From Rhodothermales bacterium (GTDB lineage Bacteria; Bacteroidota; Rhodothermia; Rhodothermales; JANQRZ01), in NCBI GenBank assembly GCA_028284265.1, contig JANQRZ010000006.1, forward strand, positions 62,001-126,000: 64,000 nt of DNA, written 5' to 3'. Each line of letters begins with the position of its first letter. The stretch's first letter is position 1. The position numbers and the translations under genes are program-made. A model generated the notes under the pieces. The model was not told where the DNA came from and made no database searches. It worked only from the letters and a program-made list of their open reading frames with translations. This document shows, one piece after another, positions 1-64,000 of this stretch.

Positions 1-2474
1 ACCTCGCGGTCGGGGCAACGGACGACGACGACGGCGGCGTCAACGTCGGGGCCGCGTGGGTGCTCTTCCTCAACACCGACGGCACCGTCAAAGCCGAACA
101 GAAGATATCCAGCACCGCAGGGGGCTTCAGCGGTACGCTCGACAACTCAGACCGCTTCGGCACCGCACTTGCCTCGGTAGGTGATCTCGATGGCGACGGT
201 ATACCCGACCTCGCTGTTGGGGCCAACGGCGACGACGATGGTGGGAGCAGTCGCGGCGCGGTGTGGGTCCTCTTCCTAAATGCCAATGGCACCGTCAAGG
301 ACGAGCAGAAAATCTCCGACGCCGAGGGCGGCCTCACGGGGCCACTCGACAACTTCGACAACTTCGGGGCGGGGTTGGGGTCGCTCGGCGATCTCGACGG
401 AGACGGGGTGGACGACCTCGCTGTCGGCATCCCGTTCCGCGATGCCGACGACCAAACAAACCTCGGGGCAACCCTCGTTCTTTCCCTCAATTCCGATGGA
501 ACAATCAAAGCCGAGCAAGAAATCTCCTTAGAGCAAGGCTTCTCCCTCGGTGGCTTCCGGGGCGGCCCCAGCGAGGAACTGCTCATCGGTACGGCTCTTG
601 CTTCGCTCGGCGACTTCAACGGCGACGGCACAAACGATCTTGCCGTCAGTGATGGCAGAGAGAGCGTCTTCCTCCTCTTCATGAATCCTGACGGCACTGT
701 CAAGGACGAGCAACGCATCGCCGAGGGCAGCGGCGGCTTTGGAGGCAGCGCCTCGAACTTCTCCGACTTTGGCAACAGCCTTGCAGCTCTAGGTGATGTG
801 GACGGCGATGGCATCACCGACCTCGCCGTCGGCGCACCCGGTGAGTTCTCAGGAGATGGGGCCGTGTGGATCTTGCTCCTCAACGCCGACGGCACGGTCA
901 AAGACGAACAGCAGATCGCTGAGGGCATCGGCGGATTCGGGGGAAGTCTGATTAACGAGGCGCTGTTCGGATTCGCCTTGGCCCCGCTCGGCGACCTCGA
1001 TGGCGATGGCACCCCTGACCTTGCTACCAGCAACGTGGGCACTGGCATAACAGGCTCCGGGAAACAGAGCGTCTGGATTCTGTTCCTCAACCCCGACGGC
1101 ACCGTCAAGGACGAGCAACGCATCACAAGTGGCGTCGGCGGCTTCAACGTCGTGCTCGACAATTCGGACTCCTTCGGTGTGTCGCTTGCCCCGGTTGGGG
1201 ACTTCAATGGCGACGGGATTGTGGACCTCGCCGTTGGTGCATCAAGCGATGACGATGGAGGAGAAAACAGGGGGGCGGTGTACCTACTCCTCCTCAACAC
1301 CGATGGGACGGTCGCCGACTCACGCAAGGTCTCCGACACCCTTGGCGGCTTCACCGGCACTCTTGACGATTCCGACTTATTCGGCTGGTCGCTCGCTCCG
1401 GTCGGCGACCTCAACAGCGACGGCACCCCTGACCTCGCGGTCGGTGCACTGTTCGACGACGACGGTGGTCTTTCTACCTCAGCCAATCGTGGAGCCGTGT
1501 GGCTCCTTTTCCTCAACCCGAACCTAGAGCAGGAGCCGGTCCTAAGCTTCCAGAAAATCTCCGACACTGCAGGCGGCCTCGCAACCGAACTCAACAACAA
1601 CGACAACTTGGGGTCTTCAATCGCCCCCGCCGGTGACCTCAACAGCGACGGCATCCCCGACCTTGCCGTCGGAGCCAGAGGAACCGACTTCCTTCTCAAT
1701 GCTTTTGGAGCTGGCTCCAACCTAGGCGCGGTGTACCTACTCACCCTAGACGGCATCGCCCCTACTGGTCCCGACTACGACCTCCAAGCAACCAGCACCA
1801 CACCACTCACCGTCGCAGCAGGCGAAGCAGTCTCGTTCGACTACACCATCACCAACAACACAACCGCTTCGGTCTCCGGCGACTTCTTCTTCCGCGCTAC
1901 GCGGGGCGGCAACACGGTGGCGCAAGGCGTGATCCTCTCCGGGTCCTTACCTGCGGGCCAAACCGTAGCGAGCAGCTTCACGCAGCAAGTCCCCGGCAAC
2001 GCCCCGCTGGGAACCTACGACTACTCGCTGAGGATCGGTCAATTCCCGGGCCTGACAGTGGACTCGGAAGCATTCACGGTGACGATCACGGCAGCGGCGA
2101 GAGAGAGCGTGAGTGAAGCATGGGACGTGGCCAACGTAGAGCCGTGGCAGGCGATTGGTGCGCTGCGCGAGGAGCCGACAGCGGCGGCGAACCGGGAAGG
2201 CGGACTGCCGACCGAGGTGGTGTTGGTGGGGGCGTATCCGAACCCGTTCAGCCGACAGGCAACGGTCGGCTTTGCGCTGCCCGAAGCGCAGCGTGTGACG
2301 GTGAAGGTCTACGATGTGCTAGGCCGCGAGGTGGCGCGGCTCGTGGACGGTGAGATAGAGGCGGGGCGGCACGAGGCCGTGCTTGACGGAGCGAGCCTAC
2401 CGAGCGGGGTCTACCTCGTGCGTCTCGTGACAGCGACGGGGACGCAGACCGAGCGCCTCACGCTGGTGCGCTAA
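1..2474 (+). CDS. FG-GAP repeat protein with T9SS C-terminal sorting domain (5' truncated)
   Basis: The frame is open from the first bases of the window, so the true start lies upstream. About 823 residues are visible. Eight full integrin-alpha/FG-GAP-type repeats occur, each with the pattern FGxxLAxxGDLxGDGxxDLAVG followed by an aspartate-rich loop (DDDGG), plus half a repeat at the edge; the DxDGDG loops are expected to bind calcium. After the repeats comes a CARDB-like beta domain (starting YDLQATSTTPLTV), then a T9SS type A sorting domain with YPNPF, VYDVLGREV and SGVYLVRL motifs. The protein is probably exported across the outer membrane by T9SS as a beta-propeller surface adhesin. The sorting-domain call is strong; the ligand is unknown. 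Confidence 0.9.
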   Translation, partial: LAVGATDDDDGGVNVGAAWVLFLNTDGTVKAEQKISSTAGGFSGTLDNSDRFGTALASVGDLDGDGIPDLAVGANGDDDGGSSRGAVWVLFLNANGTVKDEQKISDAEGGLTGPLDNFDNFGAGLGSLGDLDGDGVDDLAVGIPFRDADDQTNLGATLVLSLNSDGTIKAEQEISLEQGFSLGGFRGGPSEELLIGTALASLGDFNGDGTNDLAVSDGRESVFLLFMNPDGTVKDEQRIAEGSGGFGGSASNFSDFGNSLAALGDVDGDGITDLAVGAPGEFSGDGAVWILLLNADGTVKDEQQIAEGIGGFGGSLINEALFGFALAPLGDLDGDGTPDLATSNVGTGITGSGKQSVWILFLNPDGTVKDEQRITSGVGGFNVVLDNSDSFGVSLAPVGDFNGDGIVDLAVGASSDDDGGENRGAVYLLLLNTDGTVADSRKVSDTLGGFTGTLDDSDLFGWSLAPVGDLNSDGTPDLAVGALFDDDGGLSTSANRGAVWLLFLNPNLEQEPVLSFQKISDTAGGLATELNNNDNLGSSIAPAGDLNSDGIPDLAVGARGTDFLLNAFGAGSNLGAVYLLTLDGIAPTGPDYDLQATSTTPLTVAAGEAVSFDYTITNNTTASVSGDFFFRATRGGNTVAQGVILSGSLPAGQTVASSFTQQVPGNAPLGTYDYSLRIGQFPGLTVDSEAFTVTITAAARESVSEAWDVANVEPWQAIGALREEPTAAANREGGLPTEVVLVGAYPNPFSRQATVGFALPEAQRVTVKVYDVLGREVARLVDGEIEAGRHEAVLDGASLPSGVYLVRLVTATGTQTERLTLVR

Positions 2475-2504
2475 TCGATGCCGCACAACTGATTAGCAGG
2501 ATAT

Positions 2505-2537
2505 CGCGGGGCAGGCTTCTTTGGAGTCCGCCCCGCG
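2505..2537. terminator. Possible bidirectional terminator hairpin
   Basis: An 8-bp perfect stem (CGCGGGGC / GCCCCGCG) with a 17-nt loop lies between the convergent FG-GAP gene and the sugar kinase gene. There is no clear T-run, so the call rests on position and stem only. Confidence 0.4.
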
Positions 2538-2566
2538 CTGTTGACCGCAGACAAGCCCGAACGCCG

Positions 2567-3445
2567 CTACAGCTCCCCCAGTGTCGGCGCGTCGGCATCG
2601 TAGGCTGGAGTGGCACCGGCTCGGGTGGCGATATAAGCTCCCGATCGGCAGGCCGCGTCGAGTACCTCGGCCGCATCACGTCCGTTCAGGAGAGCACCGA
2701 GGAGACCAGCCAGAAACGCATCGCCAGCCCCTACGGTGTCCCGCACGGTGACACGGTAGCCGGGATGATCTCTCCATGCCTCGGCATGCCAGAGCGCTGC
2801 CCCGTCGGCCCCGTGCGTGACGCAAACCGTCTGGCAGTCGAAACGTGCGGCGAGGGCTTCCAAGGCTGTCCGCTCGCCATCGGGGAAACCGAACCAGTCG
2901 GCCAGTACACCGAGTTCTTCCTCGTTGAGCTTGACGATATCGGCGGCCTCCAGCGAGGCCTGCACCGTGTCCGGGACGAGGAACGGCGGACGGAGGTTGA
3001 CATCGAACACGGCGAGCCGAGCCTCGGCGACAAGGGCTTGGACGGTCGCGCGGGACCGCTCCTTCCGTTGGGCGAGCGTGCCGAAGACGACAGCGCGCGC
3101 GGACGCAGCGGCCTCGCAAAGATCAGGCACCAGCGCCAAGGCATCCCACGCTACGGGCGCGACGATGTCGTACTGCGGGATGCCATCGGCGTCCACCTCG
3201 ACCTCCACGAAGCCTGTCGCGAGCGCGGGGTCAGTCTGAACGAATCGCGTGTCCACGCCGCCCTGTGCGACACGGCGAAGTGCCTCGCTACCCAGTCGAT
3301 CCGCCCCAACCCGCGTTGCGAGTGCGGCAGGCAGGCCGTGCTGCCGAAGGTGGTAGGCGACGTTGTAGGGTGCTCCTCCTAGGAAAAGACCGTCGGGGAG
3401 CGCGTCCCACAACAGTTCGCCCACACACAGGATCGAGTCGTTCAT
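2567..3445 (-). CDS. PfkB-family carbohydrate kinase (fructokinase-like)
   Basis: A 292-residue ribokinase/PfkB-fold sugar kinase, expected to phosphorylate a free sugar such as fructose with ATP in the cytoplasm. The N-terminus has the sugar-binding region GELLWDALPDG...LGGAPYNVA. The C-terminus has the PfkB signature DTVGAGDAF, whose Asp is the catalytic base and which forms the anion hole. The start at 3445 was chosen because MNDSILCVGE begins exactly at the first beta strand and is preceded by a GAGGAAG ribosome-binding site; an in-frame start 16 codons upstream would add a non-conserved Arg/Cys-rich tail. It sits 56 bp downstream of a PqqB-like gene on the same strand. The substrate is inferred from family resemblance only. 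Confidence 0.88.
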   Translation of the reverse strand: MNDSILCVGELLWDALPDGLFLGGAPYNVAYHLRQHGLPAALATRVGADRLGSEALRRVAQGGVDTRFVQTDPALATGFVEVEVDADGIPQYDIVAPVAWDALALVPDLCEAAASARAVVFGTLAQRKERSRATVQALVAEARLAVFDVNLRPPFLVPDTVQASLEAADIVKLNEEELGVLADWFGFPDGERTALEALAARFDCQTVCVTHGADGAALWHAEAWRDHPGYRVTVRDTVGAGDAFLAGLLGALLNGRDAAEVLDAACRSGAYIATRAGATPAYDADAPTLGEL

Positions 3446-3501
3446 CTTACTTCTTCCTCGGCGCAACACGCACGGTGAGCAGCACAACGGCACGCATCGC
3501 G

Positions 3502-4458
3502 TTACAACCCGACACGCTCACCCTCTTGGGCAAGCCGGAAGCCCGCGTCTTCAACGGACCGAGCTGCCTCCGAGTCGAGCCAGAGCGCTGGGTTGGTATG
3601 GTTGAGGTGGATGAACCGGACCTTGGCGCGCTCGGCGGCGGGCAGCGGTGCGAAGCGCGCCATGCTGTGCGCGATGAACGGGTGGGGGAACCCCGACATA
3701 TCGCGCCCCGGAATCTCGCCATCGGCAAAAAACGTCGCGTCGAGATAGGCCGCGTCCACTAGGGCCAACTCCTCCTCGATCCGCGTCCCCAATGCCGAGG
3801 ATGCATCCCACTCCTCCCACGAGTCGATGTCGGGAATAAAGAGCACCGACCGCTCGGGGCCGATGATGCGGAAGCCGACGACCTCGGAGAACTCCTGCCG
3901 GTGTGGCACGCGCAACGGTACCACCGACAGCCGGTCGTTGAGGCGGACGGCCTCGCCATCAGCCATCTCGCGCAGGGCGATGTTCTCGTAGCGGACGAGC
4001 TGGCTCCACGGGCCGTTGGTTCGCAGGTAGTCCGCCATCCGGGGCATCGCGTAGACGGGCACCTCGCGCGCGCCCATCGCCTCATGCCCGAAGAACATCA
4101 GCCCAACGTAGTGGCCGAGGTGGGCGTGCGTGAGAAAAACCCCGGCTAGGCCGGGACGCACCAGCGAGTCGGCGGGGGCGAGGGTATCGAGCCGATGAAG
4201 CTGCTCGGGCAGATCGGGCGTCGCCTCGAACAACCACCGCTCGCCGGTTGCCGGGTCCACGAGACCGAGGCTGACGACGAGTCGGCGCTTGGCCGGATCG
4301 GTCCAGCCGGGGCGGTCTGTATCGCCCGCTTGCGGAACACCACCGTCCTGCGCCACACCGAGCACGACGAGGTACGGCTGATCCTGCGCGCTAATATCAC
4401 ACGCGGCAACGAGGAGCAGACCGAGCGCGAAGCGTGCTATTCGGCCGCGCCTTCCCAC
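3502..4458 (-). CDS. PqqB-like metallo-beta-lactamase-fold lipoprotein
   Basis: A 318-residue protein resembling coenzyme PQQ synthesis protein B and other MBL-fold hydrolases. The GTG start overlaps the end of the ferredoxin gene by 22 bp, which suggests translational coupling. The N-terminus is a lipoprotein signal with lipobox LVAAC, so it is probably anchored in the envelope, unlike cytoplasmic PqqB. The metal motif reads THAHLGH, where the family pattern is HxHxDH: the Asp is Gly. Other family-like segments are [19 protein letters not shown] and FIHLNHTNP. No other pqq gene is in the window, so a role in PQQ biosynthesis is doubtful; an envelope hydrolase is more likely. Confidence 0.75.
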
Positions 4459-4802
4459 GTCAGGATGTCCTCCTCGGACTTCTCACTCAGCTTCGGCTCC
4501 TGCGAGTATTCCTCCGCCGTGGGCAGTTCGTCCTTCTTCTCCGTGATGTTGTAGCCGAGCGGCTGCCACTGTTCGGCGAGGTAGGCGTTCCACTCGATGT
4601 AGTGCTCCCACTTGGCGGGCAACTCGTCGTCGGCGTAGATCGCCTCGACGGGGCAGGTCGGGACGCAGGCGTTGCAGTCGATGCACTCGTCCGGGTGGAT
4701 GGTCAGGAAGTTCGGCCCCTCGTAGAAACAGTCCACGGGGCAGACCTCGACGCAGTCGGTGTACTTGCAGTTGATGCAAGGCTCGGCGACGATGTAGGGC
4801 AT
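4437..4802 (-). CDS. fdxA: Seven-iron (3Fe-4S/4Fe-4S) ferredoxin, FdxA family
   Basis: A 121-residue ferredoxin, a soluble low-potential electron carrier. The N-terminal half has the characteristic FdxA cysteine arrangement CxxCxxxxCxxxCP followed by [11 protein letters not shown], then a second cluster motif [12 protein letters not shown], as in Azotobacter ferredoxin I. The acidic C-terminal extension (about residues 60-121) is typical of the long FdxA type. It is the first gene of a minus-strand set with the PqqB-like gene, whose start lies inside its last codons. The electron partner is not evident from the context. Confidence 0.93.
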
Positions 4803-4916
4803 AGCAGTAGAAGGCAGAAGGCGGCCCCGCTGTTACTCGCGGCGGGGGCAAGGCGGCTGAGAGAAGAGAAAATACGGGCAGATTGTCTATTCTGCCTCAC
4901 ACCAGACGCGATTCCG

Positions 4917-5633
4917 ATGTCCACTGTTCGGCACCCCCTGCTCGCTCTCCTGATCGCCTCCGTGGCGCTGCCTGTCTTCTCCGGCTGCGGGCCGTCCAAC
5001 CGCCTGCGCGACTACACCTTCGACGACCGGAATATCGCGGTGATCGCGGCGATTCCGCCGGGGCCGCGCGTGATGAGCGGCTCGTGGACCGAGGCCTTCG
5101 TCGACCCCTATGACCCCATCGGCACGGCGATCCGACTCGGGACCGCCTCGGCGAAGTGGGAGCAGGCACGCAAGGCGCAGGCGCGCCTCGACTCGGCGGC
5201 GGCGAATGTGGACGTCGCGGAAATCATCGCCCGCCGCGCCCTCACCGGCAGCGCTCCCACCCTCGGCCTCCGCCCGGTCGACGATCCGATAGAATCCGAC
5301 TTTGTGCTTGACCTCCGGGTCTACGAGATCGGCCTCGTCGCCGACTCCTACGACGGCGCGACCTACTTCGCGGTCGAAGCCGACATCGTGCTCCTCGATG
5401 GACCGACGCGGGCCACGATCTGGGAGGACAAGCTCCGCGAGCGCGAGGTGCTGACGAATGTACTCTTCGGTCTGCCCCCGGCGGCGGGCAATGTGGTCAC
5501 GGCACGGGCGCTGGCCCGCCTCTCTGCTGAGGAGATGGAGCACGGCCTCATCCGCCTCGCCGAATTCGCCGCCGACCGCGTGACGCGGGAGCTGCGCGAG
5601 GACTTCCTGCGCTCGCGGGAGGCCGGGTCATAA
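4917..5633 (+). CDS. Putative lipoprotein of unknown function
   Basis: A 238-residue protein. The start at 4917 gives a short basic N-terminus, a hydrophobic stretch and a lipobox VFSGC, so it is probably a periplasm-facing lipoprotein. The open frame extends much further upstream, but that part is antisense to the ferredoxin gene and not protein-like. The body has alternating beta-like segments (SDFVLDLRVYEIGLVADS, YFAVEADIVLLDG) and a helical C-terminus rich in Arg/Glu. I do not recognise a family. It is divergent from fdxA, with 114 bp between the starts. Confidence 0.75.
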   Translation: MSTVRHPLLALLIASVALPVFSGCGPSNRLRDYTFDDRNIAVIAAIPPGPRVMSGSWTEAFVDPYDPIGTAIRLGTASAKWEQARKAQARLDSAAANVDVAEIIARRALTGSAPTLGLRPVDDPIESDFVLDLRVYEIGLVADSYDGATYFAVEADIVLLDGPTRATIWEDKLREREVLTNVLFGLPPAAGNVVTARALARLSAEEMEHGLIRLAEFAADRVTRELREDFLRSREAGS

Positions 5634-5775
5634 GCGAGACCGACTAGGGACCATATGTAATCAGGAGGCGCAGCATGGAGAAGCCGGAGAGGGGTAGACG
5701 CTTCCTCTTCATGACCTTATACTCCCTGCTGCTTCCTCCCTTCGTTGCATCGTCATCTACGTTCCCTGCTCCCTC

Positions 5776-7500
5776 ATGACCCGTTTGCTTCGCACGCTCG
5801 GGCTTGGCTCTGCCGTGCTGCTCATCGCCTTCACGGTCCGCCTGGCTGGCACGCCGACACTCCCGGCCACGCCGTACAACTACGCCAACATCGCCCTGCC
5901 CGCGCATCTCGAAAGCGCCGCCCTCCAGCAGGCCGATAATACGCCGGGCGATAACCCGACCACGGACGAGGGCGCAACGCTCGGGCGCGTGCTGTTCTAC
6001 GACACGCGGCTTTCGCTCAACCAGACGATTTCGTGCGCCTCGTGCCACCAGCAGGAGCACGGCTTCAGCGACCCCGACGCCTTCAGCACCGGGTTCGACG
6101 GCGGTCTGACGGGCCGCAACTCGATGAGCATGATCAACATGCGGTTCTACCGCCGGGGCAACGGCTTCTGGGACGAGCGCGCCGACTCGATGGAGGACCA
6201 AGCCCTCATGCCGATTCAGGACGCGGTCGAGATGGGGATGACGCTCGAAAACGTGGTCACGCGCCTCGAAGCGACGACCTTCTACGCGGACCTCTTCGAG
6301 GACGCCTTCGGTACGCCCGAGATTACTTCGGAGCGCATCGGGAAAGCGCTCGCCCAGTTCGGGCGGTCCATCGTCTCGTACCAGTCGCGCTACGACGAGG
6401 GCCGGGCGCAGGTGACGCCCTTCCTACCCTTCCCCAACTTCACCGAGCAGGAGAATCGGGGCAAGCAGCTCTTTTTCAACAACCAGACGAACTGCAGCAA
6501 CTGCCACGTCACCGATGCCTTCATCGCGGAGCGCCCCCGCAACATCGGCCTCGACTCCGTCACGACGGACCCCGGACTGGGCGGCGTCAGTGGCAACGTG
6601 AATGACGAGGGCGAGTTCAAGGTGCCCTCACTCCGCAACGTCGGCCTCACCGCGCCCTACATGCACGACGGGCGCTTCGCCACACTCGAAGAGGTCGTCG
6701 ACTTTTACAACGACGGCGTCCAGCCTCATCCCAACCTCGACGGCTTCCTGCGCGTCGGTATCGGTGGACCGCCGGTTCGGATGAATCTCAGCGCCGACGA
6801 CCGCGCCGCGCTCGTCGCGTTCCTCCACACCCTCACCGACTCGACGCTAGCAACCGACGAGCGGTGGAGCGATCCGTTCGAGGAGGCCACCCTCGCCCTC
6901 GCGGTAACACCGATCACGACGACGGTCCCCGCGTCCGGCGGCCCGGTTCAGTTTCAGGTCAACCTCACCAACCTGACCGACGCACCGCAGACCGTCGAGA
7001 GCCAGCTCGTCGCTACGTTACCGAACGGGAGCACGCGCGTGGTGCGGATGCAGACGGTCACCCTGCCCGCGAGCGCGAGCGTCAGCCCAACCCTGAGCGA
7101 GCCGGTCCCGGCCTTCGCCCCGGCGGGCCTCTACACGCTGCGCGTTGAGGTCGGGGCGATATCTGACAGCTTCACCTTCGAGAAGCTGCCCCCATCGGCC
7201 CTCGCCGATGCAGCAGCATCGAAGGCTGGACTGCCGACCGTCCTCACTCTCCATGCACCGTTCCCGAATCCGGCTACCACGAGCGCCACGCTACCCTTCG
7301 ACCTCCCCGAAGCCGCCGACGTGACAGTCGAGGTGCTGGACGTGCGCGGACGGCGTGTGGCGCTGCTCGTGGAGGAGCGCCTCGCCGCCGGAGAGCACGA
7401 GGCACGCTGGGACGCCACAGACACGCCGAGTGGGGTGTACCTCGTCCGGCTCGTGGCTGGTTCGACGGCTCAGACGCAGCGCGTGACGCTGGTTCGCTAG
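5776..7500 (+). CDS. Di-heme cytochrome c peroxidase (MauG/CCP family) with T9SS sorting domain
   Basis: A 574-residue protein with an N-terminal hydrophobic export segment, then a bacterial di-heme cytochrome c peroxidase domain (about residues 35-370). It has two heme-binding motifs, CASCH (about 87-91) and CSNCH (about 240-244), and the late YMHDGRF segment whose Met can be a distal heme ligand. CCPs reduce peroxide with electrons from small cytochromes; MauG-type relatives oxidise protein side chains. An immunoglobulin-like beta domain follows, then a T9SS C-terminal sorting domain (FPNPATTSATLPF, VEVLDVRGRRVALL, SGVYLVRL). The tag implies export beyond the outer membrane, which is unusual for a normally periplasmic enzyme. 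A strong hairpin follows the gene. Confidence 0.9.
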   Translation: MTRLLRTLGLGSAVLLIAFTVRLAGTPTLPATPYNYANIALPAHLESAALQQADNTPGDNPTTDEGATLGRVLFYDTRLSLNQTISCASCHQQEHGFSDPDAFSTGFDGGLTGRNSMSMINMRFYRRGNGFWDERADSMEDQALMPIQDAVEMGMTLENVVTRLEATTFYADLFEDAFGTPEITSERIGKALAQFGRSIVSYQSRYDEGRAQVTPFLPFPNFTEQENRGKQLFFNNQTNCSNCHVTDAFIAERPRNIGLDSVTTDPGLGGVSGNVNDEGEFKVPSLRNVGLTAPYMHDGRFATLEEVVDFYNDGVQPHPNLDGFLRVGIGGPPVRMNLSADDRAALVAFLHTLTDSTLATDERWSDPFEEATLALAVTPITTTVPASGGPVQFQVNLTNLTDAPQTVESQLVATLPNGSTRVVRMQTVTLPASASVSPTLSEPVPAFAPAGLYTLRVEVGAISDSFTFEKLPPSALADAAASKAGLPTVLTLHAPFPNPATTSATLPFDLPEAADVTVEVLDVRGRRVALLVEERLAAGEHEARWDATDTPSGVYLVRLVAGSTAQTQRVTLVR

Positions 7501-7522
7501 GCTCTTGAGGTTTCTAGGCCTT

Positions 7523-7554
7523 GCGCCCCGATCTGCTTCGGCGGATCGGGGCGC
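7523..7554 (+). terminator. Strong intrinsic terminator-like hairpin after the peroxidase gene
   Basis: An 11-bp perfect stem (GCGCCCCGATC / GATCGGGGCGC) continues through a T-G wobble and two more pairs to a TTCG tetraloop. It lies 22 bp after the stop codon. The T-tract is weak (GCCGTTTC). Confidence 0.65.
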
Positions 7555-7718
7555 TGCCGTTTCGGGCGATTCCGGTGCGTGAGGGGCAGGTGAGCAGAAG
7601 GTGAGCATCAATTGGTCTTGTAGAGACGGCAGCGGCTCACGTTCTTGATGCTAGCGCGACCCACTCCGGGGCGTACCGGTCGTGCAGCGTCTCCTCACTC
7701 ATCATTCTGCCGAGTACC

Positions 7719-9959
7719 ATGTCCGCATCTACCCGCTCCCGCTTATCTACGGTCGCCCTCGTCGGGGCCATCGCAGGCTTCCTCGCGCTCGGGCTAGCCG
7801 CGCCGCAATTCAGCGACGCCTCCAGCCACCGCGAGGCCCCAGTGATCTCCACCGACCCACTCGCCGACAACACCGACGTCTACGCCTTCCGCGACCCGAA
7901 CAGCCCGGACGACGTCATCCTCGTCGCCAACTACATCCCGCTCGAATCGCCCGAGGGCGGCCCGAACTACCACCAGTTCGGCTGGAGCGTCCGCTACGAG
8001 ATCCACGTCAAGAACCAGACCTCGGCGGGGCCGCTCGGCTCGGCGAAGGACGACATCACCTACCGCTTCACGTTCCGCGTCTTCAATGAGGACGGCGCGG
8101 GCACCTTCTTCAAGATTCGCCTCGGGCAAGAGAACCTGAAGGCAACCTATACGATGGAGAAGAGCACCGACGGCGGGGCCACCTTCCAGACCGTCATCAC
8201 GGACGGCTTCGTGCCGCCACCGAACGTCGGGCCACGCTCGATTGAGGACCCCGTCCTCGGCCTCGGGACGACCTACGAGCAACTCACGCAGCAAGCCATC
8301 GCCACCGCTTCGAGCGGCGAGACCGTCTTCGTCGGGCCGCGCGACGATCCCTTCTTCGTGGACCTCGGTGGAACGTTCGACGTGGGCAACCTCCGCGACG
8401 ACTTCGGCCCCAGCCCTGCCAACCCGAACAACACACGCGATGCCGTCGCAGGCTACAACACGCACTCGATTGTGCTGCGCGTCCCGATCTCGTCGCTCCA
8501 GAAAGACGGCCTCGGACCAGACCAAGCCGAGAATATCCTCGACCCGAACTATGTGATCGGCGTGTGGGCCTCGGCCAGCCGACCGACGATCCGCACCTTC
8601 TCGCCGGAGAGCGGGCGCATCTCGTACACCGGCCCGTGGGCGCAGGTCTCCCGCCTCGGGATGCCGCTGACCAACGAGGTCATCATTCCCGTCGGGATGA
8701 AGGACAAGTGGAATGCGACCTCGCCGTATGACGCCCGCGAGCAGGACTTCGTCCAGTACTTCGCCAACCCCGAAGTCGCGCTCTACATGGGCAACGGTGC
8801 TTTCGGTCCGGCGGTGCCGAACCTGAGCGACGCCCTCACGATCCCGACCAACTCCTACCCGGCCATCGGTGATGTAGACGGCGACGGCAGCGTCGGCTTC
8901 AACTTCAACAACGGAGCCGACGGCGTCTTCGACCTCGTCGAGGCGGGCGTGGACCTCTCGGGCACGGCCTTCGCTGTGCCGCTCCAGCCTGCCGGGACGG
9001 ACAGCCCGAGCGCCCTCGCGGGCCGGGGCGAGCCGCGCCGTGCGGACATCTTCCCGATCTTCTACTTCGGCGTGCCGAACCTCATCCCGTACCAGCTCGT
9101 CGTCGGGAAGGACGCAGGCCCACTCTCAACCGGGAAGCCGTTCATCAACAACTTCCTCCCGGTCACGCAGACGCCGGACGGCAACCTCTGGGGCGGCGAT
9201 ATGCTTCGCCTCAATATGGCCGTCCCGCCGACCGACCGCTCCAGTGGTCTGTTCCAGACGCTCGGCTCCGAGGGCCTCCTCGCCGCCGCCGTCGCTGGTG
9301 CCGCGCTGCCTGCCTACAACCAGACCGAGGACCTCCAGTTCATCCCGAACATGGACGGCTTCCCGAACGGTCGACGCTTGGAGGACGACGTGACGCGGAT
9401 CGCGTTGCAGGCCGTCGGCTCGATTGTGCTGAGTGCGGTGGGGCTGCCCGAGAACGACGCCGTCGAAGGCGACTACTCGGACATCGTCTCGCCGCTGGCA
9501 CTCGCCGAAGTGGGCTTCATCGCTGGGCCGACGAAGAACGACCTCCCGCTGCGAAGCGACTTCCCGTACCTCGCTAACCCGCACCGGGGCTATGACTTCG
9601 TCCGGCAAGCCACCGCCGACGCACCGGGGCGCGGGGCAACGGACCTCCTACAGGAAGCCAGCACCAGCCGCTCGCTTGGCCTCGGTGTGCCGGAGGTGTT
9701 CATCCTCGATCAGAACTACCCGAACCCGTTCGGGGCCTCGACGACCGTGCAGTATCAGGTCTCCTCGCCCAGCGACGTGCGCCTCGACGTCTTCGACATC
9801 CAAGGGCAACTCGTCGAGACGCTCGTCAACGAGCAACGCGCCGAGGGTACGCATGCCGCCGAGTGGGATGCCAGCCGCCTCGCCAACGGAACGTATTTCT
9901 ACCGCCTCTCCGTGAACGGCCGGACCGTCTCCACGAAGAAGGCGGTGGTCGTCCGCTAG
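7719..9959 (+). CDS. DUF4331 protein with T9SS C-terminal sorting domain
   Basis: A 746-residue protein. An N-terminal signal segment (hydrophobic to about residue 27) is followed by the DUF4331 hallmark SSHREAPVISTDPLADNTDVYAFRDP. The long DUF4331 body contains an EF-hand-like loop DVDGDGSVGF. The last ~85 residues are a T9SS sorting domain (QNYPNPFGASTTVQYQV, VFDIQGQLVETLV, NGTYFYRL). DUF4331 has no established biochemical role. Here it precedes a TPR protein and a TonB-dependent receptor on the same strand, which suggests a surface uptake or binding locus; that is inference. Confidence 0.88.
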   Translation: MSASTRSRLSTVALVGAIAGFLALGLAAPQFSDASSHREAPVISTDPLADNTDVYAFRDPNSPDDVILVANYIPLESPEGGPNYHQFGWSVRYEIHVKNQTSAGPLGSAKDDITYRFTFRVFNEDGAGTFFKIRLGQENLKATYTMEKSTDGGATFQTVITDGFVPPPNVGPRSIEDPVLGLGTTYEQLTQQAIATASSGETVFVGPRDDPFFVDLGGTFDVGNLRDDFGPSPANPNNTRDAVAGYNTHSIVLRVPISSLQKDGLGPDQAENILDPNYVIGVWASASRPTIRTFSPESGRISYTGPWAQVSRLGMPLTNEVIIPVGMKDKWNATSPYDAREQDFVQYFANPEVALYMGNGAFGPAVPNLSDALTIPTNSYPAIGDVDGDGSVGFNFNNGADGVFDLVEAGVDLSGTAFAVPLQPAGTDSPSALAGRGEPRRADIFPIFYFGVPNLIPYQLVVGKDAGPLSTGKPFINNFLPVTQTPDGNLWGGDMLRLNMAVPPTDRSSGLFQTLGSEGLLAAAVAGAALPAYNQTEDLQFIPNMDGFPNGRRLEDDVTRIALQAVGSIVLSAVGLPENDAVEGDYSDIVSPLALAEVGFIAGPTKNDLPLRSDFPYLANPHRGYDFVRQATADAPGRGATDLLQEASTSRSLGLGVPEVFILDQNYPNPFGASTTVQYQVSSPSDVRLDVFDIQGQLVETLVNEQRAEGTHAAEWDASRLANGTYFYRLSVNGRTVSTKKAVVVR

Positions 9960-9968
9960 TCACGATCC

Positions 9969-9999
9969 CCTCGCAGTCTTCTCCCTCCTGACTGCGAGG
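9969..9999 (+). terminator. Terminator hairpin after the DUF4331 gene
   Basis: A perfect 10-bp stem (CCTCGCAGTC / GACTGCGAGG) with an 11-nt loop begins 10 bp after the DUF4331 stop. No T-tract follows directly. Confidence 0.5.
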
Positions 10000-10007
10000 C
10001 CTGACGG

Positions 10008-10048
10008 GCCGCCGGTTCCTGATTCCCCCGGATCAGTGAATCGGCGGC
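10008..10048 (+). terminator. Second hairpin, imperfect inverted repeat
   Basis: GCCGCCGGTTC-CTGAT pairs with ATCAG-T-GAATCGGCGGC around a short C-rich loop, with one mismatch and one bulge, followed by TTGTTCTCTTCC. It lies between the DUF4331 and TPR genes, so it could be a second terminator or a leader structure of the TPR gene. Confidence 0.35.
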
Positions 10049-10080
10049 TTGTTCTCTTCCTCACCCAACGCCTCTTCATT

Positions 10081-11415
10081 ATGAAATCGCCGATCCACAC
10101 CGCGCTCCTCATCACCCTACTGGCCGCCATCGGGTTTGCGGGCTATGCTCTCTGGACCGCTTGGCACAACCCGACACCGCTTCCTGAAGGCCCTCGGCAG
10201 GTGCTCCCGGCCTCCGAGTTCATCAACGCCGAGGCATCGATTGAGTATTACCGCGAGACGCTCCGCCGCGACGAGAGCGACATCGAGAGCCGGGTATCGC
10301 TCGCGCAGGTGCTGCTCCAGCAGGCCCGCGCCACGGGCCGCGAGACCGAGTACGTCCCCCAAGCCGAAGAGACCCTCGCCGAAGCGCTCCGGCAGGATCC
10401 GCAGCACTACCACGCCCGGCTGATGCAGGCCTCGCTCCTCAACAAGCTGCACCGCTTTGAGGACGCCCGCGACCTCGCCGAGGAACTGATCGAGGAATAC
10501 CCTTACCACGCCTTCCCCTACGGCATCCTCACCGATGCGCTCGTGGAACTGGGCGAGTACAACGAGGCCGTCACCGTCGCCGACTCGATGAACGCGATCA
10601 AGCCGAGCATCGCCTCCTATGCCCGCATAGCCTACCTCCGCGAGCTGCATGGCGACAGCAACGGCGCTATCGAAGCGATGCAACTCGCCGCCGACGCCGG
10701 AGCCTACGGCCAAGCCGACCGGGCGTGGGTACTCTACCAGCTCGCCAATCTGTACCTCGCCGACGCGAAGCCGGACACAGCGGCCATCCTCTTCAAAGGG
10801 ATTCTGGAGGAGCGGCCCGACTACGCCCGCGCCGTCGCCGGGCTCGGGCATGTCGCGCTCGTCGAGGGCAACACCGACGAAGCGATCCGGCGGCTGGAAA
10901 CAGCCTATGGCATGGCTCCGCTCGGCGAAGCCCAAGAGCTTCTCGCCGAAGCCTATGCGCTGAAAGGCGACGAGCAACGCGCCAACGCCGCCCTGGAGAA
11001 CGTCCGCCAAGAACTGGCCGAGGCCCGCGCGATGGGCGAGATCGTCGAAATGGAAGAGGCCGACTTCATGCTCGATAACGGCATCGAGGTCGCGCGGACC
11101 TTGGCGATGGCAGAGCGGCAGGTCGAGCGTCGCCCCGGTCACCTGCACGCCAACGAGACCTATGCGTGGGCACTCCACCACAACGGCCGCTCCACCGAAG
11201 CGGTTCGGTACATCGAGCGGGCGATGCGCCTCGGCACGGGCGACGCGATGGTGCACTTCCGCGCCGGGGTGATCTACGACGGAGCCGGTGACACTGCCGA
11301 GGCCGCCCGTCATCTCCGCCTCGCGCTCGACAGCCACCTCCACATCGAAAGCCCGACCGCAGCAGCGGAGGCACGGGAGCGGCTTGCTGCCCTCGACCCT
11401 TCTTTCATCCTCTAA
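10081..11415 (+). CDS. Membrane-anchored tetratricopeptide repeat protein
   Basis: A 444-residue protein starting MKSPIHTALLITLLA; an in-frame start 15 codons upstream is possible but adds no recognised signal. Residues about 7-25 form one membrane anchor or uncleaved signal. The rest is helical, with TPR-like units (for example ALRQDPQHYHARLMQASLLN, AVAGLGHVALVEGNTDEAIR, YAWALHHNGRSTEAVRYIE). It is 12 bp upstream of a TonB-dependent receptor gene and is probably cotranscribed. Its last ~40 residues (AAEARHLRLAL-type segment to the stop) are nearly repeated at the end of the small ORF at 13555-13794, a sign of local duplication. TPRs normally mediate protein contacts; the partner is unknown. 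Confidence 0.82.
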   Translation: MKSPIHTALLITLLAAIGFAGYALWTAWHNPTPLPEGPRQVLPASEFINAEASIEYYRETLRRDESDIESRVSLAQVLLQQARATGRETEYVPQAEETLAEALRQDPQHYHARLMQASLLNKLHRFEDARDLAEELIEEYPYHAFPYGILTDALVELGEYNEAVTVADSMNAIKPSIASYARIAYLRELHGDSNGAIEAMQLAADAGAYGQADRAWVLYQLANLYLADAKPDTAAILFKGILEERPDYARAVAGLGHVALVEGNTDEAIRRLETAYGMAPLGEAQELLAEAYALKGDEQRANAALENVRQELAEARAMGEIVEMEEADFMLDNGIEVARTLAMAERQVERRPGHLHANETYAWALHHNGRSTEAVRYIERAMRLGTGDAMVHFRAGVIYDGAGDTAEAARHLRLALDSHLHIESPTAAAEARERLAALDPSFIL

Positions 11416-11427
11416 TCGCCCTGTCTC

Positions 11428-13529
11428 ATGTCCCGACGATGCCTCCTCCTGCTCCTCGTCCCGCTCTTCGCCACTGCGCCTGCTGAGGCCCAATCCATCG
11501 CCCGCATCGAGGGGTCTGTCCGCGACGCGGCGACCAGCGAGTTGCTGCCCGGCGCTAATGTCGTGCTTGACCGTACGGCACTCGGCGCGAGCACGGGGGC
11601 CAACGGGACATTCGTCATCGAGGCCGTGCCGCCGGGGCGCTATACCTTGGTCGCCAGTCTGCTCGGATACACGCCCGTGCGGCGGGCGGTTGAGGTGGCA
11701 GCGGGCGAAACCGTCCGGGTCGATCTGCAACTCGGCGATGCCCCGCTCCGCCTCGGAGAAGTGCTCGCCGAGGCGGAGCGACCATACTCCACCGCTTCGT
11801 CACGGGCCGTCCGGGCATTCGACCTCCAGACGCGCCCGGCTCGCTCGACACAAGACCTCCTCCGGCTCGCCCCCGGCCTCGTCACCGCGCAGCACGCGGG
11901 CGGCGGCAAGGCCGAGCAGATCTTCCTGCGCGGCTTCGACGCCGACCACGGCACCGACGTGGCCGTGTTCGTGGACGGGATGCCCGTCAACATGGTTTCG
12001 CACGGGCACGGGCAGGGCTATGCCGACCTCCACTTCGTCATCCCCGAAACTATCGAGGCCGTAGACGTGGCGAAGGGGCCGTACTTCGCCCGCTACGGCA
12101 ACCTCGCCACCGCCGGTGCCGTCGCCTTCCGCACCAAAGATCACCTCGACGCCAACCTCGTCCGCGCCGAGATCGGGGCGTTCAACACCACCGGACTGAC
12201 TGCCCTCTATCAGCTTCCCACGCCGGGGCCGCACCAGAACGCCTACTTCGCCGGAAGCTTCGCCACCGCCGATGGGCCGTTCGACAGCCCGCAGGCGTTC
12301 CGCCGGTTCAACCTCTTCAGCAAAGCGCATACGCACCTCAACGAGGCCTCGTCGCTCGCCCTCGACGTAGGCGGCTACGGGGCAGCGTGGGACGCCTCGG
12401 GCCAAATCCCCGTACGCGCCGTCGCCGAGATCGGGCGCTTCGGAGCCATCGACGACCTCGAAGGCGGGACAACGGGGCACCTCCACGCCAACGCGCAATA
12501 CCGCCTCCGCAACGACGACTCCGCGCTCGACCTGCAAGCCTACGCCGTCCGCTACGACTTCAAGCTGTTCTCCAACTTCACCTTCTTCCTCGAAGACTCA
12601 GAGCGGGGGGACATGATCGAGCAGACGGACAAGCGGACGGTCCTCGGGCTGAACAGCACCTACCGCACCGCCCACACACTCCCCATCGCACAGAGCGCCA
12701 CGGCGACCCTCGGCGGTGGCTTCCGCGCCGACAACATCGCTGTGGCACTCTGGCAAAGCCCGGATCGCATCCGCACCACCAACCTCGTGGACGCCGGAAT
12801 CGACGAGCGCAACTTCTTCCTATGGGGGCAGGAGGAACTGGTTTTCAGCGAAGCACTCCGACTCCAACTCGGTCTACGGGGGGACTACTTCACATTCGAC
12901 GTGGAGGACCGGCTCGACACCGTCGCGGAGCCACCGGGTGATCTGCCGCACGCCTCAGGCTACGCGCAGCAACTCATCGTCAGCCCGAAGGCCAGCCTCG
13001 TCGTCTCTCCGACTCGGTCGCTCGATCTCTTCGCCAACGTCGGGCTGGGCTTCCACTCGAACGACGCCCGCGACGTGATTATCGGGCAACGGGTGAACCA
13101 ACTCGCCCGCCGGTTCCGGCAGCAGGGCCTCGATGACGCCGAGATTGACGAGGCACTCGAAGACCGACGGTTCGATCCGGCCCAGCGCGATGCCGAGACC
13201 CTCCCGCGCGCTGCGGGCGGCGAGTTCGGTGTCCGCACCCGCGCGGCGTGCGGAGCAGCCTCCGCTACCGCCACATCGGCAACCGGCCCGCCAACGAGGA
13301 CGGCAACGTGACCGCCGAGGGCTATACCGTCGTAGACGCCTTCGCCGCCTACCGACTCGGTCGCGCTGAGGTGAGCCTGACGGTCGAGAACGTCTTCAAT
13401 GTGGCGTGGAACGAAGCGCAGTTCGACACGGAGTCACGGCTTCCCGGCGAAGCGGCTGCCGTTTCGGAGCTTCATTTTACGCCGGGCAACCCGTTCAACG
13501 TCCGCCTCGGCATCGGCTACCGCTTTTAG
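11428..13529 (+). pseudogene. TonB-dependent receptor, disrupted by internal deletion and frameshift
   Basis: The first frame (11428 to about 13242) encodes a signal peptide, a carboxypeptidase-like beta domain (IEGSVRDAATSELLPGANVV), the plug (FDLQTRPARSTQDLLRLAPG, LRGFDADHGTDVAVFVDGMP) and much of a barrel, up to GGEFGVRTR. That frame then runs 22 unrelated codons to a stop at 13311. Barrel-like sequence resumes in another frame at about 13248 with SSLRYRHIGNRPANEDGN and ends in a proper aromatic C-terminus, LGIGYRF, at 13529. Normally a stretch of roughly 80-100 residues separates these two motifs in such receptors, so I infer a deletion plus frameshift at about 13243-13248. It is either a real pseudogene or an assembly error. 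The substrate is unknown. Confidence 0.8.
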
Positions 13530-13554
13530 CCGTACCTGCCCCTCTCCCCTCATC

Positions 13555-13794
13555 ATGACGAAACCTGTCAAGCATCGCCTGCATGGCATGCTCGACTACG
13601 CGGTGGTCGTCGTGTTCCTCCTCGCGTCCTCCCTCTTTGGCCTGATCGGCCTGATCAACGCCAGTGCCGGGAACGCCGCCGAAGCCGCTCGCCACCTTCG
13701 CATCGCGCTCGACAACCACCTCCACATCGAAAGCCCGACTGCGACGGCTGAGGCACGGGAGCGGCTAGTCTCTCTTGAGGCACCGGCTCTCTAG
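13555..13794 (+). CDS. Chimeric small ORF: membrane-protein N-terminus joined to a TPR-gene tail
   Basis: A 79-residue ORF. The first ~35 residues (VKHRLHGMLDYAVVVVFLLA...LFGLIGL) resemble the start of small SPW-repeat-type membrane proteins and give one membrane segment. From about residue 38 the sequence AEAARHLRIALDNHLHIESP onward closely matches the C-terminus of the TPR protein encoded at 10081-11415, also at the DNA level (over 20 consecutive identical bases around 13713-13736). It looks like a recombination scar rather than a designed protein. It may be translated, since it has an ATG and an intact frame, but function is doubtful. Confidence 0.5.
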   Translation: MTKPVKHRLHGMLDYAVVVVFLLASSLFGLIGLINASAGNAAEAARHLRIALDNHLHIESPTATAEARERLVSLEAPAL

Positions 13795-13799
13795 ACGCG

Positions 13800-14882
13800 C
13801 TACTCGTCGCTCGGGAGAAAAGAGAACCCCTCGAAGAACCGCTCACGGACAGTCTTCTCAAACGCGCCGATGGTGACGAGTTGGTAGAGCACTCCTTCGC
13901 GGAAATACAACCTCCAGTACGCCTGATTCTCGTCGTATCCTAGGTGCAACGCACGGCCCGAGTATCCCTTCAGGGTGATCGGAACGAGCATTCGGATCGT
14001 GTCCTCCGAGTTGCGAGCAATCCCATCCGCCACGAAATCGAGGAGTTCCTCAGACGGCACGGTGTCGCGCGCAGCCTCGGGCAAGCGCATAGCCAAAACC
14101 GCCAACTCCCGCTCTCCGAGTCCGACAGTACGTATCCGAACTTCCATCGGACCCGCCTCTGTGGCTTCAATCTGTGTCGCATGCTGCGGCTCGAACGGGA
14201 ACCACGCGGCGTAGCCGTCCGCTGGCTCTTCAACGCGGAGCCATTCGTCAGGGAGAGAAGCAGTTGTGGCCTCGGCGAGCGCAGGGGGCGGAGCCTGCTC
14301 GCCGGCTTCGATGCGAACGTCAAGCCAGTTCTCCGATGGCGGGAGCGGGCAACTGTAACGCAGGCTGAACGCGCAGTATGGGTTGTAGGCACGATTAAAA
14401 TCGAGCACGGTCTCCTCGCTGCCGGGAATTGGAACGTCGAGGTATCGCCCCCCACCGTAGGTTTCGGCTCCATTCGTTGCGTCTTTGAACGGTACGAAGA
14501 GGGAGTCGCGCGGGGCATCTACGCTGTGATATCCGTGCAGCGTGTACGCGGTGCCGTCGAGCATGAAGTGGAACACACCGTAGGAGACGTAGGGCCGGGT
14601 CGCCCCATCCGTCGTCGCCATATCGAAGGGTCGGGCATCGGGTGTCCGCTCAAACGTCGCAACTACAGCAAAAGCAGGATCCGGCTCGAAATAGGCCAAA
14701 CCATCGAACACGCCTTGAGCGCGGGGGTCGAGCGGTGACTCATTCGGATCCAAGAACTCGGCATCCGTTTCGGCACGCTCGGCGGTGAGCGTTTCGGCAA
14801 AGTCATCGATACCGAGTGTCGCCGATTGGGCGAATGAAGGCGTGGGAAGGAAAAGCAGCGTGAGCAGGAGGAGGGGTCGCAC
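13800..14882 (-). CDS. Secreted DUF1684 protein with C-terminal extension
   Basis: A 360-residue protein with a GTG start and a clear signal peptide (LLLLTLLFLPTPSFAQS). Residues about 35-190 match DUF1684: VFHFMLDGTAYTLHGYHS, LFVPFKDATNGAETYGGGRY, DFNRAYNPYCAFS and CPLPPSENWL. The function of DUF1684 is not established. The remaining ~160 residues form a separate alpha/beta domain (AAWFPFEPQHATQIEA, YWRLYFREGVLYQLVTIG) similar in style to extracytoplasmic proteins that assess membrane or stress state; I do not recognise it. Transcription diverges from the ECF sigma/kinase pair across a 170-bp AT-rich gap. Confidence 0.8.
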   Translation of the reverse strand: MRPLLLLTLLFLPTPSFAQSATLGIDDFAETLTAERAETDAEFLDPNESPLDPRAQGVFDGLAYFEPDPAFAVVATFERTPDARPFDMATTDGATRPYVSYGVFHFMLDGTAYTLHGYHSVDAPRDSLFVPFKDATNGAETYGGGRYLDVPIPGSEETVLDFNRAYNPYCAFSLRYSCPLPPSENWLDVRIEAGEQAPPPALAEATTASLPDEWLRVEEPADGYAAWFPFEPQHATQIEATEAGPMEVRIRTVGLGERELAVLAMRLPEAARDTVPSEELLDFVADGIARNSEDTIRMLVPITLKGYSGRALHLGYDENQAYWRLYFREGVLYQLVTIGAFEKTVRERFFEGFSFLPSDE

Positions 14883-15052
14883 GTCGAAAGAGCGTCATGT
14901 GGAAAAGAGAGCGAAGATAGACTATGATCCAGAACAAGGCATTAATCCCCCCTTCGCTTGTGTTCCGACAGGAAGTACCGTAACGTGGGTACCTTATCAT
15001 CCGTACTCGCAGATACGCTTCAGAGAATATTAGGAGGGAATAGACAGGCTGC

Positions 15053-15649
15053 ATGGAATCGCACGGCGAAGTCACCCGGATACTTGAGACGCTACGCAAC
15101 GGAGACCGTGGCGCAATAGACGAGCTATTCCCACTCGTCTACCGGGAGCTGCATATGCTCGCGCACCGCCAGCTCGGACACCGCCGCCCCGGCCAAACCC
15201 TGAACTCGACCGCGCTCGTCCACGAGGCCTACCTCAAGCTCGTCGGTCAGTCCGAGGGGCGGTGGCAGGACCGCCAGCACTTCTTCGCAGTCGCCGCCAC
15301 GGCGATGCGACATATCATCGTCGACTACGCTCGCCACCGTCGGGCGCTCAAGCGCGGCGGCAACGCCCAACCCACCCTCCTCGACGAGCAGAGGGTCGCC
15401 ATCGAAGACAAGGCCGAGGAAATCCTCGCGCTCGACGAAGCCCTCGTCCACCTGAGCGCTCTTGACGAGCGCCTCGCCCGGACGGTCGAGTTGCGCTTCT
15501 TCGGCGGCCTCTCGATTGAGGAGGCCGCCGAGGTGCTCGGCCTCTCGGCCCGAACGGTCAAGCGGGACTGGCGCAAGGCGCGCGCCTTCCTCTACCAGAT
15601 GATCAACAACGAAGAGACCTCGCCTGCGCCACCGTCTCCCCCGGTCTAG
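15053..15649 (+). CDS. ECF-type RNA polymerase sigma factor (TIGR02999-like)
   Basis: A 198-residue sigma-70 family ECF factor. Region 2 is visible in ELFPLVYRELHMLAHRQLG and the aromatic stretch HFFAVAATAMRHIIVDYARH. Region 4 helix-turn-helix is visible in LRFFGGLSIEEAAEVLGLSARTVKRDWRKAR. The LHMLAHRQL/NSTALVHEAYLKL pattern is that of the sigma class usually encoded next to a Ser/Thr kinase. That holds here: the kinase gene starts 11 bp after the stop. No anti-sigma factor gene is adjacent, so control by phosphorylation is likely but inferred. An AGGAGG sequence lies 15-20 bases upstream of the ATG. Confidence 0.92.
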   Translation: MESHGEVTRILETLRNGDRGAIDELFPLVYRELHMLAHRQLGHRRPGQTLNSTALVHEAYLKLVGQSEGRWQDRQHFFAVAATAMRHIIVDYARHRRALKRGGNAQPTLLDEQRVAIEDKAEEILALDEALVHLSALDERLARTVELRFFGGLSIEEAAEVLGLSARTVKRDWRKARAFLYQMINNEETSPAPPSPPV

Positions 15650-15660
15650 CCCCCGGTGCC

Positions 15661-18504
15661 ATGCCTACGATCAGCCCCGAACGCTGGCAACGCCTCGCCT
15701 CGATCTTGGACGACGCGCTCGACCTGCCGCCCGAGCGCCGGGATGCTTTCCTCGACACCGCCTGCCCTGACGACCCGGACCTCCGCGCCGAGATCGAAGC
15801 CCTGATCGAAGCCGACGAAGAGGCGGGCGGCTTCCTCGACGACTCGGCGGCGGGCTTCGCCCAGACCCTCCTCGAAGACCTCGAGCGGGTCACTGCCGGA
15901 CCACAGCCGGAATATGGCGAGCCGGTCGGACCCTACCGCATCGTCGAGGCCCTCGGACAGGGCGGAATGGGGACGGTCTACCTCGCCGAGCGGGCCGACG
16001 GGCAGTTCGAGCAGCGCGTCGCGCTCAAGCTGATCCGGCCCGGCATGGACCGGCGCGAAATCCTCCGCCGCTTCCTCCAAGAGCGACAGATCCTCGCCCG
16101 CCTCCAGCACCCCAACATCGCCCGCCTCCTCGACGGCGGCATGACCGACGAAGGCCAGCCCTACTTCGCGATGGAATTCGTCGAGGGCCAGCCCATCACG
16201 ATGTACTGCGACGCCCACCAGCTCACCATCGACGAGCGGCTCCGGCTGTTCCTCTCTGTGGCTGGGGCCGTGGCCTACGCCCACCGCAACCTCGTCATCC
16301 ACCGCGACCTCAAACCCTCCAACATCCTCATCGCCGAGGGCGAGAGCGCGACCCTGAACGACGGGACACCTCGCGTCAAACTGCTCGACTTCGGGATCGC
16401 CAAGCTGCTCCACAAGGACGACGCCGAGGAAACCCTCATCGAGACGCAGATGGGGCTGCGCGTGATGACGCCGGAGTATGCCGCCCCCGAGCAGGCCCGC
16501 GGCGATGCGGTCACGACCTCGACCGACATCTACGCACTCGGTGTGGTGCTCTACGAACTCCTCACCGGCCACCGGCCCTACGCCTTCGAGCGGCGGTCGG
16601 CGAGTGAGATGGAGCGCGTAATCTGCGAGGCCGAGCCGCCGCGTCCGAGCACCATCATCGCCCAGACAGAAGAGGTGCGCCGCTCCAGCGGGACGGTCGA
16701 GACGATCACACCGGACGATGTCGTGGCCGCGCGAGGCACGCCGGTGGACCGGCTCCGCCGCCGCCTCTCCGGCGACCTCGATACAATCCTCCTGAAGGCG
16801 CTCCGCAAGGAGCCGCACCGCCGATACGCCAGCGTCGAAGCCTTCATCGATGATATCTGCGCCCACCTCGACGGACGGCCCGTGGCGGCGCGGAAGGACT
16901 CGCCCGGCTACCGGGCGCGGAAGTTCATCCAGCGCCACCGCGTCGGGGTCGCAACGGCGGCGACGGCGGTCCTTCTCCTCGCCGCCGGTCTCATCGGGAC
17001 GCTCTGGCAGGCCCGCGCCGTGAGCCGCGAGGCCGCCCGCACCGAAGCCGTCAAGGACTTCCTCGTCAGCCTGTTCGAGGTGGCCGACCCCAGCGAAACG
17101 CGAGCCGATGAGATCACCGCCCGCGACCTGCTGGACCGAGGCGCGACGCGCATCGAGGACGTGCTGGCCGAAGAACCGGCACTCCAAGCCGAACTGATGG
17201 GTGTGCTCGGCGAGATCCACCTGAAGCTCGGCAGCTACGACCCTGCCCAAGACCTCCTCGAACAGGCGCTCGCGCTCCGCGAAGCCACCCATGGCCCCCG
17301 CCACGTCGAAGTCGCCGCCAGCCTCCACGCGCTCGGCGACCTCGCGCTCGACCGGAGCGCATTCGACGCGGCAGAAGACTACAGCCGCCGCGCCCTCGCC
17401 ATGCGCCGCGACCTCCTCGGCGAGCACCACCCGGACGTGGCCGCTTCCATGCTGACCGTCGCCCATGTCCTCCAGCGCAAGGGGGCCTATGACGAGGCCC
17501 AGCCGCTGTTTGAGGAGTCTCTCGCCATCAGCCGCGACGCCTACGGGGATGAGCACGAACAGGTAGCCGAGGTGCTCAATGACTTCGTTCTGCTCCAACG
17601 CGCGCAGGGCAACTTCGACGAGGCCGAATCCCTCGCCCGCGAAGCGCTCGCCATCCGCCGCTCGATCCTCGGCGAGGACCACCTCGATACGGCGACCTCC
17701 AAGAACAACCTCGCCATCATCCTCCGGGACAAGGACGAACTCGACGAGGCTGAGACGCTCTACCGGGAAGTGCTCGCCTTCGATATCGAGCGCCTCGGCG
17801 AGCGGCACCCCTACACGGCGACGGTCACGAACAACCTCGCCACGATCCTGAAGGAGCGCGGCAACTACGACGAGGCCGAAGTGCTCCAGCGCCGCGTCGT
17901 CGAACTCGACCTCGAAATCTTCGGCCCGAAGCACCGCTACGTCGCCCTCGCCAAGCACAACCTCGCCACGATCAACCGGATGCAGGGCGACTATGATGAG
18001 GCCGAGCGCCTAGAGCGCGAATCCCTCGCCCTCTACCGCGAACTGCTCGGCGATGAGCACCGCAGCATCGGCGAGACCTACGCCGCGCTGGCCGAGACCA
18101 TGCACGCCCGAGGTGACCTCAACGAAGCCACGCCGCTCTACGATCAGGCGCTCACGATACTCCGCAACACGCTGTCGGCTGATCACCCCAGCCTTGCCAC
18201 CGCACTCCTCGGCCAAGGACAACTACTGGACGATCAGGGTACGCCGAGCGAGGCCGAGGCCCCGTTGCGGGAGAGCCTGCGGATTCGAGAGGCGGCCTTC
18301 GGAGCGGACCATGTGCGGACCGCTGAGGCCCGCGTCGCCCTCGGCACCTGCCTGATGCACCGCGGCCAGATCGAGGCCGCCCGCGTGCTCCTCGACACCG
18401 GCTACGCCACCCTCCGCGCCCGGCGCGGCGACAACCACCGCCTCACCCGACAGGCCCGCACCGCCCTCGCGGAGTTGAACGCGATAGGCCCAGTAAGTGG
18501 CTGA
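15661..18504 (+). CDS. Transmembrane Ser/Thr protein kinase with C-terminal TPRs
   Basis: A 947-residue protein. After an ~85-residue acidic helical N-terminus comes a Hanks-type kinase domain with Gly-rich loop GQGGMGTVY (about 99-107), ATP lysine K123, catalytic HRDLKPSN (about 214-221) and DFGIAK (about 243-248), so it should be active. A single membrane helix follows at about 428-448. The outer or periplasmic half (about 480-940) is a series of TPR units of the NB-ARC/kinesin-light-chain type, each with a repeated LDEAETLYREVLA-like helix pair. It is encoded directly after an ECF sigma gene and is probably in the same operon, consistent with phospho-control of that sigma factor. A long open frame on the opposite strand is a codon-bias shadow. 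Confidence 0.93.
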   Translation: MPTISPERWQRLASILDDALDLPPERRDAFLDTACPDDPDLRAEIEALIEADEEAGGFLDDSAAGFAQTLLEDLERVTAGPQPEYGEPVGPYRIVEALGQGGMGTVYLAERADGQFEQRVALKLIRPGMDRREILRRFLQERQILARLQHPNIARLLDGGMTDEGQPYFAMEFVEGQPITMYCDAHQLTIDERLRLFLSVAGAVAYAHRNLVIHRDLKPSNILIAEGESATLNDGTPRVKLLDFGIAKLLHKDDAEETLIETQMGLRVMTPEYAAPEQARGDAVTTSTDIYALGVVLYELLTGHRPYAFERRSASEMERVICEAEPPRPSTIIAQTEEVRRSSGTVETITPDDVVAARGTPVDRLRRRLSGDLDTILLKALRKEPHRRYASVEAFIDDICAHLDGRPVAARKDSPGYRARKFIQRHRVGVATAATAVLLLAAGLIGTLWQARAVSREAARTEAVKDFLVSLFEVADPSETRADEITARDLLDRGATRIEDVLAEEPALQAELMGVLGEIHLKLGSYDPAQDLLEQALALREATHGPRHVEVAASLHALGDLALDRSAFDAAEDYSRRALAMRRDLLGEHHPDVAASMLTVAHVLQRKGAYDEAQPLFEESLAISRDAYGDEHEQVAEVLNDFVLLQRAQGNFDEAESLAREALAIRRSILGEDHLDTATSKNNLAIILRDKDELDEAETLYREVLAFDIERLGERHPYTATVTNNLATILKERGNYDEAEVLQRRVVELDLEIFGPKHRYVALAKHNLATINRMQGDYDEAERLERESLALYRELLGDEHRSIGETYAALAETMHARGDLNEATPLYDQALTILRNTLSADHPSLATALLGQGQLLDDQGTPSEAEAPLRESLRIREAAFGADHVRTAEARVALGTCLMHRGQIEAARVLLDTGYATLRARRGDNHRLTRQARTALAELNAIGPVSG

Positions 18505-18513
18505 GACACGATC

Positions 18514-18807
18514 TCAGCGAAATACGATCTCGCGGATGACCTCGCTGCCTAGCTCGGCGTTGAGGCGGTCGCACCACGGGCGGCGCTGGAGGTGCAACTG
18601 GTGCCGCCACGGAGCCGAGCGGACCTTGACGAACAGCGTGCCGTCCTTCACCCACGCCTTCTCCGTCACCCCGTTGATCTGCGGTCCGGCAAGCGCCGCC
18701 CACGCCTCCACCGCCCGCACCGCGTCGATCTTCTCGCGGTAGCCTGCCTTGTCGATCAGCTCGCGGAGCACGGCCCCGAGCGGCTGCGGCGTGTTGGAGT
18801 AGGCCAT
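18514..18807 (-). CDS. DciA-like DUF721 protein
   Basis: A 97-residue protein matching DUF721/DciA: LGAVLRELIDKAGY, then VEAWAALAGPQINGVTEKAWVKDG, then LFVKVRSAPWRHQLHLQR and a final LNAELGSEVIREIVFR. DciA relatives help load the replicative helicase DnaB. It converges on the kinase gene (9 bp between stops) and diverges from the sugar dehydrogenase gene. Confidence 0.85.
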   Translation of the reverse strand: MAYSNTPQPLGAVLRELIDKAGYREKIDAVRAVEAWAALAGPQINGVTEKAWVKDGTLFVKVRSAPWRHQLHLQRRPWCDRLNAELGSEVIREIVFR

Positions 18808-18873
18808 GGCGAACGTGCGGCGGAGTCAGCGGTAGGACGAGGGTAAGGTACACGCCACCTCGCCCCTCCCGCC

Positions 18874-20181
18874 ATGCGCTTTCTCCCCTGCCTCCTCCTC
18901 GCCCTCACCGGCTGCGCCGCTGACCCTCCAGCGTCAGGCGTGCCCGAGGTTCAGGCCGTCGAGATCGAAACTTTGGTAGCTTCTGCGCCGGACGAGATTC
19001 GGACCCAGCCGCTCGCGCCCCAGACCTACCGGATCACGCTCGACGATCTGCCGGAGCCGTTTGCTACTGAGTCAGCCCGAAAAAGCCCGAATGTGGTGGA
19101 CGTACCCAGTGACCCGGTGCTCTACGTGCCGGAGGGCTTCCGCGTCAACGTCTGGGCCGACGGGCTGGACCGTCCGCGCTGGCTCGCCCTCACGCCCGAG
19201 GGTGATGTGCTCGTGACCGAGACCCGCGCCAACCATATCCGTCGCCTTGCCGACACGGATGGCGACGGGGCTGCCGACGCACGCACCACCTTCGCCGACG
19301 CGAGCCACGGCCTCGACATCCCCTTCGGGATGGCCTTCGCCGAGACCGAGGCCGGTCCCTCGTTCTTTCTCGGCAATACGGCGGAAGTCCGACGCTACCC
19401 GTATACCGGCGGCGCGCTCGAAGGGCGGGGTGAAAAAATCGCTGACCTGCCGGGGGGAGGTTACAACCAGCACTGGACCCGCAACGTCGTCACCGATGGC
19501 GAGCACCTCTACGTCTCCATCGGCTCGCGCTCCAACGCCGACCCGGAGCCGCTGCCCCGCGCCTCGGTCCAGCGGATGAACTTCGACGGCTCGGACATGA
19601 CGACCTTCGCCCACGGCCTCCGCAACCCCGTCGGGCTGGACTTCCACCCGACGACCGGTGCGCTCTACACGACCGTCAACGAGCGCGACCGCCTCGGCGA
19701 CGGCCTCGTGCCCGACTATCTGACTCGCATCCAAGACGGTGAGTACTACGGCTGGCCCTACACCTACCTCACCCCCGACCTCCTTGACCCACGCCTGAGC
19801 GAGGGTGGGCGAAGCGAGCGGCCTGACCTCGCCGCGCAGACCCTCACGCCGGACGTGCTCTTCGAGGCCCACTCCGCCGCGCTCGGTCTTCAGTTCTACG
19901 ATGGGACGGTGTTTCCTGAACGCTACCGAGGCGGCGCGTTCGCCGCCTTCCGGGGGTCGTGGAATCGGAGCGAAGGAACGGGCTATAAGCTCGTCTTGAT
20001 CCCTTTCGCCGAGGGACGACCGACGGGCGGCTACGAGGATTTCCTCACCGGCTTTCTCATCGATCCGACCGGCCCGACGACGTGGGGACGGCCCGTCGGC
20101 TTGCTCGTGCTGCCGGACGGGAGCCTGCTCTTCACCGAGGAGATGAACGGACGCATCTACCGCGTGTGGTATGACGGATAG
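18874..20181 (+). CDS. Lipoprotein glucose/sorbosone-dehydrogenase-type beta-propeller
   Basis: A 435-residue protein with lipobox LTGC after a short signal, so it is probably envelope-anchored. The body is a six-bladed propeller of the PQQ-dependent sugar dehydrogenase/L-sorbosone dehydrogenase group: FRVNVWADGLDRPRWLALTPEGDVLV, LPGGGYNQHWTRNVV, LYVSIGSRSNADPEP, FAHGLRNPVGLDF and DGEYYGWPYTY. PQQ use is inferred from the family. No electron acceptor gene is adjacent. Confidence 0.87.
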   Translation: MRFLPCLLLALTGCAADPPASGVPEVQAVEIETLVASAPDEIRTQPLAPQTYRITLDDLPEPFATESARKSPNVVDVPSDPVLYVPEGFRVNVWADGLDRPRWLALTPEGDVLVTETRANHIRRLADTDGDGAADARTTFADASHGLDIPFGMAFAETEAGPSFFLGNTAEVRRYPYTGGALEGRGEKIADLPGGGYNQHWTRNVVTDGEHLYVSIGSRSNADPEPLPRASVQRMNFDGSDMTTFAHGLRNPVGLDFHPTTGALYTTVNERDRLGDGLVPDYLTRIQDGEYYGWPYTYLTPDLLDPRLSEGGRSERPDLAAQTLTPDVLFEAHSAALGLQFYDGTVFPERYRGGAFAAFRGSWNRSEGTGYKLVLIPFAEGRPTGGYEDFLTGFLIDPTGPTTWGRPVGLLVLPDGSLLFTEEMNGRIYRVWYDG

Positions 20182-20263
20182 GGCTAGGTGTTACCTCAAC
20201 CCCTTTCGCACCGGCTGACACGGGCGGCGCTGCTATCTTTCGTCTCGCTCTACGCCTCTGCCG

Positions 20264-21661
20264 ATGCTCCGACTCGTCGCCCTTCTTTTCGTCCTGACGC
20301 CCCATGCCCTCGCCCAGCCCGACACGCTCGACGTGGACGTGCTCGGGGCGATGCGGCTTGCGCTCGATAGCAGCCCGGAGGTCGAGATCGAGGCGGCGGG
20401 ACGAGACTTTGCGGCGGCGCGGGCGCGGCAGGCGCGGGCGGCGCGCTTCCTCACCGAGTTCAACCTCACGACGGGCCATGCCATCGCCCCCGGCCTGAGC
20501 GTCCCCGACGACAACACGCTGGCCCAAGACGAGCTCTACCTGAATCCCGGCGTCCGCAACGACTGGGACGACCCGCGCCCCTACAACGAGTTCACCGCCG
20601 AGGCTATCCAACCGATCTATACCTGGGGCGAACTCGGCGGCCAGATCAACGCCGCCGAGGCAGGGGTCGCCATCGAAGAGGCGAAGGTAGACGCCAAGGC
20701 GAGCGAGGTCGCCCTCCGCACCGGCGAACTCTACTACGGCCTCCTTCTCGCCGAGGCACTCTCAGCGATTGCCGTCGAAACAGGCGAGGCACTCGATACC
20801 GCTCAAGACGAACTGCAAACCCTGCTCGATGAAGGCGACGAGTCGGTGAGCGACGCCGACCTGTTTCAGCTTCGGCTGTTCGAGCAGGAGTACCTGCGGC
20901 AGCGGGCCGAGGTCGGCGAGCAGCGGGCGCTGGCGGTGTCGGCGCTCAGTCGGCAGATGCTCCGGCCCGGCGTGGCGGTGCGCGGCGGACCGCTCGAACC
21001 CCTCGCCTTCGTGCGAGACTCGCTCGACGTGTACCAGCAACTCGGCCTCGCCAACCGCGCCGAGCTTCGGCAGGCCGAGGCCGGGCTACGGGCACGCGAC
21101 GCGCTCGTCCGCGTGGCGAAGTCGGACTACTACCCCAAGCTGTTCATCGGCGGGACGGCGCGGGGGCGCTACGCAGCGGGCCGTACCCAGCAGGGCAATC
21201 CGTTCATCAGCGACTCGTTTCTCGGCGCGGGGATACGCTTTGGCGTAGGCGTGCGGCAGAACCTGACGTTTCTTCAGACGCGGGCGAAGGTCCAGCAGGC
21301 CGAAGCCGAGCGCGCCGAGGTCCGCTTCCAGAGCGAGGCCGCCGAGCAACTCATTCTGTTCGAGGTCGAGCAAGCCTACCGCCGCCTCGTAATTGCCGAA
21401 GCCGCGCTCGCCGCCCGCGACGAAGCCGTCCGTATTTCCGGCGAGTGGCTCCGTACCGAGCAGATCAACTTCGACCTCGCCCTCGGCGACGTGGACGACC
21501 TCATCGCCGCCGTCCGCGCCGACCTCGAAGGCCGCGCCGCCCGCCTCAAGGCGGTCCAGACCTACAACGTCGCCGTGCTTCGCCTCCTCCACGCCACCGG
21601 CACCCTCGCCGACCGCGTCGAGCGCGGCATAGCGTTTGAACCACATACGACAACGCCGTAA
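20264..21661 (+). CDS. TolC-family outer membrane efflux protein
   Basis: A 465-residue protein with a signal peptide (MLRLVALLFVLTPHALA) and two long helical repeats typical of outer membrane efflux proteins, with alternating Ala/Glu/Arg coiled-coil stretches such as RARQARAARFLTEF and AEAERAEVRFQSEAAEQLI. It should form the exit duct of a tripartite exporter or a type I secretion channel. No inner-membrane pump or adaptor gene is adjacent. An MlaC-like gene follows 62 bp downstream and may be cotranscribed. Confidence 0.88.
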   Translation: MLRLVALLFVLTPHALAQPDTLDVDVLGAMRLALDSSPEVEIEAAGRDFAAARARQARAARFLTEFNLTTGHAIAPGLSVPDDNTLAQDELYLNPGVRNDWDDPRPYNEFTAEAIQPIYTWGELGGQINAAEAGVAIEEAKVDAKASEVALRTGELYYGLLLAEALSAIAVETGEALDTAQDELQTLLDEGDESVSDADLFQLRLFEQEYLRQRAEVGEQRALAVSALSRQMLRPGVAVRGGPLEPLAFVRDSLDVYQQLGLANRAELRQAEAGLRARDALVRVAKSDYYPKLFIGGTARGRYAAGRTQQGNPFISDSFLGAGIRFGVGVRQNLTFLQTRAKVQQAEAERAEVRFQSEAAEQLILFEVEQAYRRLVIAEAALAARDEAVRISGEWLRTEQINFDLALGDVDDLIAAVRADLEGRAARLKAVQTYNVAVLRLLHATGTLADRVERGIAFEPHTTTP

Positions 21662-21723
21662 TTCCCCGTTTAGACACCGGACGCGGGCCTCCGCTCGCGC
21701 TTTCTCCAGACACCACGACCTCG

Positions 21724-22311
21724 ATGCTGCACAGACTCGTTCTCGTTCTTTTTGCCTTCCTGCTCGCCGTCCCCGTCTCGGCTCAGTCCGATGACATCGA
21801 GCAGATGCTCCGCCAGCGCGACACCGAAATCAAGGCCATCCTCGGCACCGGCACTCCGACCGCCGCCCAGCGCGACGAACTCCGCGAAGTCGTCAACGGG
21901 GTGATCGACTTCGAGGCGATGGCGCAGCAGGCCCTCGGCTCATTCTGGACCGAGCTTTCCGCCGCCCAGCGCACCGACTTCGCCGAGACCTTCGGCGGCG
22001 TCATCCGCGCCCAGAGCCTCGCCGACCTCGATCTCTACCGCGCCCGCGTGAGCTATGGCGATGTGGAGGTGAACGGTGCCACCGCAACAGCTCACACGAC
22101 CGCCCGCTCCGGCGATGTGGATGCCGCCGTGGTCTACGCCCTCGCCCGCAAAGACGGCGCGTGGTACGTCACCGACATTGAGATCGACGAGGTCAGCACC
22201 GTCGAAGGCTACGCGACCTCCTTCCAGCGTGTAATGAAGCGCAAGGGCGTTGAGGAGGGCTATGAGATGCTGATGGCAAGTCTCCGCAAGCGCCTCGCCC
22301 GCGCCGGATGA
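21724..22311 (+). CDS. mlaC: MlaC/Ttg2D-like periplasmic phospholipid-binding protein
   Basis: A 195-residue protein with a signal peptide (VLFAFLLAVPVSAQS) and the MlaC layout: helical RDTEIKAILGTGTPTAAQRDELREVV, the ligand-pocket motif VIDFEAMAQQALGSFWTELS, and a beta domain ending VTDIEIDEVSTVEGYATSF. MlaC carries lipids between the outer membrane and the MlaFEDB transporter. No mlaF, mlaE or mlaD gene is next to it; a TolC-like gene precedes it. Confidence 0.85.
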   Translation: MLHRLVLVLFAFLLAVPVSAQSDDIEQMLRQRDTEIKAILGTGTPTAAQRDELREVVNGVIDFEAMAQQALGSFWTELSAAQRTDFAETFGGVIRAQSLADLDLYRARVSYGDVEVNGATATAHTTARSGDVDAAVVYALARKDGAWYVTDIEIDEVSTVEGYATSFQRVMKRKGVEEGYEMLMASLRKRLARAG

Positions 22312-22317
22312 CTGTGC

Positions 22318-23940
22318 TTACTGCCGCGTGGCGAGGTGCCACAGGAACGCTAGCTCCGGGCGAACCGCGACGAAGGCGACGAGCCATAGGGCGGCGATAA
22401 CACCGAGCGGCGCGCCCAGTCCGAGCAGGAGGGCGCGCGGCATCGGTACGCGCGTGACGCGGCTGAAGTCAAAGAGCATCCGTACCGCCGCCACCGCTTC
22501 GATGAGCAACCAGGCCGTGAGCAGCAGCGGTACCCACCGGATCGTCGTGGGCTGCACCGCGGCCAGCACCGCCCCGACCATCAGCACCAGCACCGACCAC
22601 CGGCTCCACACCGCGAGGGTGAGGGCCTGGCCTGGACGGATGCGGTAGCTTTGTCCAGTGAGAACCAACAGCCACAGCATGTTCAGCAGCAGCCACACAC
22701 CGTAGACGATACCGACGAGCAGCACGACGGCAAGCGAAGCGCCGAGCAGCGCAAGCACACGCGCCTCCGCCTCCGGCTGCAGCCCGCCGACGAGCGCCTC
22801 CAGCACATCGGTCTCAGTCGCAGCGTAAAGCACCACTGCCCCGATCACTCCGGCGGAGAGTGCTAACACAACGGCCAGCAGGACGCCAGCCCACTCCTCT
22901 GCCGCCCGACCGCGCTGCAGGGCCTCACGGTAGTACGCGTGGCGGGCGAAATAGCGCGGTACGAGTTGCTGGAAGCGGGGTGCCAGCGCCAACATCACTG
23001 CAAACCCGATGGCTAGCAGCCAGCCGATGAGGACAAAGGTGGGCGTGTTGGCGCGCGTCACTGGCTCCGGCCCCGCATCAAACGCGAAGACGCGCTGTTC
23101 GCCGGTATAGAAGCCACGCAGGACCCCGAACGCTGGGCGCGTCACATCGTCGTCTTGAAACAGCCCATAGGGAGCCTCGACACCATCGCGCCACGCGAAA
23201 ACGAACACGGCAGCGGGTGGCGGCTCCAGCGCGAAAAGATCGGTGAGTCCGTTCTCGAGAAACCGGGCTTGGGCGGTCGGCGAACGGGGGGTCCGGTACC
23301 CCCCGTCTACGCGATCATCGACCGGCGTGCCGAAGCTACCAATGCCGACCGGCGTATCGTGCGCCGACCGCCAGCGAGAGACGAGGTCTAGCGGGTCGTG
23401 CCCTCGCGCATCAAGCAGCACGAGGTCTACCTGATCGCCGCATACGTCGTCCTCGATGAAGTGCGAGAGGTAGTAGGTCTTGGATTGCCCATCGGCACCG
23501 ACGCGCGCGGCGAGCGTCTGGATGTAGGCACAGGCCGCCGGGTCGCTCGTGTCCGAGTAGCGCGTCAGCCCAAACGCATACGCGGAGGGGTGCTGCTGGG
23601 CGAGGGCAAGGGCCGCATCTAGCTCGCGCTCGGCGAAGGCGAGCGTGTCCGCAAGACGCGCTGCCGGAAGGTTTGCCACCGGGAGGTCTTGGTAGAACTG
23701 AAGGCCCAAGAGGTCCGCCATCCGCAAAACGGGCGCGCGCGTGACAAGGTCAGTCCGCACCGCCTCAATGCCCACCTCGCGCATCGCCCGGAGGTCGCGC
23801 AGCGCGTCTTGCAAGTCCTCCGGCTGCCGCCACACGACGCCTTCCACGATGTGCGCCGTCCCGGAGGTAGCCGCCGGTTGCGCCGAAGCCGAGGCCACGG
23901 TCAGGGCAGCAAGCAGCAGCAGGAGCCGGGAAGAGAGCAT
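22318..23940 (-). CDS. Periplasmic glycosidase-like domain fused to polytopic membrane domain
   Basis: A 540-residue protein. A signal peptide (MLSSRLLLLLAALTVASASA) is followed by ~270 residues resembling the (beta/alpha)8 catalytic region of glycoside hydrolase family 2: an MREVGIEAVRTDLV strand, LRMADLLGLQFYQDLPV, and VFVFAWRDGVEAPYGLFQDD near the end. The C-terminal half has about six hydrophobic helices (for example FVLIGWLLAIGFAVMLALAP and LLNMLWLLVLTGQ). I do not see an obvious pair of catalytic glutamates, so the domain may be non-enzymatic. It converges on mlaC with 6 bp between stops. Confidence 0.7.
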   Translation of the reverse strand: MLSSRLLLLLAALTVASASAQPAATSGTAHIVEGVVWRQPEDLQDALRDLRAMREVGIEAVRTDLVTRAPVLRMADLLGLQFYQDLPVANLPAARLADTLAFAERELDAALALAQQHPSAYAFGLTRYSDTSDPAACAYIQTLAARVGADGQSKTYYLSHFIEDDVCGDQVDLVLLDARGHDPLDLVSRWRSAHDTPVGIGSFGTPVDDRVDGGYRTPRSPTAQARFLENGLTDLFALEPPPAAVFVFAWRDGVEAPYGLFQDDDVTRPAFGVLRGFYTGEQRVFAFDAGPEPVTRANTPTFVLIGWLLAIGFAVMLALAPRFQQLVPRYFARHAYYREALQRGRAAEEWAGVLLAVVLALSAGVIGAVVLYAATETDVLEALVGGLQPEAEARVLALLGASLAVVLLVGIVYGVWLLLNMLWLLVLTGQSYRIRPGQALTLAVWSRWSVLVLMVGAVLAAVQPTTIRWVPLLLTAWLLIEAVAAVRMLFDFSRVTRVPMPRALLLGLGAPLGVIAALWLVAFVAVRPELAFLWHLATRQ

Positions 23941-24018
23941 AGAGGTGACGAGAGGAGCCGACGCGCGTCGTGGAAGGTAGCACCGCCTGCCCTTCGAGGT
24001 CTAGCGCTCAAGGCGCTC

Positions 24019-25176
24019 TTACCGCCTCGGATCGCCGAGTGCCTGCGTCACCCGTTTCCCTAATGTGGCGAGCCGCTCGACCGGCTCGTTGCTGAAGACC
24101 AGCCGGACGAAGCGGTCGCCGTTGATCTTGCCCCAGTCACGCATTGGGGTGGCCGCGACGCCGTGACGCAGAAGGCAATCTGATGCCTCAAACGAACCCA
24201 AGCCGAGGCTCTTCACATCGAGAAGCTGCGACCAGCCACCTGCTGCGGGGATCATCTTGTAGCCATCGAGTTGTGCCGTCACGGTATCGCGGCGGCGCTC
24301 CCACGCGGCGAGGCAACGGCTGAAGTCGGCGTCCGGCTCATCGAGCGCAGCAAGGGCACCCGGTTGTGCGATGCCCGTCGGCGTAACGGCATTGTAGATA
24401 TGGACGCGGGCGATGTCATCGATCACCGGCCTCGGCCCCACGACCCAGCCCACGCGCCACCCGATCATCCGGTATTCCTTCGAGACCGACCCAACGGTGA
24501 TCGTCCGCTCGGCCATCCCGTCCAGCCCGGCGGGATGCGTGACGGCCCGCCCGTCGAAGAGGATGCGCTCCATCGCCGCGTTGTAGAGCAACCACAGGTC
24601 GCGCTCGCAGCAGAGGTCGGCAACGGCGGCCCACTCCTCGGCGTTCAGCACGGCCCCCGACGGCATCGAGGGGTTCATCAGGAAGAGGACGCGAGTGCGG
24701 TCGGTCACGGCGGCCCGGAGCGCATCGAGATCGAGCCACCATGCACCGTCCGCCTCGACGAACGGGACGAGCCGCGTCGTGCATCCGGCGAGGCGGGCAC
24801 GGTAGATCATCCCGGCATAGGTCGGGTCCGTAAGCACGACCTCGTCGCCGGGATCGGTCAGGGCCAGCAGGGCGTCGAACATGCCCTCCGTCGCGCCGCA
24901 TGTAATCACCACGTTGCCTGCATCGAAGCTCGTACCCGCATCCCGGTTGATGCGTGCGGCGACGGCTTCCCGGAGCGCGGTCTGCCCGACGAACGGGAGA
25001 TAGCTGTTCGCCTCATCCGTACCGATGGCCTCTCGCGTGGCAGACATGGCCGCCTCGGGAGGCGCGAGGTCGGTGTCAAGATTTTCGAGCCGCAGCACTC
25101 GTGCGTCGTTTCCGACAGCGGCGGCGACGCGGTCTATCGAGAAGCCGGGAATCCCGGCGAGGCGGTCAACAGACAT
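24019..25176 (-). CDS. PLP-dependent class I/II aminotransferase
   Basis: A 385-residue fold-type I aminotransferase. Visible elements are GATEGMFDALLALTDPGDEV (cofactor phosphate region), the Asp region FLMNPSMPSGAVLNAEEW, and the Schiff-base lysine in TVGSVSKEYRMIGWRVGW. A late RLVFSNEP segment is in the position of the carboxylate-binding Arg. The amino-acid substrate cannot be told. The T-run of the terminator of the upstream susCD operon ends only a few bases before this ATG, and no clear ribosome-binding site is visible, so expression control is unclear. Confidence 0.88.
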   Translation of the reverse strand: MSVDRLAGIPGFSIDRVAAAVGNDARVLRLENLDTDLAPPEAAMSATREAIGTDEANSYLPFVGQTALREAVAARINRDAGTSFDAGNVVITCGATEGMFDALLALTDPGDEVVLTDPTYAGMIYRARLAGCTTRLVPFVEADGAWWLDLDALRAAVTDRTRVLFLMNPSMPSGAVLNAEEWAAVADLCCERDLWLLYNAAMERILFDGRAVTHPAGLDGMAERTITVGSVSKEYRMIGWRVGWVVGPRPVIDDIARVHIYNAVTPTGIAQPGALAALDEPDADFSRCLAAWERRRDTVTAQLDGYKMIPAAGGWSQLLDVKSLGLGSFEASDCLLRHGVAATPMRDWGKINGDRFVRLVFSNEPVERLATLGKRVTQALGDPRR

Positions 25177-25181
25177 AGGAC

Positions 25182-25218
25182 AAAAAACGCGGGGCCGGAC
25201 TGCTGCCCGACCCCGCGT
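25182..25218 (-). terminator. Intrinsic terminator of the susCD operon
   Basis: Read on the minus strand, an 8-bp stem (ACGCGGGG / CCCCGCGT), extended inward by further GC pairs, is followed by TTTTTT. It lies 27 bp after the susD-like stop codon and directly before the aminotransferase start. Confidence 0.75.
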
Positions 25219-25244
25219 CTGGTTTCACCGAACGGATCGGTCGA

Positions 25245-26630
25245 TCAACCCGGCACTTCGGAGTTCGGACGCGGCCACTGCACGAAAATCTGCGACGTGA
25301 TGCCCTCGCCCACCTCGGGCGTCGGGAGCGTGTCGAGACGGTCGTACCGGCGGAGGTCCACCCAGCGGTGCCCCTCCCCGAAGAGCGAGTAGCGCCGCTC
25401 GGAGAGGAGTTGGTCGACCGCGTTGCTGGCGTCGAGTTCGACCGCGCCAAGCCCGGCGGCCGCACGAACGGCATTGATGTCACCTTCGGCAGCGTCGAAG
25501 TCGCCGTTGATGATGTTTGCCTCCGCCCGGATGAGGAGCAGTTCCTCGTTCCGAATGATCGGATAGGAATCGGTTGAGCTTTCGGCAACGGTCGCCACGA
25601 TGGCGCTGGACAAGCCGTTTGCGGCCCGAGGGCTTGCGTTGAAGTCCGTCCCGTCCGCATTCGGAATGTCACTCCGGTCGAGCACTTTCTCCGCTACCCG
25701 AGCATCGCCCTCTTCCGCATCCTCAACGAAGTCGGGGGACGCCCGAAGCTTGACGGAGGGCGCCGTCGGTACCTCAAACATCGGATTCAGCCGATCGCCT
25801 AGGCTGGTTCCATAGACGTGATAGGCCCCGAGGTCCATCGAGGCACCCGCATCCACAAAGGAAGCGTCGAGTGCTGCGAGCGCCGCATCGGCGTTGCCTT
25901 GGTAGATCGCCACGCGCGCTTGGATGGCTTGGTTGAACCGCGCAAAGTCAGCGGGTGCCAGACCCGCAGGCGTCTCGAAATCCTCAAACCCGCTAGAGAG
26001 CGTGAACGGAAACGCATCACCCGCCGCTGCCAGATCCTCAATCGCTTCGTCGAGGTAGCGGTTGATCTCGGCGTACCCTTCTTCCTTCGAGACGAACGGC
26101 GTGCTTACGTCCTCGGAGAAGACGATCTTAATTCCGTTCTCGTCGGTGTAGTTGAGATTGAGGAGCAGTTGATGCGCGATGATAGTCTTGGCATAGCCTC
26201 GCACACCAGCCAGCGCAGCCGCATCAATCACCCCAGACTCGGCACGCATCGTCGCCTGCTCCATCAGGATGTTCGCCTGCTCAATCGACCGATAGCGAGA
26301 TGACCATGGGGTCAGCAGGAGGAAGCCGCCAGGATCGAGCGGCCCCGTGTACAACTCGCCGGTATAGCGGGGGTCTGCTGGCTCGAAGTAATAGAGCTCG
26401 CGGCTGAAAATGCCGTTGACACGCCAGTAAACCCCCATTCCCACGCGCAGGCTTCCTTCGAGGCCCGTGGCGAGCGCGTTGATGCTGAGGTTTGCCGGAT
26501 CGTCGGCGGCGTTGGGATCCGCGATGTCGAGGCTGTCACACCCCGTTGGTATGGTGAGAAGGAATCCGCCTACGAGGAGTGCGGCGCAAAGCCGGGCGGT
26601 TCGGTGGAAAAACGTCGGTAGGGAAGTCAT
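25245..26630 (-). CDS. RagB/SusD-family outer membrane lipoprotein
   Basis: A 461-residue SusD/RagB homologue, the surface lipoprotein lid of a SusCD-type importer. The lipobox is TIPTGC. Typical helices follow, with LARGE alpha/TPR-like content, and the C-terminal family motif ERRYSLFGEGHRWVDLRRYD is clear. It is 48 bp downstream of the SusC-like gene and is followed by a strong terminator. No glycosidase, peptidase or dedicated regulator gene flanks the pair, so the nutrient cannot be inferred. Confidence 0.92.
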   Translation of the reverse strand: MTSLPTFFHRTARLCAALLVGGFLLTIPTGCDSLDIADPNAADDPANLSINALATGLEGSLRVGMGVYWRVNGIFSRELYYFEPADPRYTGELYTGPLDPGGFLLLTPWSSRYRSIEQANILMEQATMRAESGVIDAAALAGVRGYAKTIIAHQLLLNLNYTDENGIKIVFSEDVSTPFVSKEEGYAEINRYLDEAIEDLAAAGDAFPFTLSSGFEDFETPAGLAPADFARFNQAIQARVAIYQGNADAALAALDASFVDAGASMDLGAYHVYGTSLGDRLNPMFEVPTAPSVKLRASPDFVEDAEEGDARVAEKVLDRSDIPNADGTDFNASPRAANGLSSAIVATVAESSTDSYPIIRNEELLLIRAEANIINGDFDAAEGDINAVRAAAGLGAVELDASNAVDQLLSERRYSLFGEGHRWVDLRRYDRLDTLPTPEVGEGITSQIFVQWPRPNSEVPG

Positions 26631-26678
26631 AATGCAGACAGGCTGGTGGCTTGTAAGGTCGGGGTCGGAAGAGCTGGG

Positions 26679-29609
26679 TTAGAGTCCGAGCGCGACCTTG
26701 AAGTAGAAGCTGCGCGACGAGGGGAACGGGATCACGTCCACCGCCCGCCCGATGGCGACGTTGCCAAACTGGCTCACCTCTGGATCGTATCCGCTGTAGT
26801 CGGTGAACACGAGGAGGTTGCGACCAGAGACGCCCAGCGTCAAGCTGCGCGCCTGCCCGGCCGTCCAGCGTGCGACGAGGTCCGGGTTGACGTTGTAGGT
26901 CAGGCTAGCTTCGCGGAGCTTGAGATAGGTCCCATCTTCAACGTAGCGGCCCGTGCCACCGACGCCCGCGAGGCGATCCTGGCCCTCCGGCGTATCTAGG
27001 TCTTCCGACGTACCACCGAGGTCAGAGAGGAAGAGGCCGAGATTGATCACGTTACCGCCCTGCTTCCAGTCCCAGAGGAACCCGAGGTTGAAGTCGCCGA
27101 TGGCCAAGTTGTTGTTCCAGCCAAGTTGGAAGTCGGGGTTCTCATTTCCGAAATAGGCCTGGTTGCCTGCCTCGTCGAGACCCGTGATCGCGTTCGGCGA
27201 GCGACCTTCTTCGATGCGGAACTGACCGAGCGAGAGAGCAAAGCCGCCAATCTCGAAGGGGTCCACATCGAGTTGCGTGATCTCAGAGGCAGTCGAGGAG
27301 AAGTTGAACTGGGTGCTCCACGTGATCAGATCCGAGTTCACCGGCGTCGCTCCGAGGGCCACCTCGACGCCCTGTGTCCTCATCTCGCCCGCGTTGATGA
27401 ACTGCGAAGTATAGCCGGACGATGGCGGGAGGCCATTCTGCAGGATGAGGTCGGAGATGTTCTGCGTGTAGTAACTCACCTCTAGCGTCGCCTTGTCGTC
27501 GAAGAGCGTAGCATCCATGCCGACTTCGATCTCCTGTGTCGTCTCAGGTTCGATGTCGGGGTTGCCAAGACGCGTCGGGACGAGGACCCCCCCGAGACCG
27601 CCCGCATTCTCTCCGCCGAGCGACGTAAACTTCGCCCGGGCAAGCGGGAGGTTGCCTGTGCGCCCAAACGCTGCGCGGAGCTTGAACTCGTTGGCGAACC
27701 CGCTGATCGGCTCCCAGAATCCGAACTGCGAGAGGCGGACCGAGGCGGCGGCCTTCGGGAAGAAATAGAACTTGTCCGTGTCGCCATTACGGCTGCTGGC
27801 ATCGGCGCGGAAGCCTGCCGTCAGGAAGAACTTGTCCTGGATGTTGACCTCTTCCTGGGCGAAGAACCCGCGCTCGCGCTGGATGAGGCGGTTCTGGAGC
27901 ACGTTGATGCTCGCGGCCTGATCGAGGTTCTGCTGAGTCTCAACGATCCCCTGCGCCTGGCTCAGGATGTTGTCGAGGTCACGGGCCTCGTACTGATACC
28001 CCGCCGACGTGTTGAACGTGATCGACGATGGTGTGCTGTAATAGTGCACGAGGCTGATGCCAAGGTTGGTGCTCAGGCTCGTCGTCCGCCCTTTCACGGA
28101 CTGCCCCCGGACCGCCGGATCCTTCGCCTGCTCGAACTGGAGTTCGGGCGGCGAGAGGATATCGTTGGCGAGGGTGTAGTAATCCGCACCGCCCTGGACA
28201 TTCAGATCGAGGGTCTGGTTCTGGGTCCGCAGCAGGTTGAGCCCGAGAAGCCCGGAGCCGATGGCGCGGTTCGAGGTCTCCTCGTTCTTTAGAAGCTCGA
28301 TGGTCTGAAGCGGATTCGCGCCCGCAGGTCCTGCCGGGAAGTTCCCGTCGGCGTCAGCCTGCAGATCGATGAACGGGAGGGTAAACACCTGTGCGAAGCC
28401 GAGCGTCGTGCTGCCTTGGTTCTCGTTCCCCGTGATGCTTCGGTTCGAGACCGCGTTGGTGAGCGAGGTCGTAACGCTGAGGCGCAGACGGTCATTGAAG
28501 CGCTGCTCAACGTTGACCTTACCCGAGTACTTGTCGTAGCCCGTATTCTCGACAATCCCGTTTTCGTTAAGGGCGAGGCCGCTCACAAAGAAGCGGGTGT
28601 CCTGATCGCCGCCGGAGACCCCAACGCTGGTCTCGCTCAGGAGACCGTTGCGCCCGTAGATGAGGTCCTCATAGTCAAGGAGGCCATTTTGTGCGAGGAG
28701 CGCAGCGCCGCCTTCCTGTGCCGCCTCGGCGGTCTCAGCGGTGAACTGCCGCGTCCCGATCTTCTTAAGGATCGAGCTGAATCCGACCTGCTGGGTGATG
28801 TTGACCCGCGTTTCACCAGGCCGCCCGCGCTTCGTTGTGATGAGCACCACGCCATTCGTTGCTTTGGCTCCGTAGATCGCCGCAGCACTCGCGCCCTTGA
28901 GCACCTCAATACTCTCGATGTCGTTGGGGTTGATGTCGGCGATGCGGTTGGTTGGCTGCCCCTGCGGGCGGGCGCTGCCCGCGCCGGTCGCCGCTGTGAC
29001 GAGGTCAAGACCCGGCTCGATGGCCGAGTTGTCCATGATGACGCCGTCGATCACGTAGAGCGGCTGCGTGTCGCCCGTGATGGTGGACGTGCCGCGGAGG
29101 TTGACGTTAATGCCGCCCCCCGGCGCACCCGTGTTCTGGCTGATCGAGATACCGGCGATCTTGCCGTTGAGCGCCCGCTCCAGCGTCTGCGCCGGAGCCG
29201 GTACCAATTCTTCGGCAGAAATCGTCCCGACCGAGTTTGCCAAGTTGGAACGCTTGACGGAGGTGGCTAGACCCGTCACGACGACTTCGTCGAGGCCGAG
29301 CGGATCCTCCTCCATTTCCACATCGAAGGCCGTCACGCCGGGCGGCAGGACGACCTCAAAATCGCGGTAGCCAACGAACGAGAACAGAAGGCCCCGGTTG
29401 CCGGACGGTAGTGTGAGACTGTACTCCCCGTTGAGATCCGTGATCGTTCCCACGGTCGTTCCTTGGACGAGGATGTTGACACCCGGCAGCGGCTCGCCGG
29501 TGTCTGAATCGGTGACGGTTCCGTTGACGGATTGAGCTGATGCCGTGAGCGATCCGAGCAGGAATAGGGCGAGGGCACAGATCGCCCCTACGCTGTACCG
29601 TTGGCGCAT
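26679..29609 (-). CDS. SusC/RagA-family TonB-linked outer membrane protein
   Basis: A 976-residue TonB-dependent transporter. The start at 29609 gives a signal peptide (CALALFLLGSLTASAQS) preceded by GAAAGAGG; the open frame runs 37 codons further upstream without protein-like sequence. A carboxypeptidase D-like domain comes first (VNGTVTDSDTGEPLPGVNI), then the SusC plug with LDEVVVTGLA, ALNGKIAGISISQNTG, PLYVIDGVIMD and IESIEVLKGASAAAIYGAKA, then a large beta barrel ending in FYFKVALGL. It imports a substrate too large for porins using TonB energy, together with the SusD-like lipoprotein encoded next. Confidence 0.94.
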   Translation of the reverse strand: MRQRYSVGAICALALFLLGSLTASAQSVNGTVTDSDTGEPLPGVNILVQGTTVGTITDLNGEYSLTLPSGNRGLLFSFVGYRDFEVVLPPGVTAFDVEMEEDPLGLDEVVVTGLATSVKRSNLANSVGTISAEELVPAPAQTLERALNGKIAGISISQNTGAPGGGINVNLRGTSTITGDTQPLYVIDGVIMDNSAIEPGLDLVTAATGAGSARPQGQPTNRIADINPNDIESIEVLKGASAAAIYGAKATNGVVLITTKRGRPGETRVNITQQVGFSSILKKIGTRQFTAETAEAAQEGGAALLAQNGLLDYEDLIYGRNGLLSETSVGVSGGDQDTRFFVSGLALNENGIVENTGYDKYSGKVNVEQRFNDRLRLSVTTSLTNAVSNRSITGNENQGSTTLGFAQVFTLPFIDLQADADGNFPAGPAGANPLQTIELLKNEETSNRAIGSGLLGLNLLRTQNQTLDLNVQGGADYYTLANDILSPPELQFEQAKDPAVRGQSVKGRTTSLSTNLGISLVHYYSTPSSITFNTSAGYQYEARDLDNILSQAQGIVETQQNLDQAASINVLQNRLIQRERGFFAQEEVNIQDKFFLTAGFRADASSRNGDTDKFYFFPKAAASVRLSQFGFWEPISGFANEFKLRAAFGRTGNLPLARAKFTSLGGENAGGLGGVLVPTRLGNPDIEPETTQEIEVGMDATLFDDKATLEVSYYTQNISDLILQNGLPPSSGYTSQFINAGEMRTQGVEVALGATPVNSDLITWSTQFNFSSTASEITQLDVDPFEIGGFALSLGQFRIEEGRSPNAITGLDEAGNQAYFGNENPDFQLGWNNNLAIGDFNLGFLWDWKQGGNVINLGLFLSDLGGTSEDLDTPEGQDRLAGVGGTGRYVEDGTYLKLREASLTYNVNPDLVARWTAGQARSLTLGVSGRNLLVFTDYSGYDPEVSQFGNVAIGRAVDVIPFPSSRSFYFKVALGL

Positions 29610-29759
29610 GAATGGGCCTCTTTCGTTGGTGGGATGGGCTAGCGACCGACTCCACAGGTCCCTCCGGGAGTCGCCCCGAAAGGTAATGATTCCGTAACTC
29701 TGATACCGTGTAAAAAGCACTCCCCAAGCAAAAAGAGCTGTAAAGGAGCCTTATAACCC

Positions 29760-30596
29760 CTACAGACTCAACCGGTCGCGTAGTTCTCGGGAGCGGCTGC
29801 GGCTGGCAATCACCTCGTGCCCGCCCGTCAGTACGAGCTTGTAACGCCCGCTGAACCACTGAATCATCTCGCGGATGTGCCCGAGTTGCACGATGGCCGA
29901 GCGGTGGACCCGTATGAAGTGCTCCGGGTCGAGGCGCTGTTCGAGCGCGTCGAGTGTGTGCGAGACGATGTGGCGACTCGGCTGCGTGGGGCGACCCGGC
30001 GGACGGGCCTCGTCATTCTGGAGGACGTAGAGCCGGGTAATGCCATCCTCTACCTCCGCCGAAAGCAACTGCTCGGTCGACACAATCATCAGGCGGTCCG
30101 AGCCGGGGATCGACAACTGCTTGAGGTAGTCCCCGCCTTTCTCTGCCGGTGGCGACCCGGCTTGACGGTCAAGGTATTCGAGCAGATCGGCGAGGCGATC
30201 TTCACCGTCACGCTTAGCCCCGTCGCCGTCAGCCATCTTCTCGGCCCGCTCGATGGCGAGCGCGAGGCGGTCCTGCTGAATCGGCTTGAGGAGGTAGTCC
30301 ACCGCGCTCGCTTCAAAGGCACGGAGCGCATACTCATCGTGGGCCGTGGTGAACACGACGACGGGCCGCCCCTCCGGCGGCAACCGGTCGAGCACATCGA
30401 ACCCGTCGAGGCCGGGCATCTGGATATCGAGCAACACGAGGTCCACACCGCCTGCTTCCAGCCTCTCCAGCGCCTCGACGCCATCAACCGCTTCGCCGAC
30501 AACCTCGATGCGCCCCCCCTCAGCAAACGGTTCGAGCAGGCGAGTCAGCCGACTGCGGGCAGGCGCTTCATCGTCTACAACCAGGGTTCGGAGCAT
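29760..30596 (-). CDS. LytTR-family DNA-binding response regulator
   Basis: A 278-residue protein starting MLRTLVVDDEAPARSRL; a longer in-frame start would add 50 Arg/Gly-rich residues antisense to the neighbouring gene. The receiver domain (about 1-120) has the acidic pair DDE, phospho-acceptor Asp in LVLLDIQMPG, the Thr in VVFTTAH and the Lys in YLLKPI. A linker leads to a C-terminal LytTR domain (about 180-275) with HIVSHTLDALEQRLDPEHFIRVHRSAIV. Its likely partner is the LytS-type kinase encoded at 31717-34239; the two are separated by a methyltransferase gene. Target promoters are unknown. Confidence 0.93.
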   Translation of the reverse strand: MLRTLVVDDEAPARSRLTRLLEPFAEGGRIEVVGEAVDGVEALERLEAGGVDLVLLDIQMPGLDGFDVLDRLPPEGRPVVVFTTAHDEYALRAFEASAVDYLLKPIQQDRLALAIERAEKMADGDGAKRDGEDRLADLLEYLDRQAGSPPAEKGGDYLKQLSIPGSDRLMIVSTEQLLSAEVEDGITRLYVLQNDEARPPGRPTQPSRHIVSHTLDALEQRLDPEHFIRVHRSAIVQLGHIREMIQWFSGRYKLVLTGGHEVIASRSRSRELRDRLSL

Positions 30597-30621
30597 GGCG
30601 GGGTTCAGGATCGAGAGGGTA

Positions 30622-31515
30622 TCAGGCCTTGTGAAAATACCCAACCACCCAGTCGCCCATTCCGAACGGCTCGCCCAGCTTCTCCAGCCCCTGCCGGACG
30701 ACCTTGCGCGCGATGAACCCCCACCGCCCTTCCTGCGCGAGGCCACGGAAGAAGAACGGGTCGTAGTACTTCGACCACATCCCTGGCGTCTTCGTGAAGT
30801 GCGTCTCGAACCCGCAGCGCTCGACGACCGCCCGGAGCGAGTCCTCGGTGAAGCCTGAGAGGTGGATATCTCCGTAGAGCTTGCAGACGGTCTCGGCCTC
30901 CCCGCCGGAGGTCAACTGCTTGATCTTATCGCGGAGCGCGAACGTGAGCGGCTGCTGGTGCGGGACGTGGAGCACGAGCAACCCGCCCGGCTTCAGCTTG
31001 CGGTAGAAGGTCTCCAGAAACGCGATAGGCTCGTCGATGTGCTCTAGCACATGGTGGCACGTCAGCGCATCCAAGCTCTCGTCTTCGACCTCGTCGAGGG
31101 CGATGTAGCTCGCCCCGTACTGGTGCTCGCCGTGGCGGACGGCCTCGGCGGAAATCTCAGCACCCGTCACGTCCCAGCCTTCCTCCTGCGCTACACGGAC
31201 GAGATAGCCCGGCCCGGCACCTACATCGAGCAGGCGAGGCCGGTCGCCGGAGACGTAGCGCCGCATCAGTGCGAGTTGCTTCTTGAACTTCGGACGCCGG
31301 ATGCGAACCTCCCACTCGAACCGCTCGGCGTCGAAGCCTTTGAGGTAGGGGTAGTAGTCCTGATAGTCCTCGTGCTCGATCTCGTCCCGGTCGTAGAAGA
31401 TGGCTCCGGTGTCGGGGCATTGGTAGATCACCCGTCCGTCTTTCTTGCCCCAAACGCGGGACGACGTGGCGTTGGAAAACGGGGACTGGGCCGAGGCTGT
31501 GCGGGTTTCGCTCAT
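30622..31515 (-). CDS. Class I SAM-dependent methyltransferase (Methyltransf_23 type)
   Basis: A 297-residue protein. The start at 31515 (MSETRTASAQSPF) is favoured over a longer frame. SAM-binding motif I is LLDVGAGPGYLVRVA, followed by VTGAEISAEAV, the motif VLEHIDEPIAFLETFYRKLKPGG and LLVLHVPHQ. The N-terminal part VIYQCPDTGAIFYD recalls short Zn- or substrate-recognition ends of cell-surface glycan methyltransferases. It lies between the genes of a two-component system; whether it belongs to that signalling path or only shares the transcript is not clear. Confidence 0.87.
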   Translation of the reverse strand: MSETRTASAQSPFSNATSSRVWGKKDGRVIYQCPDTGAIFYDRDEIEHEDYQDYYPYLKGFDAERFEWEVRIRRPKFKKQLALMRRYVSGDRPRLLDVGAGPGYLVRVAQEEGWDVTGAEISAEAVRHGEHQYGASYIALDEVEDESLDALTCHHVLEHIDEPIAFLETFYRKLKPGGLLVLHVPHQQPLTFALRDKIKQLTSGGEAETVCKLYGDIHLSGFTEDSLRAVVERCGFETHFTKTPGMWSKYYDPFFFRGLAQEGRWGFIARKVVRQGLEKLGEPFGMGDWVVGYFHKA

Positions 31516-31716
31516 GGTCTGGAACAGGCAGAAGGAGATAACGTGTGCGTCGCGGCACGGACCACGAGGCATGACCTTATATAGTTCGGCAGAGCCGGAA
31601 GCGCTCTAAATAGGGGCTGGTGCTTTCTTCACAGCCAACAGGGTCTCCAAAGTACGACAGGCTATGAAGCTACCGCACCCACCCGGTCGCGCCAGTCCAT
31701 GCCTTACGCGCTTATT

Positions 31717-34239
31717 TCACGCTTCGGCTGCCGCCTCCGCCAGCGGAATCAACAGCCTTGCCGTGGTGCCTGCATCCGGCGCGCTGGCGAAGCGAAGCAA
31801 GTCGCTCCGTCCATACAGTTGCTCCAGCCGTGCGGCCACATTCTGCAGGCCGATGCCGAAGAACTCCGGCGGAGCATCGAGGTCAGCTATCCCATCGCCC
31901 CCACCGAAAAGTGCAGGAATACCGAGGCCGGTATCGGTGACGCACACCTCGGCGCAGTCACCATTCCGTCGGCTGGCGAGGGTGAGCGTGCCGCCGCCGC
32001 GCTTACGCTCGATGCCGTGCTTGACGGCGTTCTCGACGAGTGTCTGGACGGCGAACGCGGGTACCGGCAGGTCACGCAGTGCAGGGTCCCAGTCGTGCTC
32101 GATGCGGAGCTTGTCGCCGAAGCGGGCTTGCTCGATAGCGAGGTAGTCCTCGACGAGCCGCGCCTCATCGGCGAGCGGAACGAAAGTCCGACTGCCGGTC
32201 TGGAGGATGTAGCGGAAAATGCGCGCCAGCCGCTCGACTGTGCCCTCGGCCTCGTGCGGGTCCTGCTCGATCAGCGCGGCAATCGTGTTGAGGGTGTTGA
32301 AGAGGAAGTGCGGGTTGATCTGCGCCCGAAGCGCGGCAAGCTGGGCTTCGGCACTCTGCCGAACGAGCGCCTTCTCTCGCTCGATCAGCGCGAGGCGCTC
32401 CACCGCGAGCGCGAGTTGACCGCCTAGCGAGCGGAGGATTGCTACGTCTTCGAGATTGTAGACCGCACGACGCCGCGCCTTACGCCCCAGCACGAGGAGA
32501 CCTGCTGGTTCGGTCGCACCACCCGCCACCGGCACGGCCAGTGCCACCCCGTGCTGTTGCAAGAGCCGATCCTCCTCCGGCGAGAGATTGCTCTCATCGA
32601 GTTCAGCGTTGCGCGCCCATACGGTTCCGGCCTGCTGAAGCCGATCCCACACCTTCCGCAACTCGGCCTCGGTGAAATACGGCGGATCGGGGTGGTAGGT
32701 CGCCCGCACCCACGCATCGCCGCCCGCTGGGTCTCGCAGGAAAAGCACCGCCGACCGAACATCCAGTGCCTCACCGACGGTCTGCACCGTCTCCTGCGCG
32801 AGCCGGTGCGCGTCGAGAATCAGCCGCACCCGCTCACTGAAACCCCGAAGCCGAGATCGTGCCCGCTGCCGTTCTGTCACGAACCACTTAGCGGCATAGC
32901 GGCGGAGCACCCGCGCGCCGCGCTCGGCCAGCAGCATCAGCAGCACAACGTACACGCCCGCCACCACCGAGTGCGGCCATCCGCCCAAGTCCGACGGCAG
33001 CACGCGCTCGACAAGCAGTAGCCCACCGACCACAACAAAGAAGGCCGCGCCAAAAAGCATCACGTAGACCAGCGCCCGCGTCACAACCGCATCGGCCCGC
33101 CCGTAGCGCAAGGTCGCCACTGACGCCAGCCCGACCGGGGCCAGCGACAGCAGTTGGATCAGCACGATCAGCCCACCCACTCCGGCATCCGAAACGGCTC
33201 CCGGCAACGGCACGATCCCATAAACCGACAACGCCCCGAGCAGCGCGAGGGCGAACACCCCCGCACTCCCAGCCCGGCTCCACGCCGTTGAGGCCGGAAC
33301 GGCATCGCCCTCGGGCGTCTCGTCTGGCGTTCGTGCCACCAGCGTCAGGCCAGTGGCTGCGGCCACGTAGCAACACACGTAAAACAGGATGGGCGCAATG
33401 AGCGCGTCGAGTGTGAGCGGACCCACGCTGCCCCACAGCACGGCTCCCACCACCGCACTGCCCAAGACGACCGCCGGGAGATACACAGCGACCGCAAGGA
33501 CCCGCGCCCTGAGTTGCGCCACATCGGCGAGGACATGGTGGAGTAGCAGCGCCGGAAACAGCACCCAGCCGCCGAGCGCGAGGAGCGTCACCGCCTGGAA
33601 GAACGTCGCATAGGCCCCGCCCATCGGCGGCCCGATGAACGTCAGACTGAGCAGCCGAACGAGGTTGCCAAATACCCACAGCGACGCCGCCGCGAAGAGC
33701 GCAAACGTCCGCCGCGCTCGGCGGCTTCGGGTCACCAGCGGGGCCACGATTACGAGGCCGAGCAGGTGCAGAAACGCCACCAGCGCGAACCCCCACAGCG
33801 ACGCCTGCCACAGCACGCTACCCAGCGGATACAGAAACGTCGGATAGCGCGAGATCGGGATTTCGAACGACTGAAGCTGATCGTCCTGTACTACATCATA
33901 GACCAGCACATCACCCGGCGTGACGCCCTCGACGGCGCGCTTCACGTCCTCCGCCGAGAAGAACTGCTGGAACTCAAACTGGTAGAGCACGGCATCCTCG
34001 CGGAGACCGGCTGCATAGGCCGTGCCGCCCGGATAGACGTAGGCCGCCACGATCTCCCCATCACGATCCTGCCACTGCACCCAGTCGAACCCGCGCGGGG
34101 CCGAGGCCGTCGGCGTCTCGCCAGTCACGCGGGCAATCGTCCACCAGTCCGCCACCAGCCGCCCCAGCATCAGGAGCGACACGAGCGGGACGAGCACCAC
34201 GAATACCCGTAGCGCGACGGGGCGATCTCGAAAAGCCAT
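31717..34239 (-). CDS. LytS-type sensor histidine kinase with PDZ-like, membrane and GAF domains
   Basis: An 840-residue kinase starting MAFRDRPVALRVFV; a start 16 codons upstream (MVRFTPTFLPV) is also possible. One N-terminal membrane helix is followed by a PDZ-like periplasmic domain (YVYPGGTAYAAGLREDAVL), about nine further membrane helices, a GAF-like cytoplasmic domain (AVLFLRDPAGGDAWVRA), and a His_kinase domain whose LRAQINPHFLFNTLNTI holds the phospho-His. The ATPase domain has LVENAVKHGIE and DTGLGIP. It pairs with the LytTR regulator encoded at 29760-30596. The signal may be membrane or envelope state, which is inference. Confidence 0.91.
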   Translation of the reverse strand: MAFRDRPVALRVFVVLVPLVSLLMLGRLVADWWTIARVTGETPTASAPRGFDWVQWQDRDGEIVAAYVYPGGTAYAAGLREDAVLYQFEFQQFFSAEDVKRAVEGVTPGDVLVYDVVQDDQLQSFEIPISRYPTFLYPLGSVLWQASLWGFALVAFLHLLGLVIVAPLVTRSRRARRTFALFAAASLWVFGNLVRLLSLTFIGPPMGGAYATFFQAVTLLALGGWVLFPALLLHHVLADVAQLRARVLAVAVYLPAVVLGSAVVGAVLWGSVGPLTLDALIAPILFYVCCYVAAATGLTLVARTPDETPEGDAVPASTAWSRAGSAGVFALALLGALSVYGIVPLPGAVSDAGVGGLIVLIQLLSLAPVGLASVATLRYGRADAVVTRALVYVMLFGAAFFVVVGGLLLVERVLPSDLGGWPHSVVAGVYVVLLMLLAERGARVLRRYAAKWFVTERQRARSRLRGFSERVRLILDAHRLAQETVQTVGEALDVRSAVLFLRDPAGGDAWVRATYHPDPPYFTEAELRKVWDRLQQAGTVWARNAELDESNLSPEEDRLLQQHGVALAVPVAGGATEPAGLLVLGRKARRRAVYNLEDVAILRSLGGQLALAVERLALIEREKALVRQSAEAQLAALRAQINPHFLFNTLNTIAALIEQDPHEAEGTVERLARIFRYILQTGSRTFVPLADEARLVEDYLAIEQARFGDKLRIEHDWDPALRDLPVPAFAVQTLVENAVKHGIERKRGGGTLTLASRRNGDCAEVCVTDTGLGIPALFGGGDGIADLDAPPEFFGIGLQNVAARLEQLYGRSDLLRFASAPDAGTTARLLIPLAEAAAEA

Positions 34240-34317
34240 AGGCGCGAACCGTGTAACCGGAAGGAAGGTAGGTGTAAAACGCACCATATTCCATTCCGCA
34301 TCCCGACCCAAAACGCC

Positions 34318-35118
34318 GTGCCCCTCATCGACACCCATGCTCACGTCTACCTTGACCGCTTCGACGCCGACCGCGACGCCATGATCGAGCGAGCGAAGGC
34401 GGCTGGCATTACCGCTGTCGTACTCCCAGCGATTGACGTGCCCTCGATCCACGCGGCGCTCGCCCTGTGCGAGCAGTACCCCGGTTTCTTCTGGGCGATG
34501 GCAGCCCTCCATCCGTCCGAGGTGAAAGATGCAACGGATGCGGACTTCGCCGAGGTCGAAGCGCTGTGCGACCGGCCTGAGGTCGTGGCCGTAGGTGAGA
34601 GCGGGCTGGACTATTACTGGGACCGCTCGTTCAACGCGAAGCAGCAGGACTACCTACGGCGGCACGCCCGCCTCGCTGTGAAGCGTGACCTCCCGCTCAT
34701 TCTCCACAACCGCGATCAGCAAGGCAGCGACGCCGCCTCACTCGACCTCGTCGATATCCTGAAAGAGATCAAGGCCGGACCCGGCGGCGAGCGGCTGCGC
34801 GGCATCTTCCACTGCTTCGGCGGCCCAGTCTGGCTGGCCAATGACGTGCTCGACCTCGGTTTCCACGTCGGCCTCGGCGGGACGCTCACCTTTAAAAACG
34901 GCGGCGTGCCTGAGACCATCGAAAACGTTCCACTCGACAGGATCGTGCTGGAGACCGACGCGCCGTTCCTCGCCCCTACCCCGCACCGAGGCAAGCGCAA
35001 CGAACCGGCCTACGTCCGCCTCGTCGCCGAGAAGCTCGCCGAGGTGCGAGGGCTTTCTATCGAAGAGGTCGAAGCCGCGACGACAGCCAATGCTCGGACA
35101 CTGTTCGATCTCCACTAA
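34318..35118 (+). CDS. tatD: TatD-family metal-dependent hydrolase
   Basis: A 266-residue TatD/YcfH-type TIM-barrel nuclease. The GTG start is followed directly by the metal motif IDTHAHVYLDRFD. Other family motifs are VGESGLDYYWD, LPLILHNRD, GIFHCFGGP and the C-terminal LETDAPFLAPTPHRGKRNEP. Relatives act as 3'-5' exonucleases or D-aminoacyl-tRNA deacylases. It diverges from the LytS-type kinase gene with about 78 bp between the starts. Confidence 0.93.
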   Translation: MPLIDTHAHVYLDRFDADRDAMIERAKAAGITAVVLPAIDVPSIHAALALCEQYPGFFWAMAALHPSEVKDATDADFAEVEALCDRPEVVAVGESGLDYYWDRSFNAKQQDYLRRHARLAVKRDLPLILHNRDQQGSDAASLDLVDILKEIKAGPGGERLRGIFHCFGGPVWLANDVLDLGFHVGLGGTLTFKNGGVPETIENVPLDRIVLETDAPFLAPTPHRGKRNEPAYVRLVAEKLAEVRGLSIEEVEAATTANARTLFDLH

Positions 35119-35129
35119 GCAAACGAGAA

Positions 35130-35159
35130 ACCCCGCGCGCACCGAAGTACGCGCAGGGT
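35130..35159 (+). terminator. Possible terminator hairpin after tatD
   Basis: ACCCCGCGCG pairs with CGCGCAGGGT around a 10-nt loop, with one mismatch, 11 bp after the tatD stop. There is no T-run. Confidence 0.35.
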
Positions 35160-35212
35160 GGGGGACAACCCTGGCGAGGTTATCCGGAGGGGACGGTGGT
35201 AGGGTACGAACA

Positions 35213-35238
35213 GCCCGTGCCAACCCTATGTCACGGGC
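35213..35238 (-). terminator. Possible terminator hairpin after ftsZ (end of the dcw operon)
   Basis: A 7-bp perfect stem (GCCCGTG / CACGGGC) with a 12-nt loop sits 13 bp downstream of the ftsZ stop on the minus strand. T-content after the stem is poor. Confidence 0.4.
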
Positions 35239-35251
35239 CGCCGTCCGTCGC

Positions 35252-36493
35252 TTAGTCCATCATTTTTCGCAGGAACGCCGGGACGTCGGTGTCTTCCTCG
35301 CGGTCGCGTTCGTTGCGGCGCTTGAAGTCGTCGGCTTGAAGGCGGCGGACGTTGGCCGGACGCTTCCGACTCGACTCCTCCTCGTCCAAGAGTGCCGGGG
35401 TGCGGCGTTCGTAAGCGGGCGTGTCGAGGTGCTTGAGGTTGTCTTCACCTTTGTAGCCCGGCACCGGCTCGTCGCCCGCGAGGCGGACGGTGCGGCGCAC
35501 CCGACCCTCGGGCCGCGCTGCGTCGAACCCGGTGGCGATGACCGTCACGCGGAGTTCGTCGCCCATCTCAGGATCGATGACGGTACCGAAGATGACCTCA
35601 GCGTCGTCTCCGGCTTCGCGCTGGATGACGGACGTGGCTTGCGTTGCCTCGCGGATGCCGAGGCTTTCGCCCGCGGTGATGTTGACGAGCACATTGCGCG
35701 CCCCGGCAATCGAGACACCGTCGAGGAGCGGGCTGGAGATGGCCTCCATCGCGGCGCGCTCGGCGCGCTTGTCACCCTGCGCCGTGGCCGAGCCCATGAT
35801 GGCAGTGCCGCCGTCCTGCATCGTCGTCCGCACATCGGCAAAGTCGAGGTTGATGAGACCGTGGACGGTGATGAGGTCGGAGATGCCGCGCGTCGCATTG
35901 TAGAGCACGTCGTCGGCCATCTCGAAGGCGGCCATGAGTGTCGTGTCGTCCTCGGCGATGTCGAGGAGCCGCTCGTTCGGAATCACGATGAGCGTGTCGA
36001 CGGTCTCCTTGAGGAGGTCGAGACCCTCGGCTGCGGACTTCATCCGCTTGCGGCCCTCGCAGTCGAACGGCTTGGTGACGACGCCGACGGTGAGGATGCC
36101 GAGGCGCTTGGCAATAGCGGCCACGACGGGCGCGCCGCCGGTGCCGGTGCCACCGCCCATTCCGGCAGTGACAAAGACCATGTCGCTGCCTGCGATGGCC
36201 TTCTCGATTTCGGAACGGCTCTCTTCAGCCGCTTCGGCCCCGACGAAGGGGCGAGCGCCTGCGCCGAGTCCTTTCGTCAGTTCGCGGCCGACTTGGAGCT
36301 TGACGGGGGCTTTGTTGGTGTTGAGCGCTTGGGCATCGGTGTTGATCGCCACGAACTCGACGCCAGTGATGCCTTTGCCGATCATGTTGTTGACGGCGTT
36401 GCCGCCGCCGCCGCCGACGCCGACGACGGAGATTTTTGCTTTCTCTTTCGCTTCGGCGTCGAAGGCGAAACGGGTGCTGAAGTGGTTATCCAT
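35252..36493 (-). CDS. ftsZ: Cell division protein FtsZ
   Basis: A 413-residue tubulin-like GTPase that forms the Z-ring. The N-terminus has [16 protein letters not shown], the tubulin signature loop GGGTGTGG is at about 113-120, and the T7 loop region reads LINLDFADV. The C-terminal tail has a charged linker and the conserved terminal peptide [11 protein letters not shown], which binds FtsA and other partners. It is the last gene of the dcw operon, 76 bp after ftsA; the longer gap may allow an extra promoter. Confidence 0.98.
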
Positions 36494-36569
36494 GGGAGGT
36501 CCTCCGGGGGTTTTACGCCAGGTTGTCTTGCTGGAGATGGGTTGGTGAGTGGGGTGTGAGTGGGGTCGA

Positions 36570-37811
36570 TTAGAGTTCGTCGAACCAGCTCTTCATGCGT
36601 CCCGCGAGCTTGGTGACGAGGGTGTCGCCATCGCCGCCGACGCCGACCGCGAGGAGCGCCGACTCGGTGGTTTCGTGGCGAAGGCCGTAGAGCACGAGAC
36701 CGACAGCCGTCGCGTAGATCGGATCATTGACTTCTTCGATGAGGCCACCGGCGAGGCCGAGCGGCGTCCCGATCCGCGCCTCGACGCCGAGCACTTCCGA
36801 CGCGAGTTCGGCGGTGCCGGGGATGAGCGAGCCGCCGCCGGTGAGCACGACGCCCGCCGACAGGTGCCGCCCATAGCCGGAGCGTTTGATCTCGATGCCG
36901 ACGATCTCCATGATCTCCTCCAGCCGGGGCTGGATGATCTGCGCGAGCGTGCTCTGCCCGATGGATTTCTCGGGCCGCCCGCCAATGCCAGGAATCGTGA
37001 TCTCTTGGTCTTCCTCGACGAGGTCCACGAGCGCCACGCCGAACTGGTGCTTGAGCCGTTCGGCCTGATCGTCGAGGATGCCGAGGCCTTTGCGGAGGTC
37101 GTCGGTGACCTTCTCGCCTGCGACCGCCACCACGGCGGTATGGCGGATCGTCTTGTCTTCGAAGACGGCGATGTCGGTCGTGCCGCCACCGATGTCGATG
37201 AGGGCGACGCCGACGGCTTTCTCGTCTTCGTGCAGCACAGCATAGCTGGATGCCAGCGGTTCGAGGACGATGTCGGCGACTTCGTACCCTGCCTTCTCGA
37301 TGCAGCGATACACGTTCTTCGCCGCAGAGACGAGGCCAGTGATGATGTGGACGTTGGCCTCCAGCCGGATGCCGCTCATCCCGATGGGATCGGCGACACC
37401 GTCTTGGCCGTCGACGATAAACTCCTGCGGGATGACGTGCAGGATGCGCCGGTCGGCGGGCATGGCGACGTGCTGCGTGTCTTCGAGCAGGCGGTCCACA
37501 TCGCGCTGCGTGATCTCGCCGTTGCGACTTGAAATCACGCCCCGGCTCTGGAAGCTCTGGATGTGGTCGCCCGCGATACCGACGTAGACGCTCCGCGCCT
37601 CGACACCCGCCGAGCGCTCGGCCTCGCCGACCGCTTCCTGCACGGCGGCCACGGTCTTGTCAATATTGACGACGACGCCGCGGTTGAGGCCTTCGGAGTG
37701 GGCGACGCCGACGCCGAGGACGTTGATGCGGTTGAGATCGTCGGCGGCGGCGACGACCGCGCACACCTTGGTCGTTCCGATGTCTACGCCGACTACGATG
37801 CGTTCATTCAT
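36570..37811 (-). CDS. ftsA: Cell division protein FtsA
   Basis: A 413-residue actin-like ATPase that ties FtsZ to the membrane. The start at 37811 ([20 protein letters not shown]) places the first phosphate-binding strand at the N-terminus. The SHS2/1C region and the second ATP motif [13 protein letters not shown] are present, followed by [12 protein letters not shown]. The C-terminal [16 protein letters not shown] forms the expected amphipathic membrane-targeting helix. Confidence 0.97.
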
Positions 37812-37843
37812 GGTGTTGGGGGGTTGTGGACCGCGAGCGGGGG

Positions 37844-38614
37844 TCACTCCGATCCTTCGTCAGTAATAATTTGTCCGTCGAAGCGGAGGTCGATCCGGCG
37901 GACGGGTGTGGCAGGGCGAGTCAAGAGGGCTTGGTGCCAGAAGGCGTGGAGGCGAGAGAGCTTGTCGGTGAAACCGGTCCGGCCGAGCGCGGCAGGGAGC
38001 GCACGACCGTCCGGTAGGGGTGCGGTGGTGAGGGTGAGCGCGCCGTCGGGGCTTCGCTCGATAGAGGAAATGAGGGCATCGATTTCGGGCGAGGTGGTGG
38101 CGAGCGCTGTGAGGAGTTCGAGGGTCGTGGCGTCGTCCGTCGGCTGTGTCGGGTTGAACGGACCGAAGGCACCCGAGAGGAGCGGCACGTCATAAGCCGC
38201 GCCCGCCACAACCGGCATTCTGAATCCGGCAGCATCGAAGAAGTAGGCTGGTCGCCCTGGTGCGTCGAGGACGAGCGCCACGGGCATGCGCTCTGTGACG
38301 GCGATGCCGAGGGTGCCCGTCGGCCAGCGCGTCACGCTCGCATCGGCCACCCACGGGTGACGGCGGGCACGGTCGGCGAGGATCGCTGGGTCGAGCGCAA
38401 ACAGCAGCGCCGAGTCCGGCACGGCGACTAGGTCGAGTACGGCACTCGTATCCGCGTGGACCACGTCCGACACTTCGACGGCGCGCACCGGCAGCGATGC
38501 TTGCCAGCGCCAGCCGAGCACGCCCACGGCAATAACCGCTGCGAGGCCAAGCACGGCGATCACACGCTGAACGAATCGGCGGCGGGCCTGCTGCTTTTTC
38601 GTAGGCTTCGCCAT
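37844..38614 (-). CDS. ftsQ: Cell division protein FtsQ/DivIB
   Basis: A 256-residue single-pass membrane protein. A short basic cytoplasmic end (KPTKKQQARRRF) precedes one helix (VIAVLGLAAVIAVGVLGW). A POTRA domain (VSDVVHADTSAVLDLVAVP to HPWVADASVTRWPTGTLGIAV) and a beta domain follow. The start overlaps the murC stop as ATGA. FtsQ links early and late divisome parts. Confidence 0.92.
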   Translation of the reverse strand: MAKPTKKQQARRRFVQRVIAVLGLAAVIAVGVLGWRWQASLPVRAVEVSDVVHADTSAVLDLVAVPDSALLFALDPAILADRARRHPWVADASVTRWPTGTLGIAVTERMPVALVLDAPGRPAYFFDAAGFRMPVVAGAAYDVPLLSGAFGPFNPTQPTDDATTLELLTALATTSPEIDALISSIERSPDGALTLTTAPLPDGRALPAALGRTGFTDKLSRLHAFWHQALLTRPATPVRRIDLRFDGQIITDEGSE

Positions 38615-40032
38615 CAGTCCACCTCCACGTTTTCGTTGAGGCCACGCAGGAACGCCTCCCCATACTTCCAGACATCGCCCGCGCCCATCGTAATCACCAG
38701 GTCGCCGGGCTTCGTCTCGGCGCGGAGATAGGTCGGCAGGTCCGTCTTCTCGGCGACGTAGCGCACGTCGCGGTGCCCGTAGCGGGCGGCGAGCGTGGCG
38801 AGGAGCTGGCCGTCGACTCCGTCGATGGGCTGCTCGCGTGCCCCGTAGACGTCGGTCAGCACGAGCACGTCGGCGTCATAGAAGGCACGGGCGAACTCCT
38901 CCTGCAAATCGCGGGTCCGCGAGTAGAGGTGCGGCTGGAAGACGGCAACCACGCGCCGATCCGGCCACCCCGTCGAGGCCGCGTCGAGCGTAGCCTCGAT
39001 CTCGGTCGGGTGGTGGGCGTAGTCGTCGATCACGATGAGGTCGCTGACCTCACCCTTGATCTGGAACCGGCGATCCACGCCGCTGAACGCGGCGAGCGCT
39101 TCCTGAATGTTGGCGAAGGGAATGTCGAGTTCCAGACCGACCGCGATGGCAGCGAGCGCGTTGCGGACGTTGTGCAGGCCGGGGACTTGGAGTGTCACGT
39201 CGCCCAGCATGGTCTTGTCCTGCACTACGCCGAACCGCGTGACCGAGCCGACCTGCTCGACGCCCTCGGCGCGGATTTGCGCCTGCCGACTCGTGCCGTA
39301 GGTAATGACCCGTCGTTCGACCTGATTCAGCACCTCGCGCACGACCGGATCATCAAGGCAAAGGATCGCAGCCCCGAAGAAGGGGACCGAGTTGGCAAAC
39401 TGGACGAACGCGCCCTTGAGATCGTCGAGGTCGGCGTAGATGTCCATGTGGTCCGCCTCGACGTTCGTGATGACCGCGAGCGCGGGCGTCAGGCGGAGGA
39501 AGGTCCGGTCGTACTCGTCGGCCTCGATGATGATGATGTCGCCCTCACCGCTGACGGCGTTCGAGTCGAAGACGGTAACTTTGCCGCCGACGATGATCGT
39601 CGGATCGAACCCGCCGTGCTGGACGACGAGACCGGTCATGCTGGTCGTCGTCGTCTTGCCGTGGGTGCCCGCGATACCGACACCGTACTTGGCGCGCATC
39701 AGCTCGCCGAGCATCTCGGCGCGGCGAATGAGCGGGATGCGAAGACGCTCGGCCTCAGCGGTTTCAGGGTTCGCGGCAGGCTTGACGGCGGAGGAATACA
39801 CCACCACATCGGCATCGGCGACGTGCCCGGCAGCGTGGCCCTCGTGGATGGTCGCGCCGAGCGAGACGAGACGCTTGGTTACGTCGCTCGCCCGGAGGTC
39901 CGACCCACTGACGCGGTAGCCGCGCGCGATCAGCACCTCGGCAATCGACGACATCCCGATCCCGCCGATGCCGACCATGTGGACGTTTTTGATCCGTCCG
40001 AAGGAAGCCTGTCTCCGCATCTCGTTTGTCAT
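38614..40032 (-). CDS. murC: UDP-N-acetylmuramate--L-alanine ligase
   Basis: A 472-residue Mur ligase that adds L-alanine to UDP-MurNAc with ATP. The N-terminal Rossmann domain has VHMVGIGGIGMSSIAEVL, the ATP loop is VGIAGTHGKTTTTSM, and the central domain has EADEYDRTFLRLTP. The C-terminal domain begins at the YAHHPTEI region and has VAVFQPHLYSRTRDL. The gene overlaps both murG and ftsQ by 4-bp ATGA junctions. Confidence 0.97.
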   Translation of the reverse strand: MTNEMRRQASFGRIKNVHMVGIGGIGMSSIAEVLIARGYRVSGSDLRASDVTKRLVSLGATIHEGHAAGHVADADVVVYSSAVKPAANPETAEAERLRIPLIRRAEMLGELMRAKYGVGIAGTHGKTTTTSMTGLVVQHGGFDPTIIVGGKVTVFDSNAVSGEGDIIIIEADEYDRTFLRLTPALAVITNVEADHMDIYADLDDLKGAFVQFANSVPFFGAAILCLDDPVVREVLNQVERRVITYGTSRQAQIRAEGVEQVGSVTRFGVVQDKTMLGDVTLQVPGLHNVRNALAAIAVGLELDIPFANIQEALAAFSGVDRRFQIKGEVSDLIVIDDYAHHPTEIEATLDAASTGWPDRRVVAVFQPHLYSRTRDLQEEFARAFYDADVLVLTDVYGAREQPIDGVDGQLLATLAARYGHRDVRYVAEKTDLPTYLRAETKPGDLVITMGAGDVWKYGEAFLRGLNENVEVD

Positions 40033-41165
40033 CCCGTCACCTCCTTCGTTTGGGTGGCGAGGTCAAGGACTTCGCGGGCGATCTCCTGCGCGGCATCAGG
40101 CCGGGCGATGGCAAGCGCCGCCATCTCCATCACGGCCAGTTGGTCGCCATTGTTGAGGAGCGCCTGAACGTTCGACAGAAACTCGTCGGCGAGGCGAGGC
40201 TCGGGCAGGAGCAGCGCGGCTCCTGCGTCAGCGAGCGCGGCGGCGTTCTTGGTCTGGTGGTCCGCCGTCACGTTCGGGCTGGGGACGAGGATCGACGGGG
40301 TGCCGGTGACGGCGAGTTCACTGCACGTAATCGCCCCGGCGCGGCAAACGGCGAGGTCGGCGGCGGCGTAGGCGAAGTCCATCCGGTCGAGGTACTGGAG
40401 CAGGCGGAGGCGCGGATGGTCGGGCATCTGCCGCTTGAGGTCGTCGAAGTAGCGGCGACCCGTCTGCCAGATGACGGTCAGCGATTCGTCGGCGAGGAGT
40501 GCGTCGAGGTTCGTGCGGAGCGCATCGTTGATCGGCCCCGCCCCGAGCGAGCCGCCCATTGCGAGCAGCACGCGCTGGCCCTCGGCGACCTCGAAATGAT
40601 CGCGGGCGGCGTTGCGATCCGCGTCGGCGAGGTCCGCACGAACGGGATTGCCCGTAAGCACGCACTTGCCTTCGGGGAAATAGTCTTTCGCTGCCTCGAA
40701 GGCGATGAAGACGCGGTCGGCGACTTTTGCCAGCAGTTTGTTCGTTGCCCCGGCGTAGGCGTTCTGCTCCTGAATCGCCAGCGGCACACCCCGCAGGTTC
40801 GCTGCGAAACCGACCGGCCCGGCGACATACCCGCCGGTCCCGACGACTACATCGGGGTCGAACCCGCCGATGAGCGTCCAGCTATCCGTCACCCCTTTGA
40901 GCAGTTTGAACGGGAAGGTGGCGAGCTTCAGCGAGAGCGTGCGCGGGAAGCCCGTCACGGTGACGGCGTGGATCGGGTAGCCCGCCTTCGGAACGGCCTC
41001 CCACTCCATCCGGTCGCGGGTGCCCGCGAAGGCAATCGCCACGTCGGGCGCTTCCTCGCGGAGGGCGTCAGCGATGGCGATGGCGGGGTAGACGTGCCCA
41101 CCTGTCCCGCCGCAGGCGAACAGGACACGGAGGCCGAGGACGCTATGTCGGCGCGGGCTGCTCAT
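40029..41165 (-). CDS. murG: UDP-GlcNAc:lipid I N-acetylglucosaminyltransferase
   Basis: A 378-residue GT28 enzyme that makes lipid II at the inner face of the membrane. The start at 41165 overlaps the ftsW stop as ATGA and leads into LFACGGTGGHVYPAIAIADAL. The second glycine-rich loop is MGGSLGAGPINDAL, and the donor-binding part includes VCRAGAITCSELAVTGTPSILVP. A longer open frame upstream is antisense-like and is not used. Confidence 0.97.
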   Translation of the reverse strand: MSSPRRHSVLGLRVLFACGGTGGHVYPAIAIADALREEAPDVAIAFAGTRDRMEWEAVPKAGYPIHAVTVTGFPRTLSLKLATFPFKLLKGVTDSWTLIGGFDPDVVVGTGGYVAGPVGFAANLRGVPLAIQEQNAYAGATNKLLAKVADRVFIAFEAAKDYFPEGKCVLTGNPVRADLADADRNAARDHFEVAEGQRVLLAMGGSLGAGPINDALRTNLDALLADESLTVIWQTGRRYFDDLKRQMPDHPRLRLLQYLDRMDFAYAAADLAVCRAGAITCSELAVTGTPSILVPSPNVTADHQTKNAAALADAGAALLLPEPRLADEFLSNVQALLNNGDQLAVMEMAALAIARPDAAQEIAREVLDLATQTKEVTG

Positions 41166-42325
41166 CGCTGCGTCGGGTCGGCGTGACGAGAAACGTTGAG
41201 CAGCAGCCCGGCCATGATGCCGGTGGCGAGGAGCGACGTGCCGCCGTAGGAGACGAACGGCATCGGCAGGCCGGTGACGGGCAGCAGCCCACTCGCCACG
41301 CCCGCGTTGACGAACCCGTAGAGCACGAGTACGGTCGTGAGACCGACCGCGAGGAAAAGACCCAGCGGATCGGGGGCCTGCCGGGCGATTCGCAGGAAAC
41401 CCTGAAAGAGTAGCACCACGAAGCCGAAGAGCAGCAGGCCTGCGCCGAGGAGTCCCCACTCCTCGGCGATGATGGCGAAGATGAAGTCATTGTACGGGGC
41501 CGGGAGGAAGTCGCGCTGGACCGACTTGCCGGGACCCACGCCGGTCAGCCCGCCCATCGCGATGGCGATGCGTGCCTGTTTGGCTTGGTAGCCCTCGTCC
41601 TGCTCGGAGAAGACCTGCACCTCCTCGGTGTGCGGGAAGACCTTGACGTTCAGCCAGCTCTCGACGCGGGCAGCGCGCTGCGGCGAGGTCAGCAGAAAGA
41701 GGTAGGCGGCCAGCAGTCCGACCACGACGAGGCCCGAGAGGTAGCGCGTCGGCACGCGCCCGACGACCATCATAATCCCGACCGCCGCTGAGAGCACTGC
41801 TGCTGTCGAGAGGTCTTCCATCCCGATGAGCGCAATCGTCGGCACAGTCCAGATGAGAAGCGGGACGAACCCACGCTCGAACTCATCGATGTAGGCCTGC
41901 TTCTTGGCGAGCAGCACCGCGAGGTGGAGAATGAGCGCGACCTTGGCGAAGTCCGACGGCTGGAACGAGAACCCGCCAATCTCCAGCCACCGCTGCGCCC
42001 CACCCAGCACGACGCCTGAGACCTGCACCGCTGCAAGTAGCAAGAGCGCCCCTGCGAGCAGCCACTTCGAGACCTTCGCCAGCCGCCGGTAGTCGAGCGT
42101 CGACACGATTCCGACCGCAGCCAGCGCGAGGCCGGTCCGCCCGAGGTGCCGGAACAGGAACCGCTCGGTGTCGCCGCCCGACTTGGTCTCGGCGAGGAAC
42201 GACAGCGCGCTGTACACCGCCACCACCCCGAGCGCGGCCAACGCGAACACGACCCACACGACGAGTTTGTCGGCGGGCTGGAGCGCGGCAGCGCGAGCTT
42301 TGATCTGGGAGGCGACGGTGCTCAC
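41162..42325 (-). CDS. ftsW: SEDS lipid II polymerase FtsW
   Basis: A 387-residue protein with about ten membrane helices and the SEDS motifs FAIIAEEWGLLGAGLLL, LLPVTGLPMPFVSYGGTSLL and an earlier FSFQPSDFAKVALI. SEDS proteins polymerise septal glycan together with a class B PBP, here FtsI of the same operon. I chose the GTG at 42325 (MSTVASQIKARAAAL), 13 bp after the murD stop; no strong ribosome-binding site is visible, so the start is less sure than the identity. Confidence 0.94.
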   Translation of the reverse strand: MSTVASQIKARAAALQPADKLVVWVVFALAALGVVAVYSALSFLAETKSGGDTERFLFRHLGRTGLALAAVGIVSTLDYRRLAKVSKWLLAGALLLLAAVQVSGVVLGGAQRWLEIGGFSFQPSDFAKVALILHLAVLLAKKQAYIDEFERGFVPLLIWTVPTIALIGMEDLSTAAVLSAAVGIMMVVGRVPTRYLSGLVVVGLLAAYLFLLTSPQRAARVESWLNVKVFPHTEEVQVFSEQDEGYQAKQARIAIAMGGLTGVGPGKSVQRDFLPAPYNDFIFAIIAEEWGLLGAGLLLFGFVVLLFQGFLRIARQAPDPLGLFLAVGLTTVLVLYGFVNAGVASGLLPVTGLPMPFVSYGGTSLLATGIMAGLLLNVSRHADPTQR

Positions 42326-42338
42326 AGGAGCAATCGGA

Positions 42339-43736
42339 TTAGAGGCTGTGGACGAGGCGCTTGAATTCGTCGCCGCGTTGCTCGTAGTTCTTGTACATGT
42401 CGAACGACGCGCAGGCGGGGCTGAGGAGGATGACATCGCCTTCCTCGGCCATGAGGCGAGCGAACTGGATGGCTTCCTCCATCGACTGAGCACGGGCAGC
42501 GGCTTTGGCGTAGTCGCCAAGTTCGAGGACCACTTTATCCCCGCTCTCGCCGAGGCCGACGACGCCCCGGCACTTCGCCTTGACGAGCGGCTGAAGTGAG
42601 GCGTAGTCATTGCCCTTGTCCCGACCACCGGCGATGAGCACGACCTGCTCGTCGAAGCTTTCGAGCGCGTACCAGACGGCGTTCACGTTCGTCGCTTTCG
42701 AGTCGTTGATGTAGCGGACGCCGCCGATCTCGCGGACGAACTCCAGCCGGTGCGGAACTCCCTCAAACGAGGCAAGGCTCTCGCGCACGACGTCAGACGA
42801 AATCTCCATCGCCCGGGCCGACACAGCAGCGGCGAGCGAGTTGTAGAGGTTGTGGCGTCCGCGCAGGGACAGGTCGGAGGCGGGCATGAGTACCTCTTCC
42901 ATAGGGGTCGGTTTATGTCCGCCGGAGGCGGACGTGGGTGCAGTGGGTGAGGTCAAGCGGAGAAGGATGGAACCGTCGCGGACGAAAGCTCCCTGATCGA
43001 GTTCGTGGTCGAGGCTGAAGGGATACCGCACCACACCAGCAGGTACATCGCGCTCGACGCGCTCGCGGACGAGGTCGTCGTCGTGGTTGTAGACGAGAAC
43101 GTCACCGGGCTTCTGGTTCTCGAAGATGCGCAGCTTGGCCGCGGCATACTTGCCGAAGTCATCGTCGTAGCGATTCAGGTGGTCGGGTGTGATATTGAGG
43201 AGCACGCTCACGCGAGGGCGGAAGGTGTCGATGTGGTCGAGCTGGAAGCTGGAGACTTCGAGCACGACCGTGGTGTCGTCGTCGCAGTCGGCCACCCGGT
43301 CCGCGAAGGCGGTCCCGATGTTGCCCGCGACAACGAGCGGTCGGTTGGCTGTGCTGACGATGTGGGCGACGAGCGAGGTCGTCGTGGTCTTCCCGTTACT
43401 ACCGGTGATGGCGATGATGGGCGCGTCACAGAACCATGAGGCAACCTCGATCTCGGAATAGACCGAGAGACCGCCCTTCATCGCGTTCTGCACGAGGCTC
43501 GACCGCGTGGGCACGCCGGGCGAGACGGCGAGAAAGTCAGCATCGAGTGCCCGGACGGTGTGCCCACCGAACTCGTAGGCGACGCCCGCCGCGTCGAGGT
43601 CGTCCCGCACGCCCGGTGCGGCACGGCCTTCTTCGGTGAGGAACACCTCGGCCCCCCGCACGGCGAGAAGCTTCGCCACGGCCAGCCCGCTGCGTGCAGC
43701 TCCGACGACGGTGACTTTTTTGCCTTCGACGTTCAT
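42339..43736 (-). CDS. murD: UDP-N-acetylmuramoyl-L-alanine--D-glutamate ligase
   Basis: A 465-residue Mur ligase that adds D-glutamate. The N-terminus is VEGKKVTVVGAARSGLAVAK, the ATP loop is AITGSNGKTTTTSLV, and the C-terminal region holds RYINDSKATNVNAVW and VLIAGGRDKGNDY, then LLSPACASFDMYKNYEQRG, all MurD hallmarks. Compared with many MurDs, a Pro/Thr/Ser-rich insert (about residues 258-275, TSPTAPTSASGGHKPTPMEE) looks like an extra loop. The start overlaps the mraY stop. Confidence 0.97.
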   Translation of the reverse strand: MNVEGKKVTVVGAARSGLAVAKLLAVRGAEVFLTEEGRAAPGVRDDLDAAGVAYEFGGHTVRALDADFLAVSPGVPTRSSLVQNAMKGGLSVYSEIEVASWFCDAPIIAITGSNGKTTTTSLVAHIVSTANRPLVVAGNIGTAFADRVADCDDDTTVVLEVSSFQLDHIDTFRPRVSVLLNITPDHLNRYDDDFGKYAAAKLRIFENQKPGDVLVYNHDDDLVRERVERDVPAGVVRYPFSLDHELDQGAFVRDGSILLRLTSPTAPTSASGGHKPTPMEEVLMPASDLSLRGRHNLYNSLAAAVSARAMEISSDVVRESLASFEGVPHRLEFVREIGGVRYINDSKATNVNAVWYALESFDEQVVLIAGGRDKGNDYASLQPLVKAKCRGVVGLGESGDKVVLELGDYAKAAARAQSMEEAIQFARLMAEEGDVILLSPACASFDMYKNYEQRGDEFKRLVHSL

Positions 43737-44887
43737 CGGATTCTGAGGACGAGGAGGGTGAGGATGACAAGCATCGCGGTCACGATCCAGAACCGGATCA
43801 CGATTTTAGCCTCATGGACACCGAGCGCTTCGTAGTGATGGTGGAGCGGGGCCATCTTGAAGACCCGCTTGCCCTCGCCCGTCTTGCGCTTGGTGTACTT
43901 GAAGTAGCCTGTCTGGATGATGACCGACAGCGTCTCGACGAAAAAGATGGCGCACAGGACCGGGAGCAGCAGTTCCTTCTTGATCATGATGGCGACGGTC
44001 CCGATGGCCGCGCCGAGCGCGAGGCTCCCGGTGTCGCCCATGAAGACCTGCGCCGGGTAGCCGTTGTACCAAAGGAACCCGAAGCACGCCGCCGCCATCG
44101 CTGCGACGAAGATGGTCAACTCGCCCGAGAGCGGGAGGAACAGGTCGTTGACGAAGTCGGCGAGGTTGGCGTTGCCGGTGATGTAGACCAGCCCGATGAG
44201 ACCGATCGAGACGAACGCGGCAGTACCGGTCGTGAGGCCGTCCAGCCCGTCGGTGATGTTGACGGCGTTCGAGACGGCGGTGACGATGAAAACGACGATG
44301 GGGATGTAGATCAGCCAGCCGATGTCGAACCCGACGAGCGGGCTGAGGAAGTCGTAGTCGAACGTGCCATTGGCGATGAAAGGCAGGCTCGTCAGCGTGT
44401 TCGTGTCGCGGAAGACCGGGAGGAAGTAGAGCATCGCGCCGAGGAACAACCCGAGCGAAGTCTGCCCAGCGATCTTGACCCACTCGTCCACGCCGTCCTT
44501 GTTCTTCATCACGACCTTGATGTAGTCGTCAGCGAAGCCAATCGCACCCATCCAGAGGGTCGAGAGGAGGACGAGCAGGACGTAAGCATTCGTGAGGTCG
44601 CCCCAGAGAAGCGTCGCGCCGCAGATGGCGAGCAGGATGATGACGCCGCCCATCGTCGGGGTGCCCGCCTTGTGTTCGTGGCTGACGGCTCCGGCGGCCT
44701 CGCCCTCGCGGACCGTCTCACCGAGTTGGCGGGTGCGGAGGTAAGCGATGATCTTCTTCCCGGCGAAGAGCGCAATGAGCAGCGCCGTCACCGCCGCGAG
44801 CGAGGCGCGCACGGTGATGAACTCGAAGACCTGAAAACCCGGCGGCTCGTAGGTCGCTTCCAGCCATTGAAAGAGGTGATGCAGCAT
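43733..44887 (-). CDS. mraY: Phospho-N-acetylmuramoyl-pentapeptide transferase
   Basis: A 384-residue polytopic enzyme that makes lipid I from undecaprenyl phosphate and UDP-MurNAc-pentapeptide. Signature segments are HEHKAGTPTMGGVIIL, GFADDYIKVV (catalytic Asp pair), NAVNITDGLDGL and FMGDTGSLALGAAIG, with a histidine-rich loop PLHHHYEALG. It lies 11 bp after murE; no murF lies between them. Confidence 0.97.
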   Translation of the reverse strand: MLHHLFQWLEATYEPPGFQVFEFITVRASLAAVTALLIALFAGKKIIAYLRTRQLGETVREGEAAGAVSHEHKAGTPTMGGVIILLAICGATLLWGDLTNAYVLLVLLSTLWMGAIGFADDYIKVVMKNKDGVDEWVKIAGQTSLGLFLGAMLYFLPVFRDTNTLTSLPFIANGTFDYDFLSPLVGFDIGWLIYIPIVVFIVTAVSNAVNITDGLDGLTTGTAAFVSIGLIGLVYITGNANLADFVNDLFLPLSGELTIFVAAMAAACFGFLWYNGYPAQVFMGDTGSLALGAAIGTVAIMIKKELLLPVLCAIFFVETLSVIIQTGYFKYTKRKTGEGKRVFKMAPLHHHYEALGVHEAKIVIRFWIVTAMLVILTLLVLRIR

Positions 44888-44898
44888 AGCTAGCAGGA

Positions 44899-46410
44899 TC
44901 AGGAGGTGCGATGGGCGAAGGCGGCGCGGACGTGCTCGCGGTCGTCGAAATCTCGCCGCTCGGTGCCGACGATCTGGTAGGTCTCGTGGCCCTTCCCGGC
45001 GACGACGACCACGTCGCCCGGCACGGCGGCTTCGATGCCATCGCGGATCGCCTCGGCGCGGTCGGGGATGACCGTCGCGGTGTTCGAGTCGGCCATTCCA
45101 GCGAGGATCCCGGCGAGGATCGCGCCCGGCGCTTCGGTGCGCGGGTTGTCGTTGGTCAGGACGACGCGGTCGGCGAGACGCTCGGCGATGGCTCCCATCG
45201 CGGGGCGCTTGGTCCGGTCCCGGTCGCCGCCGCAGCCGAAGACGCAGGTAAGCACGGCCTCGGCATCCATCATGTCGCGGACCGTCGAGAGGACGTTTTC
45301 GAGCGCGTCCGGCGTGTGGGCATAGTCGACGACCGCGAGCACGCCATCGCTAGACTGAATCGTTTCGAGACGCCCCGGCACGGGCGGAGCCTCTTGCAGC
45401 GCGTCGAGTACCGCTTCCTTTTCGTAGCCGAGTGCTCGCCCGACGCCGTACGCCGCAGCGAGGTTGTAGGCGTTGAATGCCCCGGCGAGGCGATACTGCC
45501 GGACCTCACCGCCGAGTTGGAGACGAAGTCCCGCGAGGTCGTTCTCGACGATCTCGAAGGAAATGTCAGACCCATCGTCGGCGGCGCGGTCGGCCCCGGA
45601 GGCTTCCCCTCCGTAGGTCACGATCCGCGCCGCCGACCCCTTCACCATCGCCGTCCAGGCCGCATCGTCCCGGTTGGCGATTATCACGGCCCCCTCGGCG
45701 AGGCCTTTGAACAGCGACGCCTTCGCATCGCGGTAGGCCTCTACCGAACCGTGATAGTCAAGGTGGTCATGGGTCAAATTCGTAAAGACGGCAGCGGCGA
45801 ACTGCTGGCCTCGCACCCGCTCCTGCGCGAGGGCGTGGCTCGACACTTCCATCGCGCACGCCGCACAGCCCGCATACACCATCTCTCGGAAGAGGGCGTT
45901 CAGCGCGAGCGCGTCCGGCGTCGTGTGGGTTGCCGCTTTTTTCTCGTCGCCGATCCGTACCTCCACCGTCCCGATCAGCCCGGCGGTTTCGCCGAGCGCG
46001 GAGAACAGGTGGTGGAGCAGAAAGGCCGTCGTGGTTTTGCCGTTCGTCCCCGTCACCCCAACGAGTTGAAGCTCGCGGCTGGGGTGATCGAAGAAGACGG
46101 CGGCCGCCTCGGCGAGGGCGGGCCGCGTGTCCGTGACGGTCACGCGGGCCGCCCCCGTGGGCGGAGTGTCGGAAGGCGACTGGCAGACCACTGCCGTCGC
46201 CCCGTGTTGCACAGCCTTGTCAATGAACAGGTGCCCGTCAGCGTGCTCGCCCGCTATCGCGAAGAAGCATCCGTCAGGGCCGACCGCCCGGCTGTCGTGC
46301 GCCAAGTGGTCAATGGGTACGTCAAGATTTCCCGTGGCCGCCACGAGCAGCCCCGCTTCGCGGAGAGGGGCCAGCAGGCGTTGAAGCGAGAGCGGATCAT
46401 GGCGGCTCAC
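44899..46410 (-). CDS. murE: UDP-N-acetylmuramoyl-L-alanyl-D-glutamate--diaminopimelate ligase
   Basis: A 503-residue Mur ligase. The start is GTG at 46410, overlapping the PBP stop (GTGA) and giving VSRHDPLSLQRLLAPL; a longer open frame upstream is not protein-like. The ATP loop is GVTGTNGKTTTAFLL. The amino-acid specificity motif is DNPR (TNDNPRTEAPGAI), which in the family marks meso-diaminopimelate rather than lysine, so the peptidoglycan is probably DAP-type. Confidence 0.96.
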   Translation of the reverse strand: MSRHDPLSLQRLLAPLREAGLLVAATGNLDVPIDHLAHDSRAVGPDGCFFAIAGEHADGHLFIDKAVQHGATAVVCQSPSDTPPTGAARVTVTDTRPALAEAAAVFFDHPSRELQLVGVTGTNGKTTTAFLLHHLFSALGETAGLIGTVEVRIGDEKKAATHTTPDALALNALFREMVYAGCAACAMEVSSHALAQERVRGQQFAAAVFTNLTHDHLDYHGSVEAYRDAKASLFKGLAEGAVIIANRDDAAWTAMVKGSAARIVTYGGEASGADRAADDGSDISFEIVENDLAGLRLQLGGEVRQYRLAGAFNAYNLAAAYGVGRALGYEKEAVLDALQEAPPVPGRLETIQSSDGVLAVVDYAHTPDALENVLSTVRDMMDAEAVLTCVFGCGGDRDRTKRPAMGAIAERLADRVVLTNDNPRTEAPGAILAGILAGMADSNTATVIPDRAEAIRDGIEAAVPGDVVVVAGKGHETYQIVGTERRDFDDREHVRAAFAHRTS

Positions 46411-48527
46411 GGGAAAAAGTGGAGGTTCAGCACCGCCGCCTCGGGGAGCGCACTCCCCGGCGCGGGCGACTGATCGGTGACGACGCCGGTCCCGCGAAGC
46501 TGCGCGGTGACGCCGAGTGAGGCTAGCCAACCGACAGCCTGCCGGGCGGGAAGCCCGACGAGGTCCGGCATCTGACCCTGAACATCTGGTTCGTCTAGAG
46601 AAACGGCGGTGAGGCGAACCGTCCTACGCAGCTCATGATTAGAGTCTGCGCTGGGGTGTTGGACGGCCACCTCCCGCCAAGCGTCGCCCCACTCCGTGGC
46701 GGGAGCGGGCTCAGGGGCGACGGGAAAACCGAGGGTGCGAAGCCGCTGCGCCGCGACGGGCTGCGGCAGTCCGGTGACATCCGGCAGCGTCGCAACGGTG
46801 CGAGTTGGCAGAGCATCACTCGTCGATGTGCGTCCAGCGAGGACAGGCTGCACGCCGGTCCAGCGCTCGGCGACGCGCCCGAAGACCGGGGCCGAAACGG
46901 TCCCGCCGTAGCGCCCATTCTTCGGGTGATGCATGAGCACGAGGAGCACCACTTCTGGATCGTCCGCCGGGAACATCCCGACGAACGAGGAGCGGTAGAT
47001 GCTGGTGTAGCCGCCCGCCGTAGCGAGGCGAGCCGTTCCAGTCTTGCCCGCGATACGTAGCCCTTCGACGGCAGCCCTCGGCGCGGTCCCACCCTCGGCG
47101 ACGACCTGCTCAAACATGGGTCGAAGCGTCTCGGCGGTCTCGGGCTTGAAGGCACGACGGATCGAATCCTGCGGCGCGGCCCAGACGGTCCGGCCCATCG
47201 CATCCCGCCGCTCGGCGACGAGGTACGGCTGGACGAGGAGGCCACCGTTGGCGAGCGCGGCATAGGCAGCAGCAACTTGCAGCGGCGTCACATTGACCGC
47301 ATAGCCGATGCTCATCGAAGTCTGCGTCGTCCCGCTCCACGTATCCGGCTTGCGGAGCGTCCCGCCGACCTCACCCGGCAGGTCGATCCACGTCGGCTGG
47401 CCGAAACCGAGGTCGCGGGCCGTGCGGTAGAGATCACCCGGCTCCAGCCTCTGCGCGGTCTTGGCGAGGGCGACGTTGCTCGACTTCGCCATCGCCTCGG
47501 CGAACGTGATGGTGCCGTAGGCGTGTGAGTCGCGCATGGTCCGCCCGCCGAAGACAGCCCAGCCTGCGCCGGTCTCGATAGAATCCTCCGGCGACACAAC
47601 GCCTGCTTCGAGCGCCGCAACGGCGGTGACGAGCTTGAACGTCGAGCCGGGTTCGATCTGGTCCGTGACGGCGTGGTTGCGACGGGCGGCGGTCGAGAAG
47701 GCACTCGCGCGATTCGGGTCGTAGTCCGGCGCGTTCGCCATCGCCAGCACAGCCCCGGTAGCGGGGTCGAGCGCGATGGCCGTGCCCCACTCGGCCTCGG
47801 CCTCTTCGACGCCGTGGACCAACTCTTCCTGCAAGATGGACTGGAGGACGAGGTCGAGCGTGAGCACGAGGCTCTGCCCGTGCTGCGGAGCGACGACGTT
47901 GCCGCCGACGAGCGCTTTGATGTGCCCGCGCCGGTCGCGCTGCACAGCCTGTCGCCCGGAGGTGCCGCGCAGTATGTCATCGTACTGAAGCTCCAGTCCC
48001 GCCGTCCCGCGCAGGTCGGTATCAACATGGCCGAGGACGTGGGACGCCGTCCGGTCGTAGGTGTAGCGCCGCTCGAAGCCGGGGTTCAGGATGAGACCGG
48101 GCATGCCCCACTCGTCCATCGCCTCCTTCTTCGCTTCGCCGAGGCCCCGATGCAGGAGCACGTACTGTCGACTCGACCGGCCATCGACCTGACGCCGAAC
48201 CCGCGCCGCGCTCTGCCCCGTCAGCCGGGCAAACTTGGCGTAGAACTCCTCGGCCCGGTCGGCAAAGCCGGGGGCGGTTGGATCGAGCGCGACTTCGTAG
48301 CGGGCCGCGTTGACGGCGAGCGTTCGCCCGGCCCGGTCGAGAATCGCGCCACGCACGGCAGGAATGGTCACAAAGCTCTCGGCCTGCCGTGCGCCTTGCT
48401 CGACGAGGTCCGGCCCCTCGCTGACATAAATCCACACGAGCTGCGCCGCGACCAGCACGGGCAGCAAGGCCAGCAACGTCAGCACGACGTAGAGGCGGGT
48501 GAGGATATCGGGGCGAGGGTCGTTCAT
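46407..48527 (-). CDS. ftsI: Class B penicillin-binding protein FtsI with two PASTA domains
   Basis: A 706-residue septal transpeptidase. One N-terminal membrane helix (VVLTLLALLPVLVAAQLVWI) is followed by a dimerisation domain starting VRGAILDRAGRTLAVN. The transpeptidase domain has SxxK as STFK (Ser about 295), SSN (about 349-351) and KTGTA (about 495-499). Two PASTA repeats end the protein (LPDVTGLPQPVAAQRLR and MPDLVGLPARQAVGWLA). It crosslinks DAP-type peptidoglycan at the septum together with FtsW. Confidence 0.95.
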   Translation of the reverse strand: MNDPRPDILTRLYVVLTLLALLPVLVAAQLVWIYVSEGPDLVEQGARQAESFVTIPAVRGAILDRAGRTLAVNAARYEVALDPTAPGFADRAEEFYAKFARLTGQSAARVRRQVDGRSSRQYVLLHRGLGEAKKEAMDEWGMPGLILNPGFERRYTYDRTASHVLGHVDTDLRGTAGLELQYDDILRGTSGRQAVQRDRRGHIKALVGGNVVAPQHGQSLVLTLDLVLQSILQEELVHGVEEAEAEWGTAIALDPATGAVLAMANAPDYDPNRASAFSTAARRNHAVTDQIEPGSTFKLVTAVAALEAGVVSPEDSIETGAGWAVFGGRTMRDSHAYGTITFAEAMAKSSNVALAKTAQRLEPGDLYRTARDLGFGQPTWIDLPGEVGGTLRKPDTWSGTTQTSMSIGYAVNVTPLQVAAAYAALANGGLLVQPYLVAERRDAMGRTVWAAPQDSIRRAFKPETAETLRPMFEQVVAEGGTAPRAAVEGLRIAGKTGTARLATAGGYTSIYRSSFVGMFPADDPEVVLLVLMHHPKNGRYGGTVSAPVFGRVAERWTGVQPVLAGRTSTSDALPTRTVATLPDVTGLPQPVAAQRLRTLGFPVAPEPAPATEWGDAWREVAVQHPSADSNHELRRTVRLTAVSLDEPDVQGQMPDLVGLPARQAVGWLASLGVTAQLRGTGVVTDQSPAPGSALPEAAVLNLHFFP

Positions 48528-48585
48528 ATTGAGTGATTGCGGGATTTGCCGATTGGGTGATTCAATCAGCTACCCACCCAATCAG

Positions 48586-49056
48586 TCATTCAGTCAATGA
48601 AATGGTGGGACCGTAGGCCGAGCCGGTATCCAGTCCGAGTGCCTCGGCGCGATTCAGGATGACGGACGGGCTGGTCATGCGATCGAACTCGCCCCGAAGG
48701 CGGTTGTGCTTGAGGACGAGGCGGTGGTTCTCCCGTTCGAGTTGTTGCACCTCGGCGGCGAGAGCTTGGGTGGCGTAGACGTGCCCGACGTAGAGCGTGA
48801 GGAGCGCGCACGCCAGGACGACGTAAAGCGCGAACCGGAGCGTCGGCACGCCTTCGACGAGGCCACGTTTCGGAGCCTTCGCCCGCCGTGCCGCTGCGCC
48901 TTTCTTGGAGGCGAGGTCGCTCCACGACGGCAACCCATTGGCCGATGCGGTGGTCTTCCGACCACCGCGCTTCGCCGAGCGGGCACGCGATGCCTTCGCC
49001 GGAGCTTTGTGCTGGACCGGCTTCTTCCGGGTAGACTTTGTCTTGGAGGTAGGCAT
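48586..49056 (-). CDS. ftsL: FtsL-like divisome protein
   Basis: A 156-residue protein at the ftsL position between rsmH and ftsI. A long Lys/Arg-rich cytoplasmic tail (about 75 residues, for example KASRARSAKRGGRKTT) precedes one membrane helix (TLRFALYVVLACALLTLYVGHVY). A leucine-zipper-like coiled coil follows (LAAEVQQLERENHRLVLKHNRL), as expected for FtsL. The start at 49056 overlaps the rsmH stop as ATGA. Sequence conservation is low, as usual for the family, so the call depends on layout and position. Confidence 0.82.
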   Translation of the reverse strand: MPTSKTKSTRKKPVQHKAPAKASRARSAKRGGRKTTASANGLPSWSDLASKKGAAARRAKAPKRGLVEGVPTLRFALYVVLACALLTLYVGHVYATQALAAEVQQLERENHRLVLKHNRLRGEFDRMTSPSVILNRAEALGLDTGSAYGPTISLTE

Positions 49057-50096
49057 CAGGAGGACGGATAGGAAAAGCTGGAGCCGAGGCCCGACTCTTC
49101 GGGGTTGCGCTTCTCGGCGATACGCAGGCGGGCGCTCCGGGCGCGCGGGTTGGCCTCGACCTCGGCGTCGCTCGCGGTGATAGGCTTGCGCGTGAGAAGC
49201 GTCCACGGCGTGAGGAGGTTGCCGTAGAAGTCGCGCATCGGTTCGCCCGCGAAGTTGCCATAGCGGAGGAACTGCTTGGCCCGCCGGTCCTCCAGCGAGT
49301 GGTAGGCGATGACGGCCATCCGTCCACCGGGGCGAAGCACGCGCAGCCCGGCGATGAGGGCGCGCTCCAGCACACCCAACTCATCGTTGACCGCGATGCG
49401 GAGCGCTTGGAAGACGCGGGCGAGCGTCTTCAATTCCTCGCGATGGTAGGTCGCGGCACGAATGACGTCAGCGAGCTTGCCGGTCGTCTCGATGGGTCGG
49501 GCCTCGATGAGGGCGCGAACGATCTTCGGGGCGCGCGGCTCCTCACCGTAGGCACGGAAGATGTGAATGAGGTCTTCCGGCTCCGCGCGGTTGACGAGGT
49601 CGGCGGCGGTCAGTGGCGCGTCGGTGTCCATCCGCATATCGAGTGGGCCGCTCGCGGCGTAGGCAAACCCGCGCCCCGCCTCGTCGATCTGGTGCGACGA
49701 CACGCCGAGGTCAAGGAGCAGGCCATCCACCTGATCGATGCCCGCTTCGGCGAGCAGCCGTTCGAGATCGCCGAAGTTGCCGCGGAGGGTGCGGAAACGT
49801 CCAGCCTCTGCTGCACCGGCCAGCCGAGCCTCGGCCGTCGCCAGCGCCTCGGGGTCTTGGTCGATCCCAACAACCCGACCGTTCTCTCTGAGTACGTCGA
49901 GCAGCGCCGCTGCATGACCACCACCGCCGAGCGTACCGTCGACGTAGGTGCCTGCCAGATCCGTCACGAGTCCGTCGACAACCTCTTTATAGAGAACCGG
50001 CGCATGGTAGCCCGTCGCGTAGGGCGCGGGCTGCTCAGAATGAGGCCGGTCGGCGCATCGGGTCATAGGGTCGAGGGAAAAGGTGGTCGTCGTCAT
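49056..50096 (-). CDS. rsmH: 16S rRNA (cytosine(1402)-N(4))-methyltransferase RsmH (MraW)
   Basis: A 346-residue SAM-dependent methyltransferase. Family motifs are GYHAPVLYKEVVDGL, the SAM loop YVDGTLGGGGHAAALLD, LLLDLGVSSHQID, GPLDMRMD, and the late PGGRMAVIAYHSLEDRRAKQF. The start overlaps the mraZ stop (4-bp ATGA overlap). Confidence 0.97.
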   Translation of the reverse strand: MTTTTFSLDPMTRCADRPHSEQPAPYATGYHAPVLYKEVVDGLVTDLAGTYVDGTLGGGGHAAALLDVLRENGRVVGIDQDPEALATAEARLAGAAEAGRFRTLRGNFGDLERLLAEAGIDQVDGLLLDLGVSSHQIDEAGRGFAYAASGPLDMRMDTDAPLTAADLVNRAEPEDLIHIFRAYGEEPRAPKIVRALIEARPIETTGKLADVIRAATYHREELKTLARVFQALRIAVNDELGVLERALIAGLRVLRPGGRMAVIAYHSLEDRRAKQFLRYGNFAGEPMRDFYGNLLTPWTLLTRKPITASDAEVEANPRARSARLRIAEKRNPEESGLGSSFSYPSS

Positions 50097-50572
50097 GCTG
50101 CCCCCTCGGTTCCGCTAAGGCGACCGTTCAGATTGCCCATCACCATCTCGGCAATCTCTTCCTTCGAGGTAGACCGGTCGTCGAGGTAGTCCTCATACCG
50201 CGCCGGGTCCCAGACCTCAATGTGGTCGAGCGCGCCGATGACGAGCGCGGTGTCGCCGAGGTCAGCTTCGAGCATCAACTCCTTCGGGAGCACGATCCGA
50301 CCCTGCTTGTCGAGTGAAACTTCCTCGGCCCAGCGAAGGGTGTCGCGGATAAAGAGGCGGGTCTCGCTGTTGAACTGGTTGAGCCGATCGAACTCATCCT
50401 CCATCTGCTCCCAGCGGTCGTTGGGATAGAGAGCGATGCACTGATCGAAACCAAGTGTGGCCGTGAACGTGTTGTTTGCCTCGGGCGTGAGGACACGGCG
50501 CATCTTGGCCGGGATCGCCAAGCGACCCTTCTCGTCTACCGAGTTTTCAGCCTGTCCTTTGAAGCGTGCCAT
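50093..50572 (-). CDS. mraZ: Transcriptional regulator MraZ
   Basis: A 159-residue protein with two SpoVT/AbrB-like half domains: NSVDEKGRLAIPAKMRRVL at the N-terminus and VSLDKQGRIVLPKELML in the middle, each with the DKxGRxxxP motif. MraZ rings bind repeated TGGG boxes before their own gene and adjust dcw transcription; such boxes are present at 50615-50640. It is the first gene of the operon. Confidence 0.96.
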   Translation of the reverse strand: MARFKGQAENSVDEKGRLAIPAKMRRVLTPEANNTFTATLGFDQCIALYPNDRWEQMEDEFDRLNQFNSETRLFIRDTLRWAEEVSLDKQGRIVLPKELMLEADLGDTALVIGALDHIEVWDPARYEDYLDDRSTSKEEIAEMVMGNLNGRLSGTEGAA

Positions 50573-50614
50573 CGCGAGGTCTGGAAGTCGGCGGCAGGGA
50601 GGGCGTGGTCAGAC

Positions 50615-50640
50615 TCCCCACTTTTCCCCACCGGCTCCCA
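50615..50640 (-). promoter_or_regulatory. MraZ operator: three TGGG boxes at 10-bp period
   Basis: Read on the minus strand, TGGGAG, TGGGGA and TGGGGA are separated by 4 bp each, giving an exact 10-bp period on one DNA face (50635-50640, 50625-50630, 50615-50620). This is the known arrangement of MraZ binding boxes upstream of mraZ and predicts autoregulation of the dcw operon. Confidence 0.85.
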
Positions 50641-50655
50641 AAGTAGCACGCATAT

Positions 50656-50686
50656 ATCATAAATCAAGCAGAAACGCCAAAATCAA
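50656..50686 (-). promoter_or_regulatory. Possible mraZ promoter
   Basis: On the minus strand TTGATT (50681-50686) and TATGAT (50656-50661) are separated by 19 bp, slightly long for a sigma-70-like promoter. The position just upstream of the MraZ boxes fits repression of initiation. The call is weak. Confidence 0.3.
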
Positions 50687-50767
50687 GCTGTTTTTGTGGA
50701 TAAAAAAGAAGCCCCGCAAAGCCTGCACATATACTCTTCTTGCTCGACCTCACAAAATACCCCTAGG

Positions 50768-50787
50768 GGTGAAATCATTATCACCTC
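50768..50787. promoter_or_regulatory. Palindromic operator 1 (GGTGA-N8-TCACC)
   Basis: An 18-bp dyad with half-sites GGTGA and TCACC separated by 8 bp, extended to 20 bp by CT/TC. Together with the copy at 50807-50826 it forms a perfect 20-bp inverted repeat. The N8 spacing equals that of classical LexA boxes, though the half-site differs. It is probably bound by the adjacent LexA-like protein. Confidence 0.6.
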
Positions 50788-50806
50788 GCCTGCTATTCCC
50801 CCTCGT

Positions 50807-50826
50807 GAGGTGATAATGATTTCACC
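50807..50826. promoter_or_regulatory. Palindromic operator 2, inverted copy of operator 1
   Basis: The exact reverse complement of 50768-50787, 19 bp away and 69 bp before the LexA-like start codon. Each copy is itself a dyad (GGTGA-N8-TCACC), which argues for two protein-binding sites rather than a terminator. Confidence 0.6.
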
Positions 50827-50895
50827 AAATCAGATTACTGGGGAACACATATCCTTCGTGCTTCGTGATTCTGCTCCGCCCCCCACGCCGCCACT

Positions 50896-51543
50896 ATGCC
50901 TTCTGCCCACCTCACCAAGCGCCAAGATCAGGTCTACGAGCACATTCGTACCTACGTCCGTGAACAGGGAAAACCGCCGACGCTCAAGGAGATCGGCAAG
51001 GCGCTTTCGATCCGCTCGACCAACGGCGTATCCAAGCACCTCTACGCGCTCGAACAGAAGGGCTACATCCGCCGCACTCCGAATGAGGCACGCGGCATCT
51101 CCCTCATCGACGCAGGCACCGATCCCTTTGCGTTCGACACCCCCCCGCCCAACCTCCTCCTCGTAAGCCGGACCGACAGCGCCCGGCCCGACCGTCTCCG
51201 CCGACGTCCGAAGGGCGCTCTCTTTACCGACCCGTTCTTTCTGAATGGTGCCGACGAAGAAGACTGCCTATTCGGTCGTGCTGGGGATGCCGGGATGGCT
51301 AGGGCGGGCATCCTGAAAGGGGACTATCTCATGATCGAGGAGATGAAGTGGCGACGAGTCAAAGATGGTGACATCGTCGCAGCCCTCATCGGCGAGTCTC
51401 TCCTCGCCCGCGAGTTCCATCTCATCGACAACAAGTTTCACCTCAAGGCGATGGACCGCACCTATCGCAAGGAAGTCTTCAGCGTCAAGGACCCCGGCTG
51501 CCATATCATCGGGCCGGTCCGAAGTGTGATGCGCCAGTTGTAG
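50896..51543 (+). CDS. LexA-like repressor with degenerate S24 protease domain
   Basis: A 215-residue protein with the LexA layout. The N-terminal winged helix (about 1-70) matches the family well: LTKRQDQVYEHIRTYV, GKPPTLKEIGKALSI, GVSKHLYALEQKGYIRR. The C-terminal part keeps the fold motif AGILKGDYLMIEE and GDIVAALIGE. The nucleophile Ser expected before Met134 is Gly133, the catalytic Lys is Ala171, and the Ala-Gly cleavage site around 94-97 reads DSAR. It is therefore probably not self-cleaving. It diverges from mraZ across a region with a twin operator. It is a paralogue or an altered SOS regulator; whether it controls DNA repair cannot be told here. Confidence 0.88.
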   Translation: MPSAHLTKRQDQVYEHIRTYVREQGKPPTLKEIGKALSIRSTNGVSKHLYALEQKGYIRRTPNEARGISLIDAGTDPFAFDTPPPNLLLVSRTDSARPDRLRRRPKGALFTDPFFLNGADEEDCLFGRAGDAGMARAGILKGDYLMIEEMKWRRVKDGDIVAALIGESLLAREFHLIDNKFHLKAMDRTYRKEVFSVKDPGCHIIGPVRSVMRQL

Positions 51544-51544
51544 G

Positions 51545-52069
51545 TCAGAGCAGCGTTCCGAGGTACTGCGTGCCTTCAGGGAACCCGGCGTTGGCATCGG
51601 TGGGCAGCCGTTCGGCGAAGCCTTCGGGGTAGAGCGTCAGCGAGCCGAGGTCGTCGAACGCAACAAACCGGCTGCTGCGGATGAGTTGGTCGTCGCCGAG
51701 TTCAGGGTCGGAACCGGTGACGAGATTACCACCTTCGACGGAGCACTGGAAGTAGAACGAAACGGCGTGGAGCGGGAGCCGGACAAAGTCGAGCGTGTAG
51801 CGCAGCGGCCCGACGCGGATGATGAGGCCGGTCTCTTCCTCAACCTCGCGCCGCAACGCTTCGGGCAGCGCCTCGCCGAACTCCACGCCTCCGCCCGGCG
51901 GCGTCCAGAACGGCTGCGGGCTGCCGAACTCGTCCGTGTGGATACCTTCGTGCTCGACAAGCAGGACAGAGCTAGGCGCCTGCTCGTCATCGAACAGGAG
52001 CGCGCCGACGCGGACACGGATGCGCCCGCCATAAAAGTCGGCAACAGAGCTGGCGTCACGCGAAGTCAT
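51545..52069 (-). CDS. Nudix hydrolase
   Basis: A 174-residue protein with a full Nudix box (about residues 60-82: G-x5-E-x7-REVEEETGL) following PFWTPPGGG. It should hydrolyse a nucleoside diphosphate linked to a moiety X; the substrate is not evident. The start overlaps the end of the DHFR-family gene by 14 bp, which suggests coupling. Confidence 0.9.
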   Translation of the reverse strand: MTSRDASSVADFYGGRIRVRVGALLFDDEQAPSSVLLVEHEGIHTDEFGSPQPFWTPPGGGVEFGEALPEALRREVEEETGLIIRVGPLRYTLDFVRLPLHAVSFYFQCSVEGGNLVTGSDPELGDDQLIRSSRFVAFDDLGSLTLYPEGFAERLPTDANAGFPEGTQYLGTLL

Positions 52070-52580
52070 ACCGAAGCTGGACGACGCCGCTCTCGAACGT
52101 GTGCGTCTCTACGTGACGTAATCCGCCCCCCGGTTGTGCGCCAGCAAAAAGCGGGACTCCCTCGCCTAGCAGCACCGGCAGGATGGTTAGAATGATCGTG
52201 TCGATCAGACCCGCTGCACGAAATGACGCGATGAGGTCGCCGCCGCCGACCAGCCAGATGTCACCTTCGACTTGGCTACGCAGCGAGGCGATGACCTCGT
52301 CCGGATCGCCCGAGGCAAACTCGGCCTCGGGGTGCTCCCCATCGGGCCGATGGCTGGAGAACACGACGGTCGGCTTGCCAAGGTAGGGCCACGCTCCGAA
52401 GCCTCGGACCTGCTCGTAGGTCCGCCGTCCCATCACGAGGGTACCGACGCTTGCATAGAAGTCAGCGTATCCGTAATCGCCGTCGGCTTTGGATGTGGCC
52501 TGGTCGAGCCAGTCGATGCCGCCGTCGCGGTCGGCGACGAATCCGTCGAGGCTGGCGGCGATATAGAGGACGACCGCCAC
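52056..52580 (-). CDS. Dihydrofolate reductase/RibD C-terminal family protein
   Basis: A 174-residue reductase-fold protein. Family motifs are YIAASLDGFVADRDGGIDWL at the start, LVMGRRTYEQVRGFG, and DIWLVGGGDLIASFRAAGLID leading to LTILPVLLGEG. Such stand-alone proteins resemble RibD reductase domains and YwjB/YyaP; the true substrate is unknown. It is encoded upstream of a Nudix gene in the same operon. Confidence 0.88.
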   Translation of the reverse strand: MAVVLYIAASLDGFVADRDGGIDWLDQATSKADGDYGYADFYASVGTLVMGRRTYEQVRGFGAWPYLGKPTVVFSSHRPDGEHPEAEFASGDPDEVIASLRSQVEGDIWLVGGGDLIASFRAAGLIDTIILTILPVLLGEGVPLFAGAQPGGGLRHVETHTFESGVVQLRYDFA

Positions 52581-52590
52581 GACGGTGTCG

Positions 52591-52908
52591 CTACGGCTTT
52601 TCGAGCGCCACGAAGTCGGCGCGCTCGCCGATGCCTGCCGAGACGGTATTGACCACGTTCACGTTGAACGTCTCGACGCGCTCGCGCGTCCGGTCGTAGA
52701 TGGTGCCGGTGAACTCGACCTCATCCTCGCCCTCGGCGACTTCGATGGCGTTCTCATTGTCGGCGAAGAACACGCCCTTGTATTCCTTCCCCCGAAACGT
52801 CTTGACGGGGTAGGCATAGCCCTGTCCCTCGACTCCGTTCAGTTCGGCTTCTTTCAGCGTGTAGATTCCCACGGCAACCTCGTTGTTGATCGGACAAATG
52901 CGACGCAC
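52591..52908 (-). CDS. Small hypothetical protein
   Basis: A 105-residue protein, 10 bp upstream of the DHFR-family gene and on the same strand. Composition is protein-like, with predicted beta strands (AYPVKTFRGKEYKGVFFAD, VEFTGTIYDRTRERVETFNV). I recognise no family. The only start in frame is a GTG at 52908 without a clear ribosome-binding site, so the N-terminus is uncertain. Confidence 0.55.
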   Translation of the reverse strand: MRRICPINNEVAVGIYTLKEAELNGVEGQGYAYPVKTFRGKEYKGVFFADNENAIEVAEGEDEVEFTGTIYDRTRERVETFNVNVVNTVSAGIGERADFVALEKP

Positions 52909-52998
52909 GCGGGGCGCTGCCAGAGATCACAGAGTAGCCTGCGTGCACGAACATTACACGCGGGCACCACTATTTGGTTCATCGCTTTCTCCCTCGCC

Positions 52999-54087
52999 AT
53001 GTCCTCGCCATTCCCCACAGGCCGCCCGATGCCCGGTCTCGACACCGCCTTGCCGCTGCCACACGAAGAGCAGCTCGGCGTCGCTCTCGTCGGACTCGGA
53101 GCCTACACGCTCAACCAGATTCTGCCCAACCTTCCAGCCTCGCGTCGGTGCCGACTGGCGGCCCTCGTCTCGGGAAATGAGGACAAGGCCCGCACCGTCG
53201 CCCGCGCCTATGGCCTCGGTGAACGGCACGTCTACAACTACGACACCTTCGACCGGATCGCGGAGGACCAGACGGTCGATGTGGTCTACATCCTCCTACC
53301 CAACACGATGCACCGCGACTGGACGGAGCGGTCGTTCGCAGCGGGCAAGCACGTCCTCTGCGAGAAGCCAATGGCCGCGACCGTCGCCGACTGCGAGGCG
53401 ATGATCGCCGCCGGACGCACCGCCGACCGCAAGCTGATGATCGGCTACCGAGCACAGTTCGACCCGTACAACCTCCGGGCAATTGACTTGGTGCGCGGCG
53501 ACAACCGACAGATCGGCACGCCGCGCATCGCGGTCGGCAACCACGGGCGAATGCTCGATCTATCCGACTCGCGCGATGGGTGGCGGGCCAAGCGCGACCT
53601 TGCCGGCGGCGGCTCGCTGTTCGACATAGGCATCTACTCACTCAACGGCGTGCGCTACCTCCTCGGCGAGGAGCCGACCGAGGTGACGGCCCGCTTCATG
53701 CCGCGCAGTGGTCGCAGTGAAGTAGAAGTCGAGGAAGGCGTCGCGTGGTCGATGCTGTTTCCCTCCGGTGCGGTGGCGAACTGCACGTCAAGCTATCTGA
53801 TCGAGGGCGTCAACCGGCTCCAGGTGCAGGGCAGCGAAGGTACCGTCACGCTCGACCCGGCGACGAAGTACTACGTCCGCCACCTCATCCTCACGCGGGG
53901 CCGAACCCACGAGCGGATCGTCATCCCGAATACCAACCAGTTCGCCGCGATGTTCGACGAGTTAGCCGAAGCCATCCGCGAAGACCGCGAACCGAAGGCA
54001 TCAGGCACCGAGGGCCTGCGCGACGTGCGGATCATGGAGGCGATCTACGAATCGGCAGAGCAAGGCCGCTCGGTGTCGCTGATCTGA
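52999..54087 (+). CDS. Gfo/Idh/MocA-family NAD(P)-dependent oxidoreductase
   Basis: A 362-residue protein related to glucose-fructose oxidoreductase. A Rossmann domain with [14 protein letters not shown] and the motif [19 protein letters not shown] is followed by [16 protein letters not shown] and the [21 protein letters not shown] region that holds the substrate-binding His/Asp area. The start at 52999 ([12 protein letters not shown]) was chosen since upstream codons are antisense to the small gene at 52591. A terminator follows at about 54179. The substrate sugar is unknown. Confidence 0.92.
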
Positions 54088-54178
54088 CCCGCTGCGAAGA
54101 GTGCGTGAACGCGGGACCCAATGGTTCGTAGCGCGTATCCTCGCCTCAATCGAGCAGCAAGGCAGCACCCGTGTTGTA

Positions 54179-54219
54179 GGGACCGGGACGTTCATCGACC
54201 CGGCCCTTTTCTTTTTGCT
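54179..54219 (+). terminator. Intrinsic terminator after the Gfo/Idh/MocA gene
   Basis: GGGACCGGG pairs with CCCGGCCC (one bulged A) around an 11-nt loop, followed by TTTTCTTTTTG. It ends the oxidoreductase transcript about 90 bp after its stop. Confidence 0.7.
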
Positions 54220-54322
54220 CGCGCCCACCGGGAGGGGCGTAGGACTCGCGGACTTACACCGGCACCAGCGCGCGGATTCACCGCGAGGCGGAGTGCCCAA
54301 CACAACCAGAAGGTACAGTAGT

Positions 54323-54538
54323 ATGCGCACGACAGGAACAGTGAAGTGGTTCAACGACGCCAAGGGCTTCGGCTTTGTCACGCCCGAAGACGGCTCCAAG
54401 GACTGCTTCGTCCACCACTCCGCCATCAACGGCGAAGGCTTCAAGACCCTCGAAGAGGGCGAAAAGGTCGAGTTCGACATCACGCAGGGCCAGAAAGGCC
54501 CCGCCGCTGAGAACGTCACCCGCCTCGGCTTCAACTAA
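54323..54538 (+). CDS. Cold-shock domain protein (CspA family)
   Basis: A 71-residue OB-fold protein with [20 protein letters not shown] (RNP1 KGFGFV) and DCFVHHS (RNP2), followed by the usual [21 protein letters not shown]. It binds single-stranded nucleic acids and melts RNA structure. The preceding terminator leaves about 100 bp for promoter and 5' leader, and long leaders are common for csp mRNAs. A GC-rich hairpin follows. Confidence 0.96.
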
Positions 54539-54589
54539 GCCGCGCTGTGTACTCTCCGAAGGCTCGCCTTCCGGGAGTGACTGACTTCT

Positions 54590-54621
54590 GAGGGGCTGCT
54601 CCGGCGACGGGGCAGCCCCTC
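54590..54621. terminator. Bidirectional terminator between csp and the flavin reductase gene
   Basis: A perfect 10-bp stem (GAGGGGCTGC / GCAGCCCCTC) with a 12-nt loop lies between two convergent genes. T-rich tails are short in both directions. Confidence 0.55.
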
Positions 54622-54626
54622 ACTCA

Positions 54627-56105
54627 TTACACGATCCGGTTCGGGTCGATGGGCCTCGGCTCGGGACCGCGGTAGCCGAAGAGCTTCTGGACCGTCCTAA
54701 TGACGACGGGGAACTGCTTGCGGGCATACCACTGATCGGCAGCACGGCGGGCACCGAGGGCGTAGGTCGGGTACGGGAAAATGGTATCGGCGATGGCGCG
54801 GAGGCTGACGCCGTTCTTCATCGCCATGCCGTAGAGCGAGATCAACTCGCCCGCCCGGTCGCCGAGGACGCTCGCACCGAGGATGGTGCCGCGCCAAGTG
54901 GTGGCGAAGACCTTGATCTGCCCTGTCGTTGCGCTCTCGGTGATGGCGCGGTCTACTTTGGAATACGGAAAACGGTAGACCTCATACTTGACGCCGCGCT
55001 CCTTCAACTCCTCCTCCGTCGCGCCGACGTGCGCGATCTCGGGGTCGGCGAACGTGGCCCACGGGACGTGCTTCCGGTCGATGGCTGACGGGACCCGGAG
55101 GATAGCGTTGGTAGCGGCGACCTTCGCCATGTGCTCGCTCATGTGGGTGAGTTGGTACTCACCCGTACAGTCGCCCGCGGCGTAGATGTGGCGCTGCGAG
55201 GTCCGGCAGCGGTCGTTGACCTTGATGCCTCGCTTGGTGACGACGACACCCGCGCTCTCCAAGCCGAGGTCTTCGACATTGGGCCGTCTACCGGTGGCGA
55301 CGAGGAGCGCATCGACCTTGACCTCTTGCACAGCCTCGCCGACTTTCGCGTGAACCGCCTTCTGCCCCTCATCTTCCGACACCCGCTCGACCGACGCGCC
55401 GAGCAGGAAGCGGACGCCTTCGCCTTCGAGGGCTTCGCGGAGCATCGCGGCGTGCTCGGCGTCGTCGCGCCCGAGGATGCGGTCGGCCATGTCGATGACC
55501 GTGACTTCAGTGCCGAGCCGGGTGAAGCTCTGGGCCATCTCGATCCCAATCGGTCCACCGCCGATGATGGCGAGCGACGCAGGCTGCTCGTCGATCTCAA
55601 ACAGGTGCTCATTCGTCCACGCCTCCACCGAGTCGAGGCCGGGAATCGGCGGCACCGCAGCCCTTCCGCCGGTAGCGATGACGAACATCCGCGAGGTGAC
55701 AGAGGTCTGCCGGTTCTCGTGCTGAATCAAGACCCGGTGCGGACCAGTGAAGCATGCCTCGCCGAAAACCACCTCGACGCCGAGGTCTTCGTAGATTTCG
55801 GGCCGGTCGGCGTCGTGGTAGACCTCGTCGCGGACGGCGTGGACGTGCTCGATCACCTTGTCAAACGGAATCTCCGGCGGCGTGTTGGTGAGACCGACCT
55901 GCCCGGCGTCGCGCATCGCATGGGCGACGTGGGCGGCCTTGATGATGGTCTTGCTCGGGACGCAGCCCGTCCAAGTGCAGTCGCCGCCGAGACGGTGGCG
56001 TTCGATCATCATCGTCTTCGCGCCGAGGGAGGCCGCGATACCAGAGGCCGTCAGGCCCGCCGCACCGCCACCGATCACGACGAGATCGTACTCATAGCTG
56101 CTCAT
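54627..56105 (-). CDS. Pyridine nucleotide-disulfide oxidoreductase (mercuric/lipoamide reductase-like)
   Basis: A 492-residue FAD flavoprotein. The FAD motif is VVIGGGAAGLTASGIAASLG, the redox-active disulfide is C43-x4-C48 in GGDCTWTGCVPSK, and the NAD(P)-binding motif is IIGGGPIGIEMAQSF. The second FAD region is HIYAAGDCTG. The C-terminal dimer motif reads TIFPYPTYALGARRAADQWY, where relatives carry a His and a Glu (HPYPT..SE), so the catalytic base may be lost or replaced. No N-terminal metal-binding domain is present. It diverges from a Nudix gene with only 16 bp between starts. Confidence 0.88.
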   Translation of the reverse strand: MSSYEYDLVVIGGGAAGLTASGIAASLGAKTMMIERHRLGGDCTWTGCVPSKTIIKAAHVAHAMRDAGQVGLTNTPPEIPFDKVIEHVHAVRDEVYHDADRPEIYEDLGVEVVFGEACFTGPHRVLIQHENRQTSVTSRMFVIATGGRAAVPPIPGLDSVEAWTNEHLFEIDEQPASLAIIGGGPIGIEMAQSFTRLGTEVTVIDMADRILGRDDAEHAAMLREALEGEGVRFLLGASVERVSEDEGQKAVHAKVGEAVQEVKVDALLVATGRRPNVEDLGLESAGVVVTKRGIKVNDRCRTSQRHIYAAGDCTGEYQLTHMSEHMAKVAATNAILRVPSAIDRKHVPWATFADPEIAHVGATEEELKERGVKYEVYRFPYSKVDRAITESATTGQIKVFATTWRGTILGASVLGDRAGELISLYGMAMKNGVSLRAIADTIFPYPTYALGARRAADQWYARKQFPVVIRTVQKLFGYRGPEPRPIDPNRIV

Positions 56106-56121
56106 AACAGGGAATAGACTG

Positions 56122-56775
56122 ATGGGAAATGACCGGGCCTCGCTGGAGAGTCACACGCTACGCTACGCGTGCGTCCCGGCGGAGGCACTCTACGACATCC
56201 GCACATTCGGGGTCTCACGGGAGGATAACAGTGCCCGCTTCTTCGACGCATTCACGGACGCCCACACTGCCTGCGCCGAGGACGAACGCCTCCTCGTCCT
56301 CGAAGGCACTGCCGATCCCGTCCCGCCCGAGCACATTCCGAACCTTGACCCGTATCTCCCCGCTGCCCGCGTGACGGCAGCAGGCGGCCTTGTCGTCCGG
56401 CACGAGGCGGACGAGCCGCTCCTGCTCCTCATCTTCCGGCGTGGCGCGTGGGACCTCCCGAAGGGCAAGCTCGATCCGGGCGAGACCATTGAGGAATGTG
56501 CACTCCGCGAGGTGCAAGAAGAGGTCGGCATCGAGACGCTGCGAATCGTCGAGGCAGCGGGGACGACGGTACATGGCTACCCGGAGAAAGGGCGCTACCT
56601 CGTCAAGACGACGTGGTGGTACGTCATGGAAACGCCGGAGCGCGACTTTACGCCGGAGGAACGCGAAGGCATTGAGGCCGTCGAGTGGGTCCCGTGGCGC
56701 GAGGCCGTTAAACGGCTCGGCTACGAGTCCCTGCGGGCGTTCGTCGGGAGCCTCGTTCCGCCCGATCAGTCGTAG
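56122..56775 (+). CDS. Nudix hydrolase with N-terminal extension
   Basis: A 217-residue protein. The Nudix box is GKLDPGETIEECALREVQEEVG (about 115-136 as GKLDPGE and REVQEEVG). The ~85-residue N-terminal extension has no recognised motif. Its relatives are close to bis(5'-nucleosyl)-tetraphosphatase-type or diadenosine polyphosphate hydrolases, which is inference. The end overlaps the end of the convergent GT39 gene by 10 bp. Confidence 0.88.
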   Translation: MGNDRASLESHTLRYACVPAEALYDIRTFGVSREDNSARFFDAFTDAHTACAEDERLLVLEGTADPVPPEHIPNLDPYLPAARVTAAGGLVVRHEADEPLLLLIFRRGAWDLPKGKLDPGETIEECALREVQEEVGIETLRIVEAAGTTVHGYPEKGRYLVKTTWWYVMETPERDFTPEEREGIEAVEWVPWREAVKRLGYESLRAFVGSLVPPDQS

Positions 56776-58259
56776 TGATAGCGGTTCGCCCAGTCTCGGG
56801 AGAGCGGCTCGGCCAGCCCCCGGCACAGCCACACCGTCCCGCCGAACTCCTCATTCTCGACACCATACGAATTCGTCACCGTGGCAACCGGCTCAACCTC
56901 GGCGAAGAAGCGGCGGAGGTAATCGGCCCCGTTCTCTCCGAAGCCGAGGGCGATGACGGTGGTGGTCTTGTCTGGCGGCGGCCCCCAGTCGTGAACCGAG
57001 TTGTGCCCGCTGACAGCTCGCGGCAGGCGAGACGGACCGAGGAGGTTCAGCGCCCCGGCCTCGCCGTAGTTGCCGGTGAAGATCACCGTAGTGGCCTGCT
57101 CCTCCGGCGGCAGGCCATCGTAGACCTCGGTGATGGTCTCGACCAAGTCCGGCCAGCCCAGCATCTCGGCATAGTTCCCGTTCACCTCGTGCAGCCCGAC
57201 CCGTACCATCGTATCCACTGGAAGCACGGGCACGAAAAGCGGGAGGAACGGCAGAGTCAGCCCCGCGATGACCGCGAGCACCGTGGGCCGGACCCACTGG
57301 CGGGCCTGCACCCACGCGAGCGATTCGAGGCCCACGGCCCCCGCCGCGAGCGCCATCGGATAGGTCGCTCCGAGGTAGTACGCCTTGCCGCCCACGAGCA
57401 GCAGGACGCCGAACGTCGTGAGCACTGTCCAGCCGAGCACACGATACGGCCTGCCCGATGAAGAGAAGAACCACACCAGCCCACCGAGCCAGAGGGAGAG
57501 GCTGGGCAGCCCGAGCAGCAGCGGCTGCATGGCGAGGAAGCCGCCGAGCGTCATGTCCGCGTTGGCGCTGTTGTTGGCGATGAACTCCAGTGTCGGCCAG
57601 CCGTGGGCGATCTGCCAGAGCACGTTCGGCAGGAAGACAGCAAAGGCCACAAGCGCCGCTGCCCACGGTCCCGGCGTCTTGAGTTGCGCCCGCGCTGAGG
57701 CCACCAGTCCGACCAGCAGGCCGAAGCCAAACAGCAGTACGGTGTACTTCGTCATGAGGGCGATGCCGAGCACAAGGCCCGTCCCGAGCCAAGCAAGCAG
57801 GCTACCCGTCCGCACGGCCCGCACCACGCCGTAGGCTGCGAGCGTCCACCACAAGAGATCGAGCGGCACCGTCTGCATCACCGAGCTTGCCGCGAGGATG
57901 AACGGCGTGCAGAGCACCATTAACGCGGCCAGCATCTGCGCGAAGCGCCCGCCGCCCAGCTCGCGCGCGAGCAAGCCTGCCAGCGCCACCGTCGCCGCAC
58001 CGGCCAGCGCTGAGAGCACCCGCACCCCAAGCGGCGTCATCCCGAACAGTTCGGTGCCGACGAGCGCCAGAAGCGGCGTGACCGGCGGATGATCTACGAA
58101 CCCCCACGCGAGGTGCTGACCGCCCGCGACGTAGTAAAACTCGTCGCGGTGGAAGCCGTAGCGCGAGGCCGTCAGCAGGTGTAGGAGCAGCTTCACCAAA
58201 CCCAATCCGAACAGGGGCCACATGGCGAGAGCGGGCCGAGCACGAGAGGCAGTAAGCAT
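56766..58259 (-). CDS. Glycosyltransferase family 39-like membrane protein (ArnT/PMT type)
   Basis: A 497-residue protein with about ten membrane helices. The N-terminal catalytic segment is YGFHRDEFYYVAGGQHLAWG with the DE pair typical of GT39/PMT_2 enzymes, followed by VDHPPVTPLLAL. The C-terminal ~130 residues are soluble (ATVIFTGNYGEAGALNLLG). It probably moves a sugar from a polyprenyl carrier to an envelope acceptor. Confidence 0.88.
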   Translation of the reverse strand: MLTASRARPALAMWPLFGLGLVKLLLHLLTASRYGFHRDEFYYVAGGQHLAWGFVDHPPVTPLLALVGTELFGMTPLGVRVLSALAGAATVALAGLLARELGGGRFAQMLAALMVLCTPFILAASSVMQTVPLDLLWWTLAAYGVVRAVRTGSLLAWLGTGLVLGIALMTKYTVLLFGFGLLVGLVASARAQLKTPGPWAAALVAFAVFLPNVLWQIAHGWPTLEFIANNSANADMTLGGFLAMQPLLLGLPSLSLWLGGLVWFFSSSGRPYRVLGWTVLTTFGVLLLVGGKAYYLGATYPMALAAGAVGLESLAWVQARQWVRPTVLAVIAGLTLPFLPLFVPVLPVDTMVRVGLHEVNGNYAEMLGWPDLVETITEVYDGLPPEEQATTVIFTGNYGEAGALNLLGPSRLPRAVSGHNSVHDWGPPPDKTTTVIALGFGENGADYLRRFFAEVEPVATVTNSYGVENEEFGGTVWLCRGLAEPLSRDWANRYHYD

Positions 58260-58316
58260 GGCAGGAAGCGTGAGAAAGGCTGCGTGCCCCTACGAACCAA
58301 TCCGAATGGAGATGCG

Positions 58317-59189
58317 CTAGTCCACCCGCAGCGCTGCAGCCTTACGGCGAAGTCGCTCCTCGCGGGAGAGGCTGTAGTCGCCGCCGAATGTCACACTCTC
58401 CCAGCCGCCATACTGCGGATTCGGAAACACGAACCAGCGCTCGCCCCACCAGCTTTCATACGGTGCCGCTACCGCATTACGCGCCTCGATGGAATCGACC
58501 TCATAGGAGATGAAGTCGCCGAGGTTGTCGCCGAAATAGGCGAGCACGCGGAACTGCTCGGTGACGACGGCGCGGCGGGCGGCTTTGTCGCTTCCTTCCC
58601 CGGCCTCGCCCCGCGTCAGGACCGCGTCGAACTTGGCCGCGATGGGGAAGCCGAGCGCGGCGAGGTTGGCGCGGGTGGCGTCTTCCTCGTCGGCACGGCG
58701 ATTGGTGAGATAGACCACCACCACGCCCATGCTATCGGCAGCGCGGATGAAGTCGAGCGCGCCCGGCACTGGCGTCGCCGCCGCTTCTTCGACCCACGCC
58801 TTCCAACTCTCGCGGTCGTACTCCCCGTTGGTCTGGACGAGCCGCGCCTGATAGGCCGAGTTATCGAGCACCGTCTCATCCACATCAAGCACGACGGCAG
58901 GCGGGAGCGACTCATAGCCCCCCGCTGCGAGCTGCGCCACATCCGCCGTCCAACTCGGATCAGCGAGGGCGCGGGCGAGGGCCATCTCAGCGACCGCATA
59001 GGTCTGGATGGTGAGGGCGCGGAACTCGGCGGCGGTCTGGGTCCAAAGCACCGCGTGGAGGTTTTCGTTCGCCGCCGAGACCGTCATCGGTCCGACCGGA
59101 ACCTCGGAGGTATCGGGGACGGAGATACTGGTCGGCGCGCAGCCGGCGAGGGTGAGGGCGGCGAGCAGGAGAATAGAGCGGACAGGCAT
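58317..59189 (-). CDS. HAD-superfamily acid phosphatase/5'-nucleotidase lipoprotein (e(P4) type)
   Basis: A 290-residue lipoprotein (lipobox LAGC). HAD motif I is VVLDVDETVLDNSAYQA (nucleophile and acid Asp), motif II VYLTNRRADEE, and the late DNLGDF and ESWWGERWFVFPNPQYGGWE match the e(P4)/class C acid phosphatase group. It should act on surface or periplasmic phosphate esters such as nucleotides. It is 58 bp before the GT39 gene on the same strand. Confidence 0.9.
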   Translation of the reverse strand: MPVRSILLLAALTLAGCAPTSISVPDTSEVPVGPMTVSAANENLHAVLWTQTAAEFRALTIQTYAVAEMALARALADPSWTADVAQLAAGGYESLPPAVVLDVDETVLDNSAYQARLVQTNGEYDRESWKAWVEEAAATPVPGALDFIRAADSMGVVVVYLTNRRADEEDATRANLAALGFPIAAKFDAVLTRGEAGEGSDKAARRAVVTEQFRVLAYFGDNLGDFISYEVDSIEARNAVAAPYESWWGERWFVFPNPQYGGWESVTFGGDYSLSREERLRRKAAALRVD

Positions 59190-59331
59190 CGGGGGGAGGC
59201 TTGGTGGGCGATGCTGTCAAACTAGACTGCCCGGAGACGCCGCGCAAGAAGAGATGGTGCGTATCGTAGCAATTGGATCCCGGCAAGACCCTCGCGGTAT
59301 CCGCCCCGCGCTCGTCGCCCCTCTGTTTCTC

Positions 59332-60477
59332 ATGCAGATCGCTTATTCCACGGATCAGTTCCTCCCCCGCACGGCAACCGATGCCGAGCAAATCATGGCG
59401 ACGGTGGCAGCATTAGGCTCCGCCGGGGCAACGGTTGACCTACTCCTGCCAGGCTATGCCCAGAAACACTCTCCAAAGGCCAAGGACCTCGCCGCCTTCT
59501 ACGAAGTGCCCCCGACCTTCGAGGTCATCGCGCTACGCGGGAGGACGCCGACGTTCCGGGGGCTGGAGAAGGTGGCGCACGGCATGGCGGTGCCATATCA
59601 CGATATAGCGGCAGCAGCCGATGTGCTCTACACGCGGAATCTGCCGACCGTTCTCGCCGCATTGCAGTTTGGACGGACGCCGGTCGTCTACGAGACCTAC
59701 CGGCCGTGGCCGGACCAGCGCCCGCGCCGCTCGCCGATCTTCCGTTGGATCTTCAAGCACCCGCGCTTCCTCGGGGCTGTGCTGCACTCACGCCTCGCTG
59801 CCGACAGCTACCGGCGCATCGGTGCACGGGACGAGCAACTCCTCGTCGCACACAACGGATATGACCCCAAGAGGCTGGAGCCTATGCTGTCGCAGGAGGA
59901 TGCGCGGACGCGGCTCGGTCTGCCAACGGGTCCGCGCGTCGTGACGTATGCCGGACACGTCTCGCTGGAGAAAGGGCTGGGCTTGGTGCTCGATATCGCC
60001 GAGGCGCTGCCGGACACCCGCTTCGTGCTCGTCGGCTCGAAGGGCGACGGGCCGATAGAGCAACGAGCTGCAACGATGGCGAACGTAACCATCGTGCCAT
60101 GGCAACCGTTCGGGGCGACGGTCCCCTACCTCTACGCTGCCGACGTGCTCCTCATCCCCCCGACGCGCGGACCGCTCGAAGCAATCGGCAACACGGTGCT
60201 CCCGATGAAGACATTCCTGTATATGGCTGCCGGGCGGACTATCTTCGGGCCGACGACGCCCGACCTCACCGAGGTGCTCACCGACGGTTACTCTGCCCGA
60301 CTCGTCCCGCCGGATACCCCCGAGGTAACGGTCTCTGCCCTTCGCGACCTTCTCGCCGATGAGATGCTGCAACACCGCCTCGCGGCGGCGGCACGGGCCG
60401 AGGTGCAGACGTGGAACGCCCGTGCCGAGCACGTGCTGGCTTTCGTAGAGTCGCGGCTCATGGCATTCGCTGCGTGA
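59332..60477 (+). CDS. GT4-type glycosyltransferase
   Basis: A 381-residue GT-B protein. The start at 59332 gives MQIAYSTDQFLPRTATDAEQIM with the N-terminal Rossmann fold; a longer frame upstream is antisense to the phosphatase gene. The C-terminal domain has VVTYAGHVSLEKGLGLVLDIAEAL and the family E-x7-E region around RGPLEAIGNTVLPMKTFLYMA. The stop overlaps the next ATG by one base (TGATG), so the three genes of this module are coupled. Confidence 0.88.
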   Translation: MQIAYSTDQFLPRTATDAEQIMATVAALGSAGATVDLLLPGYAQKHSPKAKDLAAFYEVPPTFEVIALRGRTPTFRGLEKVAHGMAVPYHDIAAAADVLYTRNLPTVLAALQFGRTPVVYETYRPWPDQRPRRSPIFRWIFKHPRFLGAVLHSRLAADSYRRIGARDEQLLVAHNGYDPKRLEPMLSQEDARTRLGLPTGPRVVTYAGHVSLEKGLGLVLDIAEALPDTRFVLVGSKGDGPIEQRAATMANVTIVPWQPFGATVPYLYAADVLLIPPTRGPLEAIGNTVLPMKTFLYMAAGRTIFGPTTPDLTEVLTDGYSARLVPPDTPEVTVSALRDLLADEMLQHRLAAAARAEVQTWNARAEHVLAFVESRLMAFAA

Positions 60478-61928
60478 TGGCCGATCGACCACTCGCTTCC
60501 CGGGTCGCCCGCTCGCTCCTGCTCTCCGGCGTGGGCAACGTCGTGAGCAAGGGGATCAACGTCGTCGCGATCCTCGTCGTGCTCAAGTTGCTCACGCCCG
60601 AGGCGTTCGGGGTGGCCAACCTCGTACTTGCACTGTTCGCGATCGTGCAGGCCGTGACGGAACTGGGACTGGGCGCAGCCCTCGTCCAGGCCCCGTCCCC
60701 AACGCGCGCGCAGATCGACGGGCTGTTCTGGCTCTCTGTCCTCGTCTCAGCCGTGCTCTACGGTCTGCTCTTTCTAAGCGCACCGCTCGTCGCGGCGTTC
60801 TACGGCGAGCCCGAATTGACTGCCCTCGTCCGCGTGTTCGGACTCGTTATCATCGTCTTCTCGCTCTATTTCGTCCCGCGCAACCTACTCCTCAAAGAGC
60901 TCGCGTTCGACCGGCTCGTGATCATCGACAACGCCGCACTCTTGGCATCGGGCGTGCTGATGATCATGCTGGCGTACTACGGTTTCGGTGCATGGTCAAT
61001 CATCCTGGGCGAGCTCGGGTCGCGTGTGGTGATGCTGCTCGCCTACCAATCCGTCCACCCGTATTGGCCGCGCCTCCAACTCTCACTCGACGAGGTCCGA
61101 CCGCTCGTCTCGTTCGGACTTTATGCGACCGGCGCGCGCCTACTCTATAACGTCTACTCGAACGCCGACTACCTGATCGTAGGACGACTGTTCGGCGTCG
61201 AGGCGGTCGGGCTCTACACGCTCGCCTACCGCATCGTAGCGGACCCGGTCAAGACGCTCGCGAGTGTTGTCAACGACGTAGCGTTCCCGGCATTCTCGAA
61301 GCTGCAGGACGATCTCGGTCGGCTGCGGCTTTATCTCTTCACGATCGCACGGGCGAGCTTGGTCGGAATCGGCGTGCTCCTTCTCACGATCGCGCTCTAC
61401 ATCGACTGGATTCTCGAGGTAGGCGGCTATGACGAATGGCTCGGGGCCGTGCCGCTGATCCACGTGTTCGCCGGATTTGGACTGCTGCGGTGCGTCATCC
61501 CGCTCGTTCCCCAGCTCCTGAACGCCGTCGGGCAGGCGCGGCAGAACTTCTACTTCAACCTCATCGGTGCTGTGCTCCTGCCCCTCGCCTTCATCGTCGG
61601 CGGTCAGTTCGGACTGCTCGGGGTAGCGTGGGCGTGGTCGCTGGGCTATCTCGTCGTCGTGCTCCCGCTCCTCTGGTTCGGGGCACGGGCAGTGGCCGTT
61701 CCGCCCCTGCGGTTTGGGACCACGTTGTTCCGCGGGCTTGGAGTCCTCGTACCCTTTGCCGTTCTTGCACTCGGGCTTCGGCTCGGGCTGGTCATGGCTG
61801 ACCTTCCGCTTCTGATCAAGACGATTCTCGGCACGGTCGTCACGCTCGGGCTTGGCGGGGTACTGCTGTTCTGGCGCGAGCGGGCCGTGCTCACCCTCGT
61901 CCGTGGTAAACAAGAACCAACCGTATGA
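60477..61928 (+). CDS. Polysaccharide flippase (MOP/PST superfamily)
   Basis: A 483-residue protein with about 12-14 membrane helices: SLLLSGVGNVVSKGINVVAILVVLKLLTP at the start, FGLYATGARLLYNVYSNADYLIVGRLFG in the middle, and a loop with DPVKTLASVVNDVAFPAFSKLQ typical of O-antigen/teichuronic-type exporters. It should flip lipid-linked oligosaccharides made by the neighbouring transferases. The start overlaps the GT4 stop; the stop overlaps the next gene start by 4 bp. Confidence 0.92.
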   Translation: MADRPLASRVARSLLLSGVGNVVSKGINVVAILVVLKLLTPEAFGVANLVLALFAIVQAVTELGLGAALVQAPSPTRAQIDGLFWLSVLVSAVLYGLLFLSAPLVAAFYGEPELTALVRVFGLVIIVFSLYFVPRNLLLKELAFDRLVIIDNAALLASGVLMIMLAYYGFGAWSIILGELGSRVVMLLAYQSVHPYWPRLQLSLDEVRPLVSFGLYATGARLLYNVYSNADYLIVGRLFGVEAVGLYTLAYRIVADPVKTLASVVNDVAFPAFSKLQDDLGRLRLYLFTIARASLVGIGVLLLTIALYIDWILEVGGYDEWLGAVPLIHVFAGFGLLRCVIPLVPQLLNAVGQARQNFYFNLIGAVLLPLAFIVGGQFGLLGVAWAWSLGYLVVVLPLLWFGARAVAVPPLRFGTTLFRGLGVLVPFAVLALGLRLGLVMADLPLLIKTILGTVVTLGLGGVLLFWRERAVLTLVRGKQEPTV

Positions 61929-63118
61929 ACGTCCTCGTCTGGGCCACGACCTTCGGGGCCGACCTCTGGAGCTTCACCCGCTACCTCGACCAGCGCGACG
62001 ACTGCGACGTGCGGGTGATCCTCGACGAACCCGCGACGTTCGAGCGCGAGGGCGTGGCGCAGCTTTTTCCGCTGGAGCACACGCCGCTCATCAAGCGCCG
62101 TCCGTGGCACCAGCTCGTCGGCCTGCCGGGATTCCGACCCGACATTACGGTGATGGACAACCGGGTGCCGCTCCGGGCACCGTCGCGGGCCGGGCTGATG
62201 CTGTGGCACGGCTTCGGGTGGCGAGGTCCGAACGCAGCAGATACGGACTTCGCGTGGCTGCACCGGTCGATCCGCCAAGCCTTCGGCGATGCCCGCGCAC
62301 CGAACCCACGCTTCCGCTGGCAGTGCTTCGGCCCGTGGGACTTCGAGCATCGCACGGAGGTCAGCGGCTTCGCCCCGGCCAACTGCCGCCAGATCGGCGC
62401 GGTCAGCCACGACGATCTCCGCGTGCCGCTGGACCGAAGCCTCGCGCAGCCGTTCTACCCGTTCGACGTGGTGAACCGGAAGACCGTGCTGATCGCCCCG
62501 ACGTGGCACTACGGTGAGGTGTTCGCCCATTGGGGCCGCGACGCCGATCTCTTCGACCGACTCCTCGGCCACCTCCATCGCCGCGAGACCAACGTCATCC
62601 TTCGACTCCATGACTCGTTCCGATTCGAGAAGCCCTACCGCCGGTTCCTCGACGACCTCGCCCGGCGCTACCCGAACGTGCTCCTCAAGTTCAAGGACCA
62701 GCACCCGGACAATTTCCTCGACCTTCAGGTGGCCGATGTGCTCGTGACCAACTTCTCCTCCATCGCCAACCTGTTCTACGCGACGCTTCGCCCGACCGTC
62801 CACGTTTACCCGGTGGCGAGCGCCGACGAGGCGTTCATGGACCGGCAGTACACCGTCTTCGGCGTGCGGGAAAAGGAGGTCGATTCGGCGCGGTTCATCT
62901 GGAAGCTGCCACCGGAAGACAACGGCGGTCTGCTCGCGCACGGCTTCGACGAGATGATGCAGCAAATCGACCGGGGCCTCGACGAGCCGACCTGCTGCCG
63001 CGAGACCGCCCAAGACTTCCTCGACCGACATATGCTCGGAGCCGACGGGAAAAATGCCGGGCGGGCGTGGGCTGCGATGCAGGAGGTGGCTGCGTCGGCG
63101 AAGGCTGTGAGGCGATGA
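61925..63118 (+). CDS. CDP-glycerol glycerophosphotransferase/TagB-like transferase
   Basis: A 397-residue protein with the TagB/SpsB-type GT-B fold: MLWHGFGWRGPN in the acceptor part, KTVLIAPTWHYGEV, ILRLHDSFRF, and the donor-site motif VLVTNFSSIANLFYATLRPTVHVYP. The family attaches polyol phosphates or sugars to surface polymers. The start overlaps the flippase stop (ATGA). Whether the donor is CDP-glycerol or another activated polyol is not known; an inositol-phosphate synthase gene lies 107 bp downstream. Confidence 0.82.
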   Translation: MNVLVWATTFGADLWSFTRYLDQRDDCDVRVILDEPATFEREGVAQLFPLEHTPLIKRRPWHQLVGLPGFRPDITVMDNRVPLRAPSRAGLMLWHGFGWRGPNAADTDFAWLHRSIRQAFGDARAPNPRFRWQCFGPWDFEHRTEVSGFAPANCRQIGAVSHDDLRVPLDRSLAQPFYPFDVVNRKTVLIAPTWHYGEVFAHWGRDADLFDRLLGHLHRRETNVILRLHDSFRFEKPYRRFLDDLARRYPNVLLKFKDQHPDNFLDLQVADVLVTNFSSIANLFYATLRPTVHVYPVASADEAFMDRQYTVFGVREKEVDSARFIWKLPPEDNGGLLAHGFDEMMQQIDRGLDEPTCCRETAQDFLDRHMLGADGKNAGRAWAAMQEVAASAKAVRR

Positions 63119-63225
63119 CGTGAGGATGGGCTGAATTGCAGAGATGCTGGCAACCGCCGGGAGCGCGCCCGGTATATTCGTGAGCTTTATCTCCTTTGTT
63201 TTCGCGCCACCAACCGGCTCCCACC

Positions 63226-64000
63226 GTGACAACGTCTCTCCCCGCCCACGACGGCAAGCTCCTCGTCCTGCTCCCCGGCATGGGGGCGGTCGCCACCACC
63301 TTTATCGCGGGCGTTGAGGCCGTGCGGCGCGGGACGGCGCAGCCCTTCGGCTCGCTCTCGCAGATGCAGACCATCCGGCTCGGCAAGCGCTCCGAGAACC
63401 GCAACCCGCTTATCCGCGACTTCGTCCCGCTGGCTCCGCTGGACGACCTCGTCTTCGCCGGGTGGGACCCGATCCCGGACGACTGCTACGATGCCGCTGT
63501 TCGGGCGGGCGTCCTCGAAGACCGCGACCTCGAACCGATGGCGGACTTCCTCCACGGCATCGAGCCGATGCCCGCCGCCTTCGACCGGCAGTATGTCAAG
63601 AAGCTCGACGGCACCCACGTCAAGACCGGCGAGACGAAGTGGGACCTCGCGCAGCAACTTCGCAATGACATCCGCGGGCAGATGGAGGCCACGGGCGCGA
63701 CGCGCGCTGTGATGGTCTGGTGCGGTTCCACCGAAGTCTACCTCTCCCCCGCCCCGTGCCACATGACGGTCGAGGCGTTCGAGCAGGGCATGAAGAACAA
63801 CGACCCGGCGATTGCGCCGAGTCAGCTCTACGCCTATGCCGCGATCATGGAGGGCGTCCCCTACGCCAACGGCGCGCCGAACCTGTCGGCAGACTTCCCG
63901 GCCCTCGAAGCCCTCGCTGAAGCCAAGGGCGTACCGCTCGCGGGCAAGGACTTCAAGACCGGGCAGACGATGATGAAGACCATCCTCGCGCCCGGCCTCA
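63226..64000 (+). CDS. Inositol-3-phosphate synthase (3' truncated by window end)
   Basis: About 258 residues are visible, from a GTG start (TTSLPAHDGKLLVLLPGMGAV) to the window edge. Family features are the NAD-binding PGMGAVATTFIAGVEAV and VMVWCGSTEVYL. The catalytic part includes MKNNDPAIAPSQLYAYAAIM, VPYANGAPNLSADFPAL and GKDFKTGQTMMKTILAP. It converts glucose 6-phosphate to inositol 3-phosphate, the source of inositol lipids or inositol-based solutes. It lies 107 bp after the TagB-like gene on the same strand. Confidence 0.93.
   Translation, partial: MTTSLPAHDGKLLVLLPGMGAVATTFIAGVEAVRRGTAQPFGSLSQMQTIRLGKRSENRNPLIRDFVPLAPLDDLVFAGWDPIPDDCYDAAVRAGVLEDRDLEPMADFLHGIEPMPAAFDRQYVKKLDGTHVKTGETKWDLAQQLRNDIRGQMEATGATRAVMVWCGSTEVYLSPAPCHMTVEAFEQGMKNNDPAIAPSQLYAYAAIMEGVPYANGAPNLSADFPALEALAEAKGVPLAGKDFKTGQTMMKTILAPGL

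Follow-up and report, generated by a model that had tools for sequence, protein, structure and literature searches.

What does a LexA-type repressor do once it can no longer cut itself, and why should it sit opposite the dcw cluster? This question is raised by gene A (50896..51543, plus strand), which encodes the 215-residue protein P0001 in the 64-kb window analyzed here, the whole stretch of Rhodothermales DNA under study. Its open reading frame, domain profiles, and alignments identify P0001 as a full-length LexA-type protein with a winged helix and an S24 domain: LexA_DNA_bind (PF01726) scores 78 bits over residues 5–67, in keeping with the original prediction that the DNA-binding domain is well kept, and Peptidase_S24 scores 36.5 bits over residues 122–208. 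In the AlphaFold model (pLDDT 76, with a poorly modeled linker) both domains match LexA, the N-terminal one matching the LexA DNA-binding domain. The score against the NCBIfam lexA equivalog (TIGR00498) is 103.8 bits, under the cut-off of 110.95.

The residues used by LexA for self-cleavage are missing. P0001 was compared with E. coli LexA in a MAFFT alignment of 48 full-length family members including P0001, in which the E. coli sequence agrees with the PDB chains, and by profile alignment with LexA chains of known structure. Both place Gly133 at the position of the catalytic Ser119 and Arg172 at that of Lys156, with Ser95-Ala96 in place of the scissile Ala84-Gly85 bond, an equivalence that rests on sequence alignment rather than on residue-by-residue superposition. 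P0001 thus has neither the Ser-Lys dyad nor the Ala-Gly cleavage site of self-cleaving LexA, and is best described as a relative of the SOS repressor that is predicted to be incapable of self-cleavage. The original prediction had already named Gly133 and the replaced scissile bond; it took Ala171 for the general-base Lys, which both alignments rule out in favor of the next residue. Since there is no Lys in either place, the slip leaves the conclusion on the lost dyad unchanged.

These substitutions are shared by a whole family. A search of 114 genomes of the order found orthologues of gene A (family A) in many families, and by profile search 49 genomes carry it, among them Rhodothermus, Roseithermus, Salinibacter, and Salinivenus, with the gene intact in nearly all. 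Across the 48 full-length orthologues the Ser119 position is Gly in 47 and Ala in one, the Lys156 position is always Arg, and the dyad and Ala-Gly site are missing throughout. Conservation of these substitutes on such a scale rules out chance or sequencing error. The family has its own motif, GDDGM (GDAGM in P0001), and most members conserve the former cleavage loop as SRTxS[DHA]xPxxLR. Loss of the self-cleavage residues is ancestral to family A and is not local decay; the original prediction of a LexA derivative without self-cleavage machinery, comparable to cyanobacterial LexA, stands, except that the loss belongs to the family and not to this genome. The C-terminal half is under purifying selection (dN/dS about 0.15–0.32 between close relatives). 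In a tree with several long branches, family A forms one group (support 83/94) separate from the ordinary LexA of the order, family B (100/99). No family A member turned up outside Rhodothermales in a search of 245 genomes across the class; the best candidates, scoring at most 86 bits, were at the level of ordinary LexA and were rejected. In genus g38, diverged proteins occupy the mraZ-facing place, three with MPDDSM, in which Ser is kept (L066–L068), and one with PDNGM (L084), all with Arg in place of the Lys and with GTGTA-type operators; they perhaps mark an intermediate stage or arose as a separate replacement.

Gene A has also kept its place. It is divergent from mraZ (50093..50572, minus strand), the first gene of the dcw (division and cell-wall) cluster, which is followed on the same strand by rsmH, an ftsL-like gene, ftsI, and murE, all named in the window from sequence recognition and gene order rather than by family search. 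That the gene faces the dcw operon was part of the original prediction, and the arrangement is conserved across the order: it recurs in nearly every locus examined, with about 200–430 bp between start codons, and holds even for the MPDDSM group and for G015, where gene A is broken into two fragments (L082). The exceptions are a second copy of gene A in G076, and G051, discussed below. In G053 the spacer is 812 bp long and gene A is interrupted by an internal stop. On the mraZ side, the spacer of the window contains a predicted mraZ promoter (CTTGAT, 17 bp, TACTTTG; 50639..50668, minus strand), kept in relatives as CTTGACTTT...TGTACCTTG, and MraZ boxes reading GTGGGGAAAAGTGGGGAG on the minus strand (50614..50631), a repeat that 51 of 53 spacers share. 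In E. coli and Mycoplasma genitalium, MraZ is a repressor of the cluster that contains its gene (PMC8475190). The spacer of the window also holds a perfect DnaA box, TTATCCACA (50695..50703, minus strand); 15 of the 53 spacers of relatives have one, against 0.2 expected.

Footprinting of the 53 distinct spacers yielded an 18-bp palindrome, GGTGAAAATATTTTCACC, of the pattern GGTGA-N8-TCACC, which usually occurs twice in a spacer. The window holds two copies, each with a position weight matrix (PWM) score of 22.6: a distal one, GGTGAAATCATTATCACC (50768..50785), and a proximal one, GGTGATAATGATTTCACC (50809..50826), which starts 41 bp from the first. No other site in the 64 kb scores above 7. 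Most of the 53 spacers reach a score above 12 at one site or more, as do 0.5% of shuffled ones; in a few, such as L100, no operator was found. The spacer of G015, with its broken gene A, likewise gave none. All 45 two-copy spacings fall at 22, 31–33, 41–43, or 54 bp, near whole helical turns, although they come from related sequences and amount to four spacing classes rather than 45 independent events. P0001 combines the traits of its family: Asp-x-Gly-Met with Arg at the Lys position, divergence from mraZ, and paired GGTGA-N8-TCACC operators.

The operator is nearly private to this locus. If the 16-bp core may differ at one position at most, the 114 genomes contain 16 sites, every one of them, that of G051 included, in an mraZ upstream spacer; they come from 13 genomes, each of which carries gene A. 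Allowing two mismatches, a hand count places 33 of 40 sites there, among the matches listed for A-bearing genomes. In the genome of the window, up to three mismatches retrieve the two operator copies and one weak site. A wide regulon was sought and not seen at one to three mismatches, and no close site was found at SOS genes, close sites being confined to the mraZ spacer, though weaker ones are possible. Eight other exact GGTGA-N8-TCACC matches were set aside; they have no A/T-rich center and most are G+C-rich.

Downstream of the proximal operator lies a weak -10-like element, ATTACTGG (50834..50841, plus strand), picked out by eye where relatives have TAnnTTTG, which we infer to be the -10 element of gene A. 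When spacers are anchored on the operator, a TAnnTTTG-like element follows the proximal copy by 4–10 bp in many genomes, which places the core promoter of gene A beneath the operator; the Rhodothermus counterpart reads TATCTTTG. The alternative -10 candidate CACATAT was set aside, as TAnnTTG-like elements lie nearer the operator. Taken together, the loss of dyad and cleavage site, conservation across the family, synteny, and the operator with its phasing, its near-uniqueness, and its absence from the G015 spacer, where gene A is broken, make it probable that P0001 is a RecA-independent autorepressor, likely cooperative, with essentially one target region; the weakness of the -10 element in this genome and the few spacers with no operator found speak against such autorepression.

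The proposed mechanism runs as follows. P0001, presumably a dimer, would bind both copies of GGTGAAAATATTTTCACC in the spacer shared with mraZ, and as these lie whole helical turns apart, two dimers would be aligned on one face of the helix, where they probably bind cooperatively. Occupation of the proximal operator just upstream of the -10 element would block transcription of gene A, and the spacer would constitute essentially the whole P0001 regulon. Derepression would proceed without RecA-stimulated self-cleavage, in response to some other signal, possibly sensed by a conserved, remodeled pocket of Asp131, Gly133, Met134, and Arg172 together with the former cleavage loop, also conserved. 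The nature of this signal, and any effect on mraZ or dcw, are speculative.

A repressor with its own gene as sole target is unusual, and a second target, either mraZ or a set of weaker sites, may therefore have been missed. Control of dcw by P0001, in line with the original prediction's idea of a division regulator, is a plausible conjecture. A stronger version makes this its main job: acting on the mraZ promoter from upstream, alongside MraZ and perhaps DnaA, P0001 would link division to a signal, and autoregulation would be secondary. We regard this version as possible, at somewhat less than even confidence. It is favored by the divergent placement fixed over the whole order, by the frequency of DnaA boxes in the spacers, and by the report that the E. 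coli dcw cluster is regulated by PdhR and LexA (PMC3265435). It also draws on G051, in which gene A has moved off (L215/L216, contigs C308/C283) while both operators remain upstream of mraZ and none was found near the relocated gene, a split that fits poorly with autoregulation as the sole function. However, the mraZ promoter and MraZ boxes are separated from the nearer operator by about 100 bp and occupy the opposite end of the spacer, so that the operators do not overlap that promoter, and G051 is a single draft assembly whose rearrangement is possibly a natural experiment, possibly an assembly artefact.

The original prediction proposed a search for a second, catalytically complete lexA. 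A second LexA does exist, as the only other protein in this genome with a LexA_DNA_bind match over the cut-off; it adjoins recO (C5:10196-10834; L002 1408-2154) and corresponds to B, the ordinary LexA of the order, yet it too is without Ser, Lys, and Ala-Gly. B is dead also in both relatives from the window's family, making three genomes, and in genomes of family f11 (dead loci besides L002 are L046, L049, L054, and L197–L202), whereas most other B proteins retain all three features. The dead B proteins of the window's family and that of G042 form one clade (100/99); within the family, the B N-terminal domain is 90–93% identical and the C-terminal domain is drifting (53–72%). The only other S24 match in this genome lies in a separate open frame (C5:97806-98147), and no self-cleaving LexA was found in this assembly, estimated to be 97.9% complete. 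The congener G032 encodes two extra LexA-like proteins (L047, L048) with Ser, Lys, and Pro-Ala-Gly intact, for which the window's genome yielded no counterparts. The genome carries RecA; no Y-family polymerase (PF00817) was detected in it (G000) or in G032, and some occur in G033, from the other genus of the family. In Rhodothermus (family f10), seven genomes (G035–G041) have gene A and no match to B. B genes (L051, L063, and L077, for example) are preceded by weak direct repeats of the TGTGT-N6-TGTGT type, perhaps similar to the direct-repeat motif that LexA is reported to have in Balneolaeota (PMC7739468).

It is conceivable from the LexA-type DNA-binding domain, the presence of RecA, and the status of gene A as the only LexA-type match in Rhodothermus that P0001 keeps an SOS role and is inactivated after DNA damage through degradation by a cellular protease or through RecA contact without cleavage. 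This is improbable: the close operator sites, and most of those at two mismatches among the matches listed, lie in mraZ spacers and not at SOS genes, and most other A-bearing genomes keep a separate catalytic LexA. Still less credible is gene A as a decaying pseudo-repressor without function, for although the catalytic residues are missing and the gene is broken in G015 and stop-interrupted in G053, nearly all of the 49 genomes keep it intact under purifying selection, with strictly conserved substituted residues and with operators that stay with the gene.

The autorepressor proposed here can be placed among known LexA proteins. Like E. coli-type LexA (TIGR00498, family S24), P0001 has the same domain order, winged helix, and C-terminal fold, a palindromic operator, and likely autoregulation; it differs in having no Ser-Lys dyad or Ala-Gly site, in scoring below the equivalog cut-off, in its mraZ linkage, and in an operator, GGTGA-N8-TCACC, found at one locus rather than at SOS genes. 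LexA of Synechocystis PCC 6803 also has no Ala-Gly site or catalytic Ser and regulates without self-cleavage; it has many targets and is thought to be tuned by phosphorylation (PMC7567884). A non-cleaving LexA is therefore not a new kind of protein. P0001 differs from the Synechocystis protein in belonging to a Rhodothermales family, in carrying Arg where the Lys would be, and in having a motif of its own and a single target region. LexA B is a LexA-type protein of the same genomes but a separate clade, in which Ser, Lys, and Ala-Gly are mostly kept and the upstream repeats are not the A operator. The non-canonical LexA of Bacteroidetes, which controls SOS genes (PMC8565304), shares the S24 C-terminal domain and comes from a related phylum; it has a CI-like N-terminal domain in place of the LexA winged helix of P0001. 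In the open-access literature, we found no LexA paralogue kept across an order together with a conserved substitute site, a phased operator of its own, and linkage to mraZ, and nothing on MraZ with LexA and dcw, or on Rhodothermus with LexA, that describes this system.

A wider scenario, which we offer tentatively and consider rather doubtful as a whole, is that, early in Rhodothermales, a LexA paralogue was remade into a signal-gated switch without proteolysis and dedicated to dcw, its dead cleft and cleavage loop turned into a sensor, and that it outlived the SOS response in Rhodothermus and in the window's family, lineages that yielded no self-cleaving LexA. In any case, Rhodothermales have long kept, across the order, a LexA paralogue that lost proteolysis; its cleft is still conserved, its operator is private, and its place by mraZ is fixed. 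Given this place by dcw and its private operator pair, gene A appears to encode a regulator devoted to this locus, outside the usual SOS response. Rhodothermus and the genome studied here could pass for organisms with LexA and a standard SOS response, and in neither was a catalytically complete LexA found. What switches an uncuttable LexA-type repressor, and whether P0001 sets dcw expression, can now be tested.
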